59,265 nucleotides of DNA, from contig JAGCOB010000012.1 of assembly GCA_017645645.1 (NCBI GenBank), forward strand, positions 84,597-143,861, in the 5' to 3' direction. A model generated the notes under the pieces. That model had not been told where the DNA came from, ran no database searches, and saw only the letters and a list, made by a program, of their open reading frames with translations. Positions 1 through 59,265 of this stretch are shown here, one piece after another (the first letter of the stretch is position 1; every line of letters starts with the position of its first letter). A program made the translations under genes and the position numbers. The DNA comes from Prevotella sp. (lineage in GTDB: Bacteria; Bacteroidota; Bacteroidia; Bacteroidales; Bacteroidaceae).

Positions 1-637
1 GATAGTTTACCTTGCTCGTAAATGATGGGAAGCGGACGGGCAGGTAGGCAATCACCTCAATACCTTCTTCACGCATCCGTTCGAAGAAACGATGTTTAAC
101 CTTCCAACAGCCTACATCATCATAGATGACACGTACCATAACACCTTCTCTTGCCTTGTCGATCAGTGCATCGGCAATGAGATATCCCAGTGCGTCATCT
201 TCGAAGATATACAGATCCATATGGATATGGTGCTTTGCCTGGGCGATGTCCTTCAGGAGTTCCGGAAAGAAGGCATAGCCATCTGTCATGATGTCTATCT
301 GGTTGTCTTTGAAGGGTAGAGAGAAGGACTGGTTGACGAAGAGATCGACCAGTTGTTTCTGTCGTTCCGGTACCCGCAGGTTTTCCTGTTCCACAAAACC
401 CAGCATGGAGCGTTTCGTCAATTGGTCGAGGGAGCCCTGGCTGACCAGTCGTTCCTTTCGGTGACTGATGCCGAAGAAGAGGTAGAAGACCAGTCCGATT
501 ACAGGTAGGAAGATAATCACCAGTGCCCATGCCATCGTCTTGGCAGGTTGTCGGTTATCCATCACCACATGGATGACTGCCATAGCAATGACAATCCACA
601 TGAGGGTGACTCCTATGATATATAATAATGACTGCAT
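1..637 (-). CDS. cls: Cardiolipin synthase, N-terminal part (cut by window edge)
   Basis: Cardiolipin synthase of the phospholipase D superfamily, a membrane enzyme that condenses phosphatidylglycerol molecules to cardiolipin. About 212 residues are in the window and the frame stays open off the left edge. Two hydrophobic segments form the N-terminal membrane anchor (about residues 1-22 and 34-54, the latter ending FYLFFGISHRKE), as in bacterial Cls. Then come the conserved HHIHMDLYIFEDD and VRVIYDDVGCW segments of the first PLD domain. The window stops just before the first HxKxxxxD catalytic motif, so activity cannot be judged. The ATG is 6 bp after the dnaG stop, so it is probably the last gene of the alaS-herA-dnaG-cls transcription unit. 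Confidence 0.85.
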   Translation of the reverse strand, partial: MQSLLYIIGVTLMWIVIAMAVIHVVMDNRQPAKTMAWALVIIFLPVIGLVFYLFFGISHRKERLVSQGSLDQLTKRSMLGFVEQENLRVPERQKQLVDLFVNQSFSLPFKDNQIDIMTDGYAFFPELLKDIAQAKHHIHMDLYIFEDDALGYLIADALIDKAREGVMVRVIYDDVGCWKVKHRFFERMREEGIEVIAYLPVRFPSFTSKVNY

Positions 638-643
638 CCTTTC

Positions 644-2563
644 TTAGCGTCCCAGTTCCTTTCCTAACTGCTGGAATATCTTGTTGGCTTCCATATATTC
701 ACTCACCAGCTCTTTCATCCTAGTCTCGTCAGGATGCTCTTTCAGTTCCCGGTTAATCTCCTTCAGTCGCTGTTGTACGATGATATAGCGGAAGTCCAGC
801 AACAGGTGCTCGATATGCTGACGGAGTCCCTGTTCCGTATGCTTCATCTCAAAACCTTTGCCTAACTGGTAGTCATCCACGGCGAGACGAGTAGCCAGTT
901 GACTGATTCCGATATCGGGATGTTGGGTGAAATAGGTCTCGGCCTTGAAACCTTCTTCTATGGAATGTTCCACAGCCTCCTGAAGGATACGGTTGTAGAT
1001 GTCCTGACCGAACGACAGGTTGTCGCAACTGAAGGAATAGTCAATATACTGTGCCACGTTTAAGTCGATGAAATCACCGTCCTGTGTCTCTACTCCCTTC
1101 ATGATGACCTCGTCGCCATGACGGATAATCTGCTGGATAAGGATTCGTTCTACGGCGGCCGTCTGTTCTTGAGGGGTATGTAAACCAATCGGCTCTGACG
1201 GTTTTGCCGTTTCCTGTTGATGTGTCTCCCGTTCTGCCTCTTTCCGCTGTTCCTCCCTGTCACCGGCGATGTATTTGTTGGTTTGCGAAATAAGGGTACG
1301 CTCATCTACTTCCAGTCGACGTGAACATTCCGTGATATAGGCGGAGCGGACGATGGAGTCAGGGATGACACTCACGCTGCGCACTATCGAATTGATAGCT
1401 TCTGCACGCTTGATGGGGTCTTTGACACCTTTTAGTAGCAGGTCGGTCTTGAACTGGATAAAGTCGGTCTGGTGCTCCTCGATATACTGCTTGAACTCGG
1501 TTGCCGTATGCTTACGTGCAAAAGAGTCGGGGTCGTCACCGTCAGGCAGGAGCAGCACCTTCACATTCATACCTTCTTGCAGGAGCATGTCAGTACCACG
1601 CATCGCAGCATGGATACCAGCCTCGTCACCGTCATAGAGCAGGGTGATGTTCTGGGTGAAACGGCGCAGCAGACGGATTTGGTAGACAGATAATGCCGTA
1701 CCAGAGTTCGCTACCACATTCTCTAGTCCGCACTGGTGCATCGCAATCACGTCGGTATAACCCTCTACCATATAGACAGCATCCTCCTTGACAATGGCTT
1801 TCTTCGCCTGGTAGATGCCATAGAGTTCGCGCTCCTTATGATAGATCTCCGAGTCGGGTGAGTTGACATATTTCTGTTGTACGCCCTTGGTAGCGGAATC
1901 CAACTTACGACCACCAAAGGCCACTACCTTGCCACTGACGTTCAACCATGGGAAGATAGCACGACCGGCAAAGCGGTCATAGACGCCTCGCTCATTCTCG
2001 ATACACAACCCCGTCTTGATAAGATATTCATCCTTGTAGCCCTTGCGATGCGCCTCGTTGACAAGAGCATCACGCTTGGTAAGGGCAAAGCCCAACAGGA
2101 ACTTCTTGATGATATCGTCACGGATGCCACGGCTGCGGAAATACTGCTTTCCGATGGCCTGCCCGTCCACGTCATTGTTCAGGATCTCATGGAAATACTG
2201 GCACGCCCATTCGTTGACGATGAACATCGACTCTCGGTCGCTCTGTTCCTTCTTCTCTTCGTCAGAGAGTTCACGCTCCTGTATTTCGATGTTATATTTC
2301 TTAGCCAGCCAGCGTAATGCTTCGGGATAGGTGATCTGCTCGTGCTTCATGAGGAAGTTGACGGCATTGCCACCCTCGCCACAGGCAAAACAATGACAAA
2401 TCTGTTTCGAGGGCGATACCATGAAAGACGGTGTCTTGTCGTCGTGGAAGGGGCATAGCCCTTTATAGTTAACCCCGGTCTTGCGTAGGTTAACGAATTC
2501 GCCTACCACATCCACGATGTTGACGGCATCCAGGATTTTGTCAATGGTCGCCCTGTCGATCAT
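644..2563 (-). CDS. dnaG: DNA primase DnaG
   Basis: DNA primase, which makes the RNA primers for lagging-strand synthesis. The 639 residues match the usual length. The N-terminal CHC2 zinc finger is intact (Cys37, His40, Cys58, Cys61). A primase core with RAIFPW and AFGGRKL follows, then the Toprim domain with [12 protein letters not shown] and LLYDGDEAG, which carries the metal-binding acidic residues. The C-terminal third is the variable helicase-binding region. The ATG overlaps the stop of the upstream HerA-like gene by 4 bp (ATGA), so the two are probably translationally coupled. Confidence 0.95.
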
Positions 2564-4143
2564 TTAATCAGATTGCCAAGGATATCACGGGTCAGTTCCT
2601 TCGTAACGGAGCGGGTGGCTGAACTAGTGGCATTCTTCACCACACGACCCGTGGCGGAAGTCCTTGACTTGGTTTTCTTGCCCGTCACCTTGTCACTGAC
2701 ATAGGTGCCGAGGATGGCAGCCAATGTAGAGGTGATGGCGGTAATGATGGCCTTGAATACCTTACTCATGATACCAGGCTTCTTCTTCTCTTCTTTGGTT
2801 GACTTTTCGGAGTTCTCTGAGATCTCGGAGTTCTCTGAGGCTTCTGCCAAGGCTCTCTCCTCTGCCTCCTTTAACAATACCTCGAAGGCACTCTCACGAT
2901 CGACAGGAGTGTCGTACTTGCCGTAGATACGGCTCTGTTTGATAATATCGAGGCGCTGTCCTTCCGTGACGGCTCCAATCTGGGAGAGTGGGAAGAGTAT
3001 CTTGGCACGTTCCACGACAGCGGGTGCACCCTTCTCGTCAAGGAAGGATACCAGTGCCTCACCTGTCTCAAGGTTCATGATTGCCTCGTCAGTCTTGAAG
3101 GCCGGGTTGGCACGGAACGTATCGGCAGCTGTCTTAACAGCTTTCTGGTCTTTCGGTGTATAGGCGCGAAGAGCATGCTGCACACGGTTACCTAACTGTC
3201 CGAGAATGATCTCTGGAATGTCGGACGGACTCTGTGTGATGAAATAGATACCCACACCCTTCGAGCGAATCAGACGGATGACCTGCTCAATCTTGTCGAG
3301 CAGTGCCTTCGAGGTATCGGTGAAGAGCATATGCGCCTCGTCGAAGAAGAACACGAGTTTGGGGAGTTCCATGTCACCTACCTCGGGCAGGGTGGTGTAG
3401 AGTTCGCTGAGCAACCACAACAGGAAGGTGGAGTAGAGCTTGGGCTGCAACATCAGTTTATCGGCTGCCAACACATTCATCACACCCTTGCCGCCCTCAC
3501 ACTGCATGAGGTCGTAGATATCGAAGGAAGGCTCACCAAAGAACTTGTCGGCACCCTGGCTCTCCAACTGCAACAGGGCACGCTGGATGGCGCCGATGGT
3601 GGCTGTGGAGATATTGCCGTATTTCGTGGTGTACTCCTTGGAGTTTTTCGATACCCAGTCAAGCATCGAACGCAGGTCCTTCACGTCGATGAGCAGCAGT
3701 CCGCGCTCGTCGGCAATGCGGAACACGATGTTCAGTACGCCGTCCTGTGTCTCGTTGAGTCCCATGAGACGACTGAGCAGTTGCGGTCCCATCTGTGAGA
3801 TGGTGGCACGCATGGGGTGACCCTGTTCACCGAAGACATCAAAGAAACGCACAGGGCATGACTGGAACTCAGGGTTCTCGATACCGAACTCAGGAAGTCG
3901 CTTCTCGATGAAGCCACTCATCTTACCAACCTGTGAGATACCAGAGAGGTCCCCTTTCATATCGGCCATAAAACAGGGTACGCCTGCCTGACAGAAGGTC
4001 TCTGCCATCACTTGCAGCGTGACGGTCTTACCAGTACCAGTGGCACCTGCTATCAATCCGTGGCGGTTAGCCATCTTACCCGTAATCGAAAGCGCTCCGT
4101 TGGCGCAATGGGCGATATACAGCCCGCGTTCTTTGTCTAACAT
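2560..4143 (-). CDS. HerA-like ATPase (DUF853 family)
   Basis: Cytoplasmic ATPase of the HerA/FtsK-like DUF853 family (YjgR type), 527 residues. Walker A is GATGTGKT near residue 31 and Walker B is [12 protein letters not shown] near residue 265. [30 protein letters not shown] split over about residues 300-330 is the family's sensor region. The precise role is unknown; HerA relatives translocate DNA. The C-terminal 100 residues are low complexity: a Ser-Glu-Asn-rich linker ([13 protein letters not shown]), then a hydrophobic stretch ([17 protein letters not shown]) and a basic tail. That may be a membrane contact, but it is the least conserved part. It lies downstream of alaS and overlaps dnaG by 4 bp. 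Confidence 0.85.
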
Positions 4144-4178
4144 AATTTATAGTTTAGTGTTTAAAGTTTAGTGTTTAG
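4144..4178 (-). repeat. Heptamer tandem array, five units
   Basis: Five 7-bp units (minus-strand types CTAAACA and CTAAACT) fill the gap between the alaS stop and the HerA-like start codon, ending directly against the ATG and covering the alaS stop codon. This is one of ten such arrays in the window. Confidence 0.8.
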
Positions 4179-6844
4179 AGGTTTGCAAGCTCGATGACCT
4201 TATCGACGGCAGCACTGAGTCCGTCAACACTCTTTCCGCCAGCCTGAGCGAAATGAGGCTGTCCGCCACCACCGCCTTGGATGAGCTTGGCTGCCTCACG
4301 AACCATCTGACCTGCGTTCAGACCATGGTCGCTGACCATATCGTCGCTCATCATGATAGAGAGCTGAGGCTTGTTATTGTCGTGAGAGCCGATGACGCAA
4401 AGCAATGAGCCTTCGATGCTGGCGCGAACCTTGAAGGCAAGATCCTTGGCAGCGGCAGGAGCCATGGGCACGACAGTCGTGATGACCTTCACGCCATTCA
4501 CCTCACGAGCCTTCTCAACCAGTCGTTGGGCAGCACGTTCAACGGCTTGTGCCTGGAAGCCTTCAATCTCCTTCTTCATAGAGTCGTGCTCCTCAATATA
4601 TTTCTGGATAACGCCCTGCAGATCCTTCGCGTTATTGAAGAACGACTTGATATTCTTCAGGATGTCTTCCATCTGGTAGAGACGCTCTTCGCAGTCCTTA
4701 CCTGTAGTGGCCTCAATACGACGGATACCGGCAGCTACACTGCTCTCAGAGATAATCTTAAAGAAACCGATACGACCTGTGCTTGTGGCATGAATACCAC
4801 CACAGAACTCACAAGAAGGACCAAAGCGAACCACACGTACCTTATCACCATATTTCTCACCGAAGAGGGCGATGGCTCCGAGCTTCTTCGCTTCGTCGAA
4901 AGGAACATCACGATGCTCGTCGATATGGATGTCCTGACGAATCATATCATTGACCATCCGTTCTACCTCACGTAACTGTTCGTCGCTGACTTTCTCAAAA
5001 TGGGAGAAATCGAAGCGCAACGTGTCAGGAGAAACAAAAGAACCCTTCTGCTCTACGTGGTCGCCCAAAACCTGCTTCAACGCATAGTCTAACAGGTGAG
5101 TAGCGGTATGGTTGGCAGCAGAGGCATTCCGTTTGTCAGTGTCCACGCATGCCATAAACTCAGCCGTCGGGTCTTTGGGTAGTTGTTTGACGATATGTAC
5201 GCTCTGGTTGTTTTCACGTTTGGTATCGATGATCTCGATGGTCTCGTTTTCGTTGACGAGGACACCAGCGTCACCGACCTGTCCACCCATCTCGCCATAG
5301 AAAGGTGTGGCATCAAGTACGAGTTCATAGAACTCATTTTTTTTCTGTGTCACCTTGCGATAGCGCAGGATATGACAGTTGTACTCAGAATAGTCGTAAC
5401 CGACGAACTGTTGTTCTCCCTGAGCAAGTTCAACCCAGTCACTGTTCTCTACGGCAGCGGCATTGCGGGCACGCTCCTTCTGTTTCTGCATCTCTACATT
5501 AAACTGTTCCTCATCAACAGTGAAGCCGTTCTCACGACAGATAAGTTCTGTAAGGTCGAGGGGGAATCCATAAGTGTCGAACAAACGGAAAGCCTGAACG
5601 CCATCCAATTGATTCTTACCCTGTGCCTTAAGTTCTTCCATTGCTTTGTCAAGCAAAGAGATACCCTTGTCAAGGGTGCGCAGGAATGAATCCTCCTCTT
5701 CCTTGATGACCTTGGTAATCAATTGCTGTTGAGCCTTCAATTCAGGGAAGGCATCGCCCATCTCATAAACAAGGGTAGGCACGAGCTTATAGAGGAAACC
5801 GTCTTTCTGTCCTAAGAAAGTATAAGCATAGCGCACAGCGCGACGCAAGATACGACGGATGACATAGCCAGCCTTTGCATTCGATGGCAACTGTCCGTCA
5901 GCAATCGAGAAAGCAACGGCACGCAGGTGATCTGCACAGACACGCATGGCAACGTTAACGTCTTCTTGGCTTTTGGCTATTGGCTTTTGGCTGTTAACTT
6001 CTTCTTCGAAGGTGGTGTATTTCAGACCTGTGATATCTTGCTCTGCCTTGATGATAGGCTGGAAGACATCAGTATCGTAGTTGGAGTGCTTGCCCTGCAT
6101 CATACGAACCAAACGCTCGAAGCCCATACCTGTATCGATAACGTTCATGGAGAGTTTCTCCAAAGAGCCGTCAGCCTTGCGGTTGAACTGCATGAAAACG
6201 AGGTTCCATATCTCGATGACCTGAGGGTCATCCTGGTTGACGAGTTCACGACCAGTCTTACCAGAGGCAGCCTTTTGTTCTGGTGTACGAGAGTCTACGT
6301 GAATCTCAGAACAAGGACCACAGGGACCTGTATCGCCCATCTCCCAGAAGTTATCGTGTTTATTACCATTGATGATATGATCCTCAGGAACATGCTTTGC
6401 CCAGTATTGTGCAGCCTCGTCATCGCGAGGGATGTTTTCTTCGGGTGAACCTTCAAAGACAGTGACATAGAGGTCTTCTGGATTCAGTTTCAGCACGTCT
6501 ACCAGATACTCCCATGCCATATCGATGGCACCCTCTTTGAAGTAGTCGCCAAACGACCAGTTGCCTAACATCTCGAACATGGTGTGGTGGTAGGTGTCGT
6601 GACCTACTTCTTCCAAGTCATTATGTTTACCGCTGACGCGCAGACATTTCTGTGTATCGGCACGGCGGCGTGGCTCTGGGTCACGGGTTCCCAATATAAT
6701 ATCCTTCCACTGGTTCATACCTGCATTGGTGAACATCAGGGTAGGGTCGTCTTTGATTACCATAGGTGCAGAAGGCACGATAGCATGCTGTTTCTGCTCG
6801 AAAAACTTCTTGAACGATTCGCGAATCTCGTTAGCTGTCATCAT
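4175..6844 (-). CDS. alaS: Alanyl-tRNA synthetase
   Basis: Class II alanyl-tRNA synthetase, 889 residues, slightly long for the family. The N-terminal catalytic domain has motif 1 ([11 protein letters not shown]) and the [16 protein letters not shown] segment. The editing domain carries [11 protein letters not shown] and [10 protein letters not shown], the four metal ligands of the HxxxH/CxxxH pair. The C-Ala domain ends [14 protein letters not shown]. Near residue 290, between EEEV and EDVNVAMRV, there is an extra [10 protein letters not shown] segment encoded by a 7-bp tandem repeat. It is absent from the family as I remember it. The start sits 44 bp below a good promoter. Confidence 0.97.
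5968..5995 (-). repeat. Heptamer tandem array inside alaS
   Basis: Four 7-bp units (plus-strand GGCTTTT, GGCTATT, GGCTTTT, GGCTGTT) lie within the alaS reading frame and encode the SQKPIAKSQ-like insertion. A unit length not divisible by three means gain or loss of one unit would shift the frame of an essential gene. Confidence 0.85.
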
Positions 6845-6846
6845 AT

Positions 6847-6875
6847 TATTTTACTATTTGACAATTTACTATTTA
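6847..6875 (-). repeat. Heptamer tandem array in the alaS leader
   Basis: Three 7-bp units and one 8-bp unit (plus-strand TATTTTA, CTATTTGA, CAATTTA, CTATTTA) lie between the alaS promoter and its start codon, in the 5' leader of the mRNA. Confidence 0.7.
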
Positions 6876-6887
6876 CAAATTTGTGTG

Positions 6888-6918
6888 CAAAATTAAGAAA
6901 AATCGGGCAAAATACAAA
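6888..6918 (-). promoter_or_regulatory. alaS promoter (Bacteroidetes type)
   Basis: On the minus strand a TTTG at 6918-6915 is followed after exactly 19 bases by TAATTTTG at 6895-6888. This matches the Bacteroidetes -33/-7 consensus (TTTG, N19, TAnnTTTG). The -33 element lies in the loop of the upstream gene's terminator hairpin. Confidence 0.75.
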
Positions 6919-6930
6919 GTATTTTCCCGA
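6895..6930 (-). terminator. Terminator of the GH2 gene
   Basis: An inverted repeat on the minus strand (TCGGG and AAATAC arms paired with GTATTT and CCCGA, loop TTT, one mismatch) is followed by a T-rich run. It lies 32 bp after the GH2 stop and overlaps the alaS promoter. Confidence 0.65.
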
Positions 6931-6961
6931 CTTTTATCTGCGTATCGCTTGCTTTTAGGGG

Positions 6962-9397
6962 CTATTGAACGGATTGGATCATCATCGTACCCTCTTTCAT
7001 TCCATCGGAATGACACTTTAACTGGATATTCCCTGCATCATGATTGCTTTGTATCAGCACTTGTGCAAGACCATTGAAAGCAGGAATACGGAACTCCTTA
7101 CAGTCTTTGTCTTTGGGATGATCGGCACCCAGATAGGATGGATCACCATTGCCTACGCCAATGATACGTCCGTTACCCTCCAAATGGAACGTCAGCATCG
7201 GACAGGCATCAGGAACGATACGTCCTTTGGCATCTTGGATTTCTATGGTGACGACAGCCACATCCCTTCCGTCTGCAGTGATAGTCGGACGATTACTCTT
7301 GACGATGATCTTGTCGGCAGACTTCGTCGTCTCAATGGTCTCAGTGAGGATTGGTTTACCATTCTTATAGCCTACAGCCACGACTTTGCCTGGCTGATAG
7401 GTAGCCTTCCATTTCAAATGCCCGTTCTTTGGCATTGATTGTCGTCCGAGTTTCTTGCCATTGACTGTCAGTTCCACTTCGTCGCAGTTGCTGTAAGCCC
7501 ATAACTCTATCTCTTCACCTTCATGACCTTGCAGGTTCCAGTGAGGGAAGATATGCAGGGTAGGCTCTTCCGTCCACCATGACTTCAGATACCATGCTTC
7601 ATCTTTCCAGAAACCACAATAGTCAAGGATGCCGAATTCAGAGTCAGTGGCAGGATATTTCAGCGGGTTAGGCTCTCCACGATAGTCGAAACCTGTCCAA
7701 TAGAACACACCTGCAGCCCAGTCGTGGTCGGCATAGAACTGCCATCCGCGTTCAATGACATTCTCTACTCCAGGCTTGTCCCCCCTATTGATAGCGGTCA
7801 TTCTGCCTGGTTGGTCAGGACTATCGAAATAGACGCCTCTTGTTCCACAACCTGTCGTCTCCTCCGTTCCTACAATCTTCCATGTGGTATTCGCCTTCTT
7901 GCGATTCTCGACATCATTCTGTACGATATAGTTGAAGCCTACTACATCCAAACCTTTAATCAATTCCGTTCCTCCTGCATTGGCAATCGTAGAATGACGA
8001 GTAGGGTCTAATAGATGGGTATATTCTCGCATGGCAGCAGCAATACGGGTACCTTGAACGGTATTCTCAAGACCCCATTCCTCGTTGCCATCGCTCCAGA
8101 GAATGACAGACGGGTGATTGCGATCGCGCTTAATCATGTTCTCCAGCAGGCGCAGATGTTCTGTGTTGATACCTGTCAGTCGGTTTTCATCGATAACGAG
8201 GATGCCCTCGCGGTCACAGACATCCAGTTGAGCAGGTGTCATGGGGTTGTGGGAGGCACGATAGGCATTACAACCAAATGCCTTCAACTGATGGATGCGC
8301 CATTCCATCAGTGCTTCAGGAATAGCTGCACCAACGCCCGCATGGTCTTGGTGCATGTTCACACCTTTCAGTTTCAGGGGCTTCCCATTGAGGATGAATC
8401 CTTTGTCAGCATCAAATTCCACTTTACGGATTCCTGTTGGGGTGATATACTCATCAACCACCTTGTTGTTGACCAATACCCTGGTGACAACCTTATAAAG
8501 ATAAGGATCCTCAGGACACCATAGACGAGGCTCGAAGACAGTCATCAGTTGTTTGCACTTGAGTGTCTGCTTGCCTTTGAGTTCTAAAATCTCTCTGGCA
8601 GCAAAGTCTACATCCTTTCCTTCAGCATCAACCAGTTTCGTTGCGACAATACATGTCTGTGTCTCAAGGCTATTGTTGTGCACTTCTGTCTCTACAGTGA
8701 CAGAGGTTTTGAGAAAGTGGTCGTCGATATCGGTATAGACAAAGGTACCAAAGGGTGCCACATTGACAGCACCAGTCTTGATGAGCCATGCATCACGATA
8801 GATGCCTGCTCCCTCATAGAACCAGCCTTCTTCCAAAGTGGCATCGGCACGGACACAGATGAGGTTGTCGCCTCCATAGTTGACATATTCTGTTACGTCA
8901 TACACCTGGGTGGCATATCCGCTGGGCTCTGTACCCATATAAAAACCATTGAACCACACACGGGCATTGCGGAAAATACCATCAAACTGGATGAGAATCC
9001 TCTTGCCGAGGTCGTCATTGGCGATGGGGAGCATCTTACGATACCAGCCAATACTGGTCTCCGGATATTTATATCCAACGGTCTTATAACCATGCGAATG
9101 ACTGGCTTCTGGCGCATAGGGCAGGGTAGTCACCCAGTCATGAGGCACTCGCACTTCTTCCCATTGCGAGTCATCAAACTTCATGGCGTATGGTCCTTCG
9201 TTATGAATGGAGTTGGCTTTTGTCAGATAGTTAAAGTACTCCGTTCCACATCCGAAGTCCTTGGCAGGATCGGAAGCATTGCCGAAAGCAAATTTCCAGC
9301 CTTCATCCAGTCGGATGGTCTCTCTTACGTTCTGGGCATTCAGCGTAAGGACAGCCATCCATACACCTGCCAACGTCATCAGTTTTCTTATACTCAT
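6962..9397 (-). CDS. Secreted GH2 beta-galactosidase
   Basis: Glycoside hydrolase family 2, 811 residues, with a Sec signal peptide (residues 1 to about 22, ending LNAQ), so periplasmic or surface-exposed. Domain order: sugar-binding jelly roll (about 30-200, with WYRKML and WFNGF), immunoglobulin-like domain, and TIM barrel (about 310-600). In the barrel DGNEEWG holds the likely acid/base Glu and VGTEETT the likely nucleophile Glu. DUF4982-like and GH2 C-terminal beta domains follow. It probably releases terminal beta-galactosides from plant or host glycans; GH2 also includes glucuronidases and mannosidases, so the substrate is inferred. No SusC/SusD pair is adjacent. It lies 13 bp below the next small gene. 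Confidence 0.85.
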   Translation of the reverse strand: MSIRKLMTLAGVWMAVLTLNAQNVRETIRLDEGWKFAFGNASDPAKDFGCGTEYFNYLTKANSIHNEGPYAMKFDDSQWEEVRVPHDWVTTLPYAPEASHSHGYKTVGYKYPETSIGWYRKMLPIANDDLGKRILIQFDGIFRNARVWFNGFYMGTEPSGYATQVYDVTEYVNYGGDNLICVRADATLEEGWFYEGAGIYRDAWLIKTGAVNVAPFGTFVYTDIDDHFLKTSVTVETEVHNNSLETQTCIVATKLVDAEGKDVDFAAREILELKGKQTLKCKQLMTVFEPRLWCPEDPYLYKVVTRVLVNNKVVDEYITPTGIRKVEFDADKGFILNGKPLKLKGVNMHQDHAGVGAAIPEALMEWRIHQLKAFGCNAYRASHNPMTPAQLDVCDREGILVIDENRLTGINTEHLRLLENMIKRDRNHPSVILWSDGNEEWGLENTVQGTRIAAAMREYTHLLDPTRHSTIANAGGTELIKGLDVVGFNYIVQNDVENRKKANTTWKIVGTEETTGCGTRGVYFDSPDQPGRMTAINRGDKPGVENVIERGWQFYADHDWAAGVFYWTGFDYRGEPNPLKYPATDSEFGILDYCGFWKDEAWYLKSWWTEEPTLHIFPHWNLQGHEGEEIELWAYSNCDEVELTVNGKKLGRQSMPKNGHLKWKATYQPGKVVAVGYKNGKPILTETIETTKSADKIIVKSNRPTITADGRDVAVVTIEIQDAKGRIVPDACPMLTFHLEGNGRIIGVGNGDPSYLGADHPKDKDCKEFRIPAFNGLAQVLIQSNHDAGNIQLKCHSDGMKEGTMMIQSVQ

Positions 9398-9410
9398 CTT
9401 ATTGCAGTCA

Positions 9411-9947
9411 CTATTTCACTCTGAAGAACTCTATGAAATCTTTGTTGGAATCCACTATGAAATCTTTGTCACCTTTCAAAAACAGACTATTCGCCGTCAG
9501 TTTTGTGATGGTCACGTTGTAGCTGACAGACTTTTGATCTGCGAAACCTTTCTTAATTTCTTCCTCGACTTGGTTCTCTATCACTTTTTCAATGGACTCT
9601 TTTATTTCAGGAGACTCCTTGATGAGTGTAGCCATTTCACCTTTGTAGACCATATTCTCAATCCTTCCAGTTGCCTTTTGGGGATCAATATTGATGGTCA
9701 GTGTGTTGCCATTACGCTTGTAGGTACCAAGAATATCCATGACAAATTCGAAGGAACCGACTTCATCATCAATGGTTGCCAATGTCATCCTCAGAATCAT
9801 CTTATTACCTTGATGAAAGACAAGCCCCCAGGATGTTTTGTCACCATCCTTGTCAGTCTCAGGGTGAGTTGACCACGTTCCAATCAGACTCTGTGCATTC
9901 ACTCCCATACTTACAAGGAGGAACATAAAAAATAATACTTTCTTCAT
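9411..9947 (-). CDS. Small secreted protein, lipocalin-like, unknown function
   Basis: 178 residues with a clean signal peptide (MKKVLFFMFLLVSMGVNAQ). After cleavage it begins SLIGTWSTHPETDKDGDKTS, a pattern seen in lipocalin-like and DUF5004-type Bacteroidetes proteins (a GTW motif followed by a beta-rich body), but I cannot assign a family firmly. The middle third is charged and probably helical (about residues 100-135, many Glu and Lys). It is expressed from its own promoter and precedes the GH2 gene by 13 bp, so the two are probably co-transcribed. No function is inferred. Confidence 0.6.
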   Translation of the reverse strand: MKKVLFFMFLLVSMGVNAQSLIGTWSTHPETDKDGDKTSWGLVFHQGNKMILRMTLATIDDEVGSFEFVMDILGTYKRNGNTLTINIDPQKATGRIENMVYKGEMATLIKESPEIKESIEKVIENQVEEEIKKGFADQKSVSYNVTITKLTANSLFLKGDKDFIVDSNKDFIEFFRVK

Positions 9948-9979
9948 AGTTTTATCGTTTTATAAGTTGTTTCCGTTTG

Positions 9980-10011
9980 CGAAGATACGACAAAAATCAC
10001 AATCTACCAAA
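9980..10011 (-). promoter_or_regulatory. Promoter of the small secreted protein and GH2
   Basis: Minus strand TTTG at 10011-10008, a 20-base spacer, then TATCTTCG at 9987-9980, one base off the TAnnTTTG consensus. It lies 33 bp before the ATG at 9947. Confidence 0.6.
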
Positions 10012-10035
10012 TGAATGATGAAAAAAGGGACTAGT

Positions 10036-10063
10036 ACGGGACTAGTTTGCAAACTACTCCCGT
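10036..10063. repeat. Near-perfect 28-bp palindrome
   Basis: The arms ACGGGA(C/G)TAGTTTG form a 28-bp palindrome with a single symmetric mismatch and no loop. Extra half-sites flank it at 10027-10035 (GGGACTAGT) and 10112-10120 (GGGAGTAGT). It lies 25 bp upstream of the promoter at 9980-10011, so it could be an operator for the minus-strand operon. Confidence 0.6.
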
Positions 10064-10180
10064 GGCTTGCGCTCTCTGTTTATCGTGGTTTGATCCACAT
10101 GACGGGAGAAGGGGAGTAGTTTTTTAAAACTGTCATCTGTCATAACTGTCAACTTTAAAATTGCATGGCGAAAACATGGG

Positions 10181-10439
10181 GATGCCTTCTATCACTTGTC
10201 CGGATGCCTTCTATGGGTTATTCCGATGGCTTCCAAGGGTGTTGCAGATGGCTTCCAAGGGTGCTGGGGATGCTTTCCATAGGGATGAAGTATCATCCTA
10301 ACAGGGATGAAGTGCCAACCTAACAGGGATGAAGTGCCAGCCTAACAGGGAGAAAGAAGCATCCTAGCAACCGTGCGGCTATAGGCAAAAGGGTGTGCGC
10401 CTATAGCCGAAAGGCTTTGCGCCTATAGCCAAAATAGAA
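10181..10439. repeat. 22-bp tandem array in three sequence subfamilies
   Basis: Twelve contiguous units start at 10181, 10203, 10225, 10247, 10269, 10284, 10306, 10328, 10350, 10374, 10396 and 10418, all 22 bp apart except two junctions (15 and 24 bp). Subfamily A begins GATGCCTTCTAT or GATGGCTTCCAA, B begins GATGAAGTGCCA and ends CCTAACAGG, and C begins TGCGCCTATAGCC. The C units contain a dyad (GGCTATAGGC against GCCTATAGCC). It sits in the 616-bp gap 9948-10563, which has no credible ORF, immediately upstream of the regulator's operator. Confidence 0.85.
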
Positions 10440-10460
10440 GACAACAAAAAAGTATTTTTC

Positions 10461-10480
10461 TGAAACTACTTTCATACTTT
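10461..10480 (+). promoter_or_regulatory. Putative operator, copy 1
   Basis: TGAAACTACTTTCATACTTT occurs here and, identically, at 12009-12028. In both places it ends exactly 56 bp before the -7 box. This copy lies above the Crp/Fnr-type regulator gene, suggesting autoregulation. Confidence 0.55.
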
Positions 10481-10512
10481 TACCATCGGTTACCCATTCA
10501 AAGGAGTCTTTC

Positions 10513-10543
10513 TTTGCCTTTTACTTATCTTTTTATATCTTTG
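10513..10543 (+). promoter_or_regulatory. Promoter of the Crp/Fnr-type regulator
   Basis: TTTG at 10513-10516, 19 bases, TATCTTTG at 10536-10543: a full match to the Bacteroidetes consensus. The ATG follows at 10564. Confidence 0.8.
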
Positions 10544-10563
10544 TCCCCAATAAACGGAATGAT

Positions 10564-11151
10564 ATGGAACAGAAATTCAGCAAAAATAGTATAGACCTTC
10601 AGGCGCTGCGTGAGTTCTGTGAGCGAGAGGGTGAAGTGGTAGTTTACCGCAAAGGTGATCAGATGGAGCGTGAGGGTGACCCTGCACGTTGGTTTGCCTT
10701 TATCACGGAGGGCTGCTTCAAGTATGTAACGCATGGCATCAGTGATGACAAGGAACATATTACATGGTTTTCGTTTGCAGGTGAATATGTGTGTGACTAT
10801 CCCCGTTCCCTTTATGGTCGTCCTGCAAAGTCCACGATAGAGGCAATGATGCCCAGCCGTGTGCTAAGAGTCAGCGGTGAACAGTTGATGCAGTTCTTCG
10901 GCCAGAGTATTGAGAAAATGGAACTACGTGCCGTCATTGGTGAGCATATCCTCTGTCAGTTCCATGAACGCTACCTCGACCTCCATCGCGCCACGGCCCG
11001 TGAGCGCTACGAGTTGTTGCTACAGCGTTGCCCTGGCATTGTGCAACACCTTCCACTCCATGCCATCTCCTCTTTCCTCTGCATTACTCCGCAGATGCTT
11101 TCCAAAATCCGCAAAGACATTACTTTTGCATGCAATGAGTCTTTATCATAA
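10564..11151 (+). CDS. Crp/Fnr-family transcriptional regulator
   Basis: 195 residues. The N-terminal two thirds form a cyclic-nucleotide-binding-type beta roll (VVVYRKGDQMEREGDPARWFAFITEGCFKY). The C-terminal helix-turn-helix is the short Bacteroidetes form (LHAISSFLCITPQMLSKIRK, about residues 165-184). The Arg and Glu of the classical cAMP cradle are not evident, so the ligand is unknown. It has its own consensus promoter and an upstream operator-like motif, also found before the envelope operon at 12211. The last ten codons lie in a 39-bp segment duplicated at 12083-12121. Confidence 0.85.
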   Translation: MEQKFSKNSIDLQALREFCEREGEVVVYRKGDQMEREGDPARWFAFITEGCFKYVTHGISDDKEHITWFSFAGEYVCDYPRSLYGRPAKSTIEAMMPSRVLRVSGEQLMQFFGQSIEKMELRAVIGEHILCQFHERYLDLHRATARERYELLLQRCPGIVQHLPLHAISSFLCITPQMLSKIRKDITFACNESLS

Positions 11152-11158
11152 AGGCTCT
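11120..11158 (+). repeat. Direct repeat, copy 1 (end of the regulator gene)
   Basis: 39 bp matching 12083-12121 with two mismatches, including 28 exact bases in the middle. It covers the last ten codons and stop of the regulator. With copy 2 it brackets the higBA pair and the second operator. Confidence 0.8.
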
Positions 11159-11186
11159 CTTGCATCATACAACCAGAAAATAATAC

Positions 11187-11552
11187 CTACACTCCCAGCA
11201 CGACGGCAGGAGAGATATTTAGTTTCTGGCTGATCAAACGTCCGACCTTCAGTGTCGGCTCACTCTTGCCGGTGACGATATCGCTCACACGGGCGGGACT
11301 CAGACCGAGCAGTTCAGAGAGTTTGGCCTGGCTCAGTCCCATCTCGAACATACGCAGTTTGATGACCTCAACCAGCGACGGGGCTGCTACGGGATAGTGC
11401 TCGTGTTCGTATTCAGCAACCATCTCGGAGATCATGTCCAGTTCCAGCAGGTTCTTGTCGTCGGCGGGCGTTTTGTTGCTCACCACCTTCAGCAGCTCCT
11501 CGATGCGTTCGCAGGCTGCCTTGTACTGTCTTTCGTTCTTAATCTGTGCCAT
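11187..11552 (-). CDS. higA: HigA-like antitoxin (XRE family)
   Basis: 121 residues. The C-terminal half is an XRE helix-turn-helix (MGLSQAKLSELLGLSPARVSDIVTGK, about residues 73-98). The N-terminal half is the helical dimer and toxin-binding part (YKAACERIEELLKVV) usual for HigA antitoxins of this layout. It starts 4 bp after the toxin gene. The toxin-first order is typical of HigBA. It should neutralise HigB and repress the shared promoter at 11870-11900. Confidence 0.85.
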   Translation of the reverse strand: MAQIKNERQYKAACERIEELLKVVSNKTPADDKNLLELDMISEMVAEYEHEHYPVAAPSLVEVIKLRMFEMGLSQAKLSELLGLSPARVSDIVTGKSEPTLKVGRLISQKLNISPAVVLGV

Positions 11553-11556
11553 AACC

Positions 11557-11853
11557 TTAAATATTTTTGATGTCCTTGATATTGTCGTAATCCTTGTGAG
11601 TCCCCACGAATCGCATGTACACCGTGCGTATGGCGAAAATGATCATTGCCACGATGCGGTAGTGGTTACCCTTGACATTGAAGACAAAGCGGTCATTCCC
11701 AACGTAGTCTGCAGTATTGAAGGTCTCCTTCACGTCAGAGACGCTGCCCCAGTCTGCATCTTCCGTCTTCTTATACCAGTCACGCATGGCGACATCCGCA
11801 TCGGGATGACATGCGATGAATTCCCTTATCATTTTGAATGAAATAATCCTCAT
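11557..11853 (-). CDS. higB: HigB-like mRNA interferase toxin
   Basis: 98 residues of the HigB_toxin family (RelE fold): MRIISFKMIREFIACHPDAD, ADWGSVSDVK, YVGNDRFVFNVKGNHYR and the C-terminal VYMRFVGTHKDYD all follow the family pattern. It is predicted to cleave mRNA at ribosomes when free of antitoxin. The promoter 16 bp upstream matches consensus. It is convergent with the regulator gene and lies between the 39-bp direct repeats. Confidence 0.85.
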   Translation of the reverse strand: MRIISFKMIREFIACHPDADVAMRDWYKKTEDADWGSVSDVKETFNTADYVGNDRFVFNVKGNHYRIVAMIIFAIRTVYMRFVGTHKDYDNIKDIKNI

Positions 11854-11869
11854 ATCTCATATTTTTCTG

Positions 11870-11900
11870 CAAAGATATACAAAATATTCCATATTTCAAA
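11870..11900 (-). promoter_or_regulatory. higBA promoter
   Basis: Minus strand TTTG at 11900-11897, 19 bases, TATCTTTG at 11877-11870. Full consensus match, 16 bp before the higB ATG. Confidence 0.8.
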
Positions 11901-12003
11901 ATGTTTTTCTATTATTCTGAACGTTTGCCGCTATATTTAACATTTCGTGAAGAAAAAATAGCCGACGTAATCACTGCATTGCCATGACAAGAAAAACTCA
12001 TAC

Positions 12004-12028
12004 AAGTATGAAACTACTTTCATACTTT
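12004..12028 (+). promoter_or_regulatory. Putative operator, copy 2 (perfect dyad)
   Basis: AAGTATGAAA and its exact reverse complement are separated by four bases (12004-12027). It contains the 20-bp motif shared with 10461-10480. The dyad form suits a homodimeric Crp/Fnr-type regulator. It ends 56 bp before the -7 box, as in copy 1. It lies in the 357-bp gap 11854-12210. Confidence 0.6.
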
Positions 12029-12082
12029 CGCCTTCGGCATCCGATTTATAGGTCTTGCCGAAGATTTTTCGTGTTACTTATC

Positions 12083-12121
12083 TTACCTTTGCATGCAATG
12101 AGTCTTTATCATAAATGCTCT
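12083..12121 (+). repeat. Direct repeat, copy 2, containing the operon -7 box
   Basis: Second copy of the 39-bp repeat (see 11120-11158). The TACCTTTG at 12084-12091 inside it is the only good -7 element before the operon. No TTTG lies at -33, which would suit a promoter that needs an activator. Confidence 0.65.
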
Positions 12122-12141
12122 TTTGATTATTAATAATTATG

Positions 12142-12172
12142 AGCGTCATCCGTCGTGATGACGGTTGGCGCT
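12142..12172 (+). promoter_or_regulatory. Stable hairpin in the operon 5' leader
   Basis: AGCGTCA pairs with TGGCGCT and CCGTC with GACGG around a GTGAT loop (12 pairs, one U-U mismatch), 38 bp before the ATG. There is no T-run, so it is a leader stem and not a terminator. Confidence 0.55.
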
Positions 12173-12210
12173 TAACATATAAGGAACTTAATTAAAAAAT
12201 ATAAAACGAA

Positions 12211-13665
12211 ATGAACAAGAAAACAATTATTACAATGATGTTCGCCCTCGTCGCAATGACGGGGCTGGCACAGACAAAGACAGCAACTGTCACTGGTTAT
12301 TCACCTGCTCTGAAAGACGGCACGCTGGTGCTGGCCGGAACAGGCACTCTTGTAAATGTTGTAGATACCGTCCAAAGCGGCCATTTCGCCTTCACTCTAC
12401 CCGTAGAGGAACTCACCAATGGCTTTCTCGGTTTAATGGGGGAAGGTTGTCCCAATTTTAATTTAACTCTCTTTCTGCGTCCCGGCGTGACTGTGAAAGT
12501 GACGGGCGATGACTGCTTCTACCCTTTATGGAAAGTGGAAAGCCCCTTGCCCGAGCAACAAACAGAGAGCCGTATAACGGAGCATTGCCGTGACGTGATA
12601 ACAGAATTAATGCAGATGGACTTGGCTCATAAACCTTGGGCAGAGAGAGAAGTCGTAGAGATGAAGTATATGAAGCAACAAATGGACATCCTGCCCTCAC
12701 TGCCTGTGGACGCTGCTACCATCCGTGCACTATGGGGCATATCCATGACTGCAAAGAACACTCCAAACTTCCCACATATGGAGCAGTTAAAGCAACTGGA
12801 AAAGACAATTGCTGCACGGGCCCCTAAAGGATTTGAGGAGCAGTTGGCAGAGATTCACAATTATGTCTATCCGCCACGACTCTTGCAGGTGGGTGATGAA
12901 GCTGTTGATGCCGAACTCCTTGATATGCAAGGACAGAAACATTGTCTGTTCGAAGCCTTTGCCAATGGCAAATATGTGTTGCTTGACTTCTGGGGCATCG
13001 GCTGTGGTCCATGCATGATGTCTGAGCCAGAGATGAGAGAGGTCTACGAGAGGATGAAGGATAAACTGGAAATCGTTGCTATCAATCAGAATAAACTCTC
13101 TGAGTGGCAGAAGCATGAATTCAGCAAGCGCATCGTTGGGAAGAACTGGAACAACGCCATGAAGGATATCAGCAGCAAATACTGCGATATGGGCGCCATC
13201 CCTTATTATGTAATGATTTCGCCTGACAAGCGTATCATATGGAAGGCTGTGGGCTATCAGCCTGGATATTTCATGGGAATGGCAGAAGCCCTCGATGGTC
13301 CCAAGCAGGACAACAGTTCCAATCTCCAGCTTGCCATTCGCAAAGTTGATTTCAATGCCAACGGCACCGCCATTACTTTCCGCTATTACGCCCATAAGAC
13401 TTCTTGGTTCAGTATTGCCAAAGGTTCCTTCCTAACTGCTAACGGCAAGAAATACAAGTTGACAGCAGCCGATGGCATCACGCTCGACGAGAATCATTAT
13501 ACTCAGGTGAAAGCCTCCGAATCTACGGACGAGTTTTTAGGCAACACTTACTATTCTGACTTTACGCTCACCTTCGAGCCATTCGACACCATCCCCACCA
13601 CCTTCGACTTCATAGAGGGCGATGTACAAGGTGCTTTCGTCATCCGCAATGTTTCAGCAAAATAG
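12211..13665 (+). CDS. Secreted thioredoxin-like protein (TlpA/DUF4369-like)
   Basis: 484 residues with a signal peptide (MNKKTIITMMFALVAMTGLAQ). Residues about 22-110 are a beta-rich DUF4369-like domain. The thioredoxin fold begins near residue 230 with VLLDFWGIGCGPCMMSEPEM, whose CGPC is a redox-active pair, and continues through VAINQNK and the cis-Pro segment GAIPYYVM. The extra C-terminal beta domain (about residues 375-484) is unusual. It probably acts as a periplasmic disulfide reductase for an envelope partner, plausibly the barrel protein 6 bp downstream. First gene of the three-gene operon below operator copy 2. Confidence 0.8.
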   Translation: MNKKTIITMMFALVAMTGLAQTKTATVTGYSPALKDGTLVLAGTGTLVNVVDTVQSGHFAFTLPVEELTNGFLGLMGEGCPNFNLTLFLRPGVTVKVTGDDCFYPLWKVESPLPEQQTESRITEHCRDVITELMQMDLAHKPWAEREVVEMKYMKQQMDILPSLPVDAATIRALWGISMTAKNTPNFPHMEQLKQLEKTIAARAPKGFEEQLAEIHNYVYPPRLLQVGDEAVDAELLDMQGQKHCLFEAFANGKYVLLDFWGIGCGPCMMSEPEMREVYERMKDKLEIVAINQNKLSEWQKHEFSKRIVGKNWNNAMKDISSKYCDMGAIPYYVMISPDKRIIWKAVGYQPGYFMGMAEALDGPKQDNSSNLQLAIRKVDFNANGTAITFRYYAHKTSWFSIAKGSFLTANGKKYKLTAADGITLDENHYTQVKASESTDEFLGNTYYSDFTLTFEPFDTIPTTFDFIEGDVQGAFVIRNVSAK

Positions 13666-13671
13666 GAAATA

Positions 13672-15894
13672 ATGAACAAGAAAACTAAGAAAAACTTCAA
13701 ACGATTCCTGATATTGATGACTATGCTATCGGTTGCAACCTTCGGGATGGCTCAGACTGACAGTACAACCGTTAATAACGATTCCATCACATGGGACCAA
13801 GAATTAGAGGGAGTTACTGTTAAAGCCCAACGTCAATTGATTAAACAAGACATTGACCGTATAGGCTATGATGTGCAGGCCGATGAGGAATCAAAGACGT
13901 TAACAGTCCTCGATTTGTTGCGTAAGGTGCCGATGGTAACCGTTGATGGCGAAGAGAATATAAAAGTAAAAGGAAATAGTAATTTCAAAATTTATAAGAA
14001 TGGGCATCTTGATCCCAGCCTTTCCAAGAATGCGAAGGAAATCTTGAAGTCCATGCCTGCCTCGATGGTGAAACGTATCGAAGTCATTGCCGACCCAGGA
14101 GCACGTGAAGATGCCGAGGGTGTGAATGCCATCTTAAACATCGTGATGATGGATGGTCGTAGTTTCAATGGTGTCACAGGAGGAGTTAACCTCTCTTATA
14201 GTACCACAAAAGCACCCAGTATCAGTGGAAACATAACAACGCAATTCGGTAAGGCGATTGTCTCAATTGATGCAGGTTATAACAAGATGACGGAAAAGAG
14301 TTCCGAGAGTATCCGAGACACGGAACGAACTTATCTGGAATCAGGCAGAACGTTGAAATCACATTCAGAAGGTTCTAACCCTGGCGACATTTTCTACACA
14401 GACCTTAGTGCCAGTTACGACATTGATACGCTCAATCTGATATCTGCATCGTTCGGAGGCTATTTCTATAAGATCAATGTTCAGGGCGGTGGTCCAACAG
14501 CCATGTATGACGCCAATCAGCAACCTCTCTATAGTTACAACGAGCATTACTGGATGCCTGGCTACAAACATCACTCATGGAACGGACGGTTGGATTATGA
14601 ACATAAGACCAAACGTGAAGGCGAAAAGCTGACTTTATCCTATATGCTTGCCCTGACCCGTCAGCGTACAGAACAGGAAAGTAATTTTACTGAGATTGTC
14701 GGTAACCCTTTCAGTTATACAGGCTATCTTATCAACAGCAAGGAGAACTTCACAGAGCACACCTTTCAGGCAGACTATATCAGGCCACTTTGGAAAGGAC
14801 ATAAGTTAGAAGTAGGCGGCAAGTATATCAATCGTCAAAACAGTAGTCATTCGACTCAGTCATTTAATCAGTCGCCTCAGCCACCGTCTTTTGATACAGA
14901 GTTTGAACATACCACACAGGTGGCAGCCATCTATACTGACTATCACCTGACGTTAGGCAAATGGTCTGCCCGTGCAGGATTACGCTATGAATACAGTTAT
15001 ATGAAAGCTCATTATCCTGACGGAAAGAGTACAGACTTTAGTGACCGGTTGAACGACTGGGTACCTCAGGCCAGCATCAAGTATCAGATTAATGATGCCA
15101 ACTCACTGAAACTGAACTATACCACCAGCATCTCCCGCCCTGGTATTTCCTATCTGAATCCTGCAGTCACTGAAAGTCCTGAAGGGGTTAACTTCGGAAA
15201 CGATCATCTGACCAGTTCACATCAACAGTCCCTAACCTTATTATACATGTATGTATCGCCCCGCCTGACCTTACAACTGGCACCTATGTACCGATTCTAC
15301 AATGGAGGTATTGGCGATATCCATTTTGTCAAGGACAACAAAATCTACATCACCATCGACAATATCGAACGCTTGCGCCGCTATGAAGTAGAAACCTATC
15401 TACAATGGCAGCCTTTTGACAAGACAACCATTGTCTTCAACGGGAATTTCCGCCATGACAGTTATAAGAATCCCAGTCTGCAATTAGAGAATTCCGTTTG
15501 GAGTGGATTCTATTATGCATCCTTAACACAGAAACTCCCATGGAAACTGAGGCTGACCATTAGTAGCTACGGACAGATTGGTCATGAAGCTTATAATGTC
15601 TATGGCCATACCAGTTCTTGGTTTAGCTATAGTGCTGCCTTGCAACGTTCTTTCCTCAAGGAAGACCGTCTGACATTACGCCTCTACGCTAATATGCCCT
15701 TCAACAAGTATTACCATAACGAGTCTGTCACCAATCAGGGTGATTATACAGGAGTCAGCAAGCACGATTACCTTGGCCGCAGGTTTCAAATCAGTCTTTC
15801 CTACCGTTTCGGCAAACTCAAGGCCAGCGTAAAGAAAACTGAGACCACTATCGAAAACAGTGATGTGGTGGGAGGCATCAGCAAAGGACAATAA
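13672..15894 (+). CDS. Outer-membrane beta-barrel protein (TonB-receptor-like plug)
   Basis: 740 residues with a signal peptide ending FGMAQ. Residues about 40-160 form a plug-like domain (VLDLLRKVPMVTVDGEENIKVKGNSN split at the usual point, and ASMVKRIEVIADPGAREDAEG). The rest is a long series of amphipathic strands typical of the OMP_b-brl_3 family. No SusD partner and no N-terminal carboxypeptidase-like domain are present. These proteins are TonB-receptor-like but their cargo is seldom known. The ATG is 6 bp after the thioredoxin-like gene, indicating one transcript. Confidence 0.8.
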   Translation: MNKKTKKNFKRFLILMTMLSVATFGMAQTDSTTVNNDSITWDQELEGVTVKAQRQLIKQDIDRIGYDVQADEESKTLTVLDLLRKVPMVTVDGEENIKVKGNSNFKIYKNGHLDPSLSKNAKEILKSMPASMVKRIEVIADPGAREDAEGVNAILNIVMMDGRSFNGVTGGVNLSYSTTKAPSISGNITTQFGKAIVSIDAGYNKMTEKSSESIRDTERTYLESGRTLKSHSEGSNPGDIFYTDLSASYDIDTLNLISASFGGYFYKINVQGGGPTAMYDANQQPLYSYNEHYWMPGYKHHSWNGRLDYEHKTKREGEKLTLSYMLALTRQRTEQESNFTEIVGNPFSYTGYLINSKENFTEHTFQADYIRPLWKGHKLEVGGKYINRQNSSHSTQSFNQSPQPPSFDTEFEHTTQVAAIYTDYHLTLGKWSARAGLRYEYSYMKAHYPDGKSTDFSDRLNDWVPQASIKYQINDANSLKLNYTTSISRPGISYLNPAVTESPEGVNFGNDHLTSSHQQSLTLLYMYVSPRLTLQLAPMYRFYNGGIGDIHFVKDNKIYITIDNIERLRRYEVETYLQWQPFDKTTIVFNGNFRHDSYKNPSLQLENSVWSGFYYASLTQKLPWKLRLTISSYGQIGHEAYNVYGHTSSWFSYSAALQRSFLKEDRLTLRLYANMPFNKYYHNESVTNQGDYTGVSKHDYLGRRFQISLSYRFGKLKASVKKTETTIENSDVVGGISKGQ

Positions 15895-15930
15895 TCAAAA
15901 TAATAAGGAAATCTCTAAGACGAAACAAAT

Positions 15931-16512
15931 ATGAACAAGAAAACAATTATTACAATAATGCTTGCCCTCGTCACATTGACAGGGCAGGCACAAGAGATTA
16001 AAAAGAACGAGACAACCATCAACGACTATATCCCTTTGCTCAATGCAAAAGGCTATCAGGCATACAGCTTTGATGCCAGTGCGTTAAAAGGTCGGAATGT
16101 GGAAATCTACTGCAGGGAATTTGTGAACGGGAAAGAAGTCGATGACTCTCCTCGTCTTTTATTCCCATATTATTTTGAGGCAAGGGGTGACAAACTGATT
16201 ATCGGTTTTCTTCCTTCAGAAACAGATTCCTTAGCCCAGTATTGTTTCAGTTGGGAGAATACACTTTCCTACCATTCCTCGTTGAAACTAAAGCAAATCT
16301 ACTGGGAGAGTGCAAACAAGTATATATACTCATACAGGTCGGATCCTTTCGAATCCACATCGCCATTAGAAAAAGAAACCTTCATTCCGCTCGTGTATTA
16401 TTCTTCATTCTGGTATGATGCGAAGGATAAGGTAACCCGCTGTTGCGGTAGTATCTCTGATATTACCCCAAATAGTCCTCATTACTACATCCTCGGAATA
16501 AAATACTATTAG
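15931..16512 (+). CDS. Small secreted protein, unknown function
   Basis: 193 residues. The signal peptide (MNKKTIITIMLALVTLTGQAQ) is encoded by DNA 55 of 63 bases identical to the signal-peptide region of the gene at 12211, so the segment was copied within the operon. The mature part is beta-rich and tyrosine-rich with no family I recognise (KNETTINDYIPLLNAKGY, RLLFPYYFEARGDKLIIG). It is the third gene of the operon, 36 bp after the barrel gene. It may be an accessory subunit of the same envelope system, an inference from position only. Confidence 0.65.
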   Translation: MNKKTIITIMLALVTLTGQAQEIKKNETTINDYIPLLNAKGYQAYSFDASALKGRNVEIYCREFVNGKEVDDSPRLLFPYYFEARGDKLIIGFLPSETDSLAQYCFSWENTLSYHSSLKLKQIYWESANKYIYSYRSDPFESTSPLEKETFIPLVYYSSFWYDAKDKVTRCCGSISDITPNSPHYYILGIKYY

Positions 16513-16642
16513 TTTACAGATGTTCAAAAAGTTTGTAAAGTTTAGACGCTCCAAACGGGGTGAATGGAGCGTTCAAACGCATCGTTTGTAAGCCACAAAC
16601 CACTCGAAAACATATTGTTTTCAAAAAGAATATATGGAAAAG

Positions 16643-16674
16643 TTTGGTAGTATCAGAAATTATTCGTACTTTTG
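16643..16674 (+). promoter_or_regulatory. Promoter of a putative small RNA
   Basis: TTTG at 16643-16646, 20 bases, TACTTTTG at 16667-16674. No plus-strand protein gene follows; a terminator comes about 45 bp after the predicted start. Confidence 0.6.
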
Positions 16675-16679
16675 CATCA

Positions 16680-16751
16680 GCTTCCAATAGGAAGTTAGCC
16701 AACTCTAAGGAGCGAGCATCGCGGGGAGATTAATTCTCCCCGTAGTTTTTT
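16680..16751 (+). ncRNA. Candidate small RNA, about 70 nt
   Basis: The predicted transcript runs from just after the -7 box to an intrinsic terminator. It begins with a small hairpin (CTTCC, loop AATA, GGAAG at 16681-16694), has about 27 single-stranded bases, and ends with the terminator stem. No ORF of useful length fits. The region 16513-16749 has no gene otherwise. No known RNA family was recognised. Confidence 0.45.
16722..16751 (+). terminator. Intrinsic terminator of the candidate small RNA
   Basis: CGGGGAGA pairs with TCTCCCCG (8 bp, loop TTAAT), followed by TAG and six T. The T-run is on the plus strand only, so it does not serve the convergent minus-strand gene. Confidence 0.75.
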
Positions 16752-17181
16752 ATAGAAAGTTACTATTACTGAAAAACAAACGTTTCTTGCCTTTTTCATA
16801 TAACCATACTTCATCCATCGTTGTTCCAATTTTCAGTCGAGCCATAATTGCTTTACGGATAATTTTGTCCGACGCCCCTTTGGTGTTGTCAATAATAATG
16901 CAATTTGCCTGTAAAAGTCCATGTGCGAGCATGTTTTTGATTTTACGCCGATTCCAAGGTTTCTCGAATCCTTCGTATTCATAAAACTTTCCGTCAACTA
17001 AAAGGTCAGGACATTTCCTTTCAAACTTTGTCCCTATTAACGAACCGAATACTACTTTGTATTCCTCACTCTTGAAATGGCAACTGGTGAGAAGAAAAAC
17101 TTCTATCCCCTCTTTTGCAAACAATGAGGCAAGAGTAAAGATAGTTTTATAGTCAGGTTTTGATTTGTCTACTCCATTCAT
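16750..17181 (-). CDS. CdiA C-terminal-like nuclease, stand-alone
   Basis: 143 residues, no signal peptide. The segment CPDLLVDGKFYEYEGF, then a basic helix (KPWNRRKIKNMLAHGLLQA) and CIIIDNTKGASDKIIRKAI resemble the CdiA_C tRNA-nuclease fold (Barnase/EndoU/ColicinE5-like superfamily). In that fold a PDxxVxGxxxExK-like strand carries the active site; here the Lys of ExK is replaced by Gly-Phe. There is no delivery domain and no immunity gene beside it. The base composition is visibly A+T-richer than its neighbours, suggesting acquisition. It could instead be a nuclease-like protein of a mobile element. Family assignment is by pattern from memory. Confidence 0.5.
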   Translation of the reverse strand: MNGVDKSKPDYKTIFTLASLFAKEGIEVFLLTSCHFKSEEYKVVFGSLIGTKFERKCPDLLVDGKFYEYEGFEKPWNRRKIKNMLAHGLLQANCIIIDNTKGASDKIIRKAIMARLKIGTTMDEVWLYEKGKKRLFFSNSNFL

Positions 17182-17287
17182 TATATGGACACAGCCACCA
17201 CTTTTATAGGTTTTGACTGTTGTAAACAGTTCTGTTGATATGTCTTGTCATATTATTGTTAAATAGTTGATATCGCTATTCGGAATG

Positions 17288-17318
17288 CAAAGGTACAAAG
17301 ATTATCTGATAGTCGCAA
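17288..17318 (-). promoter_or_regulatory. Promoter of the CdiA-like nuclease gene
   Basis: Minus strand TTG at 17318-17316, 20 bases, TACCTTTG at 17295-17288, about 105 bp before the ATG at 17181. Confidence 0.6.
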
Positions 17319-17365
17319 GTGTTTCAAAGAAAAACCATTGAATAACAAAAGAATGGGGGAAACAA

Positions 17366-17391
17366 AAAGGAGTGCTTTAGAGCACTCCTTT
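17366..17391 (-). terminator. Terminator of the lipoprotein gene
   Basis: AAAGGAGTGCT and AGCACTCCTTT arms (11 bp, loop of four) just below the stop at 17401, with a T-run on the minus strand (plus-strand A-run at 17361-17368). Confidence 0.8.
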
Positions 17392-17400
17392 ATACCTCAT

Positions 17401-18192
17401 TTAATAATACGTGATGGTCCTTTCTTGGATATAGTATTCCTTGCTGTAGTCCTTGGCGGGATTCTCATTACCCTCATATTCTTCGGTGGTCTGCATGATG
17501 TCGAAATACATCTCACGTGCTGTCCAGTTGCCCTTTTCGTCGAACTTTGTGTATTTGTAGCGGATGTCCGTCTTATAGATATCGGCACAGGCTTGTCCGT
17601 CGATATGCATGCTGCTTGGATAGAGTTGGTCGTCCTTATAGGTGAGTGCGTAACTTTCTCCTTCTTCCCAGCCACCCCATTCAATGGCTTTGATACGTCC
17701 CTGTTTGTCGTATTCGAAAGAGTAGTCGTAGCCTTCCCAGTGATTCGCATTTTCACGGTTGCTGTAACTGATGATGCGTCCCTCCTTGTCACGAGACATC
17801 TTTGATTCTTTCGAGCGTCCCTTGATGAACTTGCCGTCGGCATCATAGACATACGGATTGGCATAGGAGTCCAGAGTCACGCGTCCTTTCTCGTCAAAGG
17901 TAGTGAGACTATCCGTTCTGTTGGAAACAATTCCTTTAACCAATTTGTTACCTTCAAGTGTCGCCTGATAAGTTGTTGTCACCACTTTTGCCACGCAACC
18001 CTTGAAGCCAAATGAGGTGGCATCGGTAGTGTTATAGTCTAAGTTGGGTTTCTCCTCTTCTACTGTTGCACTGTCCGCCACCGCTGTGCTGTCACTGGTA
18101 CCTTCGGCATCAGTTGTCTTACCGTTTTGCTTGCATGAGCTCACCACGAAAACAATGGCGAGAGTCGTCAGAAAGAAAATAGATTTTTTCAT
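17401..18192 (-). CDS. Lipoprotein with YD/RHS-like repeats, unknown function
   Basis: 263 residues from the ATG at 18192. The open frame extends further upstream but crosses the -7 box at 18226-18233, so the longer start is rejected. A lipoprotein signal ends at Cys20 (FVVSSC), followed by an acidic, Ser/Thr-rich linker. The body has short repeats of the form TTFDEKGRVT, YVYDADGKFI, FEYDKQGRIKAIEW and TKFDEKGNWT, resembling RHS/YD motifs that form beta strands. It is probably anchored in the outer membrane. Its partner is unknown. Confidence 0.7.
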   Translation of the reverse strand: MKKSIFFLTTLAIVFVVSSCKQNGKTTDAEGTSDSTAVADSATVEEEKPNLDYNTTDATSFGFKGCVAKVVTTTYQATLEGNKLVKGIVSNRTDSLTTFDEKGRVTLDSYANPYVYDADGKFIKGRSKESKMSRDKEGRIISYSNRENANHWEGYDYSFEYDKQGRIKAIEWGGWEEGESYALTYKDDQLYPSSMHIDGQACADIYKTDIRYKYTKFDEKGNWTAREMYFDIMQTTEEYEGNENPAKDYSKEYYIQERTITYY

Positions 18193-18225
18193 TGTTTCAA
18201 TGTTATAGGTTAAGTTTATTGCGTG

Positions 18226-18295
18226 CAAAGATACAAAATAAAAAAGAAAAAAGTACAAGAAGTCATCGTAGAATAAAAAAAATATCGTATCTTTG
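18226..18295. promoter_or_regulatory. Divergent -7 elements for the lipoprotein and MerR genes
   Basis: Minus-strand TATCTTTG at 18233-18226 serves the lipoprotein and plus-strand TATCTTTG at 18288-18295 serves the MerR gene. No clear -33 TTTG is seen for the plus-strand one. The positions decide both start codons (18192 and 18323). Confidence 0.6.
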
Positions 18296-18322
18296 CAACA
18301 TCAGTATAATAGAACGACGATT

Positions 18323-18673
18323 ATGGCATTGAATCTGAACAAGAATCTGAAGTTGTACTACTCCATCAAGGAGGTGGCGGAGATGTTTGGCGTGAATGAG
18401 AGTACGTTGCGCTATTGGGAGACAGAGTTCCCTTATCTGAAGCCCAAGACCAGCGGTCCTGCCAAGATCCGTCAATATCAGCAGAAAGATATTGACCAGA
18501 TACGTCTGATTCATAATCTCGTGAAGGTACGCGGCTTCAAACTCGCTGCCGCCAAGAAGATTATCAATGCCAATCGTGATGGTGCTGACAAAAAAGCAGA
18601 AGTGCTCACGAAGCTCATTGATGTCCGTGAGCAGCTCTATGCGTTGAAGAAGCAGATGGACTATCTGCAATAA
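18323..18673 (+). CDS. MerR-family transcriptional regulator
   Basis: 116 residues. The N-terminal MerR helix-turn-helix is clear (YYSIKEVAEMFGVNESTLRYWE, then a wing with KIRQYQQKDIDQI). A short coiled helix with no cysteine ligand motif follows, so the metal- or drug-binding domain is absent; this compact form is common in Bacteroidetes. The start at 18323 is chosen because the -7 box ends at 18295; the alternative ten codons upstream would be at or before the transcript start. It is convergent with the pectinesterase gene, with 3 bp between the stops. The target is unknown. Confidence 0.85.
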   Translation: MALNLNKNLKLYYSIKEVAEMFGVNESTLRYWETEFPYLKPKTSGPAKIRQYQQKDIDQIRLIHNLVKVRGFKLAAAKKIINANRDGADKKAEVLTKLIDVREQLYALKKQMDYLQ

Positions 18674-18676
18674 CTC

Positions 18677-19696
18677 CTATTTCTTTGGATTCCAAGTATC
18701 GTTGATGCGGAATACGTTCTCCAGCGTAATCTGCTGGGCTTCCTTTTTCGTCAACTGGCGGCTCCAACTGACACGCTTCTCTGTGGAAGCACCCTCTCCG
18801 CGATTGTTATATTCCAGATAACGGGCGGTTTTCTCACGTTCTATCTGCCAGTGGTGCCATCCCTCAGGAAGAATCTGACGGGGCAGCTCGCAGTTCATGA
18901 AGAGTGTATAGCCGTAGTCACGCCAAGGACGACCCAGGTACATTTTCGTGACCTCGGGGGCTGTGGTGATACGACAATTGTTGAATATGTACCCGTATGC
19001 AACATCCTGTGGGGTTGAGGCTGCGGTGATATAGGAGTTTATCTTACAATAGATGTCACAGTCTTCAAACCATGCGGTAGACGGTCCGAAGATAAAATCG
19101 GTAGTCCCCTCGATATAGCAGTGGTCGAAGAGGATGCGTGTATGGGGCATACCAGTATAGACGGTGTCTTGATTGCCAAGGAAGCGGCAGTTGACGAATA
19201 CCAGTCGGTCACCCTGTGTATGAACTGCTACGGCCTGTCCTAGGCGAGCGGCATTGTTCTCTATCGTGATGTTCTTGAAGGTGATGTCGTTGGCATCCAC
19301 CCTGACAGTGAATGAACGGAAGGTGCCGAGTATAGCCCTGTTACCCATCGCCATCAACTGTTCACTGATTTCAGCAGGCCAGAATCTGGCATCCATCACG
19401 ATATTGGCATGGTCGTCGTATGTGATGATAGTCTGATCACGATCTTCTCCGCAGATCTCAATATTAGTCAGCCATTGTGGGATGATGACTTTCTCCTTAT
19501 AGATACCCTTCTTGATATAGATAACCTTGTGGTATTCCATAAAGGCACGACATACCTCAATGGCCTCAGTGACGTTACGGAACTGTCCCGTACCGTCGCG
19601 AGCTACGACAATCGTATCGGGGTTGTCGTAGTTATTAGCAGCCTGTATGCTGCCAATTGTCAGAAATGTTAAGATTAGTGTTAGTAGTTTTCTCAT
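18677..19696 (-). CDS. Secreted pectinesterase (CE8)
   Basis: 339 residues with a signal peptide (ending SIQAAN). Carbohydrate esterase family 8 parallel beta-helix that removes methyl esters from homogalacturonan. Family motifs are in order: GIYKEKV (about 62), LGQAVAVHTQGDR (about 160), GNQDTVYTG (about 180, catalytic Asp), DFIFGPSTAWFEDC (about 200, second catalytic Asp) and YLGRPWRDYG (about 255, substrate Arg and Trp). All key residues are present. It starts 3 bp after rel, so it probably shares that long transcript, an unusual partner for a degradative enzyme. Confidence 0.9.
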   Translation of the reverse strand: MRKLLTLILTFLTIGSIQAANNYDNPDTIVVARDGTGQFRNVTEAIEVCRAFMEYHKVIYIKKGIYKEKVIIPQWLTNIEICGEDRDQTIITYDDHANIVMDARFWPAEISEQLMAMGNRAILGTFRSFTVRVDANDITFKNITIENNAARLGQAVAVHTQGDRLVFVNCRFLGNQDTVYTGMPHTRILFDHCYIEGTTDFIFGPSTAWFEDCDIYCKINSYITAASTPQDVAYGYIFNNCRITTAPEVTKMYLGRPWRDYGYTLFMNCELPRQILPEGWHHWQIEREKTARYLEYNNRGEGASTEKRVSWSRQLTKKEAQQITLENVFRINDTWNPKK

Positions 19697-19699
19697 ATA

Positions 19700-21967
19700 T
19701 TACATGATTTGTGTGACTTCTTGTAGTCCTTCAATCTTCTTTAGTTGGTCGATAATCTCTTTCACGTTCTCTCGGTCGTGTACACGCAACTCGATGTCTC
19801 CGTCGAAGACCCCTTCCTCGCTGGTAATCGTAAACTTATGCATGTTGACATTCATCTGTGAGGAGATGATACTGGAGATATCCATGACCATACCCATGCG
19901 GTCGATACCTTCGATATGGATGGTGGCATCAAAGAAAAGTCGTTTGTGCATATCCCATTTGGCATCGAGGATACGATTGCCGTAGCTCGTCTTGAGCTTG
20001 GCTGCCACAGGACAGTCGCGCTTGTGAATCTCAATGCGTTGTTTGTTGTCGATAAAGCCAAGGATGTCGTCACCGGGAATGGGGTGACAGCAATGGCGGA
20101 ACTTATACTGTCCGATATTATCGTCGTTGATGAAGATGGGCTTCTTGCGATTGAACTTCTCGGGAACGATAAAGAATTCCTGAGGATTGGTATCTTCTTT
20201 CTTGGTTTTGCTTTTGCCTAAGAAAGGTACCAGACGGCGCCATCCTTTCTTGTTGTCATCAGTATTCTTTCCCTGTAACTCGTCCAAATCTTTCTCTCCC
20301 AACAGGATGGTCTTCTCACCCAATGACTGGAAGAAAGACTCACGACTGCGTTCCTCATGATACGCTGCCAACTTATCGGCTACGGCAGTAGTGTTCTCAA
20401 TATCATTCTTCTTGAGGAAGGCATCCAGGATATCCTCACCTTGTTTCTGTATCTCACGACCATTGCGGCGCAGGATGGCCTGTATCTTGGCCTTTGCCTT
20501 TGCCGTGGATACGAAATTGATCCACGAAGCCTGTACATGTTGTGCCTTGGAGGTCAGGATTTCCACCTGGTCACCGCTATTAAGCTTATGACTCAAGGGT
20601 ACGAGTTTATGATTCACCTTGGCTCCGATACAGTGGGAACCTAAGAATGTATGGATACTGAAGGCAAAGTCGAGGGCCGTACAACCGGTAGGCATCGTCT
20701 TGATCTCTCCCTTGGGGGTGAAGACGAATATCTCAGAGGCGAAGAGGTTGAGTTTGATGGCATCGAGGAAGTCCATAGCATCAGGCTGTGGATCATCCAG
20801 GATCTCCTTGATTGTACGCAGCCATTCATTCAGTTCTGTCTCATCCTCTGTGAACTCTTTCTCCATGCCGTCCTTGTATTTCCAGTGGGCGGCAAAGCCC
20901 TGTTCGGCAATCTCGTTCATGCGGTCGGAACGGATCTGTACCTCTATCCATCTTCCTTGTTTAGACATCAAGGTGACATGAAGTGCCTGATAGCCGTTTG
21001 CCTTCGGATGACTCAGCCAGTCGCGCAGTCGGTCAGGGTGTGACTTGTAAATCTTAGAGATGGCGACATAGATATTGAAGCATTCGTTGACTTCCTCTTC
21101 CCGTTTGTCCGGGGTGAAGATGATACGAACGGCAAGGATATCATAGATCTCATCAAAGGTGACGTGCTTGTTCTGCATCTTGCTCCAGATGGAGTAGGGG
21201 GTCTTGACACGCTCTTTGATCTCGTATTTGATGTTCATCCGTTTAAGTGCCTCTTCTATGGGAGCCGTAAACTGGTCGAAGAGTTCATGACGGGAAGCCT
21301 CTGTTGAGGCGAGTTTCGACTTGATACTATTGTATTCGTCGGGATGCTCGTATTGGAAACTCAGGTTCTCCAGCTCAGACTTGATCTTGTAAAGTCCCAG
21401 ACGATTGGAGAGGGGAGCATAGATATAAAGGGTCTCACCGGCAATCTTGTATTGTTTGTTGGCTGGTTGTGACTCCAAGGTACGCATATTATGCAGACGG
21501 TCGCAGATCTTAATGAGGATCACACGGATGTCATCACTCATCGTCAGCAGCAGTTTCTTGAAGTTCTCTGCCTGTGCCGAAGCCTGTTCACCGAAGATAC
21601 CGCCACTGATCTTGGTCAGTCCGTCGACGATCTGTGCAATCTTAGGACCGAAGATGTTTTCTATGTCCTCAGTGGTATAATCGGTATCCTCTACGACATC
21701 ATGGAGCAGGGCAGCGCAGATACTCGTAGAACCGAGTCCTACCTCTTCGCAGGCTATCTGTGCGACGGCGATAGGATGCATAATATAAGGCTCACCAGAA
21801 AGACGGCGCACTCCTTTGTGTGCCTGACGGGCGAAATTGAATGCCTTGGTGATGATATCCACCTTCTTACGATGACGTGAGGCCAGATAGCAATCCAGCA
21901 GATGCTGAAAGGCATCATTAATCAGTTTTTCGTCAGCATCTTCGCGTAATTTCTGCTCTTCGTCCAT
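19700..21967 (-). CDS. rel: Bifunctional (p)ppGpp synthetase/hydrolase (Rel)
   Basis: 755 residues with the full RelA/SpoT layout. The HD hydrolase domain has HDVVEDTDYT and CDRLHNMRTL, with intact metal-binding His and Asp residues. The synthetase domain has RVKTPYSIWSKMQNK, YDILAVRIIF and SHPKANGYQALH. TGS and zinc-finger-type helical regions follow, with an ACT domain at the end (FDATIHIEGIDRMGMVMDIS). Both catalytic centres look active. It mediates the stringent response on ribosomes. It lies between the lytic transglycosylase (53 bp upstream) and pectinesterase genes. Confidence 0.95.
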   Translation of the reverse strand: MDEEQKLREDADEKLINDAFQHLLDCYLASRHRKKVDIITKAFNFARQAHKGVRRLSGEPYIMHPIAVAQIACEEVGLGSTSICAALLHDVVEDTDYTTEDIENIFGPKIAQIVDGLTKISGGIFGEQASAQAENFKKLLLTMSDDIRVILIKICDRLHNMRTLESQPANKQYKIAGETLYIYAPLSNRLGLYKIKSELENLSFQYEHPDEYNSIKSKLASTEASRHELFDQFTAPIEEALKRMNIKYEIKERVKTPYSIWSKMQNKHVTFDEIYDILAVRIIFTPDKREEEVNECFNIYVAISKIYKSHPDRLRDWLSHPKANGYQALHVTLMSKQGRWIEVQIRSDRMNEIAEQGFAAHWKYKDGMEKEFTEDETELNEWLRTIKEILDDPQPDAMDFLDAIKLNLFASEIFVFTPKGEIKTMPTGCTALDFAFSIHTFLGSHCIGAKVNHKLVPLSHKLNSGDQVEILTSKAQHVQASWINFVSTAKAKAKIQAILRRNGREIQKQGEDILDAFLKKNDIENTTAVADKLAAYHEERSRESFFQSLGEKTILLGEKDLDELQGKNTDDNKKGWRRLVPFLGKSKTKKEDTNPQEFFIVPEKFNRKKPIFINDDNIGQYKFRHCCHPIPGDDILGFIDNKQRIEIHKRDCPVAAKLKTSYGNRILDAKWDMHKRLFFDATIHIEGIDRMGMVMDISSIISSQMNVNMHKFTITSEEGVFDGDIELRVHDRENVKEIIDQLKKIEGLQEVTQIM

Positions 21968-21990
21968 ATACCTTTATTATATAATATAAT

Positions 21991-22017
21991 GACTATAGGA
22001 ACTATAGGGACTATAAT
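21991..22017. repeat. Three 9-bp tandem units
   Basis: GACTATAGG, AACTATAGG and GACTATAAT lie in the 53-bp gap between the lytic transglycosylase and rel genes. This resembles the heptamer arrays elsewhere but has a 9-bp period. Confidence 0.6.
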
Positions 22018-22020
22018 GAA

Positions 22021-23319
22021 TTATCTGCGTCTTCTCTTGGATGATTTACGGCCTTTGGCCTTGCTCTTTTTGGCACGTCCCTTCTTGGCTGTCGCCTTCT
22101 TGCCGCCACGACGAGCCTTGCTGTTACGTGCGGCACGTCCTTTGCGTCCTTTCTTATAATAACGTTTGCTCTTATGATAGTATGTCGGCGTATAGTCGTT
22201 GACTTCCACGATGGCACGGTTTGTCAACAGTTCACTGGCCCTGTAGTTGTAGATGGCATCCTCCATCTCGATGAACTTGTTGATATCCGATTGTGGCAGG
22301 CGGAGCGCATAAGGCTCTGTATCACCCGGGATGATATCATGGCGGTACATGGGGTTGAGTGCGCGCAGCATCTCGATGTCAATATCTAATACTTTTGCTA
22401 CCTGTTCCAGATGCAGTCTCTTATGTACCATGATGGTGTCGGTCTGGGCAGGCAGTCTACTACTCATCGGACAGATATTGTGCAGTGAGTAATAGGTCAT
22501 GATGTAGTTGGCGGCGATGAAGGCAGGCACATAGCCACGTGTCTCCCTGGGTAGATAGGGATAGATGTGCCAATAGTCCTTGGAACCTCCAGAACGCTGG
22601 ATGGCCTTGCTGACATTGCCGGGACCACAGTTATAGGCAGCAATCACCAAGTTCCAGTCGCCAAAGACCTTATACAGGTCGCTCAACAAGTGGGCGGCAG
22701 CATAGGACGCCTTGATAGGATCGCGACGCTCATCCACCAAAGAATTGATTTTCAGGTTATATTGCTTTCCTGTGGCAAGCATAAACTGCCAGAGTCCTGT
22801 GGCTCCCACACGGGAGACAGCCCTTGGGTTCAAGGCAGACTCAATGACTGGCAGGTATTTCAGTTCCAAGGGAATTTGATAAGCCTCCAATGCCTCTTCG
22901 AAGATAGGCATATAGAAATTGCTGGCTCCTAATATGTATGCGACAGTACCGCGCAGTCTGTTGCAGTATCTGTCGATGAAGTTCTGTACGATGTTGTTAT
23001 GAGCCATTTCCATGACAGTCGGCATACGTGACAGACGCTCAATGAAAACCTCTGTAGGATAGTATGGGTTCTCATTTCGCATGTTACAATTGTCTGAAGA
23101 GAGATAGGTCTTTGACATATACTCATTCAGCAGACTGTCGAGGTCATAGGTCATAGCCTCGGGGAAATCAATCACTTCCTCGTTACCACTCTGGTCAATG
23201 ACTACGATTTCGTCTTCTTCATCGACATCCTCTTCGTCTTCCGTTACGATCTGTGCCTGTATATTGACAGACATGCCAAACAAAATGGCGAGCAACATCA
23301 GTATTTTCTTACTTATCAT
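22021..23319 (-). CDS. MltD-like lytic transglycosylase with a basic tail
   Basis: 432 residues with a signal peptide (ending NIQAQ). The SLT domain spans about 130-270: PVIESALNPRAVSRVGATGLWQF supplies the catalytic Glu, followed by AAYNCGPGNVSKAI. A LysM-like segment follows near residues 300-345. It cleaves peptidoglycan glycan strands in the periplasm. The last 50 residues are extraordinary: 28 are Lys or Arg, with Gly, Ala and Ser, ending KSSKRRRR, like a histone H1 tail. Such a tail could bind the anionic cell wall, lipopolysaccharide or DNA. It sits between DUF5683 and rel in a probable operon. Confidence 0.88.
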   Translation of the reverse strand: MISKKILMLLAILFGMSVNIQAQIVTEDEEDVDEEDEIVVIDQSGNEEVIDFPEAMTYDLDSLLNEYMSKTYLSSDNCNMRNENPYYPTEVFIERLSRMPTVMEMAHNNIVQNFIDRYCNRLRGTVAYILGASNFYMPIFEEALEAYQIPLELKYLPVIESALNPRAVSRVGATGLWQFMLATGKQYNLKINSLVDERRDPIKASYAAAHLLSDLYKVFGDWNLVIAAYNCGPGNVSKAIQRSGGSKDYWHIYPYLPRETRGYVPAFIAANYIMTYYSLHNICPMSSRLPAQTDTIMVHKRLHLEQVAKVLDIDIEMLRALNPMYRHDIIPGDTEPYALRLPQSDINKFIEMEDAIYNYRASELLTNRAIVEVNDYTPTYYHKSKRYYKKGRKGRAARNSKARRGGKKATAKKGRAKKSKAKGRKSSKRRRR

Positions 23320-23333
23320 TCTTTTGGTTTTGT

Positions 23334-24083
23334 TTAAAAGTTTAACTTGCAGTTAACTCCCAACGACTGAGCCTGGAGGGGATTGCCTCCTGAGTGGTTG
23401 GGAATAACCGTTGGTTCGACCTTCAGACTCAGGTCCTTGGAAATATCAAAGACAGAGAGTTCTGCATCAACATAGGCATCGATGACAGAAAGGGCATAGA
23501 CACCTATCATGACAAAGAAACTCATGTCGCGCCAACGGCGGTATTTATCTTTTCTGTTCCTGAAAATTTCTTTGTAGCGTTCCTCATTGGAACTGTCAAT
23601 TTTTACGCCCAAGTGCAGGAACTTATTATAACTTGCCGTATTGGGATCGTTGTCCATCAAGTCCAGATATGCCTGTGAATAGTCCTTGTACATCATATTA
23701 TTCCAGGTAAGGGCATAGATACATCCGATGAATCCTCCGTAAATAATAGGTAGTTTCCAGTATTTGCGGTTATAAATCTGACCAGCTCCGGGAAGTACCA
23801 AGGCAAGCCATAAGGCACGTTTGGGATCCGGGCGCCATGTGTTCCAGTCGCGCTTGGGCTTTGGCAAACGGGTAGAGTCAATCAAAACAGACTGGACAGG
23901 TTCCTCTTGGATGGTTATCACAGAGTCTGCACGAGTGAGTGAGTCAATACGAGCCATCATGATTGCGATGCTGTCAACAGGTTCGCTCTTATGTTCTGTC
24001 TGTGCCATCACTTGTAACCCCATGACCATCAACAGGGTGACCGTCAGGGAACGAAACAGGAATATGACCTTTAAGAATTTCAA
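23334..24083 (-). CDS. DUF5683 protein
   Basis: 249 residues of the Bacteroidetes-specific DUF5683 family. An N-terminal signal or membrane segment ends at about residue 27, a proline-rich linker follows, and the conserved block is RALWLALVLPGAGQIYNRKYWKLPIIYGGFIG split over about 88-120, with two predicted membrane helices and a third at about 185-200. The function is not established; it is usually found beside parA/parB and lytic transglycosylase genes, as here (11 bp after parB, 14 bp before the transglycosylase), hinting at a link between chromosome segregation and envelope growth. Confidence 0.85.
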   Translation of the reverse strand: MKFLKVIFLFRSLTVTLLMVMGLQVMAQTEHKSEPVDSIAIMMARIDSLTRADSVITIQEEPVQSVLIDSTRLPKPKRDWNTWRPDPKRALWLALVLPGAGQIYNRKYWKLPIIYGGFIGCIYALTWNNMMYKDYSQAYLDLMDNDPNTASYNKFLHLGVKIDSSNEERYKEIFRNRKDKYRRWRDMSFFVMIGVYALSVIDAYVDAELSVFDISKDLSLKVEPTVIPNHSGGNPLQAQSLGVNCKLNF

Positions 24084-24094
24084 AGCTTTGCTCT

Positions 24095-25021
24095 TTATTT
24101 GTTGTTAACACTGTCCAAGGCGTTCATGATACGCTCCAACTCTTCCTCGTTGCTGAAAGGAATACTGATCTTCCCTCTTCCCTTTGGAGAGCATGTCATC
24201 TGTACTTTTGCCTGGAAGAACTGAGAAAGACGTTCCTTGAGAACTGTGAATTCTTCAGGTAATTGCGACTTAGCCGTCATCTTGCCTTTGGTTGTTTTGA
24301 CATCCTCCCCATTTTTCAGGGCTTGCACCATCTCCTCCACCTTACGGACGGAATATTGTTGTTTTTGGATTTCCTTGAAAAGCTTGATTTGGGCAGAAGG
24401 ACTGTCAATAGCCAGCAAGGCACGGGCATGTCCCATATCTATCTCATGGTTCTTCAATGCCATCTGTACTTGTGCAGGTAGTTTCAGCAGTCGCAGATAG
24501 TTGGTGACGGCAGCACGGCTCTTACCCACGCGTTTTGAGATTTTGTCCTGAGTCATCCCTGTCGTCTCAGCTAAATGCTGATAGGCAAGAGCAACCTCTA
24601 TGGCATTCAAGTCTTCACGCTGGATATTCTCAACGAGAGCCATTTCCATGACACCTTCGTCTTCCACCGTACGGATATAGGCGGGAATCGTTGTCAAGTT
24701 AGCCAGTTGGGAAGCACGCCAACGACGTTCTCCAGCGATAATCTGATATTTCCCACTATCCATCTGACGCAAGGTGATGGGCTGGATGATTCCTACCTCA
24801 CGAATACTGTTGGCTAGTTCCTGCAGTGCCTCTTGGTCAAATTCCCTACGTGGTTGGTTGGGATTTGGTTCAATCAAGGATATCTCTATCTCGTTGAGAT
24901 TAGAGCTTCCTTGAGTATGCACCTGTCCCGTATCTATCAGTGCATCCAGTCCACGACCGCTGCCGATATCGTCCAGACCGCGTCCTAGAACACTTCTATC
25001 GTATTTCTTTCTTACAGCCAT
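24095..25021 (-). CDS. parB: Chromosome partitioning protein ParB
   Basis: 308 residues. The N-terminal ParB/Sulfiredoxin CTPase domain has IEPNPNQPRREF and the GERRWRAS motif (about residue 108), used for CTP binding and clamp formation. The central helix-turn-helix (MTQDKISKRVGKSRAAVTNY) recognises parS. The C-terminal dimerisation domain has SPKGRGKISIPFSNEEELERI split around residue 285. It acts with ParA in origin segregation. No parS-like palindrome was noticed nearby, though I did not search exhaustively. Confidence 0.95.
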   Translation of the reverse strand: MAVRKKYDRSVLGRGLDDIGSGRGLDALIDTGQVHTQGSSNLNEIEISLIEPNPNQPRREFDQEALQELANSIREVGIIQPITLRQMDSGKYQIIAGERRWRASQLANLTTIPAYIRTVEDEGVMEMALVENIQREDLNAIEVALAYQHLAETTGMTQDKISKRVGKSRAAVTNYLRLLKLPAQVQMALKNHEIDMGHARALLAIDSPSAQIKLFKEIQKQQYSVRKVEEMVQALKNGEDVKTTKGKMTAKSQLPEEFTVLKERLSQFFQAKVQMTCSPKGRGKISIPFSNEEELERIMNALDSVNNK

Positions 25022-25028
25022 AATCTTT

Positions 25029-25063
25029 GAATTTAGCTTTTAGCAGTTAGCTATTTGCTATTT
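25029..25063 (-). repeat. Heptamer tandem array at the parA stop codon
   Basis: Five 7-bp units (plus-strand GAATTTA, GCTTTTA, GCAGTTA, GCTATTT, GCTATTT). The array encodes the last residues and stop of ParA and fills half of the parA-parB gap. Confidence 0.8.
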
Positions 25064-25818
25064 TTATTAATAATTTCCTTGGCTAATGCCAGATGGTTCT
25101 TGGAGCCCGTAGAGTCTGCGTCATACAGAATGACGGGGAGTCCATGACTGGGACTCTCTGATAACTTGACGTTACGCTGGATGACAGTCTTGAATACCAG
25201 TTCCTGGAAATGGCGCTTCACCTCATCATAGATCTGGTTGGCAAGGCGCAGACGGGAGTCATACATCGTCAGCAGGAAGCCCTCAATCTCCAGTTTCGGA
25301 TTCAATTTACTCTTGATGATACGGATGGTATTCAACAATTTGCTGATTCCCTCCAGTGCAAAGTACTCACACTGTACAGGGATAATGACGGAGTTAGCTG
25401 CTGTCAGCGCATTGACGGTTATCAGTCCTAATGACGGAGAACAGTCAATCAGGATATAGTCATATTCATCACGGATAGGAGCCAATAGTTGTCCAATCAC
25501 ATTTTCCCTGTTTTTCAGGTTCAACATCTCAATCTCGGCTCCGACAAGGTCAATATGACTTGGAATGATATCAAGTCCGTCAATATCTGTGGTATAAATC
25601 GCATCACGTACGTCAGCCTTGTCAATAATACATTCATAGAGGGAGCATTCCACCTCTTTGATGTCAACGCCCAGACCACTGGAGGCATTTGCCTGTGGGT
25701 CGGCATCGACAACAAGGACTGTTTTTTCCAGCGTAGCAAGAGAGGCGGCCAAGTTGATAGTCGTCGTTGTCTTACCGACACCGCCCTTTTGGTTTGCTAA
25801 AGCAATAATCTTTCCCAT
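25051..25818 (-). CDS. parA: Chromosome partitioning ATPase ParA (Soj)
   Basis: 255 residues from the ATG at 25818. The deviant Walker A KGGVGKTT is at residues 11-18, and [13 protein letters not shown] and [13 protein letters not shown] complete the nucleotide site of a Soj-type chromosomal ParA. A longer frame begins at 25878, but it runs through the promoter -7 element at 25846-25853, so 25818 is preferred. First gene of a probable six-gene operon (parA, parB, DUF5683, transglycosylase, rel, pectinesterase). Confidence 0.95.
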
Positions 25819-25845
25819 ATTCTTTTTACACCATATAATAGGCTG

Positions 25846-25903
25846 CAAAGTTACGAATTTCTTATGAGAATCTGTCAAATATCAACCTTTTTTTGTAAAT
25901 TTG
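25846..25903. promoter_or_regulatory. Divergent promoters of parA and surE
   Basis: Minus-strand TAACTTTG at 25853-25846 serves parA, with a TTTG 22 bases further out. Plus-strand TAAATTTG at 25896-25903 serves surE but has no clear -33 element. Confidence 0.6.
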
Positions 25904-25923
25904 CAGGCAAATAGCATTTTTTA

Positions 25924-26694
25924 ATGGAAAACAAGAAACCTTTAATACTGATTTCCAACGATGACGGTTATGAGGCAAAAGGAATTAACTGTCTGGTAGC
26001 GATAATTCGTGACATGGCGGATATCCTGATATGTGCTCCGGATTCAGCGAGGAGTGGCTATGCGTGTGCCTTTTCTGCAGTTACTCCACTTACGATGACG
26101 ATGCGTCGGAAAGAGGAAGGACTGGAAGTGTGGTCTTGTAGTGGCACTCCTGTTGATTGTGTGAAGTTAGCCTTAGAGGAACTGGTCGGCGACCGCTATC
26201 CTCAGATGGTGATAGGAGGTATCAACCACGGTGACAATGCTTCTGTCAATACGCATTATAGTGGCACGATGGGCGTGACATTGGAAGGGTGTATGAAGTA
26301 TATCCCTTCTGTGGCATTCTCTTTGTGTGACCATTCTGCTGACGCTGATTTCCGTCCCTTAGAGCCTTATGTTCGGAAGATCGTGCGGAGGGTTCTTGAT
26401 GAGGGATTACCCAAAGGTGTCTGTCTGAATGTGAATTTCCCCTTGGTGGAACAGTATCAAGGTGTGAGGGTCTGTCGTATGGCACCGGGTACCTGGGGAA
26501 ACGAAGTGGTGAAATGTCATCATCCCCGTGGCTATGATTATTGGTGGATGACGGGAAAATACACCAATGACGAGCCGGAAGCAGAGGATACTGACAATTG
26601 GGCATTGACGCATGGCTATGTGGCTATTACGCCAACCCGGATAGATGTCACTTCCTATGAGATGATAGAACAGATGAAAGACTGGGATTTATGA
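25924..26694 (+). CDS. surE: 5'/3'-nucleotidase SurE
   Basis: 256 residues. SurE metal-dependent phosphatase of nucleoside monophosphates. ISNDDGYEAKGI (residues 10-21) holds the Asp pair for the divalent metal, SGTPVDCVKLAL the Ser and Asp that follow, and GGINHGDNASVNTHYSGTMG the Asn ligand and active-site loop. Length is normal. Its stop overlaps the lpxB start by 4 bp. Confidence 0.95.
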   Translation: MENKKPLILISNDDGYEAKGINCLVAIIRDMADILICAPDSARSGYACAFSAVTPLTMTMRRKEEGLEVWSCSGTPVDCVKLALEELVGDRYPQMVIGGINHGDNASVNTHYSGTMGVTLEGCMKYIPSVAFSLCDHSADADFRPLEPYVRKIVRRVLDEGLPKGVCLNVNFPLVEQYQGVRVCRMAPGTWGNEVVKCHHPRGYDYWWMTGKYTNDEPEAEDTDNWALTHGYVAITPTRIDVTSYEMIEQMKDWDL

Positions 26695-27836
26695 AATACT
26701 ATCTGATAGTGGGCGAAGCCAGTGGTGACCTCCATGCTTCTCATTTGATGCAGGCACTGAAGCAACAAGATCCGGATGCGGAGTTCCGTTTCTTCGGTGG
26801 CGACCTCATGACAGCTGTAGGAGGAACCAGGGTCAAACACTACAAGGAACTTGCCTATATGGGTTTTATTCCTGTTTTGCTTCATCTTCCTACGATTCTT
26901 CAGAATATGAAGAGATGCCAGCAGGATATCCTTCAGTGGCAACCGGATGTTGTCATCTTGGTCGACTATCCTGGTTTCAACCTGAAAATTGCCAAATTCA
27001 TCCACAGCCAAAAGCTAAAAGCTAACAGCCAACAGCCAAAGGTCTTTTACTATATTGCTCCGAAGATATGGGCATGGAAGGAGTATCGCATCAAAAATAT
27101 CAAACGCGATGTTGATGAACTCTTCTCCATTCTTCCTTTTGAGGTAGACTTCTTTGAGAAGAAGCATCATTATCCCATCCATTATGTGGGGAATCCAACG
27201 GCCCAGGAAGTGAGAGAGTTCTTAGAAGAGAGAGGAATGAGGAGAGAGGAGAGAGATAAGCCTCTCATCGCCCTGTTGGCAGGCTCCCGTCGACAGGAGA
27301 TCAAAGATAACCTCCCTGCCATGATAGCGGCGACAAGTCATCTGGCATCGCAGTATGATATTATACTGGCTGGTGCTCCAGGCATCGAGCGCTCGTATTA
27401 TGATAACTTCTTACAGGGAACATCCGTCAAACTCGTGGAGAATCAGACATACGCTTTGTTGGCGAAAGCGACGGCAGCCCTGGTAACCAGTGGTACGGCA
27501 ACTTTGGAGACCTGTATGTTCCGTGTTCCACAAGTGGTATGTTACGAGACTCCTATTCCTATAGTAATCGCTTTCTTACGGAAGCATCTTATCAAAGTGA
27601 AGTATATCTCTTTAGTCAATCTGATTGCTGACAAGGAGATAGTTCCTGAACTGGTGGCTGACACATTCTGTGTGGAGAATATCCGTACACATCTGGAAAC
27701 CATTCTTCCTGAAGGGACAGCCCGTCAGCAGATGCTAGACGGTTATGAGGAGGTACATCGTCGCTTGGGAAACAGTCATGCACCGGATGTGGCGGCACAG
27801 CAAATCATAGAGATTCTAAATCACAATAATAATTAA
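26691..27836 (+). CDS. lpxB: Lipid-A-disaccharide synthase
   Basis: 381 residues, GT19. It transfers 2,3-diacylglucosamine from UDP to lipid X at the inner membrane. N-terminal GEASGDLHA and FFGGDLM, then VVILVDYPGFNLKIAKF, YYIAPKIWAWKEYRI and the nucleotide-sugar site LLAGSRRQEIKDNLP and VTSGTATLET are all present. Between KFIHS and KVFYY, near residue 105, is an extra QKLKANSQQP encoded by five 7-bp repeats. A second low-complexity spot (REFLEERGMRREERDK) occurs near residue 178. Overlaps surE by 4 bp. Confidence 0.95.
   Translation: MKYYLIVGEASGDLHASHLMQALKQQDPDAEFRFFGGDLMTAVGGTRVKHYKELAYMGFIPVLLHLPTILQNMKRCQQDILQWQPDVVILVDYPGFNLKIAKFIHSQKLKANSQQPKVFYYIAPKIWAWKEYRIKNIKRDVDELFSILPFEVDFFEKKHHYPIHYVGNPTAQEVREFLEERGMRREERDKPLIALLAGSRRQEIKDNLPAMIAATSHLASQYDIILAGAPGIERSYYDNFLQGTSVKLVENQTYALLAKATAALVTSGTATLETCMFRVPQVVCYETPIPIVIAFLRKHLIKVKYISLVNLIADKEIVPELVADTFCVENIRTHLETILPEGTARQQMLDGYEEVHRRLGNSHAPDVAAQQIIEILNHNNN
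27004..27038 (+). repeat. Heptamer tandem array inside lpxB
   Basis: Five units (ACAGCCA, AAAGCTA, AAAGCTA, ACAGCCA, ACAGCCA) within the lpxB frame. The consensus is close to that of the arrays in alaS and at the parA stop. Confidence 0.85.
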
Positions 27837-27843
27837 TACATTT

Positions 27844-29160
27844 ATGAAAACATTATTATCATGGCTGGGTTTTGACTCCCAGAAACATTCCGTCAAAGTT
27901 GAGATGATGGCGGGATTGACAACCTTCCTTACCATGTCTTACATCCTTGCCGTCAACCCGATTATCCTCAGTGAGGCGGGTATGGACAAGGGTGCTGTTT
28001 TCTCTGCAACAGTGATTGCTGCTGCAGTGGCGACACTCGTAATGGCTTTCTATGCCAAGATGCCGTTTGCACTCGCTTCTGGTATGGGACTGAACGCCTT
28101 CTTTGCCTATACGCTGGTTTTGGTGATGGGCTTTACATGGCAAGAAGCTTTGGCTGCCGTATTTATAGAGGGTGTTTTCTTTATTTTCCTCACGATATTT
28201 AAAGTCCGTGAGTCTATCGTCAACTCCATCCCCCTGAACCTTCGCTACTCAATCTCCGTGGGTATCGGCTTGTTTGTTGCTTTTATCGGACTGAAGAATG
28301 GCGGTATTGTTGTTGTCAATGACTCAACCATTACAGGCTTGGGTCCTTGGACAGCAACTTCGATACTTGCTGCTTGCGGTATTTTGCTAGGTGCTATCTT
28401 GTTGGTGATGAAGGTTCGTGGAGCTTTGTTCTATACAATCCTTATCATGACAATCATAGGTATTCCCTTTGGTGTTACAGTGATTCCTGAGAATTTTACG
28501 ATATTGAGTCTTCCTGCTTCTTTGGATCCTGTTGCCTTTAAGATGGATTTCTCTCGTTTCTTCACGTTGGATATCGACTATTATATTGTAATAGCAACCC
28601 TGTTGTTTATGGATTTGTTTGACACTATTGGTACCCTGATAGGAACTTCTACGGCTGCTGGTATGGTGGATAAGAAAACGGGAAAGGTACAGAATCTGAA
28701 CAAGGCATTGATGGCTGATGCTGTGGGTACTACTGTAGGTGCCCTTTGCGGAACCTCTATAGTGACGACTTATTTGGAGAGTACGACAGGAATTGCGGCA
28801 GGTGGACGTACGGGGCTGACAGCATTCACTGTGGCAGCCTTGTTCTTCCTGTCCTTGTTCTTCTCTCCCATCTTCCTGATGATCCCGTCTGCCGCCACTA
28901 CCAGTGCATTGTTCTTGGTAGGTGTGATGATGCTCCGTCAGATTGTACATATCGACTTTATCGACTTCTCGGAATCGATGCCCTGTTTTGCTACCATACT
29001 GATGATACCTTTTACAGCAAGTATCTCAGAGGGTATTATCTTAGGTTTGTTCTCGTATGTCATTGTAAAGGTATGCACGGGTCGTCATCGTGAATTGACA
29101 GCAATGATGTATATCCTTTCCGCTTTCTTCGTATTGAAGTATGTTGCTCCGTTATTGTAA
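27844..29160 (+). CDS. NCS2-family purine permease (AzgA/PbuG type)
   Basis: 438 residues, about 12 membrane helices. The family marks are FLTMSYILAVNPIILSEAG near residue 29, SGMGLNAFFAYT near 80 and the paired half-helix segment LMADAVGTTVGALCGTSIVT near 285, all as in guanine/hypoxanthine transporters (COG2252). It should import purine bases by proton symport across the inner membrane. It follows lpxB by 7 bp and precedes a Tsx-like barrel by 36 bp, which may be its outer-membrane partner. Confidence 0.88.
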   Translation: MKTLLSWLGFDSQKHSVKVEMMAGLTTFLTMSYILAVNPIILSEAGMDKGAVFSATVIAAAVATLVMAFYAKMPFALASGMGLNAFFAYTLVLVMGFTWQEALAAVFIEGVFFIFLTIFKVRESIVNSIPLNLRYSISVGIGLFVAFIGLKNGGIVVVNDSTITGLGPWTATSILAACGILLGAILLVMKVRGALFYTILIMTIIGIPFGVTVIPENFTILSLPASLDPVAFKMDFSRFFTLDIDYYIVIATLLFMDLFDTIGTLIGTSTAAGMVDKKTGKVQNLNKALMADAVGTTVGALCGTSIVTTYLESTTGIAAGGRTGLTAFTVAALFFLSLFFSPIFLMIPSAATTSALFLVGVMMLRQIVHIDFIDFSESMPCFATILMIPFTASISEGIILGLFSYVIVKVCTGRHRELTAMMYILSAFFVLKYVAPLL

Positions 29161-29196
29161 TTATTTATTCATATCAAATATAATATCAAATACGTT

Positions 29197-29907
29197 ATGA
29201 AAAAACAGATTTTATCTTTTTTGTTCCTTGCCTCATGTATGGCTGTAGGAGCACAGAACATCCAGGTTCACTATGACTTTGGTCGTAACATCTACACAGG
29301 TGAAGAGGCTGGTCGCCCGAAGGTGACTATTACCCTTGAACAGTTCAAGGCCGACAAATGGGGCTCATGGTTCTATTTTGTGGATGTCGACCTGGGCAGT
29401 CATTTCACGGAGAGTGCCTATACGGAGATTTCCCGTGAGTTCAATTTGGGCAAGCAGTCGCCTTTTGCCGCTCATATCGAGTATGATGGTGGACTGAGCC
29501 GTAATGGTAGTTTCCAGCAGGCAGCTTTGTTGGGTGCCGCCTATAACGGTCATACAGCCGATTTCTCGAAGACGTGGTCCGTACAGTTGCTCTATAAGCA
29601 ATATTTCAAAAGCTACGAAAATACGCGTTCTTATGCCAGTGCACAGTTAACAGGTGTCTGGGGCATGAATTTCTTCAATAACAAGCTCCGTTTCTCAGGC
29701 TTCATTGACTTCTGGCGTGGTGAGAAAGCAAATAATCACGGATGTCTGGTCATCCTCTCTGAGCCTCAGTTGTGGTATAACTTCACTGAGCATTTCAGTG
29801 TAGGTACAGAGTGGGAATTCAGTAATAACTTCGTTTATAATTCTGATCCGGAGAGCACGAAGACTTTCTTCTGGAACCCGACGCTTGCCGTGAAATGGAA
29901 TTTCTAA
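29197..29907 (+). CDS. DUF5020 outer-membrane protein (Tsx-like)
   Basis: 236 residues with a signal peptide (ending AVGAQ). The mature part is a small antiparallel barrel with a C-terminal Phe (LAVKWNF), the usual barrel-insertion signal. It matches the DUF5020 pattern (IQVHYDFGRN, GSWFYFVDVDLG, FAAHIEYDGGL), related to nucleoside channel Tsx. Together with the purine permease upstream it suggests a nucleobase/nucleoside uptake route; that pairing is an inference from adjacency. The terminator lies 33 bp downstream. Confidence 0.8.
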   Translation: MKKQILSFLFLASCMAVGAQNIQVHYDFGRNIYTGEEAGRPKVTITLEQFKADKWGSWFYFVDVDLGSHFTESAYTEISREFNLGKQSPFAAHIEYDGGLSRNGSFQQAALLGAAYNGHTADFSKTWSVQLLYKQYFKSYENTRSYASAQLTGVWGMNFFNNKLRFSGFIDFWRGEKANNHGCLVILSEPQLWYNFTEHFSVGTEWEFSNNFVYNSDPESTKTFFWNPTLAVKWNF

Positions 29908-29939
29908 ATGGTGGATATATAATATCTCACAAAAAAGAC

Positions 29940-29971
29940 AGAGGTGGCATCGAAATGCCACCTCTCTTTTT
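29940..29971. terminator. Bidirectional terminator
   Basis: AGAGGTGGCAT and ATGCCACCTCT arms (11 bp, loop CGAA) with a T-run on both strands. It separates the convergent DUF5020 and GH5 genes. Confidence 0.85.
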
Positions 29972-29974
29972 CTC

Positions 29975-30931
29975 TTATTTATTGTATTTCTTCAGTAGGT
30001 TCTTGACGAGTTTACCATAGACCTTGATGACATCGTCAGGCCATGGACCTGTAGCAGTGGCACGGGGTAGGAGCATGGAGCAGCTCTCGTTTTTGTCGCT
30101 GATAGACCAGCAGACCCAACTGATACCTAAACGTTCGCACAACTGAATCCATTTCTCCTCGCTTTCTGGGTCAATCTTTCCGTCACCGGAAGCCTCAGTG
30201 GCTCCACTTTCGGAGATAAAGACGGGAACGCCCTTCTTCACAGCATCCTCCATGCGGTCACGCAGGTAGTCACCATGGGTGGCGGCATAGAAATGGACGG
30301 TATACATGATGTTTTTGAAACCTGTCAGCGGACTCTCGGCAACGAGGTGGATATCCTGATCCCAGTGGGGACAGCCTACCAGTACGATGTTGTCAGGGTC
30401 GTACTTACGAATCTCTCCAATCACCTCTGTGGCATATTTCTTCAGGTCAGCCCATGTGTCCTCGATAGGCTCGTTATATATCTCATAGATGACATGGGGA
30501 TACTTGCCGTATTTCTGTGCCATCTGACCAAAGAATTTCTTTGCCTCTGCTGTCTTCATCAGGTGAGAATGCCAATCGATGATGACATAGACGTTGTTCT
30601 TGATGGCAGCTTCGATGACGTTGGTCATACATTCCAGGGCATAGGAGGGATTCTCCAGATAATTATCCTCAATCATGATGCCCATGGCAGCACGGACGAC
30701 ACTGGCGTTCCAGTCTTCTTTCAAAGTCTTGACAGCCTTCTTGTTATAGAAGCGGGGCCAGATGTTATGCCAACCGAAACTGACACCTCTGAGGATGACG
30801 GGCTTGCCGTTCTGATCGCACAGCTGGGCACCCTTTACTTGTAACTGCCCGTATTGCTTCACGGGGTCTGCGGCATTGACAGTGTTGGCGATGCCAATGG
30901 CTAAAAAGATAATAGATAATAGCTTTTTCAT
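29975..30931 (-). CDS. Secreted GH5 endoglucanase (cellulase)
   Basis: 318 residues with a signal peptide (ending TVNAAD). Compact GH5 TIM barrel typical of endo-beta-1,4-glucanases: LRGVSFGWHNIW, NASVVRAAMGI, YVIIDWHSH, the acid/base Glu in VIYEIYNEP, TVHFYAATHG and the nucleophile Glu in VFISESGA. No carbohydrate-binding module. It starts 2 bp after cdsA, so it appears to be appended to the housekeeping rsfS-ftsH-cdsA operon. Confidence 0.9.
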   Translation of the reverse strand: MKKLLSIIFLAIGIANTVNAADPVKQYGQLQVKGAQLCDQNGKPVILRGVSFGWHNIWPRFYNKKAVKTLKEDWNASVVRAAMGIMIEDNYLENPSYALECMTNVIEAAIKNNVYVIIDWHSHLMKTAEAKKFFGQMAQKYGKYPHVIYEIYNEPIEDTWADLKKYATEVIGEIRKYDPDNIVLVGCPHWDQDIHLVAESPLTGFKNIMYTVHFYAATHGDYLRDRMEDAVKKGVPVFISESGATEASGDGKIDPESEEKWIQLCERLGISWVCWSISDKNESCSMLLPRATATGPWPDDVIKVYGKLVKNLLKKYNK

Positions 30932-30933
30932 AT

Positions 30934-31818
30934 TTAGAATAATGATATAGTGTACAGATATACGACGGCAGCAGGGATGGCAAGCAGTGAGGAATCGAAA
31001 CGGTCAAGCATACCGCCATGACCAGGCAGGATGCTGCCACTGTCCTTGATACCCAAGGTGCGCTTGAAGAGACTCTCCACCAAGTCGCCCCAGGTGCCGA
31101 AGACTACCACGACGAGTCCTAATCCTAGCCATTGTAGCATCGACAGCATACCGCAGGGTTTGATACCGAAATCCTGCAGATAGAGTCCGCCGTTGTCGAG
31201 GATACTGATTCCATAAGCTACCAGCAAGACAACAATGGCACCACCGATACTGCCTTCCCATGATTTCGCAGGCGAGATACGTGGGAAGAGTTTATGTCTG
31301 CCTATCAACGAACCCACGCAATAGGCTCCTGTGTCATTCATCCATAGGAAAATGAATACCGACAACGGTAGCATGGGATTAAAGACGACCAATCCCTCTG
31401 GTGATGCCGTGAAGGCAAGCACGTTGAGCAACGAGAAGGGTAGGGCAATATACATCTGTGAAAGCATTGTGTATGCCCAGTCGTTGACAGGGTCTTCTTG
31501 TTTCAGATAGAGCTCTGCCACCAACAGATAGACAATGGTAATCAGGTAGGGGATGAATACTACTGATTTGGCAGCTCCTCCATAGATGTCACTGCAGTAG
31601 TAGGTCATGGCGAAGAAGAAATACACTCCTGCCACCATACAGATAAAGCGGTTGATGGTTACTCCTGGACGGTCGTTGACTAATCCAGTAAACTCCCAGA
31701 CGGTCAGTCCTGTCACAATGGAGAACAACAGCACCATTGCCTCTGGGCGAAGGAAACTCGCTACGATGGCTGCGACAAAGATGATACCTGTAATGGTTCT
31801 GACGATAAAGTTATTCAT
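30934..31818 (-). CDS. cdsA: Phosphatidate cytidylyltransferase
   Basis: 294 residues, multiple membrane helices. CDP-diacylglycerol synthase, which feeds all phospholipid synthesis. The C-terminal signature is present: RISPAKSWEGSIGG, then LGIKDSGSILPGHGGMLDRFDS split over about 245-268, with the Lys, Asp and Arg residues that bind metal and CTP. It lies 4 bp after ftsH. Confidence 0.95.
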   Translation of the reverse strand: MNNFIVRTITGIIFVAAIVASFLRPEAMVLLFSIVTGLTVWEFTGLVNDRPGVTINRFICMVAGVYFFFAMTYYCSDIYGGAAKSVVFIPYLITIVYLLVAELYLKQEDPVNDWAYTMLSQMYIALPFSLLNVLAFTASPEGLVVFNPMLPLSVFIFLWMNDTGAYCVGSLIGRHKLFPRISPAKSWEGSIGGAIVVLLVAYGISILDNGGLYLQDFGIKPCGMLSMLQWLGLGLVVVVFGTWGDLVESLFKRTLGIKDSGSILPGHGGMLDRFDSSLLAIPAAVVYLYTISLF

Positions 31819-31822
31819 AGGC

Positions 31823-33871
31823 TTATTCTTGATAATCTGAGTTCTCTGAGTTCTCCGAGTTCTCTGAGTCCTCAGGCTTTTCAGGGATTAATCCCAGTTC
31901 CTTGGCTCTCTCCTCTGCCATGCGTTCTGCTTCGGCACGCTGTTGTGCCTCCAATAGTTCCTCGGCACGACTGGTCCAGGGACGCTTGCCGAAGATTTCC
32001 TCTACGTCGTCGGCGAAGATGACCTCACGGTCGATCAGCAGTTGAGCCAACTTGGCATGTCCCTCCTTGTGTTCTGTCAGGATATGCTTGGCACGCTCGT
32101 ATTGCTCGTTGATCATCTTCAGTACCTCTTCGTCCATGAGTTTTGCGGTGGTCTCCGAATAAGGACGCTGGAAAGAGTATTCATTATTATTATAATAGCA
32201 GATGTTTGGCAGTTTGTCGCTCATACCGGCATAGGCAATCATACCGTAGGCCTGTTTGGTAGTGCGCTCCAGATCGTTCATGGCACCTGTGGAGATGTGA
32301 CCAATGAAGAGTTCCTCAGCGGCACGACCGCCTAAGAGTGAACACATCTCGTCCAGCATTGCCTCTTTGGTCTGTAATACACGCTCTTCAGGCAGATACC
32401 AGGCGGCACCTAATGCCTGTCCACGGGGTACAATAGAAACTTTCACCAAAGGATTAGCAAACTCCGTAAACCAAGAAATGGTGGCGTGTCCTGCCTCATG
32501 GATGGCAATGCTGCGTTTCTCCGATTCAGTCATCACCTTTGTCTTCTTCTCCAGGCCACCGATGATACGGTCAACGGCATCGAGGAAATCTTGCTTGCCT
32601 ACGCTTTGACGGTTATGACGGGCGGCTATCAGGGCAGCCTCGTTACATACGTTGGCGATATCGGCACCGGAGAATCCCGGGGTCTGACGGGCCAGGAAGT
32701 CTACATCCACACTGTCGTCCAATTTCAAGGGTTTTAGGTGTACCTGGAATACTTCCTTCCGCTCGTTGAGGTCAGGCAGATCGACATGTATCTGGCGGTC
32801 GAAACGACCTGCACGGAGTAATGCGGAGTCCAACATATCGGCACGGTTGGTGGCGGCAAGGGTAATGATACCGCTGTTGGTGCCGAAGCCGTCCATCTCC
32901 GTTAACAAAGCATTCAGCGTGTTCTCGCGCTCATCGTTGCCGCCCATAGCGGGATTCTTCGAACGGGCACGTCCCACGGCATCTATCTCATCGATGAAGA
33001 TGATACAAGGGGCTTTCGATTTTGCCTGGTTGAAGAGGTCACGGACACGGGAGGCTCCCACACCTACGAACATCTCAACGAAGTCGGAACCACTCATGGA
33101 GAAGAAAGGAACACCAGCCTCACCGGCCACAGCCTTGGCAAGGAGTGTCTTACCAGTTCCTGGAGGACCTACCAGCAAGGCTCCTTTGGGAATCTTACCG
33201 CCTAAATCCGTATATTTCTGGGGACTCTTCAGGAAGTCCACAATCTCCTGCATCTCCTGTTTGGCACCAGCCTGACCAGCCACGTCCTTGAAGGTGATAC
33301 CTAAATCACCGCCTTTCTCATACATCTGTGCCTTCGACTTGCCGACGCTGAAGATGCCTCCACCTCCGCCCATGCCGCCGCCACCCATGCGGCGCATGAT
33401 GAAGATCCAGACGGCAATAATGGCACCGAAGAACAGCACGTTCATAATCAGCGAGTTCATGAACTCACTCTCACGACGGTTGTCATAGGCGAGCTCACCA
33501 CTGAACTTCTTTTGTTCACGAGCCTGGTTGATAAACTGCTCCACCTGGTCTACAGAGCCGAAGTCGACAGCCACAGTGGGTTCTTTGCCAGTGGCTTTCA
33601 CCCCTTGATGGAATACGTCACGGATATGTTCCGGCTTGACGTACATCTGTAGGGTATTCGTGTTCTTGTTAACGACAATCTTTGAGGCATAGCCCTTCAT
33701 CACCCACGTCTTGAAATTGCTATACGACGTGGTAGTCTGAACACTCGAGTTCTCGTTGCCATTGGTAAAGTAAAGTACTCCAAGGGCGACAATAGCTAAG
33801 ATGTATATCCAGTTCATATTGAACTTGGGCATATTCATCTTAGGATCGTTATTGATAGGTTTCTTGTTCAT
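31823..33871 (-). CDS. ftsH: ATP-dependent zinc metalloprotease FtsH
   Basis: 682 residues. Two N-terminal membrane helices (about 15-33 and 135-155) flank a periplasmic domain. The AAA module has Walker A GPPGTGKT, Walker [12 protein letters not shown] and the SRH region. The zinc site is HEAGH with a downstream Asp. It degrades misfolded membrane proteins and, in many bacteria, LpxC. The C-terminus is a degenerate repeat, [14 protein letters not shown], encoded by 9-bp units. The gene lies 12 bp after rsfS and 4 bp before cdsA. Confidence 0.97.
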
Positions 33872-33883
33872 ACTTTTATTTCT

Positions 33884-34243
33884 TTAGTCAAGGTCGGGAA
33901 CATGGGTCAAGTCTGCATCCTCCCAAAGATGCTCCAAGTCATAATACTCACGGACATCAGGCAAGAAGATATGCACCATGATGTCCGTATAGTCCATGGC
34001 CACCCATTGGGCATTTTCCAGTCCGGCGACGGCTGTTGGTTTCTCCCCTTTTTCTTTCCGTGCAAACTCGCCTACAGACTCAGTAATCGCCTCCACCTGT
34101 GAGGGCGAGTTGCCCTGACAGATGACGAAATAATGACAGATAGCCCCTTCGATACTGTTCAAGTCTGCGACGACGATGTTCGCGCCTTTCTTCTCCTGTA
34201 TTCCTTTTATGATGGTATCTACTAATTGAGATGTCACTTCCAT
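33884..34243 (-). CDS. rsfS: Ribosome silencing factor RsfS
   Basis: 119 residues, the RsfS/Iojap family, which binds uL14 and blocks subunit joining when nutrients are scarce. Family pattern: ANIVVADLNSIEGAICHYFVIC, VEAITESV, WVAMDYTDIMVHIFLPDVREYYDLE split over residues 80-104. First gene of the rsfS-ftsH-cdsA-GH5 unit. The -7 box TACCTTTG lies at 34280-34273, with an 11-bp TTGTAGCCAAA duplication between it and the start. Confidence 0.95.
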   Translation of the reverse strand: MEVTSQLVDTIIKGIQEKKGANIVVADLNSIEGAICHYFVICQGNSPSQVEAITESVGEFARKEKGEKPTAVAGLENAQWVAMDYTDIMVHIFLPDVREYYDLEHLWEDADLTHVPDLD

Positions 34244-34272
34244 TTAAATTCTTTTTGGCTACAATTTGGCTA

Positions 34273-34280
34273 CAAAGGTA
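34273..34280 (-). promoter_or_regulatory. -7 element of the rsfS operon
   Basis: TACCTTTG on the minus strand, 29 bp before the ATG at 34243. No clear -33 TTTG at the usual spacing. Confidence 0.5.
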
Positions 34281-34313
34281 CGAAAAAAATCTTATCTTTT
34301 TATTCCGTTTCGA

Positions 34314-35051
34314 TTATTTTTCTTTTGATTGACCAGACAGACGCAGGAACTCTTCGCGAGCAGCAGCTAAGTCTGCCATATATAAAGGACTCGTATGCAG
34401 ACGAGCGAAGACACCGGCAGCCATGAGGTATGAGGCATCTACATCGCTCTGCCAGTGGTAGCCGACAATGACGCGGCTCAGTCCCCACTCGTAGCCTAAT
34501 TTCAATAGTGAATCCTGACACTCGGGGTTAATCTCGCTGAGTACCAATGCCAGACCAAAACTGCGGATGGCGTGCCCAGAGGGGTAGGAGCCTGAATTGA
34601 ATTCTCTCTTCTCATGCTGGGGAAGAGGGGTCGACTCATTGAAGCGTGCGAACGGACGCCTGCGGTGATAGGCTTCTTTTGGCTTGACAACACTTAGTCG
34701 GAAGGTAATGACAGAGCGTTCTACCAGTTTGAAGATGGCAGGGGTTGCCTCTTTGGAAATAGTCATCCCAAAAGGTTTGCTGAAATACACAGCCATATCT
34801 TCTGGCATGACTACATCATGATCAACGGCATCCTTGCCACGCTCTGTGTCACGCATGGACTTCCCCCATATATACTGCGTGATGTCATATGCGAAATGAG
34901 GACCAAGGGTATCAGGTGGTGCGGGCAGCCACACAGCAGCGTTAGGCAGTTCTTCCTTTGAAAAATACGCCTCGCCCCATGGAATCTGTATCTGTGCCTG
35001 TCCCGTCATAGCGACAGCGGCAAATAGGATGATTATCAATCGTTTTTTCAT
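34314..35051 (-). CDS. Secreted PAP2-family acid phosphatase (PhoN type)
   Basis: 245 residues with a signal peptide (ending MTGQAQ). All three PAP2 motifs are present in class A acid phosphatase form: KPKEAYHRRRPF (about 120), GSYPSGHA with the catalytic His (about 153) and SRVIVGYHWQSDVDAS with the nucleophilic His (about 195). A periplasmic nonspecific phosphatase is most likely; a lipid phosphatase is possible but there are no membrane helices. Its own -7 box is at 35093-35100. It ends 70 bp before the rsfS start. Confidence 0.88.
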   Translation of the reverse strand: MKKRLIIILFAAVAMTGQAQIQIPWGEAYFSKEELPNAAVWLPAPPDTLGPHFAYDITQYIWGKSMRDTERGKDAVDHDVVMPEDMAVYFSKPFGMTISKEATPAIFKLVERSVITFRLSVVKPKEAYHRRRPFARFNESTPLPQHEKREFNSGSYPSGHAIRSFGLALVLSEINPECQDSLLKLGYEWGLSRVIVGYHWQSDVDASYLMAAGVFARLHTSPLYMADLAAAREEFLRLSGQSKEK

Positions 35052-35092
35052 ATTTTAATTCTTTGTCTTCTTTACCCAAAATCATTCTTGTG

Positions 35093-35100
35093 CAAAGATA
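35093..35100 (-). promoter_or_regulatory. -7 element of the PAP2 gene
   Basis: TATCTTTG on the minus strand, 41 bp before the ATG at 35051; no clear -33 TTTG. Beyond it, 35101-35280 is A+T-rich with one short perfect hairpin (CCCTCCTT against AAGGAGGG, 35148-35165) and no gene. Confidence 0.5.
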
Positions 35101-35280
35101 CAACTTTTTTATTTATATCTTTTATACTATCTATTTTTTTTCTTTTCCCCTCCTTCCAAGGAGGGTCAGTTTTATGGAGGGAAACAAGAATTTATCTCCT
35201 TGTCAGGAATTTCTATCAGCCATTATCACCATCCCTTCCACAAAAAAATATGAGTGTTTGCAAAAAAATAGCCGAAAAGT

Positions 35281-35311
35281 TTTGCTCATTCCGAAAAAAG
35301 CAGTACCTTTG
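35281..35311 (+). promoter_or_regulatory. Promoter of tRNA-Gln
   Basis: TTTG at 35281-35284, 19 bases, TACCTTTG at 35304-35311: full consensus. It gives a leader of about 100 nt before the tRNA. Confidence 0.75.
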
Positions 35312-35341
35312 CATCCGCAAATTGAGTTTTGCGGATGCAAA
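35308..35341 (+). repeat. Perfect 14-bp inverted repeat at the tRNA transcription start
   Basis: TTTGCATCCGCAAA and its exact reverse complement, 6 bp apart. The left arm includes the TTTG of the -7 box. A second hairpin (GCAAAAAA, CGAG, TTTTTTGC) follows at about 35358-35377. Confidence 0.75.
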
Positions 35342-35416
35342 GTCAGGCTGCGCCTCAGCAAAAAACGAGTTTTTTGCATTCGGTTTGCACTGACATTGCA
35401 GCACAAATAAAACGAG

Positions 35417-35487
35417 TGGGGTATGGTGTAATGGTAACACTACAGATTCTGGTCCTGTCATTCTTGGTTCGAGTCCGAGTACCCCAA
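35417..35487 (+). tRNA. tRNA-Gln, anticodon CUG
   Basis: 71 nt. The acceptor TGGGGTA/TACCCCA is fully paired with discriminator A. The D-arm is GTGT/ACAC, the anticodon loop TTCTGGT has CTG at 34-36, and the T-arm CTTGG/CCGAG has the TTCGAGT loop. The last anticodon-stem pair is an A-C mismatch (31-39). CCA is not encoded. It reads CAG codons. Confidence 0.95.
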
Positions 35488-35494
35488 CAGAAAA

Positions 35495-35531
35495 GCAAAA
35501 GGCTTCCACCATTGGAAGCCTTTTGCTTTTT
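35495..35531. terminator. Bidirectional terminator after tRNA-Gln
   Basis: A 14-bp stem (GCAAAAGGCTTCCA paired with its complement, loop of four) with T-runs on both strands. It ends the tRNA transcript and also the convergent nine-gene operon, whose last stop is at 35546. Confidence 0.9.
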
Positions 35532-35545
35532 CCTTGTTTGTCCTT

Positions 35546-38110
35546 CTAAAAGCTGAATGCAATGACGTAGCGCATGCCCCATTTAGGACTAGTCGGTAAT
35601 TCGTTATAGTTCAAACGACGGACATACTCAACATGGAAGAATTTGAAGATGTTGTGGATACCAAGTACAATTTCAGCGTAAGGTCGGTGAGGATCCATAA
35701 CATAACAGCCGTCAGGGAAGTACATTAGCCGATGATTTCCTTGATTTTTTTCAAGGAAGGGATTGTTCTTATCGGTGAGTTTTCCCCAGAGCATACGGAA
35801 ACCGATATATTCGCGCCAGTGGAGTTTCTTCATAAAGGGAATCCGATTGAAGATCTTACCGTTCAAGTCCCACGATACCATGAGAGATGCAAAACGGTCG
35901 TTGAGGAACTCCATCGTATTGATGAGATTGAATGTCTCAGGAGCAATAATATACGACTGGTTGGCGGCAGGGTAAATCAACAGCGGATAAGGTACCTGGT
36001 TCCATTGGATTCCGCCCTTAAGGCTAACATCGAGTTTTCCCCAACTGCTGAGCCAGAAGCGTTTGTAGATATGTGCCTCTGTATAGTTATAGTTGTATTC
36101 GCCCTTTAATATTCCATTGAAACCTATGGTATGTGCGATACTGAAGACTGGGGCATCCAGATTAATGACACGGCGGCGCAGCTTATTGTTGATATAAGTC
36201 TCACCAGGTGCATAGCGTAATCGGCCAGTTACTTCTGTCGTATGGATAAAAAGCCCATTACCAGTCCGATGATATGTCGTGGGACGTGGATTGTCAAGTG
36301 TCTGGTAAGACATGTTGCCACAAGCTTCATTCTCTTCAAGTTTTCCGTTCAGGGTGGCTTTCAATCCCCAATCAGTTTCATATTCGAAAGTGACTTGATG
36401 ACGGTTATAAAGTACCATCTTATCGGTCTTTGCCCATTTGAGTGCCACCATGAAATTATCCTTATCAGTATCCATGAAACGGTCACCAGGCGACATGACA
36501 TCCCTGTTTATCTGGATGGTCATTGTACGACGCGGAAACTCGTGGGGGAGATACTTCTTGGGATTCAGCGAATAGGTAATCTCAGCCATATAATAGTTTT
36601 TCTTACTACCCCAGCCATGACCGTAGTAGCCACTGAGGAAGAAATGGCTGTTGAGGTTGGCTGTGGTCTTCAGACTTATTCGCGAACGCCATCCGTCAAC
36701 ATAGTTATGGGTGAGGATGGTATTGACAGGACAGATGTCGATGTAGTTTGGTGTACTGGTCTCTATGGAGTTCTCGAAGAGTGCTTTCAATGCGAAGATA
36801 ACATACTTCATGCCTTTCACATTCTCAATGCGCTTGACAAAACGGTCCATACCGCTTTCGCTCTTCGTCAGTTCCACCTGCCGATACTGTTGCCAGAAGT
36901 TATCGTCACGCATCTGGGCATCAGCTTCCGTTACCTCCTTTGCCATACCTTTGAAGAGCTTCTTGGGAATGGGGTCGAAGTTGTAATCCGTCAGACGGGT
37001 GATGCGTGTGACGGTGGCAGAACGCAGGAAACTGAGCAGTTTGAGATCGGTAGTCATATCATCTTTCGACAAAACCCATTGTCCGTCGGCCAGTTGTTTA
37101 TATTCCTGCAGTATCTGTACGTTCTCTACGAAGTTGACGTTCGACTGTTTGGGGATGGTCATTACACAACGACGGACATGGAGTGACGAGTCATTCAGGA
37201 TATACAGGTCCCCCCGGAATCCCATGTCGTTCTGGTTGTTGGGCAGGAAATGGAGATGAATGCACGAGTCACGCTCAATTTTCAGTGTGTCTTCGATGTA
37301 ATAACGGTAGAAGCCGATACCTTCATTAGAGATAGGTGATATGAAGGGATATTGCAGCAGACGGATGTGGTCCTGATAGAGGTCGATATCCGTGAAGACA
37401 TCTTTCATGACGGTATTAATGATATCGCCCGTCTGAAACAGGTCGTTGACGCCCTTCGACATCTGTCCCATAATGATGGTCTTCTCCGACTTAGGATAAC
37501 GGCGATAGATTTTCTGTGATACCGTCTCGTCAACACTGACGGGAAGGATGTTCTTGCCAGTAACGTTGCTCACCTCTACCTGTTCCAATAGCCAGGGATG
37601 TTTCTTGAAAGGGTTTTGCTCCAGTTGTTCTGGTTTCAAGTCGTTGAGTGAGAGCGTGATTTTCTCGTATTTGTTATATTGATAGTAGTCGTTCAGGCTG
37701 AGGTCAGTCTGTTTCTTGGCAGCCACTACACGGCGCATCAGCTCTACAGCAGGATTGTTCTTGCGACTGTATCGGCTACGCTTGGCCTTAACCGTCACTT
37801 CCCCCAGCATCTGCTTGTCGGGTTGTAACTTGATGTTCAGATGGGCTTTCGTCTTTTTATTGACAGCTACGATGCGTGATTTGTATCCTACAGCACTGAA
37901 TGTGATGTTCCACCCCTCATGGCGGGCAATGGTATACTTTCCATTGACTGTGGAAATAGCAGCCACCTGATGCCCTTTATACACTACACTGGCCATCGGT
38001 ATGCTGTCGCCTGTCTCGGCATCTGTCACAATACCAGTAATCTGCTGGGCATTAATATGTTGTGCCAGCAAACAGAACAGGAAGACTACAATTGCAGTAG
38101 AAAATCTCAT
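35546..38110 (-). CDS. Large outer-membrane protein, DUF5686/carboxypeptidase-like
   Basis: 854 residues from the ATG at 38110, which gives a clean signal peptide (MRFSTAIVVFLFCLLAQHINAQ). A GTG at 38149 overlapping the previous stop would add 13 residues before it and is less likely. Residues about 23-100 are a CarboxypepD_reg-like domain (GIVTDAETGDSIPMASVVYKG split across 25-45). DUF5686 follows and then a long C-terminal barrel ending in Phe (YVIAFSF). Last gene of the lipid-type operon. It is a candidate outer-membrane port or assembly factor for the pathway's product. Confidence 0.8.
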   Translation of the reverse strand: MRFSTAIVVFLFCLLAQHINAQQITGIVTDAETGDSIPMASVVYKGHQVAAISTVNGKYTIARHEGWNITFSAVGYKSRIVAVNKKTKAHLNIKLQPDKQMLGEVTVKAKRSRYSRKNNPAVELMRRVVAAKKQTDLSLNDYYQYNKYEKITLSLNDLKPEQLEQNPFKKHPWLLEQVEVSNVTGKNILPVSVDETVSQKIYRRYPKSEKTIIMGQMSKGVNDLFQTGDIINTVMKDVFTDIDLYQDHIRLLQYPFISPISNEGIGFYRYYIEDTLKIERDSCIHLHFLPNNQNDMGFRGDLYILNDSSLHVRRCVMTIPKQSNVNFVENVQILQEYKQLADGQWVLSKDDMTTDLKLLSFLRSATVTRITRLTDYNFDPIPKKLFKGMAKEVTEADAQMRDDNFWQQYRQVELTKSESGMDRFVKRIENVKGMKYVIFALKALFENSIETSTPNYIDICPVNTILTHNYVDGWRSRISLKTTANLNSHFFLSGYYGHGWGSKKNYYMAEITYSLNPKKYLPHEFPRRTMTIQINRDVMSPGDRFMDTDKDNFMVALKWAKTDKMVLYNRHQVTFEYETDWGLKATLNGKLEENEACGNMSYQTLDNPRPTTYHRTGNGLFIHTTEVTGRLRYAPGETYINNKLRRRVINLDAPVFSIAHTIGFNGILKGEYNYNYTEAHIYKRFWLSSWGKLDVSLKGGIQWNQVPYPLLIYPAANQSYIIAPETFNLINTMEFLNDRFASLMVSWDLNGKIFNRIPFMKKLHWREYIGFRMLWGKLTDKNNPFLEKNQGNHRLMYFPDGCYVMDPHRPYAEIVLGIHNIFKFFHVEYVRRLNYNELPTSPKWGMRYVIAFSF

Positions 38111-38145
38111 ATCTGTTGATGTGCCTATCTGATGTCTTTCGCTCC

Positions 38146-38640
38146 TCACTTAAAAAGATATTCTGTATAACTGTTATTACGTCCGTTCATGCGAAGACGC
38201 TTCATGGCTGACGACCTGCTGTCGATGACGAGCACGAACGAGGTGAACATCTGACGTTTCTTGCCCGTTGGAGTGATGGTAACGGTCTGCTCATTCCCCG
38301 TCGTTGTTACCTTGATATCATTACCCGTAGGGATGGGCTGTTGGTTGATAACGGCTTTCAGCACAGCGTGGAAGTCGGCGAACAACGCATTCTTACGACT
38401 GTCAGTAACATGTTTCTTACCTTTTTGTGTCATGGTAAACTGCGTACCATTCATCAGCAACTGATCACGACCGCCATCCGTCGAAATACAGATGTAGTCG
38501 GGTTTCTTGATGGTTACCTCACCTGTCGTCACAACATCGGTCTTAACAGCCTTACTATGAGAAACCTTGGTAACAGGTTGCTGGGCATTGGCATAGCATG
38601 CCAGCATAAAGAATATTACAATTAGAAATCTTGTTTTCAT
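38146..38640 (-). CDS. LolA-like periplasmic lipid carrier
   Basis: 164 residues with a signal peptide (ending YANAQ). The body fits the LolA/LolB-like fold of carriers in aryl-polyene-type clusters: VTTGEVTIKKPDYICIS, LLMNGTQFTMTQKGKKH, and a C-terminal strand LVIDSRSSAMKRLRM. It would ferry a hydrophobic product across the periplasm from the MMPL exporter to the outer-membrane protein encoded next. It is separate from any housekeeping LolA. It lies 36 bp after fabG across a heptamer array. Confidence 0.7.
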   Translation of the reverse strand: MKTRFLIVIFFMLACYANAQQPVTKVSHSKAVKTDVVTTGEVTIKKPDYICISTDGGRDQLLMNGTQFTMTQKGKKHVTDSRKNALFADFHAVLKAVINQQPIPTGNDIKVTTTGNEQTVTITPTGKKRQMFTSFVLVIDSRSSAMKRLRMNGRNNSYTEYLFK

Positions 38641-38661
38641 AATCTTAACTATTATCTCTTC

Positions 38662-38682
38662 ACTATAAACTATGAACTATGT
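38662..38682 (-). repeat. Heptamer tandem array at the fabG stop codon
   Basis: Three units (plus-strand ACTATAA, ACTATGA, ACTATGT) spanning the fabG stop and the gap to the LolA-like gene. Confidence 0.65.
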
Positions 38683-39399
38683 ATATAGTCCTCCATTGAT
38701 GGATACTACATTTCCTGTGATATAGCCGGCATTAGGCGATACCAGGAAAGCCACCAGGTCGGCTACTTCCTCTGGCGTACCAAAACGATTGGCAGGAATC
38801 GTTTTCTTCAGTGCAGCTTCGTCAAGTCCCTCTGTCATATCGGTTTTGATAAAACCAGGGGCTATGGCATTGACAGTAATGCCTCGGCGAGCAACCTCTT
38901 GTGCCAATGCTTTTGTTGCAGCAATAATACCACCCTTTGCAGCAGAATAGTTCGTCTGTCCGGGCAGTCCTTTCAGTCCACTGACACTCGCCATGTTGAC
39001 GATGCGCCCGAACTTGTGCAACTGCATGGCTGGCAGCAGGGGCTGGGTGACATTATAGAAGCCGGAGAGTGTGATGTCAAGTACACGGTGCCAGTCATCT
39101 TCAGGCATCAGTGCCATCACATTATCGCGACGAATACCTGCATTATTGACCACCACTTCTATATAATCCTCAGGATGACGGCTTTGCCAATCGCTGAGAG
39201 CAGTACGTGTCTGTTCGGCATTGCTGACGTCGAAACGCAATATCTCTCCTTTGTTACCTGTCATCTCCAATGTATTCTGTGCCTCAACTTCGTTGCTGGC
39301 ATAGTTAATGATAACTTGATAACCCTCCTGGGCCAGTTTGATGCAGATGGCTCGTCCGATACCTCGGCTACCACCTGTTACTAATGCATATTTACTCAT
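38677..39399 (-). CDS. fabG: 3-oxoacyl-ACP reductase (FabG-like)
   Basis: 240 residues, short-chain dehydrogenase. TGGSRGIG (NADPH site, residues 8-15), NNAG (about 86), catalytic Ser in NMASVSG and YSAAKGG with Tyr and Lys (about 150-155) are intact. It reduces beta-ketoacyl-ACP to the hydroxy form. Its placement among a ketosynthase, ACP and dehydratase suggests a pathway-dedicated copy. The start overlaps the FAD oxidoreductase stop by 4 bp. Confidence 0.9.
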   Translation of the reverse strand: MSKYALVTGGSRGIGRAICIKLAQEGYQVIINYASNEVEAQNTLEMTGNKGEILRFDVSNAEQTRTALSDWQSRHPEDYIEVVVNNAGIRRDNVMALMPEDDWHRVLDITLSGFYNVTQPLLPAMQLHKFGRIVNMASVSGLKGLPGQTNYSAAKGGIIAATKALAQEVARRGITVNAIAPGFIKTDMTEGLDEAALKKTIPANRFGTPEEVADLVAFLVSPNAGYITGNVVSINGGLYT

Positions 39400-40805
39400 A
39401 CTTTGTAGTTCTTGATAGTGTCTAATGTGTTAAATGCAGTCCTTGTCACGCCCTCCAGTCCATGCAGTACCAGACTTTGGCCTGTCAGGAAGAGGTTTGG
39501 AATCGGTGTCTTGGGCGATAATATCGTCAGTAAAGGCTGGCGATAGTCTTTCCTGATACCAAAAGCCGAACCGCAGGGTGACAGCGTATAGTCACGCCAG
39601 GTCAACGGCGTACTGATATATCTTTTCTCAATCATGTCATGTAGCCCAGGTATAACCCTTTCAGCCAAACGTATACATTCATCGGCAAGATGCTCCTTGT
39701 GCAATTCGTAAATCTCACCACGACGACCGACCTTCGTGTCTTCCCACGTTTTAAAAAGTGTCCATGGCATGGGTGTCAACAGGTCTATCTGCCTTGCGTA
39801 GTTACCTGTTTCAGGAACTCTGCAACTGATCATCACGCCTCCAGTCCCGCTAACATCCTCATAAAAGCTCCATACATTGGCTTTCTTGTATACATATTTG
39901 TTGTGATTGAAATAAAGCAGTGTATCAGGTTTCAATACCAGCGATGCCGTAAATACGCCAAAGGTATTCTCCAAGGAATTGATGCGGCGGCGGAAGATAC
40001 CCTTTAGCAGGGATGATTCCTTGACCCAACTGAACGTCAATTGTGGATGAACGTCACTGATGAAGATAGTTCCTTCGTATGTTTTTCCATGAGAACTTTC
40101 TGCTGCAACAATCTTTCCGTCCTGCTCTTTCAGCTCCATGACCTCTGCATGACAGACGATCTCTCCGCCGAAGTCTTTGATATCTTTTATCAGCGAGTTG
40201 ACGATCAGGTTACCACTGCCTTTCAGTCGCCAACTGCTCTGGATATAACTGCTCATGCTGTGGGCAAAGTTGAACAGGGGCAATGACTCGCGCCTCAGTT
40301 CCATCTTCATGGCTGTACCGGAAAGTACGTTGATAAGAAGCGGGTCGTGGAAGAGTGACTTCAGATAATTGTAGGCACCTACCTGACTGATCTCCTCCAT
40401 GGGGGGCAGGTGCTCAAGCATCTTTACATACTGTCTCAAACCAACCTTCTCATGGGGAAAGTATTCTCCCAGCGTGGCAGCGAAATGGTCGAATCCTTCT
40501 GTCAACGGGAAAGTCTGCCTGCCGATGGTGATCTGGTCGAAACCATTGACATCCAGTCTATGCCAGGGTAACCCCATCAGTCCCAACTGCTGAAAGGCAT
40601 CGTGCAATGGCTGACCTTCTGCCAAACCACCCACATAGTGCAGTCCTGTGTCAAAATCCGCGTTGTCACGACGGTAGCTCTGCAGACAACCTCCAGGCTG
40701 TGCCTGCCGTTCCAGTACCAGCACACTCCTTCCAGACTGTGCCAACTGTCGGGCACATATCAGTCCTCCCAGTCCACTACCTATTATGACAACATCATAT
40801 TTCAT
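39396..40805 (-). CDS. FAD-dependent oxidoreductase (phytoene desaturase/RetSat-like)
   Basis: 469 residues. The N-terminal Rossmann motif is VVIIGSGLGGLICARQLAQ, followed by VLERQAQPGGCLQSY and DTGLHYVGG. The C-terminal FAD-closing motif is LFLTGQSLVLHGLEGVTRTA split over about 440-460. This is the CrtI/RetSat superfamily, which saturates or desaturates long conjugated lipids. Reading the pathway, it could reduce or introduce double bonds in the ACP-bound chain or the finished polyene. It is not a standard member of aryl-polyene clusters as I know them. Overlaps both neighbours by 4 bp. Confidence 0.8.
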   Translation of the reverse strand: MKYDVVIIGSGLGGLICARQLAQSGRSVLVLERQAQPGGCLQSYRRDNADFDTGLHYVGGLAEGQPLHDAFQQLGLMGLPWHRLDVNGFDQITIGRQTFPLTEGFDHFAATLGEYFPHEKVGLRQYVKMLEHLPPMEEISQVGAYNYLKSLFHDPLLINVLSGTAMKMELRRESLPLFNFAHSMSSYIQSSWRLKGSGNLIVNSLIKDIKDFGGEIVCHAEVMELKEQDGKIVAAESSHGKTYEGTIFISDVHPQLTFSWVKESSLLKGIFRRRINSLENTFGVFTASLVLKPDTLLYFNHNKYVYKKANVWSFYEDVSGTGGVMISCRVPETGNYARQIDLLTPMPWTLFKTWEDTKVGRRGEIYELHKEHLADECIRLAERVIPGLHDMIEKRYISTPLTWRDYTLSPCGSAFGIRKDYRQPLLTILSPKTPIPNLFLTGQSLVLHGLEGVTRTAFNTLDTIKNYKV

Positions 40806-43252
40806 TTCTTATGTTGGTTGAGCCATCTGAATACAGCAGGTTGTAAGACGTATGCCAGTATGACGGCAGACAACAGTCCTACAAGCGTAGAGAATCCGAC
40901 ACTGCGGATAGCAGGATGAGTAGCAAGGAGCATGCTGCTGACTGTGGTGAGCAGGGTAACGGCACTCAGCAAAATAGCCGTCTTATGATATTGTAATTTG
41001 TTATCTTTGTCTGAAATCAGCCCGTTCATCACAAAGATACTATAATCGACTCCAATACCAAAGATAAACGTGGAGATGATGATGCTGATGAGATTAAACC
41101 TCACGTCGAACAGTACCATGGCACCTAGCACGATAAGCCAACTGATCAGGATGGGCATGAAGCCGAGTAACGTATGCTTCAAGTTAAAATGGAAGCTCAA
41201 AAGCAATACTACAAATACGAACAGCATAGAGAGCCATTGCAGTACGTTGAAGTCGTCGTTCATCTGCAATAGCGTGTCCGTAGTATAATAATAGGTGTCA
41301 AGCACCAATAAGTTCGGATTGCTGGCAATGGCATCGCAGATACGGATATAGTCACTGTCGCTACTACGCACGGAGTCATTGGCACAGCGCACAGAAGTAA
41401 AACAGAGATAGTCGCCGCCATACGACTGCTCCATCAACGTTGACTGGTAGCCCTCAGGAATCAGTCCTGCGGCATAGAGCGAGTCTGGCTCATAGTCGTT
41501 AGTAGCCGTCGTGAAGAAAGTATCAAAGGCCTCTGCATTGAGGTCGGCCTGCGGTGCTGTCTGGGCTATCAGTGTGCGTACCTTTGCCAAACGGTCCTGA
41601 GACCAGAAATCCGTCCATGCCTGAATACGTTCCTGCTGAACACGCATGGGTACGAATATCTGGTTGGTGCGTGTATAACTCTTCACCAGTCCCAGTTGCT
41701 GCATGGAGTCCAGTTTATGGTCGAGGATGGCAAAATTTTCTACCGCCTCTTCCATTGTCTTACCCTGACTGGCAAAATACTTGGTCTTGTCACCTGTATA
41801 GGTCTTCTTCCTAAGCAATTGCTCAGAGTATTCCGTCATATCATCCAGATAGCCCAGGTTATGCATATCGGCATCGAAGCGGATGCCACCTACAAAGTAA
41901 GCTCCCACGCCAATGACAACAGCCAAGAGTACGACAGCCAGCAAAGGCTTCTTCTGATCGAAAGGATAGCTATTGATGCGGTCGAGCCACTTAAAAGATG
42001 CTGGATTAACCTTGCTGCTGAGCATCTGAGGCAGATAGGTCAGCGAGAAGAGGGTTGTACCAAGAATGGCGAAAGCGGCAAACAGTCCGAAGTCTTGCAA
42101 GAGAGCCGTATTGATGAAAATTAGTCCTGCAAAGGACCCAATGGTAGTAATGCATCCCAACAGCACAGGTTTTACCTGGTCACGCAACATCTTTTCTCCA
42201 TCTCCTACATACTGGTGATGGGTTAGGATGTGGAGCACATAGCTCAGTGCCACTCCCAATACGACACCGCCAATACCTAAGGCCAATAGTGAGAACTCGC
42301 CCTTCAGCCAGTACATCATCGACAGTCCGAATAACGTACCGAAAACGACAGGGAGCAACAGCAAGGGAATGGTATCCCATCTGCGGAAACAGAATAGCAG
42401 GAACACCAGTACCAGCACCAGTGCCCCTGTGATGGTCGTCGTCAGATCATGTTTGATCTGTGTCGAGTTGTAATAGCCACTGGCGGGTGTACCGTGATAG
42501 GTAATACGTACATTGGGATGAGTAGTGGCAAACTGGCTAATCAGTTTGTTTAGCTGTTCAAAGAGTGCAGAGCCCTGTCCTGTATTCGTTGATGAGAAAC
42601 GGGGAGTTATAAAGGCAATGCACACGGTAGAGTCAGGCACGAAGAAATGGTTGTCAATGGTCTGGTAACTGCCTGCACTCAACAGGGAAGTCATCTGTTC
42701 CACCAGAACATTGCGCATACCCATGGGATCCATCTCTATCAAATCCGGGAACATTTCTCCCACTTCACTGAGCAAGTCTTCGTGGTTTTGCTGCATCTGT
42801 TGGATGAAATGTTCGCGAGTCAGCAAGGAGTCGAATCGGGTGTATGCCGTTGTGTCAATATAGGCAGGAAGGTGGTTACTTAGATAATCGACAGCATCAG
42901 GTAGCAAGTCTTCGTCCAAACGATAAAAGATGTTACCGATGACGGAGTCTTTGTCTGTTGCCAGCAAGGAGTCCACGAAAGCATCACAGGTCTCATGGAG
43001 CATGCTCGTTCCTGCCTCTCCAGTATCTTCGAATAACAGGAATGTCTTGTCCTTGATCTTCAGGTCGGCAAAGGCCAGTTTAGTAGTGCCGTCTTCATTT
43101 TTCGATGACGGCATCAGTTTGTTGATGTCCTCCTCAAGGTGTATCTGTGCGGCAAAATAGCCAAAGAAGGCAAAAAGGACAACCATCGACAGCCAGCAGA
43201 CCAGTCGATGGTTACGGAAATAATGATAGATATGAATGAAGTAGTTTGTCAT
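40802..43252 (-). CDS. MMPL/RND-family lipid exporter
   Basis: 816 residues with the duplicated RND layout: helix 1 near residues 17-35, a large periplasmic loop, a five-helix bundle (about 270-400), helix at about 430-450, a second loop, and a second bundle (about 665-810). GVDYSIFVMNGL near residue 740 carries the Asp typical of proton relay in MMPL proteins. Such proteins export lipids and polyenes. No membrane-fusion or TolC partner is adjacent; the LolA-like and outer-membrane proteins of the operon may replace them. Confidence 0.85.
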   Translation of the reverse strand: MTNYFIHIYHYFRNHRLVCWLSMVVLFAFFGYFAAQIHLEEDINKLMPSSKNEDGTTKLAFADLKIKDKTFLLFEDTGEAGTSMLHETCDAFVDSLLATDKDSVIGNIFYRLDEDLLPDAVDYLSNHLPAYIDTTAYTRFDSLLTREHFIQQMQQNHEDLLSEVGEMFPDLIEMDPMGMRNVLVEQMTSLLSAGSYQTIDNHFFVPDSTVCIAFITPRFSSTNTGQGSALFEQLNKLISQFATTHPNVRITYHGTPASGYYNSTQIKHDLTTTITGALVLVLVFLLFCFRRWDTIPLLLLPVVFGTLFGLSMMYWLKGEFSLLALGIGGVVLGVALSYVLHILTHHQYVGDGEKMLRDQVKPVLLGCITTIGSFAGLIFINTALLQDFGLFAAFAILGTTLFSLTYLPQMLSSKVNPASFKWLDRINSYPFDQKKPLLAVVLLAVVIGVGAYFVGGIRFDADMHNLGYLDDMTEYSEQLLRKKTYTGDKTKYFASQGKTMEEAVENFAILDHKLDSMQQLGLVKSYTRTNQIFVPMRVQQERIQAWTDFWSQDRLAKVRTLIAQTAPQADLNAEAFDTFFTTATNDYEPDSLYAAGLIPEGYQSTLMEQSYGGDYLCFTSVRCANDSVRSSDSDYIRICDAIASNPNLLVLDTYYYTTDTLLQMNDDFNVLQWLSMLFVFVVLLLSFHFNLKHTLLGFMPILISWLIVLGAMVLFDVRFNLISIIISTFIFGIGVDYSIFVMNGLISDKDNKLQYHKTAILLSAVTLLTTVSSMLLATHPAIRSVGFSTLVGLLSAVILAYVLQPAVFRWLNQHKK

Positions 43253-43674
43253 TGCTGCATAAATATCTTAAGTTGAGCCTTGGCTATCAGTTCCTCACCG
43301 ATACGACTCTCGCCTGTAGCTATTGTCACATTCCCGAAGACAAATCCAAATTCAATGGTCGTTTCCACCTTTTCATCCTGACGGGGGCGCCTCTGACATT
43401 CGAAGCGCTTTACTTCACCAATGAGCCCTACAGGCGGATGATCCGTCTGTTGCTCTATAGCCGTACTACCCATCAATGCCGAACACGACTGGGCAATATG
43501 CTCTATCAGTCCTGTTTCCGACATGGTGCCGTCAGGCAACATAAAATAATTATCTGTACGAGCGGTAAGGTTAGTAACGGCATGGGTGCCGTCACTAACC
43601 TCTATCTCGTCCACCATGATAAATGGTTCACGCTGGGGTATCAGTCGCTTGATGTCTTCGTCCCGATACTTCAT
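43249..43674 (-). CDS. Hotdog-fold 3-hydroxyacyl-ACP dehydratase-like protein
   Basis: 141 residues. FabZ/ApeP-like hotdog: LIPQREPFIMVDEIEVSDG at the start, then SETGLIEHIAQSCSALMG, with the central-helix Glu that serves as catalyst in this group. The canonical GHFP His motif of housekeeping FabZ is absent; the equivalent stretch reads NYFMLPDG. This is the form seen in polyene and secondary-lipid clusters. It overlaps the ACP gene and the MMPL gene by 4 bp each. Confidence 0.8.
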   Translation of the reverse strand: MKYRDEDIKRLIPQREPFIMVDEIEVSDGTHAVTNLTARTDNYFMLPDGTMSETGLIEHIAQSCSALMGSTAIEQQTDHPPVGLIGEVKRFECQRRPRQDEKVETTIEFGFVFGNVTIATGESRIGEELIAKAQLKIFMQQ

Positions 43675-43916
43675 GCAGGAATATTCTGCTCAATGTAGTC
43701 GTACAGGTCGTTGAACGACTGGATCTTGTGCAACTCTGCCACGGGGATGGTTACCTTGTAATTCACCTGCAACAAAGCCACCATATCTACCAGACTCAGA
43801 CTGTCGAGGCTCAATGTTTCCTTGATGTTTGCCTCTGGGGTGATGTCACTAACTTCTACTTCAAACTCGTTGGCGAGCAGTTCGTTAACCTGCTCAATAA
43901 TCTCACTTCTTGTCAT
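43671..43916 (-). CDS. Acyl carrier protein
   Basis: 81 residues. The phosphopantetheine attachment Ser is in LSLDSLSLVDMVAL (DSL motif, near residue 38). Helical acidic fold, with VNELLANEFEVEVSDITPEANI at the N-terminal side. It differs from housekeeping AcpP and is a dedicated carrier of the operon. It follows the ketosynthase by 13 bp. Confidence 0.88.
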   Translation of the reverse strand: MTRSEIIEQVNELLANEFEVEVSDITPEANIKETLSLDSLSLVDMVALLQVNYKVTIPVAELHKIQSFNDLYDYIEQNIPA

Positions 43917-43929
43917 TGTTGTTTTGTTT

Positions 43930-45150
43930 TTATAAGTTTTTTACGATTAATGTCGAATTGGTTCCTCCGAAACCGAAGGAGTTGCTCAGGAACTGGTCGA
44001 AATGTATTTCTTTGGTTTCTCCTAATACATTGATGCAGCTTGTCTCTTCGTCAGGGTTCTCGAAGTTCACATTTCCTGCGATAAAGCCGTTCTTCATCAT
44101 CAGCATTGAATAGATGATTTCCGAGGCTCCTGCCATCCACATCTCGTGACCAGTCTGACTCTTGGTTGATGTCACAGGCACCTTATAGTCGCCAAAAGCC
44201 TGAGCAATAGCCATAGCCTCGCGGGCATCACCAATCTTAGTCGAGGTGGCGTGGGCATTCACATAGCCGATGTCTCGCGGATTGACATTCGCATCTTTCA
44301 GACAGAGTTCCAGTGAACGGGCCGGTCCAGCTACATTAGGTGTTGAGATATGGTCGCCATTTCCAGAGAATCCCCAACCGACGATTTCAGCCAAGATGGG
44401 GGCACCACGACGTACGGCACTCTCATAGCTTTCAAGAATCACTGTTGCAGCGCCACCACCAGGAACCAATCCATTGCGGTCGCGGTCGAAAGGACGACTG
44501 GCCTTTGTGGCGTCATTGTCATCACGCAAGGCAAATGACTGAATGCCGTCAAACGAAGCCACACCATACATATTGGCCTCCTGAGCACCACCGCAGACAA
44601 CACACTCCTGCAATCCATTGCGGATGAGCAGCGTCCCCAGTCCGATAGACTGCGAACCACTGGCACATGCTGCTGAGGCTGTCAGGTTGATACCCTTCAG
44701 ATGGAACAGACAGGCGAGGTTCATCGTCACTGTCGAGTTCATCGACTGGAAGATGGCACCACTTCCGCAGGCAGCTGTTGAACCGGCATTGCGGAATTTG
44801 TCGAGTGCTATCATTGTAGCTTCAGCTACGGAGTCGTTGCCATAGATGATGCCTACCTCATGCTGGTCGATATAATCCATATCCAGACGGGCAGCCTCTA
44901 AGGCATCTTTTGTCGCCATATAGGCATACTGTGCCTCCTCGGGCATGAATTGTCGCTGGTTACGGCCGATAAACGGTTTCAAGTCTGGACGTGGAACGTT
45001 AGCGGTAAACGGTGAGCGGAATCCGGCATCTACACGTTCCTGACTCAACACAATTCCACTCTTTCCATCGTACAGGGACTGGCGTACCTCTTCAAGGGTT
45101 GTTCCCAGACACGACCAGATTCCCATTCCTGTAATAACTACTCTTTGCAT
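43930..45150 (-). CDS. Beta-ketoacyl-ACP synthase (KAS II type)
   Basis: 406 residues from the ATG at 45150 (MQRVVITGMG); a TTG four codons upstream is rejected. The catalytic triad is intact: Cys162 in SAACASGSQSIG, His in YVNAHATST (about 298) and His in KSQTGHEMWMAGA (about 333). It condenses malonyl-ACP onto the growing chain. Only one ketosynthase is present; aryl-polyene and flexirubin pathways as usually described also carry a chain-length-factor partner, so this one may act as a homodimer. It starts 8 bp after the GNAT gene. Confidence 0.9.
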   Translation of the reverse strand: MQRVVITGMGIWSCLGTTLEEVRQSLYDGKSGIVLSQERVDAGFRSPFTANVPRPDLKPFIGRNQRQFMPEEAQYAYMATKDALEAARLDMDYIDQHEVGIIYGNDSVAEATMIALDKFRNAGSTAACGSGAIFQSMNSTVTMNLACLFHLKGINLTASAACASGSQSIGLGTLLIRNGLQECVVCGGAQEANMYGVASFDGIQSFALRDDNDATKASRPFDRDRNGLVPGGGAATVILESYESAVRRGAPILAEIVGWGFSGNGDHISTPNVAGPARSLELCLKDANVNPRDIGYVNAHATSTKIGDAREAMAIAQAFGDYKVPVTSTKSQTGHEMWMAGASEIIYSMLMMKNGFIAGNVNFENPDEETSCINVLGETKEIHFDQFLSNSFGFGGTNSTLIVKNL

Positions 45151-45178
45151 ATCAATTGTCAATTATTAATTATCAGTT
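45151..45178 (-). repeat. Heptamer tandem array between the GNAT and ketosynthase genes
   Basis: Four units (plus-strand ATCAATT, GTCAATT, ATTAATT, ATCAGTT). The array encodes the last five residues and stop of the GNAT protein and runs up to the ketosynthase ATG. Confidence 0.8.
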
Positions 45179-46304
45179 TCTTAAAGCACCTGCGGCGTTT
45201 TACAATTTCCGGGTTCAGCGGTTTCCATTGTGACAGTTCACGCACATTGTCTTCCAGTTGCGGACCTGTTTCTGCCCAGCGGAATCCGTATCTATTATAG
45301 ATGGGTATCAGATCTTCAAAGAAAAGTGCATTCACACCATATCCCTGCAGGTCTGGACGCACGGCGATGAGTAGCATCTCTGCATTGTCCTCATGCTTCC
45401 ATTTCAGTGCTTTCAACAGATGATACCATCCTAAAGGCCACAAGCTGCCATTTGCCTTACGTATCGCCTTTGACAGACTTCCCATGGTGATAGCCACGCC
45501 CACCACCTCATTCTTGTTGTCAACAATCACAGGAACTAACTGCTTGTCAATCACAGGCAAGTATTTGTTCAGGAAGTGGTCGATCTGCTCGTCAGACAAT
45601 TTTGAGAATCCAAACAAAGGCATATAGGCTTCATTCAACAAATTGAATACCTTTTTACCATAGCCCTGACGATAAATCATGTCATTCGTTAACTTAATGA
45701 CCCGCAGTTCCATCTGTTCCCTGCAGTATTGAGCCACTCGCTGATAAAGTGCAGGAATCTGCTCCGGTACCTTGATACGTATCTGTACCCAGTCCACTTC
45801 CTTCTCCAATCCTAATGCTTCCATATGGTGTGGATAATAGTCGGGGTTATAGATGGTGTTGATAGAGCCCGTCAGGTGGAAGTCCTCAACGAGCATTCCC
45901 TCTTTGTCGAAGTCTGTGATGCCTAATGGCCCGTGTAGCGTGTCCATACCTTGTGCAATACCCCATTGGCTGACAGCATCAATCAGGGCACGGGATACTT
46001 CAATGTCGTCAACAAATTCTATCATCGAGAAACGAACATTCTTATTTCCCCAACACTTATTGGCCTTGTTGTTGACGATACCCACAATACGACCGACAGG
46101 CTTTTCGTGTTGATAGGCAACGAAGGGCTGTATGACAGAAAACTTCATGCCAGGGTTTTTCTGTGGGTCGAAAAGGCTACGTACGTCGCTGTCCAAGTCT
46201 GGCACATACTGTTCCAGATGGCTGTATATGGATTTCGGTACATTGATAAAGTCCTTCAGATGGCGCTTGGTTTGTACCTTTATGACATCTATATTTTTAC
46301 TCAT
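45159..46304 (-). CDS. GNAT-fold acyltransferase-like protein
   Basis: 381 residues, no signal peptide. This is a large GNAT-fold family common in Bacteroidetes: VGRIVGIVNNKANKCWG, MDTLHGPLGITDFDKEGMLV split across about 122-141, and near the C-terminus LLIAVRPDLQGYGVNALFFE, where a degenerate acyl-CoA loop (RPDLQGYGVN) is visible. Members are often annotated simply as N-acetyltransferase; some GNAT-like proteins of this size are bacterial ceramide synthases, so N-acylation of an amine is a reasonable guess. First gene of the operon. Its -7 box is at 46322-46329. Confidence 0.65.
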   Translation of the reverse strand: MSKNIDVIKVQTKRHLKDFINVPKSIYSHLEQYVPDLDSDVRSLFDPQKNPGMKFSVIQPFVAYQHEKPVGRIVGIVNNKANKCWGNKNVRFSMIEFVDDIEVSRALIDAVSQWGIAQGMDTLHGPLGITDFDKEGMLVEDFHLTGSINTIYNPDYYPHHMEALGLEKEVDWVQIRIKVPEQIPALYQRVAQYCREQMELRVIKLTNDMIYRQGYGKKVFNLLNEAYMPLFGFSKLSDEQIDHFLNKYLPVIDKQLVPVIVDNKNEVVGVAITMGSLSKAIRKANGSLWPLGWYHLLKALKWKHEDNAEMLLIAVRPDLQGYGVNALFFEDLIPIYNRYGFRWAETGPQLEDNVRELSQWKPLNPEIVKRRRCFKKLIINN

Positions 46305-46321
46305 AATACGTTTTCAGCGTG

Positions 46322-46444
46322 CAAAATTACACATTTTTTATATAAAACGGGCACACTTTCTTCACAAATAATGTTCTTTACCACAGAAAGTGTATAAAAA
46401 CCTTGGCAAAAATACACAAAAATGATGAGAAATCTTTATATTTG
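46322..46444. promoter_or_regulatory. Divergent -7 elements of the lipid operon and the PheC-like gene
   Basis: Minus-strand TAATTTTG at 46329-46322 lies 17 bp before the operon's first ATG. Plus-strand TATATTTG at 46437-46444 lies 29 bp before the PheC-like ATG. Neither has a clear -33 TTTG at 19-20 bases, which may mean activator dependence. Confidence 0.55.
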
Positions 46445-46473
46445 CACCAAGATTTAATTTGTTTTGTAATGAT

Positions 46474-47307
46474 ATGATACGGGAAAGACTAAAGACTTGG
46501 TTGCTTATAGTCGTTCTAACTTTCTTTGGGACGGTTTCATCCACATCTTGTTCTTCAAATGACAAAGACCAGTCTGCAAACCCGACCATAGAGCAGATTG
46601 AACAGCGTGGAAAGATACTTGTCGGTACTACTGGTGATTATAGGCCATTGTCTTTTTATGAGTCCGAGACTGGCGAGTATTGGGGTTTCGGTATAGAAAT
46701 GGCCAACAAGATTGCAGACAAGATAGGGGTAGACATTGAGTTTGTCAAGACTTCATGGCCAACGCTGACAGCTGATGTTCTTGCAGAGCCTCAGTTGTTC
46801 GATCTCGCCATTGGCGGCATTACCATCACCGATGCCCGCCGTGAGACCATGCTGATGAGTGACGGCTATCTGGCCAACGGAAAGACCATCCTTTGTCGTG
46901 CTTCAGAGGTCGACCGCTATCAGTCGTTGGCAGACATCGACAAACCCGAAGTGCGTGTGATGGTGAATCCCGGTGGACTGAACGAGAAATTTGCCAACGA
47001 GAACCTCACCCATGCCAACATTATCGTCCATCAGAAGAATGAGGAAATCCCATCGCTCGTGGCTGAGGGCGAGGCTGATGTGATGATAACTGAGATTACA
47101 GAGGCTCCTTATTACGTGCAGACGGACAGCCGATTGGCCGCTCCGCTATTAAACGAGCCGTTTAACCATGGCGAGATTGGTGTTTTGATGCGTAAAGGAC
47201 AGGAGGACTTGCTGCAGTTAGTGAATGACCTCATCCGTCAGATGAAGTCCGATGGTTCTCTTCGTCAGTTGCATGAGAAATACGGACTAGTATATACCTA
47301 CTTTTAA
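46474..47307 (+). CDS. Periplasmic solute-binding protein, cyclohexadienyl-dehydratase (PheC)-like
   Basis: 277 residues from the ATG at 46474; a TTG five codons earlier is rejected. A lipoprotein-type signal ends at Cys26 (VSSTSC, a loose lipobox). The rest is an SBP_bac_3 fold. The segments TTGDYRPLSFY, FVKTSWPTLTADV, AIGGITITDARRETM, VMVNPGGLNEKFA and GEADVMITEITEA match PheC more closely than amino-acid-binding proteins as I remember them. PheC converts prephenate or arogenate to phenylpyruvate or phenylalanine in the periplasm. No ABC permease is adjacent, which favours an enzyme over an uptake protein. Confidence 0.65.
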   Translation: MIRERLKTWLLIVVLTFFGTVSSTSCSSNDKDQSANPTIEQIEQRGKILVGTTGDYRPLSFYESETGEYWGFGIEMANKIADKIGVDIEFVKTSWPTLTADVLAEPQLFDLAIGGITITDARRETMLMSDGYLANGKTILCRASEVDRYQSLADIDKPEVRVMVNPGGLNEKFANENLTHANIIVHQKNEEIPSLVAEGEADVMITEITEAPYYVQTDSRLAAPLLNEPFNHGEIGVLMRKGQEDLLQLVNDLIRQMKSDGSLRQLHEKYGLVYTYF

Positions 47308-47332
47308 TTAATCTGCTTTTGCAGGCTATTGC

Positions 47333-47383
47333 AGATGCGCAATGCTTAAAACCTCGTTTTTAGGTATTGCGCATCTTATTTTA
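47333..47383 (+). terminator. Terminator of the PheC-like gene
   Basis: AGATGCGCAAT and ATTGCGCATCT (11-bp stem, 22-base loop containing a second A/T stem), followed by TATTTTA. Its 3' arm overlaps the -33 region of the next promoter. Confidence 0.6.
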
Positions 47384-47397
47384 TCTCCTTAATTTTG
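47367..47397 (+). promoter_or_regulatory. Promoter of the DUF2023-flavodoxin genes
   Basis: TTG at 47367-47369, 20 bases, TAATTTTG at 47390-47397. It gives a leader of about 105 nt that is highly structured. Confidence 0.6.
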
Positions 47398-47417
47398 CAG
47401 TCGAATTTAAAATTCAA

Positions 47418-47477
47418 CTGCGATACTGCTCGCGCTCGGCCAATCATGCAAGCATGTTGGCACTCGCTTAATCGCAG
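47418..47477 (+). promoter_or_regulatory. Structured 5' leader of the DUF2023-flavodoxin genes
   Basis: A 60-nt imperfect hairpin: CTGCGAT with ATCGCAG at the base, GCG with CGC, GCCAA with TTGGC, and CATGC with GCATG at the tip. It lies wholly inside the untranslated leader, 30 bp before the ATG, with no T-run. It may be a regulatory RNA or a dispersed repeat. No known riboswitch class was recognised. Confidence 0.5.
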
Positions 47478-47507
47478 CATTGCACCCAGTTAGAAAATAA
47501 TAAAAAA

Positions 47508-47900
47508 ATGAGAACGACAACAACTCCCGTGGAACTCAAGGTATTGATGAACCACATCTACGAATTGCACAAAGGAGTGCGCCACATGGTACTGTTCACC
47601 TGCAATAAGAAATATGGTGAACAAACCGTCAAACGATTGGAGAGTCAGGGAATTCCTTATCTGCTTCAACCAGCCGGACAGCAGAACCTGAACATATACT
47701 TCGGTCGACGCGAATGTCTGGAGGCCATCCGGCTCATCGTTACTCGTCCGCTCCACCAACTCACACCCGAGGAGGATTTCATCCTCGGAGCCATGCTCGG
47801 CTACGATATTTGTGCCCAGTGCGAACGGTATTGCAAGCGAAAGGGGCAATGTGAGGGTACGTGCCAAGGTAAGTGCGACGACTGTATCAACAAAAATTGA
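47508..47900 (+). CDS. DUF2023 protein with a cysteine-rich tail
   Basis: 130 residues. The N-terminal 95 residues match DUF2023 (LMNHIYELHKGVRHMVLFTC, then NIYFGRRECLEAIR). The last 27 residues hold seven cysteines (CAQCERYCKRKGQCEGTCQG and KCDDC), which could bind a metal or an iron-sulfur cluster. DUF2023 genes commonly sit directly before a flavodoxin gene in Bacteroidetes, as here (54 bp). That suggests a role in flavodoxin expression or electron transfer, which has not been shown. Confidence 0.8.
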   Translation: MRTTTTPVELKVLMNHIYELHKGVRHMVLFTCNKKYGEQTVKRLESQGIPYLLQPAGQQNLNIYFGRRECLEAIRLIVTRPLHQLTPEEDFILGAMLGYDICAQCERYCKRKGQCEGTCQGKCDDCINKN

Positions 47901-47915
47901 AAAATAGAAGAAAAA

Positions 47916-47950
47916 ATTGTATATTAGTAAATTGTCCAATTGTAAATTAT
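47916..47950 (+). repeat. Heptamer tandem array before the flavodoxin start
   Basis: Five units (ATTGTAT, ATTAGTA, AATTGTC, CAATTGT, AAATTAT) ending 4 bp before the flavodoxin ATG, where a ribosome would bind. Confidence 0.75.
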
Positions 47951-47954
47951 CAAG

Positions 47955-48449
47955 ATGAACGCAACAATTGTAATCTATGGTTCCTCAACAGGAACATGTG
48001 AGGCCATCGCAGAGAAGATCGCCTCAAAACTGGGCTGTGAGGCTCTGAATGTACAAGACCTGACAGCCGACATCGTGGCTGCCAACCAGAACCTTATCCT
48101 TGGCACCTCAACGTGGGGCGCTGGCGAATTACAGGATGACTGGTACGATGGACTGAAAACCCTCCAGAGTGCCGACCTCAGTGGCAAGACCATCGCCCTC
48201 TTCGGCTGTGGCGACTGTGCGACATACAGCGACACATTCGTAGGCGGCATGGGCGAACTCTACAACGGCATTAAGAATAGTGGTGCCAAGTTTATCGGTA
48301 GCGTGGATACCGACGGCTACACCTTCGACGACTCCGAGGCCGTTATTGACGGTAAGTTTATCGGTCTACCCCTCGATGACATCAACGAGGACGACAAGAC
48401 AGATACTCGTATCGAGGCTTGGATCGCCGCCATCTCTCCTGAATTGTAA
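47955..48449 (+). CDS. fldA: Flavodoxin
   Basis: 164 residues, long-chain flavodoxin. The FMN phosphate loop is YGSSTGTCEAIAEKI (residues 7-21). LGTSTWGAGELQDDW holds the Trp flavin stack (W57-like), and GCGDCATYSDTFVGGMGEL the second, Tyr-containing loop. It is a low-potential electron carrier that replaces ferredoxin, usually under iron limitation. The terminator is at 48499. Confidence 0.93.
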   Translation: MNATIVIYGSSTGTCEAIAEKIASKLGCEALNVQDLTADIVAANQNLILGTSTWGAGELQDDWYDGLKTLQSADLSGKTIALFGCGDCATYSDTFVGGMGELYNGIKNSGAKFIGSVDTDGYTFDDSEAVIDGKFIGLPLDDINEDDKTDTRIEAWIAAISPEL

Positions 48450-48498
48450 TCACAGGTATAAAATTAATAATAAAGTATTTGTTTAGTTTAGTTTTGTG

Positions 48499-48532
48499 AG
48501 GTGGTTGGCTGTGATGGTTGACCACCTTTTTT
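48499..48532 (+). terminator. Terminator of the flavodoxin transcript
   Basis: AGGTGGT and ACCACCT arms with a 15-base loop, followed by five T, 50 bp after the fldA stop. Confidence 0.65.
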
Positions 48533-48549
48533 AAAAAAGGATTTAGGTG

Positions 48550-49161
48550 ATGGGACTCATTAAAAAACTATTTACCAATTGTGCCTGTCCGCAAGGACGG
48601 ATGGGACGTGCGATGCTTAAGTTTATGAACCTCTGTCATGCACCATTGACAAACTGGGGGTTGAAACTTGTGGATATTCAAGACGGCTGGACGATGCTTG
48701 ACATCGGTTGTGGCGGAGGGGCTACACTCAAGCGATTACTGAAGCGGAGCAAGGAGGCACAGGTCTATGGCATTGATATCTCTGAGGAGAGTGTGGCAAA
48801 AGCAAAGAAGGTGAATGCCAATGTACTCGACAAACAGGTGTTTGTTTGTCAGGGTTCTGCCGAGAAACTACCTTACGAGGATGGAAAGTTCGACCTCGTG
48901 ACAGCCGTTGAGACAGTCTATTTCTGGCCAAATCTGCCTAATTGTCTACAGGAGGTGCGTCGTGTGTTGAAGCCTAGCGGTAAATTCGCCATCATGGTGG
49001 AGGTCGTTGATGGTGACTCCATGTGGACAAATGTGGTGGAGGGCATGAATGCTTATTCGCCAGAGGAATTGAAAACGATGCTTGACGATGCAGGCTTCAT
49101 CCAAACAGAGATTCATCGTATGAAACCATCGAATGCCACGATTATTGGAGTGAAGGCATAA
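48550..49161 (+). CDS. Class I SAM-dependent methyltransferase
   Basis: 203 residues from the ATG at 48550 (the GTG in frame just before it is not needed). Rossmann methyltransferase: motif I is LDIGCGGGATL (about 52), the acidic ribose-binding residue is in YGIDISEES (about 77), and motif IV is FDLVTAVETVYFW (about 117). The KPSGKFAIMVEV strand follows. This pattern belongs to the UbiE/Methyltransf_11 group of small-molecule methylases. The substrate is unknown. No promoter is obvious and a terminator lies just upstream, so its expression is unclear. Confidence 0.85.
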   Translation: MGLIKKLFTNCACPQGRMGRAMLKFMNLCHAPLTNWGLKLVDIQDGWTMLDIGCGGGATLKRLLKRSKEAQVYGIDISEESVAKAKKVNANVLDKQVFVCQGSAEKLPYEDGKFDLVTAVETVYFWPNLPNCLQEVRRVLKPSGKFAIMVEVVDGDSMWTNVVEGMNAYSPEELKTMLDDAGFIQTEIHRMKPSNATIIGVKA

Positions 49162-49212
49162 TAATAGCGGTATTATTTCAGGGCCAAGAAGAAGTAATTC
49201 CCAATAATCTAT

Positions 49213-49250
49213 AAATCCCATACCGAAATGATGCCGATATGGGATTTTTT
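49213..49250 (+). terminator. Terminator of the methyltransferase gene
   Basis: AAATCCCATA pairs with TATGGGATTT around a 15-base loop, followed by a T-run. It overlaps the promoter region of the next gene (TATATTTG at 49253-49260). Confidence 0.7.
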
Positions 49251-49252
49251 CG

Positions 49253-49260
49253 TATATTTG
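49253..49260 (+). promoter_or_regulatory. -7 element of the TSCPD gene
   Basis: TATATTTG, 19 bp before the ATG at 49280; no clear -33 element, because the terminator occupies that position. Confidence 0.5.
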
Positions 49261-49279
49261 CAACCAAAAAAGACAGAAT

Positions 49280-49540
49280 ATGAAACAAATACAGTATCAG
49301 ACGCAGGGAACCTGCTCACAGATGATTGAAGTGACGGCTGACGAGAACGACATCATCCAGGACGTGTATTTCGAGGGCGGGTGCAATGGTAATCTTCAGG
49401 GAATCTGCCAGCTTGTGAGGGGACAACGGATAGATGATGTTATCCACAAGCTCAACGGCATCCGCTGTGGCATGAAACGAACGTCCTGTCCCGACCAGCT
49501 TTGCCGCGCACTGGAGCAACTGAAACAATCCAACAGTTAA
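49280..49540 (+). CDS. TSCPD-domain protein (TIGR03905 type)
   Basis: 86 residues. The whole protein is a TSCPD domain: YQTQGTCSQMIEV, VYFEGGCNGNLQGI, NGIRCGMKRTSCPDQL. TSCPD also occurs at the C-terminus of adenosylcobalamin-dependent ribonucleotide reductases; the stand-alone form has no defined role. The conserved cysteines (TSCPD, GGCNGN, RCG) suggest metal binding. Intact; it stops 6 bp before a broken permease gene. Confidence 0.88.
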   Translation: MKQIQYQTQGTCSQMIEVTADENDIIQDVYFEGGCNGNLQGICQLVRGQRIDDVIHKLNGIRCGMKRTSCPDQLCRALEQLKQSNS

Positions 49541-49546
49541 ACAAGC

Positions 49547-49738
49547 ATGCACGGTTTCCTGCTATCGCTTCTGAACGTCGTCTGCGAGATGGCTCCCTAC
49601 CTGTTGCTGGGATTCTTCATCGCAGGGGTGCTGCACGTATTCGTGCCGCAGAAGTTCTATGCTAACTATCTTTCGCGTTGTGTCAGGTACCAGGTTCCTG
49701 ACATAAAGGTACAAAATCTGAGACAAACAGGCAAATAA
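49547..49738 (+). pseudogene. N-terminal fragment of a metal-efflux-type permease
   Basis: About 43 residues (MHGFLLSLLNVVCEMAPYLL, LGFFIAGVLHVFVPQKFYANYLS) match the start of the DUF318-type SO_0444-like permease family, normally well over 300 residues. The frame then leaves the family at about 49678, exactly where an inverted repeat begins, and stops 20 codons later. A rearrangement has removed the rest of the gene. Confidence 0.65.
49681..49735 (-). promoter_or_regulatory. Orphan minus-strand promoter with inverted repeat at a break point
   Basis: TTTG at 49735-49732, 20 bases, TACCTTTA at 49711-49704 on the minus strand, running straight into the inverted repeat TGTCAGG/CCTGACA (49681-49703). 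No gene remains downstream on that strand; the truncated permease lies there instead. It may be the end of a lost insertion. Confidence 0.4.
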
Positions 49739-49776
49739 TGTCGGTTACGATTTGGTTACAATTCTCCACAAAACCA

Positions 49777-49815
49777 CTTCGGGAGGACCCGCACACTTTG
49801 CGAATCCTCCCGAAG
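49777..49815. repeat. 11-bp inverted repeat (hairpin)
   Basis: CTTCGGGAGGA and TCCTCCCGAAG around a 17-base loop that itself holds a small CGCA/TGCG stem. On the minus strand it is followed by TGGTTTTG, so it may be a weak terminator. Confidence 0.55.
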
Positions 49816-49820
49816 GTATG

Positions 49821-49862
49821 TTTAGCCTTAGACCTTAGAGCTTAGACCTTTGACCTTTACTT
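49821..49862 (+). repeat. Heptamer tandem array, six units
   Basis: TTTAGCC, TTAGACC, TTAGAGC, TTAGACC, TTTGACC, TTTACTT: the longest array in the window and the only one not attached to an intact gene. Confidence 0.8.
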
Positions 49863-49876
49863 CGCTCAGGCAGATT

Positions 49877-50030
49877 CGTCGCTCGGCATTCTGAAGAGTG
49901 ACGCTTGGCTCGTCCAAGTAATCGGCTCAGCCGCTTCGATAGTCGAAATCCATAATTTCTCGCATTGCAAATGCTTATATTCAATGCGGCCGGATTTCAA
50001 ATCCGCCCGAGCTGAAGCAGGCATCGATGC
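49877..50030. repeat. Cluster of seven consecutive palindromes
   Basis: In order: CGTCGCTC/GAGTGACG (49877-49903), CTTGG/CCAAG (49904-49918), CGGCT/AGCCG (49923-49933), TTCGA/TCGAA (49935-49947), GCATTG/CAATGC (49962-49987), CGGATTT/AAATCCG (49991-50005) and GCATCGATGC (50021-50030). It occupies most of the 389-bp gene-free stretch 49739-50127. The rest, 50031-50127, shows nothing recognisable. Confidence 0.65.
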
Positions 50031-50127
50031 GTTTTGTGTAATTCTCACATTCACGATTTATCTGGAGTGGCCTGTGAGCAGCTTGAAGCACTTGTTGATG
50101 CGGGCAGCCTGGAAGTCGTAGCTCTGG

Positions 50128-50526
50128 GTGTGGCCTGCCGTCTTCGGGCTGAGCTTCAGTACCGCCACCATTTGTGGCGTATTGGCAACAACGTTTCTCA
50201 CATTAGCTACCAAACCACTTGTGGGCCTTTTCCTGCAGGCAGGCACCAAAGCCTATGAGATTGCTATAGAGGGACTTCCATTGTTCTCTTATTCAGCGAT
50301 TTTCTTTGCTATGAATGTGGCTATCATCGGCTACTTTCAGGCTATAGGGCAGAACACACGTGCTACGCTGTGTATGCTGTTCCGGGGACTTATATTCCTT
50401 GTACCGGCATTCATCTTGATGCCAATTATCATCTCTCCACAAGGAATGTGGCTCGCCGTTCCTGTTGCAGAATGCATGACGCTGGGTATGATACTATTGA
50501 CAAATAAGGGCATCATTAGTAGATAA
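50128..50526 (+). pseudogene. C-terminal fragment of a MATE-family efflux pump
   Basis: The frame encodes 132 residues; recognisable MATE sequence begins at about 50170 (LATTFLTLATKPLVGLFLQA) and continues through YSAIFFAMNVAIIGYFQAIG, the last helices, to a natural stop. MATE proteins have about 450 residues and 12 helices; only about four remain. The first dozen codons are unrelated. It cannot work as a transporter. Confidence 0.7.
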
Positions 50527-50850
50527 TAGACAGGTGAAGGAGAGTGTTTTTTTTGATGTTTTATGCATCTGTGGCCATGTTGTCTTCCCCACTTGACATA
50601 GGAATGGTGTGGTGCGTTGTCAGTTGTAGCGATATATAAAACCGCTCAAATGCCGTTTGTTGGTTTTCGGGCGGTATTTCTGGTCGTTCTGGGTTATGGG
50701 CGATAGCATCATCGGAGATATGTTTCCCATTGGCAAGAAAAAAGTGCTCATAGAAAGGGACAGCCCCCCTTCTGTGAGCACAAATTATCCACAATGAAAG
50801 TATACAGAGTCCAAGTTGCTCAACCCGATGTAACATATGGAAATGGCGGC
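50527..50850. other. Gene-free stretch between the MATE fragment and sensor kinase
   Basis: 324 bp. A minus-strand frame (50561-50836) is open but shows no family pattern or signal peptide, and no promoter consensus was seen before it. A weak inverted repeat (ACCGC at about 50640 with GCGGT at about 50671) is the only structure noticed. Confidence 0.4.
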
Positions 50851-53640
50851 TTAAGAAGGAAGTTTTTCACAAGGTATCCAAAGCCAGAATGTGCAGCCGC
50901 GGCCAAGGCCGGCGCTGATAACGCCGATGGAGCCACCGCAACGCTCGGCGATGGACTTACAGATGGCGAGACCCATACCAGTGCCCTGCACGAACTCGTC
51001 CAGCTTCACGAAACGCTCAAAGACGGAGGACTGCTTGTCCAATGGAATGCCCTGACCCGTGTCCTCGCAGTAGAGGTACAGGCCGTCCGCCACCTCCTTG
51101 GCTCCTGACTGACTGTTCACTGTCTCGCGCTGCTCGGGGGCCCACCCAAGGCGGATATATCCCTGGGTGGTGAACTTTACCGCGTTAGTGACGAAATTGG
51201 TCAGCACCTGCTGGATGCGACCTATATCGATAATGGTGGGGTAATGGGCGTAGAGGTTGACACGCTGGAACTCTACGTTCGGATTCTGAACACGCTGGGC
51301 AAGCGTGACACAGATGTCGACGAAAGCCACCGCGAAGTCCGTCGGCTTCGGCTCAATGGTGAAGGCACCAAACGTGATGCTCGACGCCTCGATGATGTCG
51401 TTGATAAGGCGTTGCAACATGTCGGCGCTGTTGTGGATGATACGCACATACTCACTGCGCTCCGGGGACTCCTCCAGCGACTCGATGATGCCGGTGAAAC
51501 CGATGATGGCATTCAGGGGGGTTCGTAGCTCGTGCGTCATCGACGCCATGAAGGCACTCTTCAGGCGAAGACTCTCCTCGGCAAGTAGGCTGACTCTCGA
51601 CAGCTCACTGCTAAGCTCGTTGATACGGGTGACGTCCGTGGCTATGCCCTCGTGACCCACTATCTCACCTTGGGCATCGATGACGGGGGTGAGGACGATA
51701 TGGTACACTGTACCCGCCTGACCATCAAAAGGATGGGCGATATGGATGGTGATGGACTGGGGGGTACGCGTCTTGTCGTCGTAGAGGATGTTCATCATCG
51801 CATCACCATCGTCCTTGGCCAGCATTCGCTGGAAGTGCGAGAAGTTGTGACGGTAAACGGGGGCGTCGGGGGTGCGGAAGAAACTGATGCGCTCGTCGCG
51901 GATGCTGCTGACCAACAGGAAACGGTCGCTGTTGACAAGCAGATAGTTCATGCGGTCGCGCTCACGACTCACCTCCTGCAGAATTCTCTCGCGCTCACGA
52001 CGCAGTTCAATGCCTTCCCTATAAAGGGTGCGCTCACGAGTGACGTCGAAGGCGGTGCATAGGTAATTGCTCAGATCGCCCGAACTATTGAACAGCGGAT
52101 GAATGCTCACCTCAATATATTTGTCAAGGCCAAACTCGGGATATTCGAAATGCTGGCAGAAGCAGAGGCTGTCGCGAGAGCCGGGAGAGTACATGCCACG
52201 GAAAAGTGGCACGTCGAACATGCTGACGTTCTCCCAGAAGTGCTGGGCGTCGCTGTCACGGTCCATGGCGCACAAATCCCTCATAGCGTCATTAATGCTA
52301 TAGAGGTACCCGTCCTTGTCGTAGAAGGACATGGCGACAAAGGGAATGTTGCCCAGCACCTCATATTTGTGTAAGAGGTTGCGAACGGCTTCATCCCCCT
52401 CCACCTCCTGAGTGAAGTCGTGGATGGCATTGACGATATACGCGGGACGGCCCTCGCTGTCCAGTTCGCAGATCGCATGACCGTGGAAGTTGAGCCAGTG
52501 GGGATCGTCCACATCTCCCGCATTCCAACGCTTGTCGAGCTCGAAGTGACGTTCACGACCCTCAAGCAGCGACCTCGTCTTCACCACGAACTCCTGGCGC
52601 TGGTCGGCATGTATGCGCGCCGTGAACTCCTCAAGAGTCAGGCCGTCAGAAGGCAGAACGGAGCCGTAACTATTCGTCATACGGTCTTTCTTGATGTCGT
52701 ACTCCATCACGATGAAGTTACCCATGTGAAGGGCCTGGCCCATCATGTCGTTGAGCTCACTATGCGCACGGGTTGCCGAGATGACATGACGGCGAGCAAG
52801 CCAAATGAAAAAGTACATAATGACAATCAGTAGCAGAATCCCAGAGACGATATACAGCCAGTACGGCGCAGACGACTCGTCAATGCGCTCGGGGTGAAAC
52901 CAGCGGTCCTGGATACTGGCAATGTCACCACGCTGCTTCAGACGGGAGTAGTGGTCGTCAATCTGCTCAATGAGCTTGCGGTCACGACCAACGACATGCA
53001 ATTCCGAGATGGGGATACCCACGTCGTTCAGTACGATGCCCTCAAGGTTCAGCTCCTTAATCTTCCATTTCAGAGGCTCCTCACCCCAGACGTAGTATTT
53101 ATAGTCACCGTTCAGCAGACCCAGAAGCGCTACCTTGGGACTCTGGAACTCCATGAAACTCGTGTTGACGGAGTCGCCGTCCATGAAATAGAAGGCGGAG
53201 TAGTCGCCGGGTTTGAACACCGCACCCTCACGCTCCAACTGCTTGAACGAAATCGTACCCGTGGAGTCGGAGTGCGTCGCCACGCGGATGCGGTTATAGT
53301 TGACAATGTTACCCGACAATACGTAAGGATCCCTATTGTAACGGCGCGTGTTAGCCAGGATGATATCGGCATCGCCCCGCTCGAAAGTCTTCAAGGCAGT
53401 GCTCCACTCCTTCATCACAAAAGTAATGGGGATGCCAATCTCCTTCATCACCGCACGCATGACGTCGATATTGCTGCCAGCAGGCTCACCCTTGTCGTTG
53501 AGAAACTCGTAGGGAGGCTTGTCCCAGTCGCAAACCATCACTACCGGACGCTTGTTGTTGTACTTGTCACTCAGCGACTGACCTGTCGAAGTGATAAGCG
53601 ATAAGTGATAAGCAATAAGTATGAGGAGAATCTTCTTCAT
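50851..53640 (-). CDS. Sensor histidine kinase with periplasmic Venus-flytrap domain (BvgS/EvgS-like)
   Basis: 929 residues from the ATG at 53640, which gives the signal peptide MKKILLILIAYHLSLITSTG; a GTG at 53682 is rejected. A periplasmic SBP_bac_3 domain (about 30-250: KPPYEFLNDKGEPAGSNIDV), a membrane helix (261-283), then PAS-type domains. HisKA has the phosphoacceptor His703 in MTHELRTPLNAIIG, and HATPase_c has FVTNAVKF, DTGQGIP and GTGMGLAI. No receiver or Hpt domain, and no response regulator nearby. The ligand is probably a small amino-acid-like molecule. It lies 38 bp after the second kinase gene, in one unit. Confidence 0.88.
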   Translation of the reverse strand: MKKILLILIAYHLSLITSTGQSLSDKYNNKRPVVMVCDWDKPPYEFLNDKGEPAGSNIDVMRAVMKEIGIPITFVMKEWSTALKTFERGDADIILANTRRYNRDPYVLSGNIVNYNRIRVATHSDSTGTISFKQLEREGAVFKPGDYSAFYFMDGDSVNTSFMEFQSPKVALLGLLNGDYKYYVWGEEPLKWKIKELNLEGIVLNDVGIPISELHVVGRDRKLIEQIDDHYSRLKQRGDIASIQDRWFHPERIDESSAPYWLYIVSGILLLIVIMYFFIWLARRHVISATRAHSELNDMMGQALHMGNFIVMEYDIKKDRMTNSYGSVLPSDGLTLEEFTARIHADQRQEFVVKTRSLLEGRERHFELDKRWNAGDVDDPHWLNFHGHAICELDSEGRPAYIVNAIHDFTQEVEGDEAVRNLLHKYEVLGNIPFVAMSFYDKDGYLYSINDAMRDLCAMDRDSDAQHFWENVSMFDVPLFRGMYSPGSRDSLCFCQHFEYPEFGLDKYIEVSIHPLFNSSGDLSNYLCTAFDVTRERTLYREGIELRRERERILQEVSRERDRMNYLLVNSDRFLLVSSIRDERISFFRTPDAPVYRHNFSHFQRMLAKDDGDAMMNILYDDKTRTPQSITIHIAHPFDGQAGTVYHIVLTPVIDAQGEIVGHEGIATDVTRINELSSELSRVSLLAEESLRLKSAFMASMTHELRTPLNAIIGFTGIIESLEESPERSEYVRIIHNSADMLQRLINDIIEASSITFGAFTIEPKPTDFAVAFVDICVTLAQRVQNPNVEFQRVNLYAHYPTIIDIGRIQQVLTNFVTNAVKFTTQGYIRLGWAPEQRETVNSQSGAKEVADGLYLYCEDTGQGIPLDKQSSVFERFVKLDEFVQGTGMGLAICKSIAERCGGSIGVISAGLGRGCTFWLWIPCEKLPS
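53591..53618 (-). repeat. Heptamer tandem array in the kinase signal peptide
   Basis: Four units (plus-strand GTGATAA, GCGATAA, GTGATAA, GCAATAA) encode the AYHLSLITS part of the signal peptide. One unit more or less would destroy the reading frame after about ten codons. Confidence 0.8.
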
Positions 53641-53678
53641 CGGCTTCAAATCGTAAAGGGAGTATATCCAAAATAACG

Positions 53679-56432
53679 TCACATCTGTTTTTTGCGCTTC
53701 ATGATGGTAGCGTGGCAGGGCAGCATGATATAGACGGTGGTGCCAGAACCGAGTTCGGAACTGATCTCCACAGTGCCATCCATCTGACTGACAAGCTCCT
53801 TGGTGATGGCAAGCCCCAGACCCTTGGTGTCCTGCGATGCAATGGTATTGTCCTTGGCGTTCATCTGCTCCAACACCGCCGCCGGCATACCCTCACCCGT
53901 GTCGTCCACGGAGATGATGAGACGGCGACCGATGTATTCGTAGCGGGCACGGACCACACCGCTCTTCGTATGCTGAGCCGCGTTGGAGGCAATCTGAACG
54001 ATAGCGGCGCCCAGGTTCGTGGCGTCGATGTCTACCGTCAGGTTCTCGTAAGGATTCTCAACAATGTAGCGAGTGTCAGCGTTCTCGTATCTCGACCAGC
54101 CCGCTACGCATTGCGACTCAAACAGCTCGGCATAGTTGCACGGCTGGCGCACTATCTCAACCATCCGAGCCTGAAGACGTGACAGATGGAGGATATTGTC
54201 AATCAGGTGCAGCAGGTAATCGGCATTGGACAGGATTACAGCGCTCAGCGATTTTTCATTCTCAGTGGGCGCCACAGGGTCCAACTGCTCCACGTAGTTC
54301 AGCACCGTGTTCATCGGCGTCCGGATCTCCTGAATCATATTTCTAACAAAGCTGTTCTTAGTGTTGTCCACTTCCTGCACTTTCGCCGTCTCAACAGTTA
54401 GACGCGCTTCGATGTCACGAAGTTCAGAAATGTCGCGCAGCAGACCCACATACTCCAATACCTTGCCCTGATTGTCGTAAAGGGGCAGCAGGCAGAACTG
54501 AACGCTCAGACGCTTCCCTCCCTTGGCGCGTAGCGTAGTGTGGATGGTGGAACGCAGCTCACGCGCTGCACACTGGTCCATGTCGTTCAGCAGACGCATA
54601 GCCACCTTCTTCGACACCATGTCAACCAGAGTCATGCAGCGAGTCTGTGTCAGCAAATGCTGAACTTCGTTGACCGAACGGAGAATCGTCAGAGTGTGTG
54701 ACGTAGGAGAGTAGGTAATAAGCCTCACGTCGCTACCGTGAAGTACGTTGTCGATGTTGGTGGTATACTCGGCGAGCACAGCCCTGACGTCATTCAGCCG
54801 ATTCTTTTCGACAGCATGACGGGCGATGCTTTCTACGATTCTGCTGATGTCATGCACGATGGCGAAGGTATTCAGCAACTGACCGGCATCATCATATACC
54901 TTCAGCAGACGAACTTCTATCCTTGGGTCGTTCATGTCAATCAGGTTGTTAATGCAGAAGCACTTCCCAAGAATGTCATCCCTCTTGTAGCCAAATATTT
55001 CGCACGCCTTCGGGTTGATGTTCACTAAACAGCCTTCCTTGTCAAAAAGCAAAATGCCCACCACGGAAGTGTAGAACATCGACCAGTAGCGCAGGGTGCG
55101 ATCCTCGTCAAGGCGCTGTTTGTCACGCTCCCGCGTTACGTCCTTTTTGGTACCGATAATGACCAAAGGCTTGCCGTGCTTGTCGCGGCTCAGTACGGAG
55201 AGCACGATGGTGTAGTCCCTTAATCCCGTGTCCCCGCTCTCTATATCCTGAGCCCTCAGTTGCAGTTTAATCGTCTTGTTCTCTATGCCCGCTCCACTTC
55301 CTCCGCCACGCTTCCCGCTTAATTCATCGAGGCTCGTCTTCAGCGTTTGGAAATCCTCGGGGCTGTAGCGCTGCGAGAATTCCTCCATCGAGTAAGTGTA
55401 GGCCACCTGACCCTTCTCGTTGCGCCAGGAGAACTCATTGGATAGAATATCGTACGTCCACACATGTACCTGACTAGTCTGCAAGATGAGTGCCAGACGG
55501 CGGTTGCGAGCACTGTTGGACTTGTTCAGCCGATAGCTCTGCAACCGATAACTGATGGTATAGACGAGCATGATGAGAAGCAGCAGCAAGGCGGCGGCGG
55601 TGACATAGTACACCCATAGAGGGGTCCCCTTCTGCAAGTGCTCAGGATAGAACCACTTGTCCTGAAGAGGCTTCAACGCCTCGGATACGTTGAGCTTTGT
55701 CAAATCCTCGTCAAGCATGTCCAGCAGATCCTGGTCGTTCGACATGAACTTATACTCACCGTGGGGCATGTTCACCGGCGTCAGCTGGAGGTTGTCAATC
55801 AGATAGCGGTGCATCAGCCATTTCAGAGTCAGCGTATTCCACACAATCTGACCCTCCTCACGCGCACTCACCTGCTGGATCACCTCACGGATGTCCTTGC
55901 GCGGGATGGCATTGCCACCCCAGCCGTAATCGAGCATTAGATGATAGCACATCGAGTTACTGTTTACAATCACCTGCATGCCCGGCTTCCCTAAGTCACG
56001 GAAGGTTTTAATCTCTACAGGCCTTGATTTAGGGGTGACCACACTCTGCGTAAACAGGGTCACGGCGTTCTTGCCGTACAGACCGTACTCATCGTGATAA
56101 CCCACTGCCAAGCCGAGCGTTAGGTCGCTCTTACCTTCTTTCAAATCGCGGAAAGTTTCATCTGCCGACTTCAGCTTGATAACATAAGGAATGTCGAGCC
56201 GGTTCATCATCAAACGTATCAAGTCGATGTTGTACCCGTCAGGCTCGCCGTTATCGTTCAGGAAAGAGTAGGGCCACAAGTCCCAAACATCCTCATACAC
56301 CAATGGATGTTCCTTCGTATATTGGCGAGAGCGCGATAAGGGCACACAGGTACTGTCTGGCTTGGCTTGAAAATCATAGAACTTCAAAACCAATAGCATG
56401 CCTATGGCCAGTCGTAATAGAATTGATTTCAT
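53679..56432 (-). CDS. Venus-flytrap sensor kinase lacking the phosphoacceptor His
   Basis: 917 residues from the ATG at 56432 (a TTG four codons earlier is rejected). Layout as in the neighbour: signal segment, SBP_bac_3 domain (about 35-255, WPYSFLNDNGEPDGYNIDLI), membrane helix (273-296), PAS domains, HisKA, HATPase_c. The HisKA motif reads NMIQEIRTPMN, with Gln701 (codon CAG) where His is required. The ATPase boxes look whole (IASNAAQH, DTGEGMP, GLGLAI). It should bind ATP but not autophosphorylate in the normal way. It may act as a regulatory partner of the downstream kinase. Confidence 0.85.
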   Translation of the reverse strand: MKSILLRLAIGMLLVLKFYDFQAKPDSTCVPLSRSRQYTKEHPLVYEDVWDLWPYSFLNDNGEPDGYNIDLIRLMMNRLDIPYVIKLKSADETFRDLKEGKSDLTLGLAVGYHDEYGLYGKNAVTLFTQSVVTPKSRPVEIKTFRDLGKPGMQVIVNSNSMCYHLMLDYGWGGNAIPRKDIREVIQQVSAREEGQIVWNTLTLKWLMHRYLIDNLQLTPVNMPHGEYKFMSNDQDLLDMLDEDLTKLNVSEALKPLQDKWFYPEHLQKGTPLWVYYVTAAALLLLLIMLVYTISYRLQSYRLNKSNSARNRRLALILQTSQVHVWTYDILSNEFSWRNEKGQVAYTYSMEEFSQRYSPEDFQTLKTSLDELSGKRGGGSGAGIENKTIKLQLRAQDIESGDTGLRDYTIVLSVLSRDKHGKPLVIIGTKKDVTRERDKQRLDEDRTLRYWSMFYTSVVGILLFDKEGCLVNINPKACEIFGYKRDDILGKCFCINNLIDMNDPRIEVRLLKVYDDAGQLLNTFAIVHDISRIVESIARHAVEKNRLNDVRAVLAEYTTNIDNVLHGSDVRLITYSPTSHTLTILRSVNEVQHLLTQTRCMTLVDMVSKKVAMRLLNDMDQCAARELRSTIHTTLRAKGGKRLSVQFCLLPLYDNQGKVLEYVGLLRDISELRDIEARLTVETAKVQEVDNTKNSFVRNMIQEIRTPMNTVLNYVEQLDPVAPTENEKSLSAVILSNADYLLHLIDNILHLSRLQARMVEIVRQPCNYAELFESQCVAGWSRYENADTRYIVENPYENLTVDIDATNLGAAIVQIASNAAQHTKSGVVRARYEYIGRRLIISVDDTGEGMPAAVLEQMNAKDNTIASQDTKGLGLAITKELVSQMDGTVEISSELGSGTTVYIMLPCHATIMKRKKQM

Positions 56433-56455
56433 CCTCACACACAATCTAATTGCTG

Positions 56456-56504
56456 CAAAATTATCAAAAAATTTTGTAATTCAAAAAAAAAATGACTACT
56501 TTTG
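56456..56504. promoter_or_regulatory. Overlapping divergent promoters of the kinase pair and the Cache gene
   Basis: Minus: TTTG at 56485-56482, 18 bases, TAATTTTG at 56463-56456. Plus: TTTG at 56473-56476, 20 bases, TACTTTTG at 56497-56504. The two overlap, so they probably compete. The plus one rules out the ATG at 56492 as a start. Confidence 0.7.
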
Positions 56505-56521
56505 TGCCAAAATTGCAGAAA

Positions 56522-57403
56522 ATGGGTGATGTAAGGAAAAAACGAATTAGAAAAACTGCCGTGTTGGCTGCGGTGGTGGTGGCTGTCGCCACCATTTTAG
56601 CGGTGGCGGCCGTAAGGAACGCACACAGAAAGAAGACCATAGCGGCAACGGAAGAACTGCTCGACAGCACCGCTACACACGTAAAGAATTACCTCGACAT
56701 GGTGGAAAAGGTGACAAACGGATTCGTGCCTATCGTAACAGCAAACATGCAACCCGACTCACTACTGGCCTACACGCACCAAGTGGTAGATGCCAATCCA
56801 GACATCAATGGATGCTCCATCACTACCGAGACAGACTTCTTCCCACAGCTCGGACGGTTCTCGGTGTATTCCGTGAGGGAGAACAATCATATAACAACGG
56901 TACGAGAGGCAGACTACGACTACTACGCCAAGGAGTGGTATAAAGGTGCTAAGACGGCGGGAAAGGCCGTATGGGTCGATCCCTACGACGACTTTAACGC
57001 CGGCACACTCTTCTCGCCAGAGATGATCGCCTCATACTCAGTACCCCTCTATGACGATGCCGGACACTTCATAGGAGTGATTTCCACCGACATCGCTTTG
57101 CCAAAACTGGCGGAGGCCGTCGGAAAACCAGAACAGCCTAACGATGCCTACTTTATGATGACAGGCAAGAATGGCAATTTCCTGGTCTATCCTGACAGCG
57201 ACCGACTCGTCTATCATACTATCTTCGATGGCGTCAATCCTCGTATGCAGCCTGACATCATCAGTCTGGGCAACGCCATGAAGGCCGGGCAAAAAGGCCA
57301 AATGTCAGTCGATTTCGACGGCTGTCATTGTATAGTCCTTTACCAGCCACTGCCTCAGGCCGGATGGAGCATTGCCCTGATATGTCCAGAGAGTGGACTA
57401 TAG
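56522..57403 (+). CDS. Cache-domain sensor, probably truncated
   Basis: 293 residues from the ATG at 56522, 18 bp after the -7 box; an earlier ATG overlaps the promoter. A basic N-terminus and one membrane helix (about 12-32) precede a dCache_1 periplasmic domain (VWVDPYDDFNAGTLFSPEMI, YSVPLYDDAGHFIGVISTDI). The protein stops at GWSIALICPESGL, where relatives enter a second membrane helix and an output domain. With only one helix and no output it cannot signal alone; it may be a remnant or an extracytoplasmic ligand binder. It is divergent from the kinase pair. Confidence 0.65.
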   Translation: MGDVRKKRIRKTAVLAAVVVAVATILAVAAVRNAHRKKTIAATEELLDSTATHVKNYLDMVEKVTNGFVPIVTANMQPDSLLAYTHQVVDANPDINGCSITTETDFFPQLGRFSVYSVRENNHITTVREADYDYYAKEWYKGAKTAGKAVWVDPYDDFNAGTLFSPEMIASYSVPLYDDAGHFIGVISTDIALPKLAEAVGKPEQPNDAYFMMTGKNGNFLVYPDSDRLVYHTIFDGVNPRMQPDIISLGNAMKAGQKGQMSVDFDGCHCIVLYQPLPQAGWSIALICPESGL

Positions 57404-57467
57404 AAGTCACATTTACTGCAGAGCTTCCACTTATTTTTGCCTCTGTCGCTGTTTAACTATCTAATCT

Positions 57468-57740
57468 ATGCATTTAAAGTGCATCATAGCCATACTGTTG
57501 CTGGTTCTGACTGGTGTCGGTCAGAAGTCGGCAGCCCAGCAAAAGGGAAAGGCCACGTTCTATGCAAAAAGGTTGAATTCCACACCGCCCTGGCAAATTG
57601 CCATCGACTGTAATATCGTTATCTTAGGCGACTCCAACACGGCAATAGGGGGTGATGACTGTTCCAAGTCGGTGGGCTGGAACAAATGGTTCCGCGATAT
57701 GCTCTCACCTGCATCATGTCGCAGTTATGCACGCAGTGGC
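57468..57740 (+). pseudogene. N-terminal fragment of a secreted SGNH/GDSL hydrolase
   Basis: A signal peptide (MHLKCIIAILLLVLTGVGQ) and the SGNH block I (VILGDSNTAIGGDDC), then VGWNKWFRDML and RSYARSG, after which the family sequence ends at about 57740. The same frame stays open to 57851 but reads unrelated sequence. The catalytic Asp-His block is missing. Confidence 0.6.
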
Positions 57741-57741
57741 G

Positions 57742-57902
57742 AAGCCGTTCACAAGGAAATTCCAGAAAAGCATGATGAAACGCTCCGAACGGGAAAACCG
57801 CATCGACTCTCCCTACAACTGGCAGGCTCATTATCAGCTTGGAAAGGTTGATGAGGAGTTCACCTTGTCCTACACCCGTTGCGGGCTATGCGAACTGGCA
57901 AG
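57742..57902 (+). pseudogene. Internal fragment resembling an L-2-amino-thiazoline-4-carboxylate hydrolase
   Basis: In a different frame from the SGNH fragment: KFQKSMMKRSERENRIDSPY, NWQAHYQLGKVDEEFTLSYT and RCGLCELA resemble the C-terminal half of that hydrolase family as I remember it. The match ends at about 57902, where opposite-strand flavodoxin sequence begins. Family identity is moderate; the fragment status is clear from the short open stretch. Confidence 0.4.
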
Positions 57903-58040
57903 GACAAAACTCTGGCAGTTCTCAATCTGCCTGACATTCACACTCTGAACGCTGATGGTCTCAGCACCCAATTTGTCGGCTATCTCTTCAGCAATAGCCT
58001 GACAACTGTCGTACACGACGACGATTGATTCATGTTTCAT
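57870..58040 (-). pseudogene. N-terminal fragment of a flavodoxin under a cobalamin riboswitch
   Basis: ATG at 58040. About 50 residues of flavodoxin-like sequence (SIVVVYDSCQAIAEEIADKL, then VRQIENCQSFVLASS) with a phosphate-binding-loop-like start. It is cut at about 57893-57900 by the hydrolase fragment and stops at 57870. The start is 45 bp below the riboswitch, so the intact gene was B12-controlled. Confidence 0.6.
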
Positions 58041-58084
58041 AATCCCACAAAAGTTTACTTGCGCCTCACGCCCTTACATCGAGA

Positions 58085-58240
58085 GCATTCGGCAGGTTTC
58101 CGAAAAAGGCAGGTCTTCAGACTTTCCTCCACTCCCAAGCGCCTTCTCGAGAATACTCAATGGCGTTTATGCTTAGGAGCCATAATGGAGTTCACTGCTG
58201 CGGGACAGTCCTGCCTATTCACCGAAATCCCATTCTGCCC
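58085..58240 (-). promoter_or_regulatory. Cobalamin riboswitch
   Basis: On the minus strand the conserved elements appear in order: GGGATTTCGGTGAATAGGC, CAGGACTGTCCCGCAGCAGT, CGCCATTGAG, CGAGAAGGCG and AGTCTGAAGACCTGCC. They correspond to the core, the J-region, the GCCACTG-type segment and the closing B12-box of the class. The 5' end lies at a gene junction (about 58240), so P1/P2 may be shortened. Confidence 0.8.
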
Positions 58241-58242
58241 CA

Positions 58243-58530
58243 CATTTCGTGGGCCATTATGTCGAGGGAATGGAAGAATGGGCAAACCATTACTGCTTCA
58301 TCAAAAAGGAAGACGGGACTTACGAGGTAGAACTTGACGAAGCCTGGGACGAGGGCAGTCACTACGGGGGAGGAACCATCAATGTGGCTATTCCCAGGGA
58401 ATGGTTCGACCTCTCTTATGACGAATTTTTTGAGCGTGTCGTCACGCTTGTCGCTGCAAAACATTATGGTTTCACCCCTGATGACTTGAAAGAGAAGGAA
58501 GGTCTGAAGGAATTCTTTGGATTTGAATGA
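58243..58530 (+). pseudogene. C-terminal fragment of an unidentified protein
   Basis: About 93 residues to a natural stop (GHYVEGMEEWANHYCFIKKE, DEAWDEGSHYGGGTINVAIP, TLVAAKHYGFTPDDLKEKEG). The frame continues backwards into the riboswitch without a start codon of its own, so the 5' part is missing. The composition is that of a normal, acidic, soluble protein. I do not recognise the family. Confidence 0.5.
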
Positions 58531-58554
58531 TACTAAGAGATTCGATTAAATAAG

Positions 58555-58593
58555 AGCAGAGTCAAGTTTAAACATGACTCTGCTTATCATTTT
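58555..58593 (+). terminator. Terminator after the fragment gene
   Basis: AGCAGAGTCA and TGACTCTGCT arms (10 bp, loop of ten that is itself A/T palindromic), followed by TATCATTTTT. Confidence 0.75.
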
Positions 58594-58597
58594 TGCC

Positions 58598-58924
58598 CTA
58601 TGGATTCAGCAACCGCCAGCCGACATCGATAGATGGGGCTAGTCCCTCACGACCTTGCTGATTCAAACCGCATTCGACGGTAGCCATGGCCAGAACGAGG
58701 TCACACCACACGACTTTCGTCTCTTCCTTCATGGGAGGGAGTGGGGTAGTAGCCCCAATACCTGTGAGTTTACTCACCGTTCGGATATAAGCCTCCACCT
58801 GATTCTCCGTTTCAGGAGCCCATCTGCGGATAATCCTGCTGATGGTGGTACACTTGTGTTTCTCGTAATACGTCCTGAGCAGTTTCAGGGTGGCACGACA
58901 GCCCATCCCCATGGTACATACCAA
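58598..58924 (-). pseudogene. Phage-type structural protein P5, C-terminal fragment
   Basis: 108 residues; CRATLKLLRTYYEKHKCTTI, IIRRWAPETENQVEAYIRTV and the end DVGWRLL match the P5 family common in Bacteroidetes prophage remnants. The N-terminal third (the GNPxNIR-type start) is missing: upstream of about 58910 the DNA belongs to the DUF5675 gene in another frame. Confidence 0.6.
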
Positions 58925-59252
58925 TGATGATACCGCTTTTGATATCCTCTACGGTTTTTCCCATGATGATGCGTACATCCTTGAACTTACGTACACCCAA
59001 GATCAGGGGAAGCCATTCATCATATTCCTGTGAGTAGGTAATGACTACCGGATAACGCCCTGGAGTAATCGCAGCCTTCCTCTTCAACAAGCGTTTCCCT
59101 CCTGTTATTTGCACACATTTGGGCTCCAGCGTATCAAAAAGGAAATCCTTTTCTTCACTTGCCAAATACTCGTCATCTACACGTTTGATGATGCTCAAAC
59201 GACCGACAGTATATTGACTTTCTTTCTCGATTCTTTCTAATATTAGTTCCAT
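58812..59252 (-). pseudogene. DUF5675 protein, broken at its C-terminus
   Basis: Starts MELILERIEKESQYTVGRLS and continues with RKAAITPGRYPVVITYS, a good DUF5675 pattern. The signature that usually reads IHxGNxxxDTxGCILVG is here IIMGKTVEDIKSGIIIG, degenerate. After that, at about 58920, the DNA switches to P5 sequence and the frame continues as nonsense to 58812. A deletion appears to have joined the 5' end of DUF5675 to the 3' end of P5. Confidence 0.6.
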
Positions 59253-59265
59253 TTTTCTATCTGTG

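Follow-up and report, generated by a model that had tools for sequence, protein, structure and literature searches.

The nine-gene operon described here appears to be related, in a reduced form, to the aryl-polyene (APE) pigment pathway of bacteria. We propose, with the chances about evenly balanced, that it is a self-standing type II synthase with its own export line, related to the ApeR side of the APE system, which would build a short chain, transfer it by a GNAT protein to an amine and deliver it to the outer membrane. The chain is probably short and non-aryl, either conjugated or 3-hydroxylated; the product, the amine and the cargo are as we infer them. The host is a rumen Prevotella and the operon is common to many gut Bacteroidales. 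We label this operon type A; type B stands for the full APE-type clusters found in Prevotella and elsewhere in the Bacteroidales (e.g., L071 and L052). Positions are those of the window, the whole stretch of 59,265 nucleotides that was analysed.

A Conserved Nine-Gene Operon

All nine genes are intact and lie on the minus strand, with six of the eight junctions under 15 bp, as the preliminary description had stated. The strong terminator that it placed at the operon end was recovered as a hairpin of 19 pairs (35490..35531, no strand assigned) between the 3' end of the operon and a convergent tRNA-Gln. Upstream, TAATTTTG (46322..46329, minus strand) is a putative Bacteroidota -7 element, a call based on TAnnTTTG, which we take to be the consensus; the GNAT start lies 17 bp downstream.

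A comparison of gene order across Bacteroidales, suggested at the outset, covered 69 uncut relatives and showed conservation of the set. The ketosynthase (KS) and the acyl carrier protein (ACP) are present in 69/69, the GNAT protein and the FAD enzyme each in 65/69 and the hotdog protein in 64/69; the MMPL gene is not beside the KS in 18/69 operons and the LolA gene in 19/69. Chance neighbourhood is excluded, because the unit is kept across genera while its flanks change. We found no description of the type A gene set in the literature searched, which covered few subscription papers.

An ApeR-Type Ketosynthase

The KS (43930..45150; 406 aa from the ATG at 45150; PF00109/PF02801) has an intact Cys-His-His triad. 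It matched E. coli ApeR at 36% identity with 205 bits, versus 122 bits for ApeO. ApeR was the best match for all 89 type A KS rows, and ApeO for each of the 34 additional KSs that full clusters encode. In a tree of 79 KSs, the window KS sat in a clade of ApeR-type KSs with 100/100 support and its own FabF branched outside; E. coli ApeR joined this clade weakly (94/28), on long branches. The tree and the ApeR match refine the "single ketosynthase" first reported to an ApeR-type enzyme. The usual chain-length factor, AMP-ligase, ammonia-lyase and ApeD acyltransferase are indeed missing from the nine genes.

These results bear on the reading that the KS, ketoreductase and hotdog protein are spare housekeeping FabF/FabG/FabZ isozymes, neighbours by chance. 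The KS and FabG do belong to the FAS-like superfamily, and among NCBIfam models those for FabB/FabF give the window KS its highest scores, yet below cut-off. We consider this reading highly improbable: the tree, in which a position with FabF had been named as contrary evidence, separates the two KSs, the unit persists while its flanks change, and the ACP, exporter and carrier are dedicated.

The aryl-stacking Tyr135 of ApeR is replaced by Ile in 89/89 type A KSs. The same position is also Ile or Val in 22/22 KS1s of mostly full Bacteroidales clusters, so that the Ile of type A is no proof of a non-aryl starter. According to published work, KSs of the ApeR type can extend chains with no chain-length factor, and ApeR alone makes short polyenes with up to four double bonds (PMC8358021). 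Against our reading, ApeR was required for initiation in one in vitro study cited in PMC8253772, and apeR is dispensable for the pigment in E. coli (PMC8253772).

Reduction and Dehydration

The ACP (43671..43916; 81 aa; PF00550) carries a DSL site and has ApeF as its best APE-cluster match. The FabG/FlxB/ApeQ-type ketoreductase (38677..39399; 240 aa) scored 397 bits against NF053542 FlxB (cut-off 340) and is 49% identical to ApeQ. The hotdog protein (43249..43674; 141 aa), whose best E. coli match is ApeP, keeps the Glu and lacks the His of FabZ/ApeI, as do the hotdog proteins of the 14 ApeI-less members displayed. The second dehydratase, ApeI, is missing across the clade of the window: searches detected no ApeI-like protein in the operon or in its own genome (64% complete), nor in five close relatives (tf2-5, G025, G444, G445, and G447), barring short matches inside frames of 461-477 aa. 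With a hotdog protein lacking the catalytic His and no ApeI-like partner, a conjugated polyene is not secure for the window operon. This lack of the His in the clade of the window, where the partner is gone, goes beyond the preliminary description.

The same losses would fit a pathway without polyene, limited to condensation and ketoreduction, in which the product of the window clade would be a 3-hydroxyacyl amide lipid and the hotdog protein a binding or scaffolding relic. The absence of ApeI is unrelated to the full cluster (15/24 genomes with it versus 22/32 without), and the hotdog gene is nonetheless under purifying selection (dN/dS 0.07-0.10), both in line with this possibility. We regard it as rather doubtful, however. 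ApeI is retained in 22/69 uncut relatives with the same core, the CrtI-like flavoenzyme of polyene type is nearly constant (65/69), and hotdog-less operons were seen only where a full cluster could dehydrate, a tie that would be irrelevant were dehydration unused.

The Tandem GNAT and the Flavoenzyme

The first gene encodes an acyltransferase (45159..46304; 381 aa) with a predicted two-domain, tandem-GNAT fold. Known tandem GNATs (mycothiol synthase and the Clostridium glucosamine N-acetyltransferase) share 10-13% identity with it, and the fold gives no substrate. We also considered the GNAT as a candidate for the Bacteroidales ceramide synthase. A separate GNAT paralogue, about 41-46% identical, is widespread in Prevotella; in 6/6 loci its neighbours are a C-terminal processing protease and a subunit of topoisomerase type (named from sequence by eye). 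The CrtI/carotenoid-isomerase-like FAD enzyme (39396..40805; 469 aa) has a conserved dinucleotide-binding motif; used as a single query, it matched phytoene dehydrogenase 4dgk at 1e-9, and the family profile found no relative among solved structures at 1e-20.

Some uncut operons hold additional genes, for a thioesterase (18/69), a CDP-alcohol phosphotransferase (11/69) or an LPG-synthase-TM flippase (6/69). The latter two occur together in 5/14 further loci, and two divergent KS-ACP loci, L043 and L046, begin with a PlsC-like acyltransferase. Such genes would fit a phospholipid-linked product, the chain being esterified to a glycerophospholipid instead of an amine and the GNAT acting elsewhere or tailoring the head group. 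This seems unlikely to us: no such gene adjoins the window operon and the GNAT is found in 65/69. We retain an amine as the proposed acceptor.

Export Genes

The MMPL/RND-type inner-membrane exporter (40802..43252; 816 aa; PF03176) is HpnN-like and 22% identical to ApeM. The LolA2-like periplasmic carrier (38146..38640; 164 aa), with a signal-like segment at its N-terminus, matched NF053544 LolA2_flexi at 5.2e-13, its 48.8 bits lying below the cut-off of 125. Its family profile matched the LolA-family protein 8t5j of the PDB at 0.0027, and blastp gave no match to E. coli ApeL. LolA2 is found in flexirubin-type loci (PMC11885536).

The DUF5686 protein (35546..38110) comprises a CarboxypepD_reg domain, a middle beta domain and a C-terminal Omp85-type barrel, which has 16 strands in the predicted structure (model residues 454-853). 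The CarboxypepD_reg domain was seen in place of the POTRA domains of Omp85 proteins, and the N-terminal parts were barely covered by the fold search. A LolA/LolB-like middle domain, to which some ten long strands of the predicted structure pointed, received no support from profile comparison. As a predicted Omp85-type barrel adjoining a lipid carrier, DUF5686 gains a context.

Stand-Alone Operons and Genomes With a Full Cluster

The starter and chain-length-factor genes could lie elsewhere in the genome, as parts of a split APE cluster, and the preliminary description had named this as an objection to its own reading. In its own genome (64% complete) the window KS is accompanied by FabF as the only other KS, and no match to PF13723, the family of the chain-length factor ApeC of E. 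coli, was found. FabF is likewise the sole other KS in 5/16 carriers at least 95% complete, and three named strains also hold just the operon KS and FabF (tf2-5 belongs to both sets). Paraprevotella xylaniphila YIT 11841, Parabacteroides bouchesdurhonensis and Prevotella sp. tf2-5 are culturable carriers without a full APE cluster. PF13723 was absent from 10/10 stand-alone genomes and present in 3/3 genomes with a full cluster. The aromatic ammonia-lyase family PF00221 was absent from the own genome and seven others, including the full-cluster genome G035, and found in one of nine genomes, G441, beside its full-cluster KS. A split cluster in stand-alone carriers is thus unsupported by the searches for further KSs, ApeC-type factors and aromatic lyases.

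Combining protein and PF00109 profile searches, we counted at least four KSs in 34/72 genomes and three or fewer KS matches in 38/72. Four or more KSs were taken as a proxy for a full cluster, the individual genomes not each being read. The count omits G040 and G056 (KS in a different setting or at a contig end), takes loci repeating G genomes once and uses 50 of the 66 further loci. FabG was missing from the operon in 15/25 genomes with at least four KSs versus 1/34 others, and in the one exception, G468, a contig bearing a second KS also bears a further FlxB. Four full-cluster genomes whose operon is FabG-less have a single FlxB above cut-off, which adjoins the full-cluster KS. On the KS tree, the FabG label changed 11 times (at least 9 forced) and the full/alone label 14 times (11 forced). 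Given that FabG was lost mainly in genomes with at least four KSs and over at least nine tree changes, reduction seems to be provided in trans by the full cluster.

The hotdog gene gave a similar picture, with at least four KSs in 11/11 hotdog-less versus 23/61 hotdog-bearing genomes, and in 7/7 versus 4/9 of the 16 near-complete carriers (which overlap other sets in at least four members: tf2-5, L079, L112, and L118). The association reached p 9.5e-5 in one test and a weaker p 0.011 in a 60-locus test, which also gave the FabG and ApeI counts and in which loci cut at the 3' end and without the gene concerned were left out for each gene; these loss statistics ignore kinship. No significant loss pattern with the full cluster appeared for MMPL, LolA, FAD and GNAT in the same 60-locus test. 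The hotdog label changed three times on the tree (two forced) in one set and twice in a larger row set, counted against ApeI-bearing rows only; by eye, the 11 hotdog-less rows fall in five places, some at weak forks. Type A operons tend to drop FabG, and sometimes the hotdog gene, only in genomes where these functions could come from a full APE cluster. The frequent dropping of both where a full cluster is present likewise goes beyond the preliminary description.

Such losses would agree with an accessory role beside the full cluster, whose pigment the operon would boost or tailor in the way that ApeR boosts ApeO-ApeC. In the same direction, the type A KS clade is nested among ApeR-type KS1s, 19/22 of which share their stretch with another KS, and nearly half of the genomes counted (34/72) have at least four KSs. 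We nevertheless find this improbable in view of the 38/72 genomes with three or fewer KS matches and of the near-complete carriers (5/16) and three named strains that have only FabF besides and no chain-length factor. A self-standing synthase remains our preferred reading.

Relation to Known Systems

The type A operon shares with the APE clusters of E. coli CFT073, Xenorhabdus doucetiae and Acinetobacter the ApeR-type KS, the ApeQ-type ketoreductase, the ApeF-like ACP and the ApeP-like hotdog protein, as well as MMPL and LolA-like export genes; ApeI is shared by relatives. Of the ApeI-ApeP dehydratase pair, the window operon has only the ApeP-like half. Type A lacks the ApeO-ApeC KS-chain-length-factor pair, the ApeH ligase, the second ACP, the methyltransferase, the ApeD acyltransferase and the ApeJ glycosyltransferase, and adds the GNAT, the CrtI-like FAD enzyme and DUF5686. 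The flexirubin clusters of Chitinophaga pinensis and Flavobacterium johnsoniae likewise have a FlxB-type reductase, a LolA2-like carrier (that of type A scoring below cut-off) and an exporter. Their LolB2 is absent among the nine type A genes, as are the tyrosine ammonia-lyase, 4-coumarate ligase and several KSs described in PMC3992019. The first interpretation was supported in part: a reduced pathway of aryl-polyene/flexirubin-like kind that includes export genes is upheld, and the modified, amine-linked and exported product belongs to the proposal below.

Type B clusters are like type A in having an ApeR-type KS1 by a FlxB-type FabG, ApeP/ApeI-like hotdog proteins, LolA2, MMPL and CrtI-like FAD enzymes. 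They alone have two ApeO-like KSs, a PF13723 chain-length factor, a methyltransferase, a lipid-A-type acyltransferase and a GT2. Both additional full-size KSs keep the triad and match ApeO best, and the chain-length factor is a half-size PF13723 protein. Alterochromides combine an aryl starter with a peptide. Their clusters are without KS-chain-length-factor pair, the short polyene being thought to be made by homodimeric KSs (PMC8358021). The type A product, as proposed, would resemble this polyene part; the operon contains no NRPS for a peptide part.

Proposed Function

In the pathway that we propose, the KS would draw its starter from the acyl-ACP pool of the cell, not from an aryl acid, and extend it by between one and about four C2 units, with FabG reducing after each extension. 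ApeP-ApeI would dehydrate where ApeI is kept; in the clade of the window, a different dehydratase, the FabZ part of the LpxC-FabZ fusion, might do so, or dehydration might not occur, so that the chain would be either conjugated or 3-hydroxylated. It may be isomerised, saturated or desaturated by the CrtI-like flavoenzyme, and the tandem GNAT would transfer the chain from the ACP onto an amine. The MMPL protein would then pull the lipid out of the inner membrane, the LolA-like carrier would ferry it across, and DUF5686, through its Omp85-type barrel, might receive or insert it at the outer membrane.

A broader proposal, offered tentatively and rather unlikely, is that gut and rumen Bacteroidales make surface lipids of a separate class not yet described, amides with a short non-aryl polyenoyl (or hydroxyacyl) chain, by a lone ApeR-type KS and a tandem GNAT, with an MMPL-LolA line to the lipid-handling Omp85-type barrel of DUF5686; in strains that also make aryl polyenes, the two pathways would share reductase and dehydratase.

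Type A would presumably be labelled as aryl polyene by antiSMASH. In one survey of rumen genomes, aryl polyenes made up 2,800 of 14,814 gene-cluster calls, among the commonest; 17 clusters, including aryl-polyene clusters of Prevotella, were differentially expressed, 16 of them being higher in less feed-efficient steers (PMC8241843). If some rumen aryl-polyene calls correspond to the reduced type, another chemical search would be needed. Type A would also be a clean test bed for the action of an ApeR-type KS without a chain-length-factor partner. The NCBI FlxB model already exceeds its cut-off on type A reductases, two of which belong to named strains whose only polyene KS is that of the operon.

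Organization of the Operon

The nine genes (46304 to 35546, minus strand) are intact and each start with ATG; they lie on one strand, as the preliminary description had correctly reported. In the order GNAT, ketosynthase (KS), ACP, ApeP-like hotdog, MMPL, CrtI-like FAD enzyme, FabG, LolA and DUF5686, they are spaced by 8, 13, -4, -4, -4, -4, 36, and 35 bp; the alternative longer frames, from TTG 45162 for the KS and GTG 38149 for DUF5686, are less likely starts. A 19-pair hairpin (35490-35531) lies between the operon and the convergent tRNA-Gln, and the operon's G+C content, 0.472, differs little from the 0.476 of the window. The nearest named loci belong to Prevotella/Prevotellaceae, mostly of ruminant origin by their titles, and the window's Prevotella (assembly of 2.09 Mb, 64% complete) is of the rumen type.

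ApeR-Type Ketosynthases Occur in Two Settings

ApeR-type KSs were found in the gene set of the window (type A) and in full aryl-polyene (APE) clusters (type B), where we call them KS1. By blastp, ApeR was the best match of all 89 type A KSs (at least 65% identity) and all 22 KS1s, and ApeO that of all 34 further KSs of full clusters. In a tree of 79 KSs, including 19 of the 90 type A rows, a single branch (100/100) set type A apart, and starred forks placed it within the KS1s from other Bacteroidales families. E. coli ApeR joined at 94/28, both E. coli rows and FabF being long branches whose exact placement is unsure. A second KS lay in the same stretch at 19 of the 22 KS1 loci. The type B genes annotated in loci L071 and L052 comprise FabG-KS1, a methyltransferase, an ACP, a lipid-A-type acyltransferase, ApeP- and ApeI-like hotdogs, a thioesterase, ApeO-like KSs, GT2, LolA2, MMPL, CrtI-like enzymes, and a half-size PF13723 protein resembling E. 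coli ApeC, the chain-length factor (CLF). With KS1, two ApeO-like KSs and the half-size CLF, the L071 cluster (genome G024) exceeds the E. coli APE cluster by one KS.

Type A Is a Conserved, Stand-Alone Unit

A KS-based scan of genome contigs gave 182 relatives, the best 80 of which were analysed; these came mostly from Prevotella, and also from Phocaeicola, Bacteroides, Parabacteroides, and Paraprevotella. In the 69 loci among these best 80 whose operon did not touch the locus end, the core consisted of KS and ACP (69 each), GNAT and FAD enzyme (65 each), and hotdog (64), accompanied by MMPL (51), FabG and LolA (50 each), DUF5686 (40), an ApeI-like hotdog (22), a thioesterase (18), a CDP-alcohol phosphotransferase (11) or an LPG-synthase-TM flippase (6). 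The exact gene order of the window was found in 16 of the best 80. Within the flanks examined, tRNA-Gln, RsfS, FtsH, and CdsA, which flank the window's operon, lay near the operon in one of 97 loci, and its remaining flanking genes near a type A operon in none of the 97; among 300 pairs of 25 loci, neighbours were shared upstream in 39 and downstream in 8. The set being conserved and its flanks differing, the operon genes therefore travel as a unit. For the genes other than the KS, and with many distant pairs saturated, dN/dS against relatives was 0.03-0.12 where computable, and 0.27 in one LolA comparison. The operon of locus L073 appears mosaic, its GNAT (8835-9974) being only 73% identical to that of the window and its KS, ACP, hotdog, MMPL, FAD enzyme, FabG, and LolA 93-100%, which suggests that recombination took place within the operon. 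On contig G007:C40 (L049 6097-7298), the type A KS is broken into two pieces and is a decayed or misassembled copy.

The window's own genome (64% complete) has two KSs, FabF and the KS of the window. Of 119 genus genomes with a completeness of at least 95%, 16 have a type A KS (at least 76% identity), and five of these (G373, G207, G121, G167, G390) have only two KS matches, with the GNAT adjoining the KS in all five. Two KSs were also found in Prevotella sp. tf2-5 (= G207, judged by contig positions), Paraprevotella xylaniphila YIT 11841, and Parabacteroides bouchesdurhonensis, and 38 of the 72 carriers counted, some in incomplete assemblies, have at most three KS matches. A PF13723 CLF was present in three of three full-cluster genomes searched and was not found in any of 10 stand-alone genomes; the aromatic ammonia-lyase PF00221 was found in one of nine genomes searched, P. 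faecium, adjoining the full-cluster KS. The type A system, which is widespread, occurs on its own in well-assembled genomes.

Because the KS-CLF pair and, among the nine operon genes, the starter enzyme were looked for and not found, type A should not be filed as an APE cluster; its predicted role resembles that of the early half of such a cluster, which makes short chains. The earlier reading as a reduced pathway mostly survives, amended in that the KS is of ApeR type, the system is stand-alone and widespread, enzymes tend to be shared where a full cluster coexists, and ApeI appears lost in the window's clade. Our literature search for the type A gene set found no description of it. Type A reductases of strains without a full cluster pass the cut-off of the FlxB equivalog model NF053542, so that the name "flexirubin" may be given too freely to genes of gut Bacteroidales.

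Starter and Dehydratase

PMC8358021 describes ApeR as a homodimer that is active in vitro without a CLF, makes polyenes with at most four double bonds and holds the aryl head by stacking of Tyr135 and Phe202; it also mentions alterochromide clusters without KS-CLF. PMC8253772 cites ApeR as required for initiation in vitro, yet itself finds it dispensable for pigment in E. coli. All 89 type A KSs have Ile at the Tyr135 position and retain Phe202 and the triad. A non-aryl starter is likely for type A because the starter genes are missing; the Tyr135 position does not argue for it, since all 22 KS1s share Ile/Val there.

The window's hotdog has the FabZ-site Glu and lacks the His, which in ApeI-bearing relatives is carried by a second hotdog of about 120 aa with an HFPG motif. 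No ApeI-like protein was found in the window's own genome (64% complete), and searches in tf2-5, G025, G444, G445, and G447 gave only a short match within a 461-477-aa frame, presumably an LpxC-FabZ fusion. The window's clade thus appears to have lost the ApeI half of its dehydratase. Dehydration in this clade must then be the work of FabZ or be absent, and both a conjugated chain and a 3-hydroxy chain remain live candidates for the product.

FabG and Hotdog Tend to Be Missing Alongside Full Clusters

Loss patterns were tested on 60 loci with KS counts, at least four KSs standing for a full cluster. The operon lacked FabG in 15 of 25 genomes with at least four KSs versus 1 of the 34 below that number (Fisher 1e-6). 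In that one genome, G468, a further FlxB shares its contig with a second KS, and in G450, G451, G459, and G491 the sole FlxB over the cut-off adjoins the full-cluster KS. FabG presence or absence requires 11 changes on the KS tree, nine of them forced, and its loss is therefore not one inherited event. Among the 72 carriers counted, at least four KSs were present in all 11 hotdog-less genomes versus 23 of 61 hotdog-bearing ones (p 9.5e-5). Among the 16 near-complete genomes, the five stand-alone ones all kept FabG and hotdog, and the 11 with at least four KSs included nine without FabG (p 0.005) and seven without hotdog (p 0.029). The bias was not significant for the four genes MMPL (p 0.63), LolA (p 0.50), FAD enzyme (p 0.08), and GNAT (p 0.18). 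These patterns are read most simply as a need of type A for an APE-type ketoreductase and dehydratase, both of which a full cluster is able to supply in trans. Counting against supply in trans, ApeI loss showed no bias toward full clusters (p 0.78). For reduction and dehydration, the operon tends to lean on a coexisting full cluster.

Export and a Possible Head Group

MMPL and LolA homologues have been proposed as carriers of APEs and flexirubins to the outer membrane (PMC8253772, PMC11885536), and LolA2 and LolB2 genes lie invariably within flexirubin-type loci according to the passage of PMC11885536 that treats them. The window's nine genes lack LolB2 and end with DUF5686, which could serve as the acceptor in the export line. 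DUF5686 (35546-38110) has a CarboxypepD_reg domain in front and a predicted C-terminal 16-strand Omp85-type barrel; judging from this model, the family is possibly a further Omp85 branch in Bacteroidota.

Genes for a thioesterase, an LPG-synthase-TM flippase, and a CDP-alcohol phosphotransferase accompany some type A operons (L119 14553-17049, L134, L142; L165, L167, L169, L172, L174), hinting at a phospholipid-type head group. In the divergent KS-ACP loci (KS 68-77%) L043 (6561-7874) and L046 (8034-9491), a PlsC-like acyltransferase, a family assignment tested on the L043 protein only, leads instead of the GNAT. A tandem-GNAT paralogue (about 382 aa, 41-46% to the window's GNAT) is widespread in Prevotella and occurs on contigs C22 and C26 of the window's own genome; in all six loci examined (L153-L158, from G116, G010, G172, G388, G119, and G120), it adjoins a type II topoisomerase B-like subunit and a processing protease.
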